From Nitrosomonas sp. (GTDB lineage: Bacteria > Pseudomonadota > Gammaproteobacteria > Burkholderiales > Nitrosomonadaceae): DNA of 33,260 nt. The DNA lies in NCBI GenBank assembly GCA_021774075.1, contig JAJFJK010000012.1, positions 1 through 33,260 of the forward strand, written 5' to 3'. How positions within the stretch are numbered: position 1 is the first letter of the stretch; the number at the start of each line of letters is the position of its first letter. This document shows, piece by piece, positions 1 to 33,260 of the stretch. The notes beneath the pieces were generated by a model. The model saw only the letters and a list, made by a program, of their open reading frames with translations, did not search any database and had not been told where the DNA came from. The translations under genes were made by a program, and so were the position numbers.

Positions 1-609
1 GGCGCTTATACGTGCTTTTATAAGCCCGTAAAACCTTCTGGTCACACGTCTCGACATATCCAGTATTTCCCTCCAAAGCTTGGATACTGGGTTTTTCATC
101 AATACTTAGAACCAACGCGTTAAGTGGCGGGTTCAAGTACAACCCAATAATATTCGCCGATTTTTCTGCAAATTCAGGATCGGTGCTGACACACCAGCTA
201 CGAGCTCTATGCAAATGAATACCTTCTTTCTTCAATGCTCGCCAAACTGCATGATTACTAGCTTCCAGCTGCTCAGCCAAGGTTGGGCAGTCCCATCTGA
301 CCAACCCTTCAGGTGGGCCTGTATCTAACTTGGATAACAGCTTGTCCCTAAACGCCTTTCCATATGTTTCCGGTTTCCCAGGCCGCTGCTCATCTTCAAG
401 CCCAGCAATACCTCGTTCAGCAAAGCGCCGACGCCACTTGCTGACTCGCGGCACAGACATTTTAAATTCCGCAGCAACCTCTTGGTTCTGCTTTCCTGTA
501 GCACAGGCTAAAATAATTCTAGCTGCTCCGCGCTGTGGCTTCGCGTAACTTTTTCCAAATAAACTTTTTGTGCTTCTGTAAGTATGATTTCTATTGCTTT
601 TCTAGGCAT
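1..609 (-). pseudogene. IS630-family transposase, truncated by the window edge and frameshifted near 531-537
   Basis: Reverse-strand translation: MPRKAIEIILTEAQKVYLEKVTRSHS then a change of frame to RGAARIILACATGKQNQEVAAEFKMSVPRVSKWRRRFAERGIAGLEDEQRPGKPETYGKAFRDKLL...LSIDEKPSIQALE; HTH plus DDE 'DEK' segment typical of IS630. Confidence 0.8.
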
Positions 610-623
610 AGTGACTATTATAG

Positions 624-1545
624 CTAATAATGTACATTATTAACGCAATTAAAAACTAGTTTCCATTCGCCTGCTGCTTGAAGTCCCCGCAGCAGGAATT
701 GGCGAAAGCCTAATACCTGTTTGATAATACCAAACACTGGCTCAACAGTGCATTTACGTCTGCCGTAAAGTTCGCGTCCTGCTTGTGTTTTGAGTTGATG
801 CGTCATGCTAACCAAGGGAGTGTCTGCTTGCAGTCGCTGTGTATGGGCAGATGATGAGCCTCACGTCCAGCGAAATGATGGTGTTATGTCACGTTCAGCG
901 CAGGCTTTAACATTATCCTGGCTAAAATAACCATTGTCGGCCAGCAGTGTGACAGGTTTGCCGAGCGGATCTTGCAAATTATCCAGCGTTCGAGCATCGG
1001 CTTGACGCATTGCTTGTCGTTGGTTTCAGTGGTCAGGTCGCTGGCGACAATGAGCATACTCTCGATATCGACGGCTGCCTGACCGTTATAGCCTCGTATT
1101 TTGAAGCATTGACTTTGATCTTGGTGCCATCCAGCGATATGCGCCCCAATTTAAACAGCTTCATTGTTTGCGCAATGACCAACACCTGCACAAACAAATC
1201 CTCCAATTCCACCAGAAAATTTTTGCAGAAATTTGCGTTCGTGTCATGGTCCGGGTGTTAATCTGCAGCAAGAAAACGAAATGCTACTGAGTCATAGGTC
1301 GCCCGCTCAATCTTGCGGCTGGAAAATGTACCGGTGGCATAGCCGTAAACCAATAGCGCTAACATCATGGCCGGATGGTAGGCTTCTGAACCTTTGCCGG
1401 AATATCGATTTGTCAGTTTCGTCAAACCCAACTCATCAATGACCTCAATGATGAACCGCGCCAAATTATTGTCCGGTAACCAGCCATCTATTGAAAGGGG
1501 TAAAAGGTACTGCTGTTGACGATTGTAGGGTTTGAATTGACTCAT
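624..1545 (-). pseudogene. IS1182-family transposase remnant (in-frame stop, internal deletion, frameshifts)
   Basis: N-terminal MSQFKPYNRQQQYLLPLSIDGWLPDNNLARFIIEVIDELGLTKL...FRFLAAD then TAA, continuing in frame as HPDHDTNANFCKNFL...ISLDGTKIKVNASKYEA; then shifted YNGQAAVDIESMLIVASDLTTETNDKQ, then TLLADNGYFSQDNVKACAERDITPSFRWT, then MTHQLKTQAGRELYGRRKCTVEPVFGIIKQVLGFRQFLLRGLQAAGEWKLVF. Confidence 0.85.
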
Positions 1546-1616
1546 ACGGCTTCCCGAAAAATCTGATTTTAATTGTTTACTATTGTAACAAATTGAGCCT
1601 TCTGACACTTTAAGTC

Positions 1617-1985
1617 CTACAGACTCCTAGGAGGCTTACAATAAAACCGTGATGGAAATTCTTCACTTCGTCCTCTGTTTCTAATCACATCACCACCTTC
1701 GCTGACACAAACCATCGTTGACTTGTCCAGATTCGGGAAATATTCATTTGATCCAGGTTGTGCGGATGTTGGTGGTACTTTTTCCCTGATCCTGGCACAG
1801 ATTTCCGATTCATTTGGTTTTGATGGCACATCCGCCATGGCTGGTATTGGACATAACCCACATGGGTCGCCCGGACATAAACAACCTTTACAACTGGCCT
1901 GGGCAGGTGCGGCCAGTATTGCCAAACATAAGCCAAAAATTAGTATAAAAAACATCTTAAACATACTGATTAATTCTAAACGCAT
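1617..1985 (-). CDS. Small secreted cysteine-rich hypothetical protein
   Basis: AAGGA ribosome-binding site about 7 nt before ATG; signal peptide MRLELISMFKMFFILIFGLCLAILAAPAQA followed by SCKGCLCPGDPCGLCP; overlapping ORFs on both strands look spurious. Confidence 0.65.
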   Translation of the reverse strand: MRLELISMFKMFFILIFGLCLAILAAPAQASCKGCLCPGDPCGLCPIPAMADVPSKPNESEICARIREKVPPTSAQPGSNEYFPNLDKSTMVCVSEGGDVIRNRGRSEEFPSRFYCKPPRSL

Positions 1986-2214
1986 TATTTATTCCTTTTA
2001 TCGAGATTCTGTTAGAAAAGCGCCAATTAGTTCTGATTCGAATAGATGATGGGGAAGGTATTTGATCATCAAATATTGAATCGTAAATAATCAGCGATTC
2101 CTTAACTATGCTTTATTCTAACCCCATAAATTGCAAATAAATAATGATTCGCTACAAAACACAAAAACATTTAAAATAGCGCCTTTTTTCAAATCTTCAT
2201 TTCAGGTTAAAACT

Positions 2215-3819
2215 TTGATCACTACAGCCAATATCACCATGCAATTTGGGGCCAAGCCTCTGTTTGAAAATGTTTCTGTAAAATTTGGTAATGGTAATCG
2301 TTATGGTTTAATTGGTGCCAATGGTTGCGGTAAATCCACATTCATGAAGATTCTTGGCCGCGATCTTGAACCCACTTCGGGCAATATCAGTGTAGACAGC
2401 GGCGAGCGTGTGGGTAAACTGCGTCAGGACCAGTTTGCATTTGAGAACTATTTTGTCATCGATACTGTGATGATGGGACATGAAGAATTGTGGCGTGTTA
2501 AAGAAGAGCGTGATGCAATCTATGCCAATCCAGAGGCTACAGAAGAAGATTATATGCATGCCGCTGAGCTTGAAACGGAATTTGCCGAATTGGATGGCTA
2601 TTCCGCTGAAGCGCGTGCCGGCGAATTACTATTGGGTGTTGGCATTCCATCCACTCAGCATCATGGCCCGATGAGCGCCATTGCCCCTGGTTTCAAATTG
2701 CGCGTGTTATTGGCACAAGCGCTATTTTCCAATCCGGATATTTTATTGCTGGATGAGCCAACCAATAACCTGGATATCAATACCATACGCTGGCTGGAAG
2801 ATGTCATCAATGCCAGCAAGAACACCATTATCATTATCTCTCATGACCGCCATTTTCTGAATAGTGTCTGCACCCATATGGCCGACCTGGATTATGGTGA
2901 GCTGCGTGTTTATCCGGGCAATTATGATGAATACATGACAGCCTCGACCCAAGTACGTGAACGGATGTTGGCAAATAACGCAAAAAAGAAAGTGCAAATT
3001 GCTGACTTGCAATCCTTTGTCAGTCGATTTTCTGCCAACGCGTCAAAAGCCCGTCAGGCAACCAGTCGCGCACGTCAAATTGAAAAAATAAAACTGGAAG
3101 ATGTTAAACCTTCCAGTCGCCAATACCCTTATATTCGTTTTGAGGTCGATGACAAAGACAAACTGCATCGCTTAGCCGCCTCAATTAAAGGCATCAGTAA
3201 AAGTTTCCCAGGCCTGGAAAAACCTTTATTTACAAATTTCAGCATTGACATTGAAGCAGGTGAGAAAGTCGCTATTATTGGCCCAAACGGTATTGGCAAA
3301 AGCACACTTATGCATTGCCTTGTCGGAGACTTGCCACCCGATACCGGCGAAATAAAATGGGCGGAGAAAGCGCAGTCCGGCTATTATCCGCAAGATCATG
3401 CCGCCGATTTTGAACATAAAATGTCCTTAACCGAATGGATGGGACAGTGGCGGCAAGAATCCGATGATGATCAAGCCATACGTGGCACGCTGGGTCGACT
3501 ATTATTCTCTGGCGATGATGTAAAGAAATCTGTTAAAGTAATATCTGGTGGAGAACAGGGCCGCATGCTGTTTGGCAAATTAATTCTTCAAAAACCAAAT
3601 GTGATGTTGATGGATGAACCAACCAATCACTTGGATATGGAATCAATTGAGTCACTTAACAGCGCGTTAGAAAGTTTTACTGGCACCTTAATTTTTATTT
3701 CTCATGACCGAGAATTTGTGTCTTCATTAGCAACACGAATTATTGAAATGAAGCCTGATGGCATTAACGATTTCAAGGGCAATTATGAAGATTATCTCCG
3801 AGATCAAGGTATTGAATAA
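2215..3819 (+). CDS. ybiT: ABC-F family ATPase (YbiT-like), TTG start likely
   Basis: Two Walker A motifs ([18 protein letters not shown]), two [21 protein letters not shown] Walker B motifs; near full-length similarity to E. coli YbiT as remembered ([17 protein letters not shown]...[13 protein letters not shown]). Track ORF extends to 2131 via an alternative TTG. Confidence 0.9.
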
Positions 3820-3820
3820 C

Positions 3821-4165
3821 TTGAATAGAATGGCTGTACTTCTGGTTCTTTTGGTGATTGGCGTATCATTTTCATCAATTGCAATGGCAGAAAAGATCCA
3901 ACATCTGCAACAACGCGCCAGCTTTGCTTATGACGAAATGCTGAAGACCCAGCAACAAGCCGACATTGCCGCAAAAAAACTGGCGCGTGCGGAAAAAAGG
4001 GCCGAGTCAATCAGGCAACAACTAACCAGAGCTGAGAATGAAGCTGAGAAAATCAGACAAGAATCTAATGACGCAATTACTGCATTGGAACAAGCAACCA
4101 GCACATGGAAAAGCTCTTCCGGTGAACTGGCTCAGGAATGGGAGCAGTCGTCTGAAATGAGATAG
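3821..4165 (+). CDS. Small exported coiled-coil protein
   Basis: N-terminal hydrophobic segment MAVLLVLLVIGVSFSSIAMA followed by Gln/Ala/Glu/Lys-rich heptad-like sequence; immediately downstream of ybiT. Start uncertain (TTG 3821 or ATG 3830). Confidence 0.6.
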   Translation: MNRMAVLLVLLVIGVSFSSIAMAEKIQHLQQRASFAYDEMLKTQQQADIAAKKLARAEKRAESIRQQLTRAENEAEKIRQESNDAITALEQATSTWKSSSGELAQEWEQSSEMR

Positions 4166-4206
4166 ATAGCCTCAGAACAATGCGGGTTTAAGCCTATAGG
4201 GCGCTT

Positions 4207-4641
4207 CTATAAATTCAGCACCATTTCCACGTGAGGGATTCCCGCTTCCATGAATTCCTCACCGGCAACCATAAAACCAAATTTCGCATAAAATTGAATC
4301 GCGGTAGTTTGGGCATTGAGCATTACTTTTTTTAAATCCTGCTTTTTTGACTCTTCAAGTAATCGCTGTAACATGGCACTCCCATAACCTTTTCCACGCC
4401 ATTCTTTCAACACGGCCATACGTCCGATATGACCATCCGGCAGCAGCCTGGCTGTACCAATTGGCGTCCCTTGTGGGTTCTTTGCTAGCGCGTGCAAGCT
4501 GATTTCATCAAACTCATCCCATTCCAGCGCTATTGGAACCTGCTGTTCATGCACAAATACGGCTTCACGGATAACACGCAATTCTGCGGCTTGATCTTGC
4601 CAGCTTACGAGTTGAATCTGGTGACCAGTCAATGGCGGCAT
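4207..4641 (-). CDS. GNAT family N-acetyltransferase
   Basis: GRMAVLKEWRGKGYGSAMLQRLLEESKKQ: acetyl-CoA binding R/Q-x-x-G-x-G/A motif; YAKFGFMVAGEEFMEAGIPHVEM typical C-terminus. Confidence 0.85.
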   Translation of the reverse strand: MPPLTGHQIQLVSWQDQAAELRVIREAVFVHEQQVPIALEWDEFDEISLHALAKNPQGTPIGTARLLPDGHIGRMAVLKEWRGKGYGSAMLQRLLEESKKQDLKKVMLNAQTTAIQFYAKFGFMVAGEEFMEAGIPHVEMVLNL

Positions 4642-4661
4642 GACAGCAAAATACGGATATT

Positions 4662-5978
<1,317 letters not shown>

Positions 5979-5999
5979 CTATCACTGTATGTTTGTATT

Positions 6000-7154
6000 T
6001 CAATTAATTTCCTCAACCACCCATTCCCCATTACGCAATATTAACTGTCTGTCACAAGTCAATGTTGTACCTTGATGCCCTGGAAGTTCCGCAATAACAA
6101 TCTCCCCAGCCGCACGCAATTCCCCGACCATGGCTTCCAATGCCTTATTGTCTTTCATGTAGGGCGCCCGGATTCCCTTTGGATAAGGCTCTGGTTTAAC
6201 CAATCTGGACAGTTCCCGTAAGTCCATACTAAAACCAGTCGCAGGACGCGCTCTTCCAAAAGCCTTGCCGATTTCATCGTAGCGCCCGCCTAATGCAATT
6301 GCATTGGAACACCCCCGAGCATAAGCGGCAAAAACCATACCTGTATGATAGTGATAACCTCGCAAATCCGCCAAATCAAATGCAACGGTATCCACTACGG
6401 TGTTTAATTCGTTCCCAATTGTTTCAAGCTCATCCAATGCTGTTTTGATTTCAGAATGATCAGGCAGCCACTTGCGGGCATCCGCCAATATTTTCCCGTC
6501 ACCATAAAGCTCAGGCAGCAGGAGCAATGCATCACGCGTCGTCTTATCCAGATCCGCACAAAGTATTTTCAGAGCAGGAACATCTTTTGCCTGTAGGGTA
6601 TTGAATAATTGTGTCTCTATTCCCGGCGGAATGTCGGCATCTTTAATGATACGCCTAAAAACAGCAACATGACCTAAATCCAAATGTATTCTATCAACAC
6701 CTGAAATCGACAGGCATTGCAACATCAGTCGCTGGATTTCAAGATCACTTTCCAAGCCAGCATGGCCGTACAATTCAGCGCCGATTTGCAGTGGCTCACG
6801 GGTTTGTGTTAACCCTGATGGAACCGTGTGCAACACACTATGCGCATAACATAGCCGGGTAACCCCTTCGCAATTTAACAAATGCGCATCAATACGCGCA
6901 ACCTGCGGCGTCATATCCGCCCGCAGACCCATCATTCGACCACTGAGCTGGTCAATCACCTTGAACATGTTCAAATCCATATCGCTACCGCTGCCGGTCA
7001 GCAAAGATTCGACATATTCCAGCATGGGCGGTGTGACTTGTTGATAACCGCACACAAACAACAAATCAATCATTCGCCGCCGCATTACTTCAATATGTAA
7101 TGCTTCGGCAGGTAATATATCTTCGATATACTCAGGGAGTAACCAGTTACGCAT
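6000..7154 (-). CDS. hisZ: ATP phosphoribosyltransferase regulatory subunit
   Basis: Class II HisRS-like fold without anticodon-binding domain (LRADMTPQVARIDA, GGRYDEIGKAFGRARPATGFSMDLREL), 384 aa, next to purA. Confidence 0.93.
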   Translation of the reverse strand: MRNWLLPEYIEDILPAEALHIEVMRRRMIDLLFVCGYQQVTPPMLEYVESLLTGSGSDMDLNMFKVIDQLSGRMMGLRADMTPQVARIDAHLLNCEGVTRLCYAHSVLHTVPSGLTQTREPLQIGAELYGHAGLESDLEIQRLMLQCLSISGVDRIHLDLGHVAVFRRIIKDADIPPGIETQLFNTLQAKDVPALKILCADLDKTTRDALLLLPELYGDGKILADARKWLPDHSEIKTALDELETIGNELNTVVDTVAFDLADLRGYHYHTGMVFAAYARGCSNAIALGGRYDEIGKAFGRARPATGFSMDLRELSRLVKPEPYPKGIRAPYMKDNKALEAMVGELRAAGEIVIAELPGHQGTTLTCDRQLILRNGEWVVEEIN

Positions 7155-7204
7155 GGTTATATTTTAAAAATACTGACAAGAAGAGGAAAAGAATAAGCTA
7201 TGTG

Positions 7205-7390
7205 CTAACTCACAATAAGCAATAGTATTAAACCGATAATCATTGAACTCAAACCTATAAAGCGTAGCTGACCGTCATCAACTTCGGTCATTTTCTTGAA
7301 AGTCTCACGCCAAGTCTGAGGCGACAGGAACGGTAAGATACCTTCCAGAATCAACATCAACGCAATTGCCATCAAAAAAGTTTCCCACAT
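7205..7390 (-). CDS. DUF2065 family small membrane protein (YjeT-like)
   Basis: 61 aa, two predicted TM segments, LILEGILPFLSPQTWRETFKKM; located between hflC and hisZ. Confidence 0.85.
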   Translation of the reverse strand: MWETFLMAIALMLILEGILPFLSPQTWRETFKKMTEVDDGQLRFIGLSSMIIGLILLLIVS

Positions 7391-7511
7391 TATGGCAACA
7401 TCTCCTGCATATTAAAACTTTTAGTTGATCTTTTAAGGTTCAGAAAAAACAAAGAGAATCTGTTTAAAGCAAGTATCAAAATATAATACCGCATTATCCA
7501 GAATCTCTTTA

Positions 7512-7652
7512 GGGCACTTCTAAAAATCCAGATTTCATCCCAACTACTGTGTTACAGAAAAAATTTATTGCTTACATATCAAACATATGCTGCGCTGCAA
7601 AATTTCTTCTGTGCCTTGCATTTGGGCGAACTCTGAATTTTTAGAAGCGCCC
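7512..7652. mobile_element. 141-bp MITE-like element with imperfect TIRs and 4-bp TTTA target duplication
   Basis: GGGCACTTCTAAAAATCCAGA at the left end vs reverse complement of the right end GGGCGCTTCTAAAAATTCAGA; flanked by TTTA at 7508-7511 and 7653-7656; no ORF inside. Confidence 0.7.
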
Positions 7653-7699
7653 TTTACGCACAAATCGTTAGTAAACCTTAACACATCAAAAAGCAGTAT

Positions 7700-7724
7700 G
7701 AATCGCACCAAAATGGTGCGATTC
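7700..7724 (-). terminator. Hairpin terminator downstream of hflC
   Basis: GAATCGCACCA-AAA-TGGTGCGATTC 11-bp stem just past the hflC stop, with a T-run (GCTTTTTG) several nt beyond the stem on the minus strand. Confidence 0.6.
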
Positions 7725-7761
7725 GACTGTTTCAGTTTCTAACGTATTAAAAGCATCACCA

Positions 7762-8634
7762 CTATCTGCTAGTTGAATCTTTCATGTATTTAAAGAAGTC
7801 TGAGCTAGGCTCAAGCAACATTATGTCGCCTTTATCTTGGAAGGTTTGCTTGTAAGCATCCATGCTACGCCAAAAGGCATAAAACTCAGCATCTTTCTCA
7901 AATGCAGAAGCATAGATGGCTGCGGCCTCTCCATCGCCTTCACCCATGGTTCTCTGTGCTTCACGATAAGCTTCAGCTAAAATGACTTCGCGTTGACGAT
8001 CTGCATCCGCTCGGATTTTCTCAGATTCTGCAGCACCGGTTGAGCGCAATTCATTCGCCACACGTTTACGTTCCGCTTCAATCCGTCGATAAACAGATTC
8101 ACTAACTTCTTGCGGCAAGTCAACCCGTTTTAAACGCACATCGATAACTTCTACACCAATGCCACGTGCATCCGCATCCGCTCTCTGGCGCATGATTTCC
8201 ATAATTTGATCGCGCTCACCTGAAACCACATCGTGCACAGTACGATTACCAAATTCGTTACGCAAACTCGCGTTAATCGTCTGTGCAAGACGCGTCTGCG
8301 CCAAAGCCTCATCACCACGCACAGCAACATAGTATTGCGTCACATCGATAATACGCCATTTCACAAACAGATCGACAAGTACGTTTTTCTTCTCTGAAGT
8401 AATGAAACGTTCCGGTTCTTCAGCATCCATCGTCAAAATACGATTCTCAAAAAAACGCACATTTTGTGCAATCGGTATCTTGAAATACAAACCCGGCTCT
8501 GTCTTTACGTCAATTACCTCACCCAACTGGAACAAGAGTGCCTGTTGACGTTCATCTACAATATAGATCGCTGAGCTACCCAGAAAAAATACGGCAACGA
8601 GGATACCTGCTAATACTGATGTTAAATTTTTCAT
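7762..8634 (-). CDS. hflC: Protease modulator HflC
   Basis: SPFH/band 7 domain, N-terminal TM, adjacent to hflK; IVDERQQALLFQLGEVIDVKTEPGLYFKIP. Confidence 0.96.
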   Translation of the reverse strand: MKNLTSVLAGILVAVFFLGSSAIYIVDERQQALLFQLGEVIDVKTEPGLYFKIPIAQNVRFFENRILTMDAEEPERFITSEKKNVLVDLFVKWRIIDVTQYYVAVRGDEALAQTRLAQTINASLRNEFGNRTVHDVVSGERDQIMEIMRQRADADARGIGVEVIDVRLKRVDLPQEVSESVYRRIEAERKRVANELRSTGAAESEKIRADADRQREVILAEAYREAQRTMGEGDGEAAAIYASAFEKDAEFYAFWRSMDAYKQTFQDKGDIMLLEPSSDFFKYMKDSTSR

Positions 8635-9831
8635 TTATCTTACCTCCCTTTCACGTCCACGAAAGGCTTCGCGTGTACGTATGCTGCTATCAGGCATCGC
8701 TTCCTGGTAAACAGGTTGCTGCATTGTCGATACAGGTGGCGTTGACATTGATCCACCACCTCGATGATGCATTAACTGATCCAATGGTAAATACAGTAAA
8801 TTGTTGCCACCTTCCTGGTCAATTACAATTTTGCTGGTATTCGAAAGCACCTGTTGCATCATGTCCAGATATAAACGTTCACGGGTCACTCCTGGTGCTC
8901 TACTATACTCAACCTGAACTTGCGCAAAACGACTGGCATCACCCTCTGCACTTGCAATAACACGCTCTTTATAACCTTTAGATTCTTCAATCAAACGTGC
9001 TGCATTACCGACAGCCCTAGGAATAACGTCATTCGCATAAGCTTCACCTTCGTTTCTTTGCCGTTCTTTATCTTGCCCGGCCTTCACTGCATCATCAAAT
9101 GCAGCCTGTACTTGTTCAGGCGGCTGTGCATTCTGCATGGTTACTCTACTAATAGAAATACCTATTTCGTAGCGATCCAGAATTTCCTGCATCAATATTG
9201 TTGCATCTGCTGCAATTTGTTCACGGCCTTCATACAGCACAGAATCCATTTTACTTTTACCAATCATTTCACGAATGGAAGATTCTGCTGCCTGCAGCAC
9301 TGCATCGTCCGGATTCCGATTATTAAATAGAAAATCCTGGGGATTACTCAGAATATATTGCACAGCAAATTGAATATCAACGATATTTTCATCGTCTGTC
9401 AATATCAATGATTCTCTGAGCACTTTACTGCGTACATTATTGCGATAACCAATTTCAACTGTACGAACCTGACTGATATTAACTTTTTCCACCTGCTCAA
9501 CTGGATAAGGCATATGCCAGCGTAAACCTGGTTGCGTGGTATCGGAAAATTCACCAAAACGGAGTACCACACCTCGGTGACCTTCGTCGACAATATAGAA
9601 GCCACTGGCAGCCCATACCACCAACAACATCCCTAAAATCAAAATGATACTGCCACCACCTGGCTGTTTGGAACCGCCTTTACCACCTGAACCGCCTTTA
9701 CCTTTGCCGCCATCACCTTCTTTTGAGCCAAAAATATTATTAATTTTTTTATTGACGTTACGTAGCACATCATCCAAATCAGGTGGACCGGAGTCGCCTT
9801 TATTCTTTCCCCATTGAGGATCATTTCCCAT
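8635..9831 (-). CDS. hflK: FtsH protease activity modulator HflK
   Basis: Gly-rich N-terminus plus TM plus SPFH domain (GFYIVDEGHRGVVLRFGEFSDTTQPGLRWHMPYPVEQVEKVN). Confidence 0.96.
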   Translation of the reverse strand: MGNDPQWGKNKGDSGPPDLDDVLRNVNKKINNIFGSKEGDGGKGKGGSGGKGGSKQPGGGSIILILGMLLVVWAASGFYIVDEGHRGVVLRFGEFSDTTQPGLRWHMPYPVEQVEKVNISQVRTVEIGYRNNVRSKVLRESLILTDDENIVDIQFAVQYILSNPQDFLFNNRNPDDAVLQAAESSIREMIGKSKMDSVLYEGREQIAADATILMQEILDRYEIGISISRVTMQNAQPPEQVQAAFDDAVKAGQDKERQRNEGEAYANDVIPRAVGNAARLIEESKGYKERVIASAEGDASRFAQVQVEYSRAPGVTRERLYLDMMQQVLSNTSKIVIDQEGGNNLLYLPLDQLMHHRGGGSMSTPPVSTMQQPVYQEAMPDSSIRTREAFRGREREVR

Positions 9832-9852
9832 ATTAATTCCCGTATTGTTCGT

Positions 9853-11043
9853 TCAAAAATGTACTTGTACCGTAGCACAGCCGCCATTTACTTTCTCAAC
9901 ATCTGTAGGTTCTTCGTGCAAAGCTTTAGCGTTTTTTGTCATTGTTTCTGCCAACGCCTGCTTCACAAATTCCAAACCCTCACCCGTTTTTGCACTTAAA
10001 CGAATTCGCGATATTCTATCATATTCATCACGTGCATAACCCACACCAGTTGTTGACATATCACTTAGATCAATCTTATTTAACACTAAAACCTGAGGAA
10101 TGGCGTCCGCACCAATTTCTTTTAATAATTTATTAACTTCCTCAACTTGTTCATCTCGATTTGGGCTGACTGCATCAACAACATGGAGTAGTATATCGGC
10201 CTGCACAGTTTCTTCAAGTGTTGCACGAAATGCAGCCACTAAAGTATGCGGCAAATCACGAATAAATCCTACTGTATCAGAAATTACAACTGAACCGCAT
10301 TCTGAGACAAACAATTTCCGTGTTGTCGTATCTAAGGTTGCAAATAACTGATCAGCAACATAAGCTTCCGCACGGGTTAATCGATTAAATAACGTAGATT
10401 TACCTGCATTTGTATAACCAACAATTGACACAGATAACACTTGCATTCGCTGTCTTGAGCGCCTTTGAACCTTGCGTTGCCGCTGTAGCGTCGCCAGTTT
10501 TTCTTTGAGCAATTTTACGCGTTTTTTAATTAAGCGGCGGTCAGTTTCCAATTGCGTTTCACCAGGCCCGCGTAAACCTATACCCCCTTTTTGACGTTCC
10601 AAGTGGGTCCATCCACGAATCAACCGTGTCGCAAGATGCTCAAGCTGGGCCAATTCAACCTGTAATTTTCCCTCATGGCTTTTAGCACGTTGCGCAAAAA
10701 TATCAAGTATCAAACTGGTACGATCAATCACGTTACAGTCTAAATGTAACGATAAATTACGCTGCTGAGCTGGTGAGAGTTCATGATTAAAAATGACAAT
10801 TGATGCATCCGTTTGCGCTAAAACCTGCAATATCTCATCGGCCTTACCACGGCCTACAAACATACGCGGGTCCGGTCTCGAACGCTTACCTTCAACTATC
10901 GCAAGGATTTCAAGACCGTCACTAACTGCCAATTGTTGTAATTCTTGTGTACGCTCGGCATGCATCCCGCCACCGAAATCCAGACTCACCAGGATAGCAG
11001 TATTAAATTTTCCAGCTGCCTGCACACCTGAGTTATCAAGCAT
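9853..11043 (-). CDS. hflX: GTPase HflX
   Basis: G1 GYTNAGKSTLFNRLT, DTVGFIRDLPHTLVAAFRATLEE, GIGLRGPGETQLETDRR; overlaps the hfq stop codon by 1 nt (TAATG). Confidence 0.97.
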   Translation of the reverse strand: MLDNSGVQAAGKFNTAILVSLDFGGGMHAERTQELQQLAVSDGLEILAIVEGKRSRPDPRMFVGRGKADEILQVLAQTDASIVIFNHELSPAQQRNLSLHLDCNVIDRTSLILDIFAQRAKSHEGKLQVELAQLEHLATRLIRGWTHLERQKGGIGLRGPGETQLETDRRLIKKRVKLLKEKLATLQRQRKVQRRSRQRMQVLSVSIVGYTNAGKSTLFNRLTRAEAYVADQLFATLDTTTRKLFVSECGSVVISDTVGFIRDLPHTLVAAFRATLEETVQADILLHVVDAVSPNRDEQVEEVNKLLKEIGADAIPQVLVLNKIDLSDMSTTGVGYARDEYDRISRIRLSAKTGEGLEFVKQALAETMTKNAKALHEEPTDVEKVNGGCATVQVHF

Positions 11044-11288
11044 TAAGCTTCACGAGTTTCAGATGTCTCTATAGGAATAGTGACCGCTCTCGCAGGCACT
11101 ACTGTAGAAATCGCATGTTTATAAACCATCTGCGTAACCGAGTTTTTCAACAGAACAACATACTGGTCGAAAGAATCAATATGTCCTTGCAATTTAATAC
11201 CATTAACTAAATAGATCGATACTGGGATATGTTCCTTACGCAGTATATTTAGGAATGGATCTTGCAGTAACTGCCCCTTGGTGCCCAT
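11043..11288 (-). CDS. hfq: RNA chaperone Hfq
   Basis: [45 protein letters not shown]...[13 protein letters not shown]. Confidence 0.98.
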
Positions 11289-11455
11289 GGGTAGCTCCCT
11301 GTTCTAATTATTGGTTATAGGAATAGTTACTCTACTTTATTTTCTTATGCAAATCTACTTTTGTGAGCAATAAATTAAAACTCTGTTGATTAATACCATT
11401 CATTAAACATTTAAATGAATGCGCTTAAACAAAGATAATATTTTATAAAAACGTA

Positions 11456-11502
11456 TTCACCCAAGCCACAGCATTGTATAAACAATAAGCAACTTGGGTG
11501 AA
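11456..11502 (-). terminator. Candidate terminator downstream of ccp
   Basis: TTCACCCAAG (11456-11465) / CTTGGGTGAA (11493-11502), 10-bp stem with nested ATTGT/ACAAT, followed on the minus strand by TACGTTTTTAT. Confidence 0.55.
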
Positions 11503-11553
11503 GACATCATACTGCCTTAAACAATTAGACAACTCACACTAACCACCCATCAA

Positions 11554-12549
11554 TTAGAATGGCTGAGGTCTCGGTGTATCGTTGTTTGAAGGTGGCATGA
11601 TTGGCATTTTAAAATCAGGTTGCTCACCCGTTAATGTTTTCAAAAATGCCACGATACTGTCAATCTCTTTTTTATTGAAATTAACATCCAGTTGCAACTT
11701 ACCCATGGTTTTAACAGCTTCTTCTAGGGTATCAATCGCACCATCATGAAAGTATGGATAGGTTAATTCAATATTACGTAACAATGGCACCTTGAAAACA
11801 TTGAGATCTGAATCTTTTCCAGTTACCTCTTTACGCCCTTCGGCTTTACTTTTTGTTTCATAGGGGTGATGCACACCCAACTTTTGATAAAGCGTACCGC
11901 CTACACCCGGGCCATTATGGCATCCAGCACAACCAGCACTCTTAAATAACTCGTAGCCCTCTGTTTCTTGCTTGTTAAGCGCTTTTAAATCGCCTTCCAG
12001 CCACTTGTCAAAACGTGAGCCAGGTGTTACCAAAGTTTCTTCAAAAGCCGCAATCGCAGTGGTTACACGATCAATATTCACGCCTTCAGAACCAAATGCT
12101 TTTTCAAAATATGCGCGGTATTGCGGAATGGAACGCAGCACATCTACAGCTACTTTATGTGTTGAAGCCATTTCTCCCGGATTTGCAATTGGACCACCCG
12201 CTTGTTCTTTTAAATCTTTAGCACGGCCATCCCAGAATTGCGCCAAATTCATACCTGAATTCAGAACAGTCGGCGCATTGATCGGCCCTTGTTGCCATGC
12301 ATGACCGATGGAGGTTGGAATATTGTCTGTACCACCCATGCTGAGGTTATGGCAGGAATTGCATGAAATAAAGCCTGACTTTGATAAACGTGGATCAAAA
12401 AACAACTTTTTACCTAACTCAACCATATCAGGATTTTGTGGCTTTACAGCTTGAATTGGCTGGATAGGTTCATTAGACGCTGACGCATTAATCGAAGTGA
12501 CAAGCGCGCCAATTGATAGCAACGACACAACCAGTGTACGTATCATCAT
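11554..12549 (-). CDS. Di-heme cytochrome-c peroxidase (CcpA/MauG family)
   Basis: Signal peptide and two CxxCH heme motifs (CNSCH, CAGCH) in the CCP context ELGKKLFFDPRLSKSGFISCNSCHNLSMGGTDN. Confidence 0.93.
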   Translation of the reverse strand: MMIRTLVVSLLSIGALVTSINASASNEPIQPIQAVKPQNPDMVELGKKLFFDPRLSKSGFISCNSCHNLSMGGTDNIPTSIGHAWQQGPINAPTVLNSGMNLAQFWDGRAKDLKEQAGGPIANPGEMASTHKVAVDVLRSIPQYRAYFEKAFGSEGVNIDRVTTAIAAFEETLVTPGSRFDKWLEGDLKALNKQETEGYELFKSAGCAGCHNGPGVGGTLYQKLGVHHPYETKSKAEGRKEVTGKDSDLNVFKVPLLRNIELTYPYFHDGAIDTLEEAVKTMGKLQLDVNFNKKEIDSIVAFLKTLTGEQPDFKMPIMPPSNNDTPRPQPF

Positions 12550-12563
12550 TGGTATTCTCCCTT

Positions 12564-12589
12564 AAAAAACGGCTGTGACGGCGCAGCCG
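12564..12589 (-). terminator. Rho-independent terminator in the rppH-ccp intergenic region
   Basis: Minus strand CGGCTG-CGCCGTCA-CAGCCG-TTTTTT. Confidence 0.75.
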
Positions 12590-12693
12590 ATTACGCCTGA
12601 CGAGAAACCCACAAAGGGGTATCTTACAAAAAACAAAATAATATATTTGCCAACTTTGAGATAGAAAACCTTGATTCTCAAGAAATCTTCTCG

Positions 12694-13251
12694 TTATTTA
12701 ACGCCAACTTCTCTGACTTGCTCATTTCTCTCATAATCAGCAGTTTGACGAGGGCTTGTTTTTAATAAGCGCGATAATTCGGTTAATGCCTGCTTATAGA
12801 CTTTACGTTTAAACTCGACCACAGAATCCAGTTCAATCCAATATTGATTCCAACGCCACGCATCAAATTCCGGATGTGTACTGGTACGTAGTGACACATC
12901 ACTATCGCGTCCAGTTAAACGTAACAAATACCAGATTTGCTTCTGCCCTTTGTAATTACCACGCCACTCGCGCCTTATCCACCGATCTGGCACCTCATAA
13001 CGCAGCCAATCACGCGTACGCCCGACAATCTCAACATGATCAGGGCGCAAACCCACTTCTTCCGTTAACTCCCTGTACATAGCCTGCTCAGGACTTTCAC
13101 CCGCTTTAATGCCACCTTGGGGAAACTGCCAAGAATTTTGTTTAATACGTTTACCCCAAAAAACCTCATTACTTGAGTTCAGTAAAATAATACCAACATT
13201 AGGGCGATATCCGTTTCGGTCAATCATGTGCGCACCCGTTTGACCCATCAA
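12694..13251 (-). CDS. rppH: RNA pyrophosphohydrolase (Nudix)
   Basis: [28 protein letters not shown]...[28 protein letters not shown] Nudix box. True start may be MIDRNGY a few codons in. Confidence 0.95.
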
Positions 13252-13427
13252 ATAGTGTGGATTTTTTCATACTTTACTTCAGATTGAAAGTGGTCATGAA
13301 ACAAAAACACATTCTTAATGCCTATTTCTGAATATTTCTAATCAGGTTGCAATCGAACTCGCTTGACTAAACCACACTTAGCCAAGTATTTCAAGGTAGA
13401 ATTACCCCCACTTTTACGATCATCATA

Positions 13428-15149
13428 ATGGAATCAAACATGCGCGTCTCGCAATTCTTCATTTCTACACAGAAAGAAGCACCCGCTGAAGCAGAACTAA
13501 TCAGCCATAAATTAATGGTACGAGCAGGATTAATCAAGCGCCTTGGCAGTGGACTCTATACCTGGATGCCATTAGGTTTGCGGGTGCTGCGCAAAATCGA
13601 AAATATTGTGCGCGAGGAAATGAACAACAGCGGCGGCATTGAGTTATTAATGCCGGCCATACAACCTGCCGAGCTTTGGCAGGAAACAGGCCGGTGGGAT
13701 GTATTCGGGCCACAAATGTTGAAAATCAATGACCGGCATAAAAATGATTTTTGTTTTGGTCCCACACATGAGGAAATCATTACCGATATTGCACGCCGGG
13801 AAATTAAAAGCTATCGTCAACTGCCGCTCAATTTTTATCAAATTCAAACCAAATTTCGCGATGAAATTCGCCCGCGATTTGGCGTTATGCGTGCACGTGA
13901 ATTCATCATGAAAGACGCCTATTCATTTCACACCAATGAAACCAGTCTGACACAAACATATCAGTTGATGCACCAAACATACCAGCAAATCTTTACACGT
14001 ATCGGATTAGATTTCCGCACAGTAGCCGCTGACCCAGGTGCAATTGGAGGCAGTGGCTCACATGAATTTCATGTATTGGCCGACTCCGGTGAAGATGCCA
14101 TCGCATTTTGTCCTGATTCGGATTACGCAGCCAATATCGAACTGGCAGCAGCAGCGCCTAGTCAAGCAACACGCGATGCGCCAACGGATAACATGCAGAA
14201 AGTCTCCACACCTAACATGAGAACCTGCGCTAATGTTGCCAATTTTCTCAATATTCCGTTACAAAAAACCGTTAAAACACTTGCCGTATCTGCAAATGAC
14301 AAAATGTTTTTACTGCTGTTACGTGGCGATCATCAACTCAATGAATTGAAAGTTAGAAAAATACCCTTCTTATCAGAGTACGAGCTGGCCAGTGAAGCGG
14401 TTATCCTAAACGAAACGGGTACATTACCAGGATACATTGGGCCGGTTGGCTTGGATACTTGTGTAATCGCTGATCAGGCGGTGATGGAAATAAGTGATTT
14501 TACATGTGGCGCCAATGAAGAAGGCTTTCATCTCACACAAGTTAATTTTGAGCGTGATCTAAAAATTCCTGAGCATGTTTATGATCTGCGCAATGTTGTG
14601 GCGGGTGACCTTTCACCGGATGGCAAAGGCGAACTTGAAATTTGCAGGGGTATTGAGGTTGGACATATTTTTCAATTACGGACAAAATATTCTGAAACCA
14701 TGAAAGCCAGTTATTTAGACGAATCGGGCAAATCACAACCTATGGAAATGGGCTGCTACGGTATCGGCATTTCACGCATTGTAGCCGCTGCAATAGAACA
14801 AAACCATGACGAACATGGCATTATTTTCCCATTAGCCATTGCACCTTTTCAACTTGTCATCGTACCCATTGGCATGGCCAAAAGTGCGCTGGTAAAAACC
14901 ACCGCAGAGAAACTGTATCAGGAACTCTCTACGGCCCATATTGAAGTCGTCCTGGATGATCGCAATGAGCGCCCTGGTGTTATGTTTGCTGATATGGAAT
15001 TGATTGGCATCCCGCATCGCATTGTGGTTGGCGAACGCGGATTAAAAGAAGCCAACGTGGAATACCAGGCGCGCACTGACAAGGCTTCACAAGCCGTACC
15101 TCTAGAAGACATTGTGTCGTTTGTAACCAAAAAATTATGTACAAATTAA
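13428..15149 (+). CDS. proS: Prolyl-tRNA synthetase
   Basis: [50 protein letters not shown]; class II motifs and YbaK-like insertion. Start may be the Met at 13440. Confidence 0.98.
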
Positions 15150-15730
15150 TTGGCTTAACCCTACTCCTGTCATTTTCCACATTTTTGCAGGCAAATGATC
15201 AGCGCTATGCGCTACTTACTGCTAGCACCCAAACAGTCGCGCAGCCGGAAATCAGCGATTCGGCAGTTTCAAATCCGGGCTATGCTGGCATGACCGAAAA
15301 AGACCCATGGCTTATCACCATGAGTCATCGATTGGAACGGTTTATTCCAGAACGTAATGAACGAGAAGGTTTTCTACGCACGGTTCACTATGAGGCAACA
15401 CGTGCCGGACTTGACCCACAACTTGTTTTAAGCGTCATTCAGGTTGAAAGTGATTTCAAGAAACACGCCGTTTCAAGCGCCGGTGCACGCGGTTATATGC
15501 AGATCATGCCATTCTGGCTTAAAACAATTGGTAGCCTGGATCACAATCTGTTTCACCTGCGTGTTAATTTACGTTATGGTTGTATGATTTTGCGACACTA
15601 TCTGAATAAAGAGAAAGGAAATTATTTCCGGGCGCTTGGACGTTACAATGGCAGTCTTGGAAAAGCCACCTATCCACAATTAATATTGAACAAATGGCAA
15701 ACAACCTGGCATTATCCGAGCACTTCATAA
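15137..15730 (+). CDS. Lytic transglycosylase (SLT domain)
   Basis: Signal peptide; [35 protein letters not shown] catalytic ES motif; overlaps the proS 3' end. Confidence 0.9.
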
Positions 15731-15738
15731 ACCCGCAG

Positions 15739-16242
15739 CTAAGGCGCTAAATGATTGCCATCCTGCGATTTTGATGCGATAAACGCTTCGATACTTTCGC
15801 GCGTAACCAAGCCAAGCTTACGTGCCGCTGGATTCCCCGCCGGATCAAAGAAATAGGTGCTGGGCAACATAGAGATTTCATCCAGCTGCGCAGCGATACG
15901 CCTATTCCCCAAAACAGTTGGATAGGTAATAGCCATCGCTTCGACAAATTCCATCACCACGTTGGCGTCAGAAAACTCCATGGCAACACCAATCACCATC
16001 ACATCCTGGCGACTTTCATACAGCGCTATTAAATCAGGAATCTCTTCCAAACAGGGTGGACACCAGGTCGCCCAGAAATTCACCACCACCCATTTGCCCT
16101 TGTAGTCAGCCAATGTGTGGATTTTTCCTGTCGCATCCTGAAATTGAAATGCTTTCGCCTCGACAGCCAACAACAGCATAGCCAAACAAAGCATGACTGT
16201 TAATTTGTGTCGAAATAAGTACGAGCTTGTTCTTATAAACAT
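15739..16242 (-). CDS. TlpA-like thioredoxin-fold protein
   Basis: N-terminal membrane anchor; KGKWVVVNFWATWCPPCLEEIPDL with WCPPC active site. Confidence 0.92.
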   Translation of the reverse strand: MFIRTSSYLFRHKLTVMLCLAMLLLAVEAKAFQFQDATGKIHTLADYKGKWVVVNFWATWCPPCLEEIPDLIALYESRQDVMVIGVAMEFSDANVVMEFVEAMAITYPTVLGNRRIAAQLDEISMLPSTYFFDPAGNPAARKLGLVTRESIEAFIASKSQDGNHLAP

Positions 16243-16248
16243 GAACGA

Positions 16249-17781
16249 TCACACCTGTGGATGTGCTTTTTCCAGTTTGGAATTTAGTTTATTCAATGCA
16301 CTGAGATAAGCCTTTGCGGAAGCCACAACAATATCCGTATCGGCGCCATGTCCATTAACAATCCGCGCATTCTTTTGCAAACGCACCGTCACTTCACCTT
16401 GTGAATCTGTCCCACAGGTAATGTTATTTACTGAGAATAATTGCAATTCAGCACCACTGGTTAATAACTTTTCTATCGCACAAAAAGTGGCATCAACCGG
16501 GCCGCTGCCCTGTGATTCCGCATGCAATTCATTGCCTTCATCCGAGATAATTAAACTTGCAAAGGGAATTTCCCCTGTTTCACAATGTATGGTTAATGAT
16601 AATAATCGATAACGTTCCTGCAATATCAATACTTCATCTGAAACCAGGGCGTGCAAATCTTCGTCAAATATATCGTGTTTCTTATCAGCCAGTTCTTTAA
16701 AACGCATAAACGTATGGTTCAGCATTTCCTCAGACTCCAGCTCAATCCCCAATTCCAATAGACGGCTCCTAAACGCATTACGCCCGGAGTGTTTACCCAA
16801 TAGCAATTTATTCGCGCCCCAGCCAACATCTTCAGCACGCATGATTTCATAGGTCTCACGATGCTTCAGGACGCCGTCCTGATGGATGCCTGATTCATGC
16901 GCAAATGCATTGGCACCCACAATTGCCTTATTGGGCTGCACAGGAAACCCTGTAATCCCTGAGACCAATTTACTGGCTGGAACAATATGTGTCGTATCGA
17001 TCTTGGTGTCACATGGAAAATAATCCCGACGTGTACGCACCGCCATAACAACTTCTTCCAGTGAAGCATTGCCGGCCCGCTCACCCAGGCCATTAATGGT
17101 GCATTCCACTTGGCGCGCACCATTCATCACGGCGCTCAATGAATTGGCGACAGCCAAGCCTAAATCATTATGGCAATGCACTGAAAAAACCGCTTTATCA
17201 GAATTCGGTATGCGCTCGCGCAAGGTATAAATTAATTTGCCAAATTGCTCTGGCATGGTGTAGCCAACCGTATCAGGAATATTTAATGTCGTCGCACCGG
17301 CATCAATAACAGCTTCTAATATCTGGCACAAAAAATCTATCTCGGAGCGCCCGGCATCCTCTGGTGAAAACTCAATATTATCCGTGTATTGACTGGCCCA
17401 TTTTATGGCCTTCACGGCTTGCGCAACCACCTGTTTTGGCGACATGCGCAATTTATTCTTCATATGTATCGGCGATGTCGCAATAAAAGTGTGTATGCGC
17501 GCTGAGTTAGCACCACGTAACGCTTCTCCGGTGCGTTTAATATCGGTTTCTATAGCACGCGCCAATCCGCAAACAACACTCCCTTTAACAATATCAGCTA
17601 CGGCTTTAACCGCCTCAAAATCTCCATTAGACGCTGCTGGAAATCCGGCCTCAATAACGTCCACACCCATACGTTCCAATTGCCAGGCGATACGCACCTT
17701 CTCTTCTTTCGTCATGGATGCACCAGGACTCTGCTCACCATCGCGCAGGGTGGTATCAAAAATAATTAAATGATCTTGCAT
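16249..17781 (-). CDS. leuA: 2-isopropylmalate synthase
   Basis: [57 protein letters not shown] upstream of ATG at 17781. Confidence 0.98.
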
Positions 17782-17873
17782 TACGCTCTCCACTTCTGGA
17801 AGAAATTTGTAAAAATACTAAAACTCAAAGTTAGAATTTTATTGGAAAGAAAAGAAAAAGAAGGGGGTGAAAT

Positions 17874-17960
17874 TTATGTGCGCGCAAAGCGCAGCAGTAA
17901 CCCCATCAACGTTAATGGGGTTGATAAATATCGTGAAATGAAAGGATTGATGACAAACAT
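17874..17960 (-). CDS. Putative 28-aa Leu-rich leader peptide upstream of leuA
   Basis: Minus strand ATG...TAA: MFVINPFISRYLSTPLTLMGLLLRFART; 6 Leu codons including TTA-CTG-CTG; lies in the about 235-nt pssA-leuA gap. No strong SD seen. Confidence 0.5.
   Translation of the reverse strand: MFVINPFISRYLSTPLTLMGLLLRFART
17899..17922. promoter_or_regulatory. 24-bp near-perfect palindrome in the leuA leader (hairpin or operator)
   Basis: AACCCCATCAACGTTAATGGGGTT: symmetric except for one C/A position pair; no T-run on either side. Confidence 0.65.
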
Positions 17961-18017
17961 AGTGCAGAATATAAATAGTTTTTTGTTTTAATGCAATAGC
18001 AACATGGCGCTTAATGC

Positions 18018-18806
18018 CTAAGAACTCGGCGTACTACTGCTTTTCTTACCTTTACCAAATCGCCACAATTTAATGAAATAGCCTGAAGAAGCATACGCTG
18101 CAAAAATACAGAACAGAACCAGTGGCGGATGACTTGGAATCAAGACAAAAAAGAACAACACTAATAACAAAATAGTCACAAATGGTACTCTGCGACGCAA
18201 ATTAATATCTTTACCACTATGGTAAGGTATATTGCTGACCATGGTTAAACCAGCAAATAATGTCACCATCCAGACCAGCCACTTAATATCCGTGCCTTCA
18301 ATCTCGAAATGCAGTGTTACCCATACCAATCCCGCGATAAGTGCCGCTGCTGCCGGGCTGGGCAGCCCTTGAAAAAAGCGTTTATCAATGACACTAACAT
18401 TTGTATTGAAACGTGCAAGACGTAGTGCTGCGCAGGTACAATATATAAATGCTGCAATCCAGCCCAGTTGATTCATATCTTTCAAGGCCCACTCATACAC
18501 AATCAATGCGGGCGCCACACCGAATGAAACCATATCAGACATACTGTCATACTCAGCACCGAACTCACTTTGTGTTTGTGTGAGTCGTGCCACACGCCCA
18601 TCCAACCCATCCAGCACCATTGCAATAAAAATAGCAATTGCCGCATGTTCAAAATTACCATTCATTGCCTGCACGATTGCATAAAAACCTGAGAATAATG
18701 CAGCCGTTGTAAACAGGTTTGGCAATAAATAAATGCCGCGTCTTCTCAGCCGGGTTTTTTGTTCGGCAATTTCAGGTTCTGGTTGAGAATCAGACATTAT
18801 TTTCAA
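18018..18806 (-). CDS. pssA: CDP-diacylglycerol--serine O-phosphatidyltransferase
   Basis: CDP-alcohol phosphatidyltransferase motif DGLDGRVARLTQTQSEFGAEYDSMSDMVSFGVAPA. Confidence 0.96.
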   Translation of the reverse strand: MKIMSDSQPEPEIAEQKTRLRRRGIYLLPNLFTTAALFSGFYAIVQAMNGNFEHAAIAIFIAMVLDGLDGRVARLTQTQSEFGAEYDSMSDMVSFGVAPALIVYEWALKDMNQLGWIAAFIYCTCAALRLARFNTNVSVIDKRFFQGLPSPAAAALIAGLVWVTLHFEIEGTDIKWLVWMVTLFAGLTMVSNIPYHSGKDINLRRRVPFVTILLLVLFFFVLIPSHPPLVLFCIFAAYASSGYFIKLWRFGKGKKSSSTPSS

Positions 18807-18934
18807 ATAAGCTTAACAAATTATTAGATCTGAATAAGAAACATCCAGCAAAAAAGAAACTGTTTTTTTGAAAAACAAAAATACGCTATGACAACTAGAT
18901 GTCTAGGAGGCTGTCCTAGAATACGCTGATTAAA

Positions 18935-19609
18935 TTACAAATTTAAGTCAGCGTTAGTTGGCGCTTCCTTAAGCTCAGCTAAAACAGTCGATGTGGCAAA
19001 AACTTTATCACCAATAGCCACATTGATTTTAGTTTCCAGAGGCAAGTAAACGTCGACTCTAGAGCCAAAGCGAATAAAACCAAAGCGTTGTCCGCGTGCA
19101 AGATGATCACCCGGCATGACATTACACAAAATGCGCTTGGCAATTAAGCCAGCTACTTGTACACAAGTTACATCAGCGCCATTATCCGCTTTTATCCACA
19201 ACGCATTACGCTCATTTTCCAGCGAAGCTTTGGGCAGATCAGCATTAATAAATTTACCGGGAAAATACCATTTATCACGAATCTCTCCATCAATCGGACT
19301 GCGGTTTGAATGCACATTAAATACATTCATAAACACACTCACCTTGATCGCTTCTCGCTCCAAATAGGGATCTTGAACATTTTCAACGGCAACAATTCTG
19401 CCGTCTGCCGGCGACAATATCGCGTTGGGAACTGTTGGCACCTCACGCGGTGGATCACGAAAAAATTGCAATACAAAAATTGCAATTATCCAAAAAAATA
19501 TTGCCCATAAAAAGCCCGCCAGGAAAGTAACCAGCAAAGCAACGGCGAAGGCAAGTGCAATAAAAGGCCAACCTTCACGAGCAATCAGGGGGTGCGGATA
19601 ATCAGACAT
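18935..19609 (-). CDS. psd: Phosphatidylserine decarboxylase proenzyme
   Basis: [28 protein letters not shown] (GS autocleavage site); precedes pssA. Confidence 0.95.
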
Positions 19610-19726
19610 ATCTTTTTAAACACAATAAATAAGAATCAATTCATAATCATGATCTGAGAAAACTCAAGGAAACGCTGATTAATTCATGCATCATCGTATG
19701 ATGGCTCAGAATTAATCAACATTATC

Positions 19727-20821
<1,095 letters not shown>

Positions 20822-20879
20822 CTACTTTCACACCGCTAACCTATAGTTTGAATTGATTGCGTTAACTAAAAGCGGCTCA

Positions 20880-21371
20880 TTATACCTTCAAAATCCATTC
20901 TCCGCGCCCTATGCCAGAAGCGCCCGTACGTACTGTTTCCAAAACTGAACTTTTCTCTATTGTTTCAAGAAAAGCATCAAGCTTTGAACTGGTGCCTGTT
21001 AATTCAATCGTATAGGATTTGTCACTAACATCAATAATGCTGCCGCGAAAAATTTCAACCAAGCGTTTGATTTCTTCACGATCCTGGCCAATTGCACGTA
21101 CTTTTACCAGCATCAGTTCGCGTTCAATATGACAGCCATCATTCAGATCGACAACCTTAACCACCTCAATCAACTTATTGAGTTGCTTGGTAACTTGTTC
21201 CACCACTTCATCAGAACCAACCGTCACCAGTGTCATACGAGACAAAGTGGGATCTTCAGTCGGAGCAACCGAGAGTGATTCTATATTGTAACCACGTGCA
21301 GAAAACAAACCTGCTACACGAGACAACGCACCCGCCTCATTTTCCATTAATAGAGAAATAATATGTCGCAT
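20880..21371 (-). CDS. ilvN: Acetolactate synthase small subunit
   Basis: MRHIISLLMENEAGALSRVAGLFSARGYNIESLSVAPTEDPTLSRMTLVT ACT domain. Confidence 0.97.
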   Translation of the reverse strand: MRHIISLLMENEAGALSRVAGLFSARGYNIESLSVAPTEDPTLSRMTLVTVGSDEVVEQVTKQLNKLIEVVKVVDLNDGCHIERELMLVKVRAIGQDREEIKRLVEIFRGSIIDVSDKSYTIELTGTSSKLDAFLETIEKSSVLETVRTGASGIGRGEWILKV

Positions 21372-21376
21372 TCTTT

Positions 21377-23080
21377 TTATACCAGAATCATTTCAGAAAG
21401 ACCTTTACCACCAGGCACCATTGGAAAAACATTTTCAGTCTGGTCAGTAATAAAATCCATAAATACTAACTGATCCTTGAGTTTGAATGCTTCTTTTAAT
21501 GCACCTTCAACATCTTCCGGTCGTTCGATTTTCATACCCACATGGCCATAGCTTTCGGTAAGCTTCACGAAATCCGGCAGTGCATTCATATAAGACTCGG
21601 CATAGCGATTGCCATGAAAAAATTCCTGCCATTGCCTCACCATACCCATGTAGCGATTGTTTAGATTAATAATTTTCAGCGGTAAATTATATTGCTTGCA
21701 CGTTGACAACTCCTGTATACACATTTGTATACTCGCTTCACCGGTTATACAAGCCACTTTGCCTTTGGGATTTGCTAACTGAACACCCATTGCAGCGGGC
21801 AACCCGAACCCCATCGTACCCAGACCGCCCGAATTTATCCAACGTCGTGGCTTATCAAATTTATAAAACTGCGCGGCCCACATTTGGTGTTGGCCAACAT
21901 CAGAAGTCACGAAGGCATTGCCTTTAGTGATGTTATAGAGTTGTTCGATAACCATTTGCGGCTTAATAATTTTGCTCTCGCGGTCATACTTGAGGCAATC
22001 CCGCGCACGCCACAAATCAATCTGTTTCCACCAGTCCTTCAATGCCGCCTGATCCAGTTTCTCATCATTGGTTTGCAGCACCTTAATCAGCTCACTCAAC
22101 ACATCCTGCACATCCCCAACAATGGGGATATCTACTTTGACGCGTTTTGAAATTGATGATGGATCAATATCAATATGTATAATTTTTCTATTTTCATTTG
22201 AAAAGTGCTTTGGGTTACCAATCACACGATCATCAAAGCGTGCACCAATTGCAATCAGCACATCACAATACTGCATGGCCATATTCGCTTCATAAGTCCC
22301 ATGCATCCCCAACAGACCCAAAGATTGTCTATCTGTAGCAGGATAACCACCCAAACCCATCAAAGTATTTGTGCAAGGATAATTTAGTAATTGCGTTAAT
22401 TTCGTCAATTGCGCGGAAGCATCACTCAAAATCACACCACCACCGGCATAAATAACTGGCCGTTTTGCACTTAGCATTAAATCAGCGGCCCTTTTAATCT
22501 GCCTGACATGACCCTTAACAACTGGGTTATAGGAACGCATGGCGACTTTGCTGGGGTACGCAAACTTGGTTTTATGCTGCGTGATATCTTTTGGAATATC
22601 CACCAAAACAGGCCCGGGTCGGCCCGTTGATGCAATAAAAAATGCCTTTTTAATGGTTTCCGCTAATTCAGTAACATCTTTCACCAAAAAGTTATGTTTC
22701 ACACAGGGACGGGTAATACCAACCGTATCAACCTCCTGAAACGCATCCAGACCAATCGCCTCAGTTGGCACTTGCCCGCTAATAATGACCAGCGGAATGG
22801 AATCCATATAAGCTGTCGCAATGCCCGTCACGGCATTTGTCAAACCAGGGCCTGATGTTACCAGCGCCACCCCAACTTTATCACTGGAACGTGCATAACC
22901 ATCCGCAGCATGTACAGCCGCTTGTTCATGTCGCACCAGAATATGTCTAACTTTATCCTGTTTAAACAGCTCATCATAAAGGAACAGTACTGCCCCACCG
23001 GGATAACCGAAAATACAGTTGACTCCCTCTTCCTGCAAACAACGTACTGTAATCTCAGCACCGGATATTTCCACGCTCAT
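21377..23080 (-). CDS. ilvI: Acetolactate synthase large subunit
   Basis: ThDP-dependent AHAS: EEGVNCIFGYPGGAVLFLYDELF, HEQAAVHAADGYARSSDKVGVALVTSGPGLTNAVTGIATAYMDSIP. Confidence 0.97.
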   Translation of the reverse strand: MSVEISGAEITVRCLQEEGVNCIFGYPGGAVLFLYDELFKQDKVRHILVRHEQAAVHAADGYARSSDKVGVALVTSGPGLTNAVTGIATAYMDSIPLVIISGQVPTEAIGLDAFQEVDTVGITRPCVKHNFLVKDVTELAETIKKAFFIASTGRPGPVLVDIPKDITQHKTKFAYPSKVAMRSYNPVVKGHVRQIKRAADLMLSAKRPVIYAGGGVILSDASAQLTKLTQLLNYPCTNTLMGLGGYPATDRQSLGLLGMHGTYEANMAMQYCDVLIAIGARFDDRVIGNPKHFSNENRKIIHIDIDPSSISKRVKVDIPIVGDVQDVLSELIKVLQTNDEKLDQAALKDWWKQIDLWRARDCLKYDRESKIIKPQMVIEQLYNITKGNAFVTSDVGQHQMWAAQFYKFDKPRRWINSGGLGTMGFGLPAAMGVQLANPKGKVACITGEASIQMCIQELSTCKQYNLPLKIINLNNRYMGMVRQWQEFFHGNRYAESYMNALPDFVKLTESYGHVGMKIERPEDVEGALKEAFKLKDQLVFMDFITDQTENVFPMVPGGKGLSEMILV

Positions 23081-23140
23081 GCTTTCTACATCCCAATATC
23101 AATTTCAACTCGTTATAAAAAGTCTTCCTAAAATCTACCG

Positions 23141-24613
23141 TCAGCCGCCGGCACCACCTACAGTCAGTCCATCTATTCGCAAAGTGGGTTGTCCCACACC
23201 GACAGGCACGCTTTGACCATCTTTTCCGCAGGTTCCCACGCCAGGATCAAGAGACATATCATTACCAATCATGGAAACTCGTGTCAATACATCAGGGCCA
23301 TTGCCAATTAATGTCGCTCCCTTGACTGGATAAGTAATTTTCCCATCCTCAATCATATAAGCTTCCGCTGCTGAGAAAACAAATTTCCCGCTGGTAATAT
23401 CAACCTGCCCACCACCAAAATTAGCTGCATACAGGCCATGTTTCACAGAAGCGATGATTTCTTCCGGTTCCTTATCGCCATTTAGCATGTAGGTATTGGT
23501 CATGCGTGGCATTGGAATATGCGCAAATGATTCACGCCGACCATTACCGGTAACGGGTAAATTCATCAGCCGCGCATTCAAGCTATCTTGCAGATAACCT
23601 TTAAGTATGCCATCTTCTATCAGTGTAGTACATTGTGTTGGATTACCTTCATCATCAATATTCAATGATCCGCGTCTTTGCGGAATGGTCCCATCATCTA
23701 CCACCGTCACGCCCGGCGCAGCGACTCGCTCGCCCACACGACCTGAAAAAGCCGAACTGCCTTTGCGGTTAAAATCGCCTTCCAATCCATGACCAATCGC
23801 TTCATGCAACAATATCCCAGGCCAGCCATTACCTAGAACAACCGTCATGGTACCGGCTGGCGCAGGCCGCGCATCTAAATTAACAATCGCCTGATGCACC
23901 GCTTTTTCGGCATATTCCTGCAGGATCTCATCGTTAAAGTAAGCGTAATCAAAACGCCCGCCACCGCCTGCAACACCTTGTTCACGGCGGCCGTTCTCTT
24001 CTGCAATGACTTGCAAAGATAAACGCACCAGCGGCCTTACATCAGCTGCAAGCAAGCCATCACTGCGTGTTACCAGGACAACTTCATACTCACCGGCCAA
24101 TGATGCCACCACCTGCATAACGCGTTGATCAAGCTGACGCGCATAACGCTCAAGTTTCTCAAGCAACGCTACTTTTTCTATATCCTTGAGACTGGCAATC
24201 GGGTCTGCGGGCAGATACAGTTGAGATTCTTTTTTTAAAGAATTGCGCTTAGCCACCTGTATCGAGTTTGTACCACCTTGACTTGCAATTGCGCGCGTGG
24301 CCTGCGCGGCTGATTCCAGCGCGGGCATACTGATATCATCCGAATAGGCGAACCCCGTTTTTTCTCCGCTAACCGCACGTACGCCGACACCTTGTTCAAT
24401 ATTAAAACTACCCGATTTAACAATACCTTCTTCCAGCATCCAGCCTTCAGAGCGACTGTATTGGAAATAAAGATCCGCGTAGTCAATATCATGCGTCAGT
24501 ATTTGACCAAACACCTGCTGCAATCTTGCGGTGTCAATATCATAGGGTGACAGCAAACAACTGTCAGCTATCGTATAAAAATCATTATCTACGGCAACGC
24601 TTTGTATCGTCAT
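23141..24613 (-). CDS. tldD: Metalloprotease TldD
   Basis: [54 protein letters not shown] typical of TldD. Confidence 0.96.
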
Positions 24614-24652
24614 AATATCCGCTTTTATTTTCCAAATGTATTTGTCTGGCGA

Positions 24653-25516
24653 TTAATAATTATGCAAGCTACGGTGCTCCAATGCAGGTAGATTTGCACG
24701 TAAACTGGCTTGGTATTCCGGGTCTAGTGTTGCCATAACCACGCCCGGGCCACGTGGCAAGCGTGCCATCACAGCACCCCAGGGATCAACAATCATGCTA
24801 TCACCATGGGTTTCACGCCCATTCACATGATAACCACCTTGCGCCGGCGCTATAACATAGGCCATATTTTCAACCGCACGTGCACGCACCAAAATTTCCC
24901 AATGCGCCTTACCCGTCATTGCAGTAAATGCTGAAGGCGCCAGAATAATATCGACGTTTCCCATCATACGATAGAGTTCCGGAAAACGTAAATCGTAGCA
25001 TATGGATAAACCAAGCCGGCCAAACGGCGCGTCAACAGTCACGACCTTATCGCCTGCCTGTATGGTTTTTTCTTCAGCATATTGCTCGCCGCGCAGTTTC
25101 AGGCCAAACAAATGAATTTTGTCATAGCGTGCAACCTGCTGACCATCATCAGCATAAACCAAACAACTATTATAAACCTTAGCGGGATCGGGTGATTCCA
25201 ATGGTACCGACCCGCCCACCAACCAGATACCCAAGCGCTTGGCAGTCTCACTCAGAAACGACTGAATCTGGCCGTCACCGGGTTTCTCCATCACACTCAG
25301 TTTATCTGTATCCCGCATACCAAAAATACAAAAATATTCTGGCAAAACAACGAGCTTTGCATGCTGCGCGACCGCATCTTCAATTAAACGCGTGGCTTCT
25401 TCCAAATTTGCAGATACGCTTGGCCCTGAGGCCATTTGAATTGCCGCCACACGCAAACCGCTGTCACTTTCCTTTTCTAATACCGGTCGACCATGAATAG
25501 TTGTATCATTCAACAT
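24653..25516 (-). CDS. Carbon-nitrogen hydrolase (nitrilase superfamily, NIT1-like)
   Basis: E-K-C triad context: LVVLPEYFCIFG, YDKIHLFGLKLRGEQYAEEKTIQAGD, GLSICYDLRFPELYR. Confidence 0.92.
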   Translation of the reverse strand: MLNDTTIHGRPVLEKESDSGLRVAAIQMASGPSVSANLEEATRLIEDAVAQHAKLVVLPEYFCIFGMRDTDKLSVMEKPGDGQIQSFLSETAKRLGIWLVGGSVPLESPDPAKVYNSCLVYADDGQQVARYDKIHLFGLKLRGEQYAEEKTIQAGDKVVTVDAPFGRLGLSICYDLRFPELYRMMGNVDIILAPSAFTAMTGKAHWEILVRARAVENMAYVIAPAQGGYHVNGRETHGDSMIVDPWGAVMARLPRGPGVVMATLDPEYQASLRANLPALEHRSLHNY

Positions 25517-25637
25517 TATTTCTGCTATTTTCAGTTATCACCAACACTGCGCCACCGCACAGTTTAACACCTACGCTGACATGGTTCTATTTTGATTTCC
25601 CCAGCCCCCTGCTGATCACTGACAAATACATCAAACT

Positions 25638-28427
25638 ATGGACACAACCAACCAATCTTCGCAACAATTCATTGCAGCCATTTTACCGTTTAGCCACTAT
25701 GTACAACGCATCCTGGACAGTGAACCGGCACAGCAAAAACTGCTTTTGGAAAATTTCCGGCAGCCCTATAGTGGCAAAGAAATGCAAGCATACTTGGATT
25801 CGCACGCAGAAAATATTCATGATGAAGCAGATTTACATCGTGTATTACGTGAATCACGAAAACAAGTCATACTGCGCTTAGCGGCGCGTGATTTAAGTGG
25901 CTTGGCTGACTTGCAAGAAATCATGACCAGCATGACTCAGTTAGCAGAAATCACGATTAATTTTGCGCTTAAATATCATGAGGACTGGCTCACACAACCG
26001 GAACACTTTGGACTTCCTAAAGGCGAGCAAAGCAAAACAACGCAGCATCTGCTTGTTGTTGCAATGGGCAAGTTAGGCGGCGGTGAACTCAATGTTTCAT
26101 CCGATGTGGATTTGATTTTTGTTTATCCCGAAGATGGCGAAACAGACGGCAGCAAATCCATTTCAAATCATGAATTTTTTGCCCGCCTTGGACGCAAACT
26201 GATTGCCAGCCTCAATGACTACACGGTGGATGGTTATGTCTTTCGGGTTGATATGCGGCTACGCCCCCATGGTGAGCATAGCCCCCTGGCGATTAGTTTT
26301 GCCATGCTGGATGAATATTTCGATAAACAAGGGCGGGAATGGGAACGCTATGCCTGGATTAAAGGCAGGGTGATTACCGGTCAATCGAGCAACAAAGAAG
26401 CATCCAAACTGGTGGAACAAATTGTCAGGCCCTTTGTGTTTCGCAAATACCTGGATTTTGGCGCCTATGAATCAATGCGACGCTTGCATGCGCAAATGCG
26501 CAAAGAAGTTGAACGCCGTGAGATGCATGACAATATTAAGCTTGGTCCTGGCGGTATTCGTGAAATTGAGTTTATTACGCAAGTTTTCCAGCTGATTCGT
26601 GGTGGTCGTGACGTCGATTTATGTATCCGGCCTACCCTGGAAGTTTTACAACGTTTACAGAAGAAACTGCAACTGCCAACTGAAGCCGTTCTGGAACTGA
26701 CAAATGCCTATCATTTTTTGCGCAAACTGGAACATCGCTTACAGTATTTGGATGACCAACAAACCCAGACCTTACCAAAACAACCCGCTGAACAGGCATT
26801 GATTGCCACGGCTATGGGTTTCACTGATTATTACGAATTCATGCAGCTACTTGATCTGCATCGCATGCACGTCACGCGCCATTTTGAGCTCATCTTTGCA
26901 GCACCAAGAAAATCACCAACCCATGACATGCTGGCCTATCTGTGGCAACCAGAAGCGGAAGACACAACGAAGTCTGAAGCAGCTGCCACGCAACTCAGCA
27001 CGATGGGTTTCTCTGAGCCAGAAAAAATTTCTGAACGCGTGCAACAGTTTTATCACAGCACTTTTTATCATCAACTTCCTGAGCACAGCCAGCAGCAAAT
27101 TAATGCATTAACTCCGATACTGATTGAAGCCATTGCACAATTTTCACCTGTTAAAGTGACGCTGGAGCGCATGCTGCAACTACTGGAAACAATCAGCCCA
27201 CATTCACCGTATCTGGCACTGTTATTGGAACACCCAGCCACATTGCCACGTGTGGCAAATTTGGTCAGCATCAGTCAATGGGCAAGCGGGTATCTAGGCA
27301 GGCACCCCATTTTACTGGATGAATTGCTGCAACATGAGACACTACAAGCCATGCCAGACTGGCCGATTGTGAAAAAAGAGCTACTGCAGCAACTCAATCA
27401 TATTAACAATCCAAAAAGTGACGTAATTGAGTGGCAAATGGACCATTTACGTCACTTTCAACATGCACAATTGTTCCAATTATTAGTCAGCGACCTGGAA
27501 GGTGCTGTTGTTTTAGAAACACTCAGCGATCATTTAACCGAACTTGCCGATTTGGTGTTAGAAACCGTGTTAAATCTGGCTTGGGCCGGACTAAAAAAAC
27601 GCCATTGTGATGCGCCTGCCTTTGCCATTATTGGTTATGGCAAATTGGGTGGGAAGGAACTGGGTTATGCTTCAGACCTGGATTTAATTTTTCTCTACGA
27701 TGACAATCACCCTGATGCAGCAGAAATTTATACCAAACTGGGGCAGAGTATCAACACTTGGCTAACGCAACATAGTTCAGCTGGACTATTGTATCAAACC
27801 GATTTGCGCTTACGCCCCAATGGCAGCAGTGGGCTACTGGTTCATTCCATTGAAGCATTTGCACAGTATCAACAATCACAAGCATGGGTGTGGGAACATC
27901 AAGCCTTGACCCGCGCACGCTTTGTCGCAGGCGATCAACAAGTGGCAGAAGGCTTTGAAAACACACGCAAACAAATTCTTTGTCAGCAACGAGACTTAAC
28001 GGCGCTCAAACAGGATATTCTGGGTATGCGCGAGAAAATGTTGGACGCGCACCTCAATAAATCCACATTATTTGATATTAAACAAGATCGTGGCGGCATA
28101 ATTGATGTGGAATTCATGGTGCAATATCTTGTTCTGGGCTATGCTTGCAAGTTTTCTGAATTAACTGGCAATATTGGCAATATTGCACTCTTAAAACTGG
28201 CTGGAGAATTAGGGTTGATTTCCATCCAGAATGCTGAAAAAGTACGCACTGCCTACCGGGAATTCAGACGTATCCAACACCGGGAACGATTAAACAGTGA
28301 CTCGGATTTAGCGGGCATCGCACCAACAGAAGGCCAATCACAGGAAGTTATTCACGTGGAAGCCGGTCACCTAAATGAACACCGGCTGGCAGTGATCGCG
28401 TTATGGGAAGAGGTGTTCGGTAACTGA
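25638..28427 (+). CDS. glnE: Bifunctional glutamine synthetase adenylyltransferase/deadenylase
   Basis: Two nucleotidyltransferase domains: GKLGGGELNVSSDVDLIFVYPEDGETDG and GYGKLGGKELGYASDLDLIFLYDDN; 929 aa. Confidence 0.96.
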   Translation: MDTTNQSSQQFIAAILPFSHYVQRILDSEPAQQKLLLENFRQPYSGKEMQAYLDSHAENIHDEADLHRVLRESRKQVILRLAARDLSGLADLQEIMTSMTQLAEITINFALKYHEDWLTQPEHFGLPKGEQSKTTQHLLVVAMGKLGGGELNVSSDVDLIFVYPEDGETDGSKSISNHEFFARLGRKLIASLNDYTVDGYVFRVDMRLRPHGEHSPLAISFAMLDEYFDKQGREWERYAWIKGRVITGQSSNKEASKLVEQIVRPFVFRKYLDFGAYESMRRLHAQMRKEVERREMHDNIKLGPGGIREIEFITQVFQLIRGGRDVDLCIRPTLEVLQRLQKKLQLPTEAVLELTNAYHFLRKLEHRLQYLDDQQTQTLPKQPAEQALIATAMGFTDYYEFMQLLDLHRMHVTRHFELIFAAPRKSPTHDMLAYLWQPEAEDTTKSEAAATQLSTMGFSEPEKISERVQQFYHSTFYHQLPEHSQQQINALTPILIEAIAQFSPVKVTLERMLQLLETISPHSPYLALLLEHPATLPRVANLVSISQWASGYLGRHPILLDELLQHETLQAMPDWPIVKKELLQQLNHINNPKSDVIEWQMDHLRHFQHAQLFQLLVSDLEGAVVLETLSDHLTELADLVLETVLNLAWAGLKKRHCDAPAFAIIGYGKLGGKELGYASDLDLIFLYDDNHPDAAEIYTKLGQSINTWLTQHSSAGLLYQTDLRLRPNGSSGLLVHSIEAFAQYQQSQAWVWEHQALTRARFVAGDQQVAEGFENTRKQILCQQRDLTALKQDILGMREKMLDAHLNKSTLFDIKQDRGGIIDVEFMVQYLVLGYACKFSELTGNIGNIALLKLAGELGLISIQNAEKVRTAYREFRRIQHRERLNSDSDLAGIAPTEGQSQEVIHVEAGHLNEHRLAVIALWEEVFGN

Positions 28428-28579
28428 TGGGGTTAGCTGTTACCCGTCAACATTACACCAACTAAAATAGAACACCGGCTTTGAAGAAACGCCTGCCAAC
28501 CTTGAAAATATCTTCTTCGCCCAAATAAAAAATAAATAAACCAACTTAATCTGATATTAAAAACCCACACTAAAAAAGT

Positions 28580-28595
28580 TGGCACGAATAGTGCT
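28580..28595 (+). promoter_or_regulatory. Sigma-54 (RpoN) -24/-12 promoter for the type IV pilin gene
   Basis: TGGCACGAATAGTGCT vs consensus TGGCACG-N4-TTGCW: only the first T of TTGC differs; correct GG-GC spacing; about 55 nt upstream of the pilin ATG. Confidence 0.75.
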
Positions 28596-28649
28596 CATAT
28601 AAAACCACACACACTCAATGTGTTATTTTTACTTAAAGGAGAATCACCC

Positions 28650-29111
28650 ATGAAACAAGAACAAAAAGGTTTTACCTTAATCGAATTGATGATTGTTGTG
28701 GCTATTATTGGTATTTTGGCTGCTATTGCGGTGCCTGCTTATCAAACTTACACCTTAAAAGCACGATTTACTGAAGTCACCAACGCAACCGCCCCACTTA
28801 AACTGGGAGTTGAAATATGTGTACAAACTGGTGCATGTAATAATGCTGGTGTCGTCCTTGTGCCTGCGACTGGCACCGCTCTACGCGCAGCCACAGATGT
28901 ACCAAATGATGCTGGTCTATCAGGAATTGTAACTTCCGTTACAGTATCTGGCGCTGGTGTAATAACAGCCACCCCTGTTGCCGCTAATGGCATAACAGCA
29001 GCAGATACACTCATTATGACACCTACAATAACTGCTGCTACAGGCGGCGTAACATGGGCTAGAACTGGTGGCTGCACAGCATCTGCTCAAACAGGCGGCT
29101 CAATCTGCTAG
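28650..29111 (+). CDS. pilA: Type IV pilin (PilA-like major pilin)
   Basis: [40 protein letters not shown] class III signal peptide; AAAGGAGA RBS; C-terminal Cys pair [12 protein letters not shown]. Confidence 0.9.
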
Positions 29112-29114
29112 CCC

Positions 29115-29247
29115 GCGTAGGATGGGTGCAACCCATCAACCTTTATTTTTTGATCAAAAACACACCCCATTCGTGGGGTGTGTTTTTTTGTTCGTTGCAA
29201 CCTGATATCCACTATGGTGGATTTGATGGGTTGCACCCATCCTACGC
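29115..29247. repeat. Element bounded by perfect 25-bp inverted repeat, REP/BIME-like
   Basis: GCGTAGGATGGGTGCAACCCATCAA (29115-29139) and its exact reverse complement (29223-29247); each arm itself contains GATGGGT/ACCCATC dyad. Confidence 0.75.
29156..29189. terminator. Intrinsic terminator after the pilin gene (bidirectional)
   Basis: AAAAACACACCCCA-TTCG-TGGGGTGTGTTTTTTT: 14-bp stem with UUCG tetraloop and T-run. Confidence 0.9.
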
Positions 29248-29310
29248 CATCAAGAATAACAATCGTAGCCGGGAAAGTCGTATTGAGGTATGTTATGTTT
29301 GAAAAACCCT

Positions 29311-31689
29311 CTATTTAATACAAACCACCCGAACTTGATGAATATCAGTAATCCCCTCCAATACCTTTTCTATACCATCCTGCTTCAACGTACGCATCCC
29401 GTCACCTAACGCGGTCACCAACATCTCTGCCACACGCGCGTGCTCCTGGATATTCTTCTTGATAGCGTCACTGGCCGTCAATAATTCATGCAAACCAACC
29501 CGCCCAGCATAACCGGTACCAGAACAATCATCACAGCCCACCGATTTATACAGGGTAATTTGACCGTTCTCGTCACCATATTGTTTCTTCCAGTTGGCTA
29601 ATATTTCCTGATAGGCGGCATCTGGATCTTGCTTGAAACGATCAATATTTTTCAGTTCATCACAATACTCTGTTAATAGTGATTTGATTTCCCGATCGTC
29701 AGCAACATGTGCTTCCTTACAGTTTTTACACAACCGTTTGGCCAAGCGCTGCGCCAGAATACCCAATAAGGCATCGGCAAAATTGAATGGGTCCATACCC
29801 ATATCCAGCAGTCGAATCACCGATTCCGTCGCACTGTTGGTATGCAAAGTGGCAAATACCAAATGACCGGTCAGTGATGCTTCAATACCAATACTGGTGG
29901 TTTCCTTGTCACGCATCTCACCCACCATAATAATGTCCGGATCTGCACGCAGGAAAGACTTCATAACAACCGGAAAGGTTAAGCCTGCTTTCACATTCAT
30001 TTGCACCTGACGCAATCCTTTCTGGGTAATTTCAACGGGGTCTTCCGCTGTCCAGATTTTAGTTTCCGCGCGATTAAGATGTTTCAGAATGGAATGCAAC
30101 GTGGTGGTTTTACCGGAACCGGTCGGGCCGCACACAAAAAACAACCCGTAAGGCTTACTAATTATCTTCTTCAATTCATCCGCGTTGTGTTGCGTAAAAC
30201 CCATATTATCAAGAGGAATAGGTTCTCCAGAGGCCAAGATACGCATAACAACGTCTTCCATACCACCTGCGGATGGAATAGTTGCCACCCGAAGCTCAAT
30301 ATCCAACGGACCATATTTCCTAAATCTTATTTTGCCGTCTTGTGGCCTGCGTTTTTCGGAAATATCCAGATCACACATAATCTTGATACGCGTTATCAAA
30401 GGATTGCGGTAACTGGCAGGAACTTCGATATAAGGCATTAAAGAACCATCCTTACGAAAACGAATTTTGGTTTTCTCTTTACCCGGATAGGGCTCTATAT
30501 GAATATCTGAAACCCCCATTTTGTAGGCTTCAATAATGATTTTATTAACCAGTTTAACCAACTCGTTATCCGCTGCCGCAGATGTCTCGTCCATTTCACT
30601 GACATCTTCAACCCCTTCATCAAGACCGGACAGCATGTCATTGATATCGCCGGAATCCATATCATCATGACTACCACCATAAAACGAATCCACGGTCTGT
30701 TTGAACTCGTTTTTCGTCGTGACGGCATAGATCACTTTATATTTCGGGAAGATATTGTTGACAATACGTTGTGATTTGATTCGTTCAGGGTCAAGCGTTA
30801 ACACCACCAGCCCATCTCTCGTGTCATCGATGGGTAGCCAGGCGTTAGTTTCGACATAGTGCCGTTTCAGGTTTCTCAGCAATTCCGAGGGCTTGATGCG
30901 ATCCGCTTTAAAAGGCTCATACTTGACCTGAAAAAAGGAAGCCAGCGCTTTACCAATCAACGGCACATTGATCTGAAATTCGTCAATTAGCACATCTTCC
31001 AGATCACAGTTTTTTTTACGCGCTGAACGTGTCGCCAAATCAAATTCGGCAGTGGATATCACGGCATCAAGAATCAAATAATCATATTTTGATTTTAGTA
31101 ATTGAAGCGGTTTCTGGCGCTGTTTAAAAGCAATTGCCAATGTTTGACAGATTTCAACAATACCCTCTTCAACCATGGCTGAGAACGGTTGATCATTCTT
31201 ATTATTGATGACCTGGACCACACCCATCAGATCATTATTATCAGCGTTCAAAATCGGCGCCACCAGCATTTGCTTGGTTCGATAGCCTGTACGCTTATCA
31301 ACTTCTTGCAGAAAAGTAAGTTGCGGACTCAGTTTTTGTAATTCCTTTTTATTGTAAACATCCGCCAGATTCACAATTTCCTTTTTCATACTCACATAGC
31401 CCGCAATACTACGTTCCGAAATCGGTAGCTTCAAATCCTGGAAGGAATCCAACCCGGTTTTCACTCTGGATGTAATGAACGATCTATCCGCACTCAGTGT
31501 ATATATAGTCAGCCGATCCGCATTAAACAAAGCGCACACGTCTTTACTGACCTCCAACATAATCTCGTCAATATCACCAGCAGCGTGTATTTTATTGGTA
31601 ACTGCCTGCAAATCCTTTGAGAAGCCCAGTTTATCTGCAATATCAGGGTTATTTTTTTGTGTCGGTTGTACTTCGGCTGTTTCACTCAT
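29311..31689 (-). CDS. GspE/PilB-family ATPase with N-terminal GAF domain
   Basis: Walker A GPTGSGKTT, Asp box and HATLHTN-like (FATLHTNSATE), CKNC...CDDCSGTGYAGRVGLHE; N-terminal about 190 aa is GAF-like (MLEVSKDVCALFNADRLTIYTL...LMGVVQVINNK). Confidence 0.92.
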   Translation of the reverse strand: MSETAEVQPTQKNNPDIADKLGFSKDLQAVTNKIHAAGDIDEIMLEVSKDVCALFNADRLTIYTLSADRSFITSRVKTGLDSFQDLKLPISERSIAGYVSMKKEIVNLADVYNKKELQKLSPQLTFLQEVDKRTGYRTKQMLVAPILNADNNDLMGVVQVINNKNDQPFSAMVEEGIVEICQTLAIAFKQRQKPLQLLKSKYDYLILDAVISTAEFDLATRSARKKNCDLEDVLIDEFQINVPLIGKALASFFQVKYEPFKADRIKPSELLRNLKRHYVETNAWLPIDDTRDGLVVLTLDPERIKSQRIVNNIFPKYKVIYAVTTKNEFKQTVDSFYGGSHDDMDSGDINDMLSGLDEGVEDVSEMDETSAAADNELVKLVNKIIIEAYKMGVSDIHIEPYPGKEKTKIRFRKDGSLMPYIEVPASYRNPLITRIKIMCDLDISEKRRPQDGKIRFRKYGPLDIELRVATIPSAGGMEDVVMRILASGEPIPLDNMGFTQHNADELKKIISKPYGLFFVCGPTGSGKTTTLHSILKHLNRAETKIWTAEDPVEITQKGLRQVQMNVKAGLTFPVVMKSFLRADPDIIMVGEMRDKETTSIGIEASLTGHLVFATLHTNSATESVIRLLDMGMDPFNFADALLGILAQRLAKRLCKNCKEAHVADDREIKSLLTEYCDELKNIDRFKQDPDAAYQEILANWKKQYGDENGQITLYKSVGCDDCSGTGYAGRVGLHELLTASDAIKKNIQEHARVAEMLVTALGDGMRTLKQDGIEKVLEGITDIHQVRVVCIK

Positions 31690-31711
31690 AACATTACCTC
31701 TCCAAAGCTTT

Positions 31712-32476
31712 CTAAAATTCAAACAACTGATCTTTTTTCAATATTTTTGGATTAAATGCTTTAGCGCATGTTGCAATCTCACGCATTGTTAACGCATCTT
31801 CACCCTGTTTCAAATGTGTAATATAGATTTCAGCTTCACGCTCAAGTTTTGCCAATTCCTCTGCTAACAAACTGGGACAAAGATGCTTGGATCTGATTGC
31901 AATCTCTCTTTTTTCTTCGCAAAAAGCTGATTCAATAATCAAGTATTCTAAATTTGAAATTTTGTTAACCACCGCCCATAGAGCATCATTAGTTGTGGTA
32001 TCACCCGTAAAGACAAGGCTCGCTTGACCTGAATCGAGCTGATAACCCACCGCTGGCACAACGTGATTTGCTGGCAGCGGTGTAATTTTGCGCCCACCCA
32101 GTTCAACAACCTCACCCAACGAAACAGTTTCATAACGCATATAAGGTGATTTTTTATCCGGGATCTTGGTAAAGTCAGGCCAGATATGCCAATTAAACAC
32201 ATGATCCCGCAATGTTTTCAATGTCTCTTGCGTGGCATGTACAGTAACCGGCTTATCACGCATAAAACCGACTGTATCAACCAAAAAAGGAATAAATGCC
32301 ACATGATCTAAATGCGCATGCGTCACAAAAATATGATCGATTTTGGCCAATTCTTGCATACTCAAGTTACCCACACCGGTACCGGCATCGATCAAAATAT
32401 CAGTATCGAGCAACATCGCCGTGGTATGAGAACCATCGCCGATACCACCACTACATCCTAATACCTTTAGCTTCAA
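31712..32476 (-). CDS. MBL-fold metallohydrolase, class-II cyclic-nucleotide phosphodiesterase-like
   Basis: THAHLDHVAFIPFLVDT metal-binding motif, NHVVPAVGYQL, VFTGDTTTNDALW; start/stop tightly spaced to the ATPase gene. Confidence 0.8.
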   Translation of the reverse strand: MKLKVLGCSGGIGDGSHTTAMLLDTDILIDAGTGVGNLSMQELAKIDHIFVTHAHLDHVAFIPFLVDTVGFMRDKPVTVHATQETLKTLRDHVFNWHIWPDFTKIPDKKSPYMRYETVSLGEVVELGGRKITPLPANHVVPAVGYQLDSGQASLVFTGDTTTNDALWAVVNKISNLEYLIIESAFCEEKREIAIRSKHLCPSLLAEELAKLEREAEIYITHLKQGEDALTMREIATCAKAFNPKILKKDQLFEF

Positions 32477-32497
32477 TGTATTTTCCTCAGAAACACA

Positions 32498-32923
32498 CTA
32501 CTTAACCAATAAAACAGGCAAGCTTGACAACTGCATTACCTTGTTAGTCACTGAACCCATTAATAAACTTTTAATCGAACTTTGCCCACGCGGCCCCATC
32601 ATTATCAGATCACATTGCTTTTCTGTGGCAAATTGCACGATCATTTCTGCCGCATCACCAACCAGAATATGAAAGTGATATGCAACACCTGCATCACCCA
32701 GTAAATCACGTGCAAGCTGCAAACATTTCAACCCTTCCTCTTGATGATATTGTTTAATATCAGCCTGATTAATAAACAAAGAAACATTGCCATCCAGAGG
32801 AAACTGTATATTCAACAAATGAATTTCCGGTGCGTCCTTATACCAATCAAGCAATTGGATAGCATCAATCACTGACTGATTGGAATTATCAGAACCATCG
32901 ACCGGCATTAACACTTTTAACAT
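32498..32923 (-). CDS. Universal stress protein (UspA family)
   Basis: MLKVLMPVDGSDNSNQSVIDAIQLL...LIMMGPRGQSSIKSLLMGSVTNKVMQLSSLPVLLVK ATP-binding G-2x-G-9x-G motif. Confidence 0.95.
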   Translation of the reverse strand: MLKVLMPVDGSDNSNQSVIDAIQLLDWYKDAPEIHLLNIQFPLDGNVSLFINQADIKQYHQEEGLKCLQLARDLLGDAGVAYHFHILVGDAAEMIVQFATEKQCDLIMMGPRGQSSIKSLLMGSVTNKVMQLSSLPVLLVK

Positions 32924-32963
32924 GATTAATTCCCAACATTTTTATATCAATATACACGCATGA

Positions 32964-33260
32964 TTAACGAGACCGATTCGTCTCATCCGCCAAATCAACA
33001 ATTGGGGCAAGCTTTGCCTGGGCTCTGGCTGCTAGGCGCTTGCCAATGGTCACAACCGCCAACGCTATACAAATCGGTGACAACCAATTTAGATACGCCG
33101 CGTTAACGCTCACCCATTCTCTGATGACCACGTCTGTGACAACCATATCACCGGCAATCCAACCCAATAATCCCGCACCAATTACAATAACAATCGGATA
33201 GCGATCCATCAGTTTCAACACTAATTTACTGCCCCAAACAATAATAGGCACACTAATAAC
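32964..33260 (-). CDS. TerC family membrane protein, C-terminal part (cut by window edge)
   Basis: GSKLVLKLMDRYPIVIVIGAGLLGWIAGDMVVTD resembles TerC/YjbE C-terminus; ORF runs to the window end. Confidence 0.8.
   Translation of the reverse strand, partial: VISVPIIVWGSKLVLKLMDRYPIVIVIGAGLLGWIAGDMVVTDVVIREWVSVNAAYLNWLSPICIALAVVTIGKRLAARAQAKLAPIVDLADETNRSR

Follow-up and report, generated by a model that had tools for sequence, protein, structure and literature searches.

A conserved, predicted leaderless leucine leader peptide upstream of leuA in Nitrosomonas and related betaproteobacteria, with a candidate role for Rho

Leucine leaders are known from gamma- and epsilonproteobacteria and from actinobacteria. 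The uORF tnaC has a C-rich, G-poor site close by and no intrinsic terminator. For betaproteobacteria, no leucine leader was found in Rfam or in the open-access papers searched (subscription journals, including earlier attenuator surveys, were outside the scope). In E. coli leuL (Rfam RF00512, Leu_leader), a 28-aa leader with the Leu codons in mid-peptide is preceded by an SD-like GGAG, ends with a stop 92 nt before leuA, and is accompanied by a GC stem and a TTTTTTT terminator. The actinobacterial leuA leader (LEU element) is a short Leu-run leader upstream of leuA with no clear terminator, whose Leu codons pair with the leuA Shine-Dalgarno (SD) sequence in a pseudoknot (PMC1262725, PMC5784534); in that of C. 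diphtheriae, MNRANLLLLRRGGSQA, the Leu run is followed by Arg. The corynebacterial ilvB leader peptide is leaderless and has no SD, with the transcript starting at the AUG (PMC5784534; PMC4046766, citing Morbach 2000), and candidate terminators with polyU after them were reported upstream of ilvB (PMC1262725). Campylobacter jejuni LeuL contains rare Leu codons, and its RNA was reported to end shortly past the stop codon (PMC3847290). As for Rho, E. coli topAI is under Rho-dependent uORF control with a rut overlapping the uORF, and such sites are unstructured, rich in C and poor in G (PMC12121999); polyY tracts accompanying leader peptides were also proposed as Rho sites (PMC1262725). Likewise, toiL, other Rho-linked uORFs and the mycobacterial cys leaders lack an intrinsic terminator and have a C-rich, G-poor site close to them (PMC12121999, PMC1262725).

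The window analysed here is a stretch of 33,260 nt from Nitrosomonas sp. (GenBank assembly GCA_021774075.1, contig JAJFJK010000012.1, positions 1 to 33,260), and all features given below lie on its minus strand. The gap between pssA (stop, 18018) and leuA (start, 17781) is 236 bp long and contains, as the original prediction held, an ORF of 28 codons (17960..17874) encoding MFVINPFISRYLSTPLTLMGLLLRFART*, with six Leu codons (TTA, TTA, TTG, TTA, CTG, CTG); this uORF is predicted to be leaderless, and relatives carry such a leader as well. Its Leu-Leu-Leu-Arg codons (TTA CTG CTG CGC) are at 17889..17900, and Leu at -2 was found in 64 of 67 divergent leaders. The downstream leuA (16249..17781) encodes a 2-isopropylmalate synthase of 510 aa of the leuA_bact type (NCBIfam TIGR00973 and NF002087), and its start is likely the ATG at 17781 after the SD GGAGAG (17786..17791), not the GTG at 17793 of the mechanical ORF list.

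The proposed resemblance to E. coli leuL holds for the 28-aa length, the Leu codons and the stop 92 nt before leuA, but the window leader has no SD, carries its Leu codons at the end and has no terminator. No Rfam match was obtained in the window or relatives, the E. coli leuL control scoring 145.8 bits on RF00512; one weak match of locus L056 to Cis52_sRNA was below the threshold. With the LEU element it shares the short Leu-run leader upstream of leuA, followed by Arg as in C. diphtheriae, and the absence of a clear terminator, whereas the pairing of the Leu codons with the leuA SD is not conserved here (LLR-SD pairing, z = 0.04, p = 0.39, 67 leaders). The corynebacterial ilvB leader is translated without an SD from an AUG-start transcript, as is predicted for the window leader, and the two differ in the gene (ilvB) and in the branched-chain codons. 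C. jejuni LeuL differs in its rare Leu codons and reported RNA end. From the Rho-linked uORFs the window leader differs in that the signal consists of Leu codons and the role of Rho is a candidate one; moreover, the polyY motifs of the mycobacterial cys leaders were reported as not conserved, whereas the window-type tract is conserved (see below).

The predicted promoter of the leader consists of a -35 element, TTGCAT (17991..17996), and, 17 nt from it, a -10 element, TATATT (17968..17973), which ends 7 nt before the uORF ATG. It had been remarked that the uORF has no good SD; this is correct, and none is expected since the message is predicted to be leaderless. Because the spacing from the -10 element to the ATG is fixed, the transcript start is predicted at, or a few bases from, the uORF AUG. 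In a leuA-blind scan of about 85,000 GTDB species genomes, which gave at least 119 stretches and at least 80 loci, 72 of 74 loci among the matches listed had TTG[CAT] in their -35 window, the -35/-10 spacer was 17 nt in 68 of these 74, and the gap between the -10 element and the ATG was 6-7 nt in 61; the search pattern contained neither the -35 element nor the spacer, and demanded TATATT with a gap of 5-12 nt to the ATG, not the narrow peak at 6-7 nt. Among the matches listed, leuA begins 81-134 nt downstream in 73 of 80 loci, whereas two (L169 and L198) reach a contig edge and five are without the uORF.

For the closer relatives, pssA was located in 60 of them, and the gap was read where leuA comes next. 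Every same-genus genome with pssA adjoining leuA has a uORF of 26-34 aa ending in Leu-Leu-Arg and then variable residues, with TATATT a few nt 5' of the ATG and with divergent N-terminal residues. Comparison of the intergenic regions favours the leader: the Leu residues are kept in the relatives compared and are encoded by differing synonyms (TTA, CTG, CTA, TTG). In the order, leuA was found in 253 of 300 genomes, and the pattern of promoter, ATG and Leu-Leu-Arg-GCGC matched in 67 of the 300 (reversed control, 5 genomes); as judged from leuA positions or locus inspection, 62 of these matches (21 families) precede leuA and 5 do not. Of the families sampled in the order, at least 21 have a uORF of 25-35 aa with the same Leu-Leu-Arg end 5' of leuA, and some families with leuA appear to be without it. 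The three pattern matches in 320 other genomes of the class do not have the leader form and, judged by their sequences, were taken as chance. The carriers include Nitrosomonas europaea, N. eutropha, N. oligotropha, N. communis, Nitrosospira multiformis, Nitrosovibrio tenuis, Candidatus Nitrotoga, Gallionella, Sulfuricella, Azoarcus taiwanensis and Denitromonas halophila. Frame 0 was open in all 67 leaders, as the selection outside the genus demanded, and the other two frames in 38 and 42 of the 67. Note that some sets were picked with patterns holding YTG-CGC, GCGC and the -10 element, so that outside the genus these letters are invariant partly because of the selection; no pattern asked for the -35 element, the tight distance from the -10 element to the ATG, the G-free tract or the hairpins P1 and P3 described below. 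The ORF stands above chance, the uORF, its Leu-Leu-Arg end, the promoter and the hairpin position being kept in the genus and further out.

The leader has a more stable fold than shuffled sequence (z = -2.2), and the P1 hairpin (17899..17922, AACCCCATTAACGTTGATGGGGTT), just 5' of the Leu-Leu-Arg codons, forms in the predicted fold. The 24-nt palindrome of the original prediction exists at these positions, but the string quoted for it is 22 nt long (17900-17921). P1 is stabler than dinucleotide shuffles across relatives (p = 2.5e-10), and its arms co-vary over the 67 divergent leaders (p = 3.5e-5). Over the last codons lies a mini-hairpin, P2 (TGCGC-TTTGC-GCGCA, 17879..17893), also present in sampled leaders; it is stabler than dinucleotide shuffles (p = 2.3e-12), a value that is partly circular because the GCGC arms were in the selection. 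As P2 persists where the C-terminal reading alters (LLLRVRAH, LLLRGRAH), the conserved thing is the GCGC hairpin, not the last residues. Right after the uORF stop follows a pyrimidine-rich, Rho-site-like tract (17844..17873) with no G in 30 nt; in the relatives, G is 1.8% over stop+1..15 and C is 42-50%, and the tract is unstructured. A C-rich, G-poor and unstructured RNA, as in Rho attenuators, is thus present near the uORF. The P3 hairpin (TAAAATTC-TAACTTT-GAGTTTTA, 17819..17841, predicted fold) lacks a terminator U-run; it is stabler than dinucleotide shuffles (p = 2e-11), and its arms co-vary weakly (p = 0.045, crude window). In several GC-rich families (loci L043, L056, L103, L125, L127, L140 and L146), a motif like CCC(A)CAATTCG..GCAGTACC recurs downstream of the C-rich tract and ahead of P3.

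On balance, we favour a betaproteobacterial type of leucine leader peptide that would act in cis and control leuA with no two-state terminator, possibly through Rho. Judged from the sequences compared, the uORF is very probably a translated cis-regulatory leader; as in ribosome-mediated leader-peptide regulation in general, a short ORF with cognate codons is conserved ahead of the biosynthetic gene. Leucine, in the form of Leu-tRNA, is probably its signal, and Rho is put forward tentatively as the effector. The dedicated promoter is predicted to start the transcript at or near the AUG of a uORF of 25-35 codons, and ribosomes would load on the leaderless message. The uORF closes with Leu-Leu-Arg, the short GC hairpin and the stop; next come the bare C-rich, G-free tract and, about 75-140 nt downstream of the uORF, leuA with its own SD. 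When Leu-tRNA is ample, the ribosome would get to the stop and depart, and Rho might then load at the tract of the bare leader, which is the simplest effector step, and terminate transcription before or early in leuA. When Leu-tRNA is scarce, a ribosome parked on the Leu codons would hold P1 and P2 open and would bar Rho from assembling on the leader or from reaching the polymerase, so that leuA would be made. A ribosome on the Leu codons should, however, reach only about the stop codon and leave the tract itself uncovered, and could do no more than shorten the loading site or hold Rho back from the polymerase; because the tract stays bare, the sign of the Rho model hinges on the more extended loading site or on Rho catching up with the polymerase. 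The use of CTG, a common codon in GC-rich genomes and unlike the rare codons reported for C. jejuni LeuL (PMC3847290), counts against the leucine-leader reading, as does the apparent absence of the leader from some families with leuA.

The original prediction had proposed a classical two-state transcription attenuator, in which P1 alternates with a terminator-like pairing of GGGGT and ACCCC before a U-rich tract. ACCCC is indeed at 17864-17868, both GGGGT and ACCCC exist in this one sequence with a C/U tract next, and the 28-aa length and the stop 92 nt before leuA are likewise those of leuL. However, the tract is a C/U tract here and is C-rich and G-free in relatives, with no terminator U-run, and the P1 3' arm and the tract are without co-evolved pairing in the relatives. 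Over 67 leaders, no conserved pairing of P1 or the Leu codons with the tract, P3 or the SD was above the cross-species controls; since a two-state attenuator should show pairing of the leader with downstream sequence, it is not supported. The mutually exclusive folds were not borne out by the fold model either: a ribosome footprint placed on the Leu codons or the stop changed neither SD access nor P3 nor downstream pairing. Intrinsic terminator-like sites with at least 6 T were at the shuffled level and were absent from all 36 GC-rich leaders (when at least 5 T were required, 12% after the stop vs 5% in shuffles), in a scan that recovered the E. coli leuL terminator as a positive control; nor is there an Rfam Leu_leader match. 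We thus consider the two-state attenuator improbable. A long-range antiterminator of the P2 3' arm with P3 was also tried and gave no signal.

Translational or mRNA-stability control, by a parked 5' ribosome shielding the leaderless message or by the leader tuning leuA translation, would agree with the lack of a terminator, the 5' end predicted to be leaderless and the P3 hairpin close upstream of leuA. We regard it as unlikely, as the tract does not specifically pair with the SD (sequestration of the SD by the C/U tract was rejected, own tract-SD pairing being weaker than cross-species pairing) and SD access in the fold model was the same whatever the ribosome position. Less credible still, and marginally below the two-state attenuator, is an arrest by the nascent peptide, with the C-terminal LLRxAR stalling the ribosome at the stop beside the tract in the manner of TnaC. 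In tnaC, the tract lies directly after the stop codon, as it does here, and LLR is conserved close to the stop; but the residues after LLR vary and even shift frame while the GCGC hairpin stays (LLLRVRAH, LLLRGRAH, LLLRTPRT), and stalling by free leucine would raise leuA under plentiful leucine, which is the wrong sign. A promoter with structured RNA only, the ORF being untranslated, would account for the absence of an SD before the ORF; it is very improbable, given that the start is fixed 6-7 nt after the -10 element, that Leu is kept by synonymous codons, and that the frame stays open in AT-rich genomes whose other frames carry stops.

The conserved anatomy without a terminator would offer a clean natural case for studying transcription control by leader peptides without alternative folds, in culturable ammonia oxidisers such as Nitrosomonas europaea. 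More speculative than the assignment of Rho as such is the wider view that such leaderless leader peptides form a family across the lineage which gates Rho instead of an intrinsic terminator and was retained with leucine synthesis despite exchange of the leuA type; a ribosome on the first ~28 codons of the message would then sense leucine starvation, and the RNA would need no fold switch.

The proposal of a Leu-codon leader before leuA is upheld by its conservation, with its own conserved promoter, even where the leuA isozyme type differs. The leader of locus L103 precedes a leuA_yeast-type synthase (NCBIfam TIGR00970), which is no orthologue of the leuA of the window, and the gene order psd-pssA-leader-leuA is retained there. 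The leader was seen before an apparent long leuA_yeast-type enzyme in two families (L103-L106 and L129), the NCBIfam check covering L103 only; the enzyme starts in L104-L106 resemble that of L103 by inspection. In a 1.3-Mb genome of another genus of the same family (L067), all that is left of the leader before leuA is a degraded remnant of its end, CTCTTGTATTCTGTACGTTAA, which suggests that the element was lost in a reduced genome. The leader and leuA were also seen in a MAG labelled Bordetella parapertussis (L167), whose leuA is 69% identical to that of the window; this label may be wrong.
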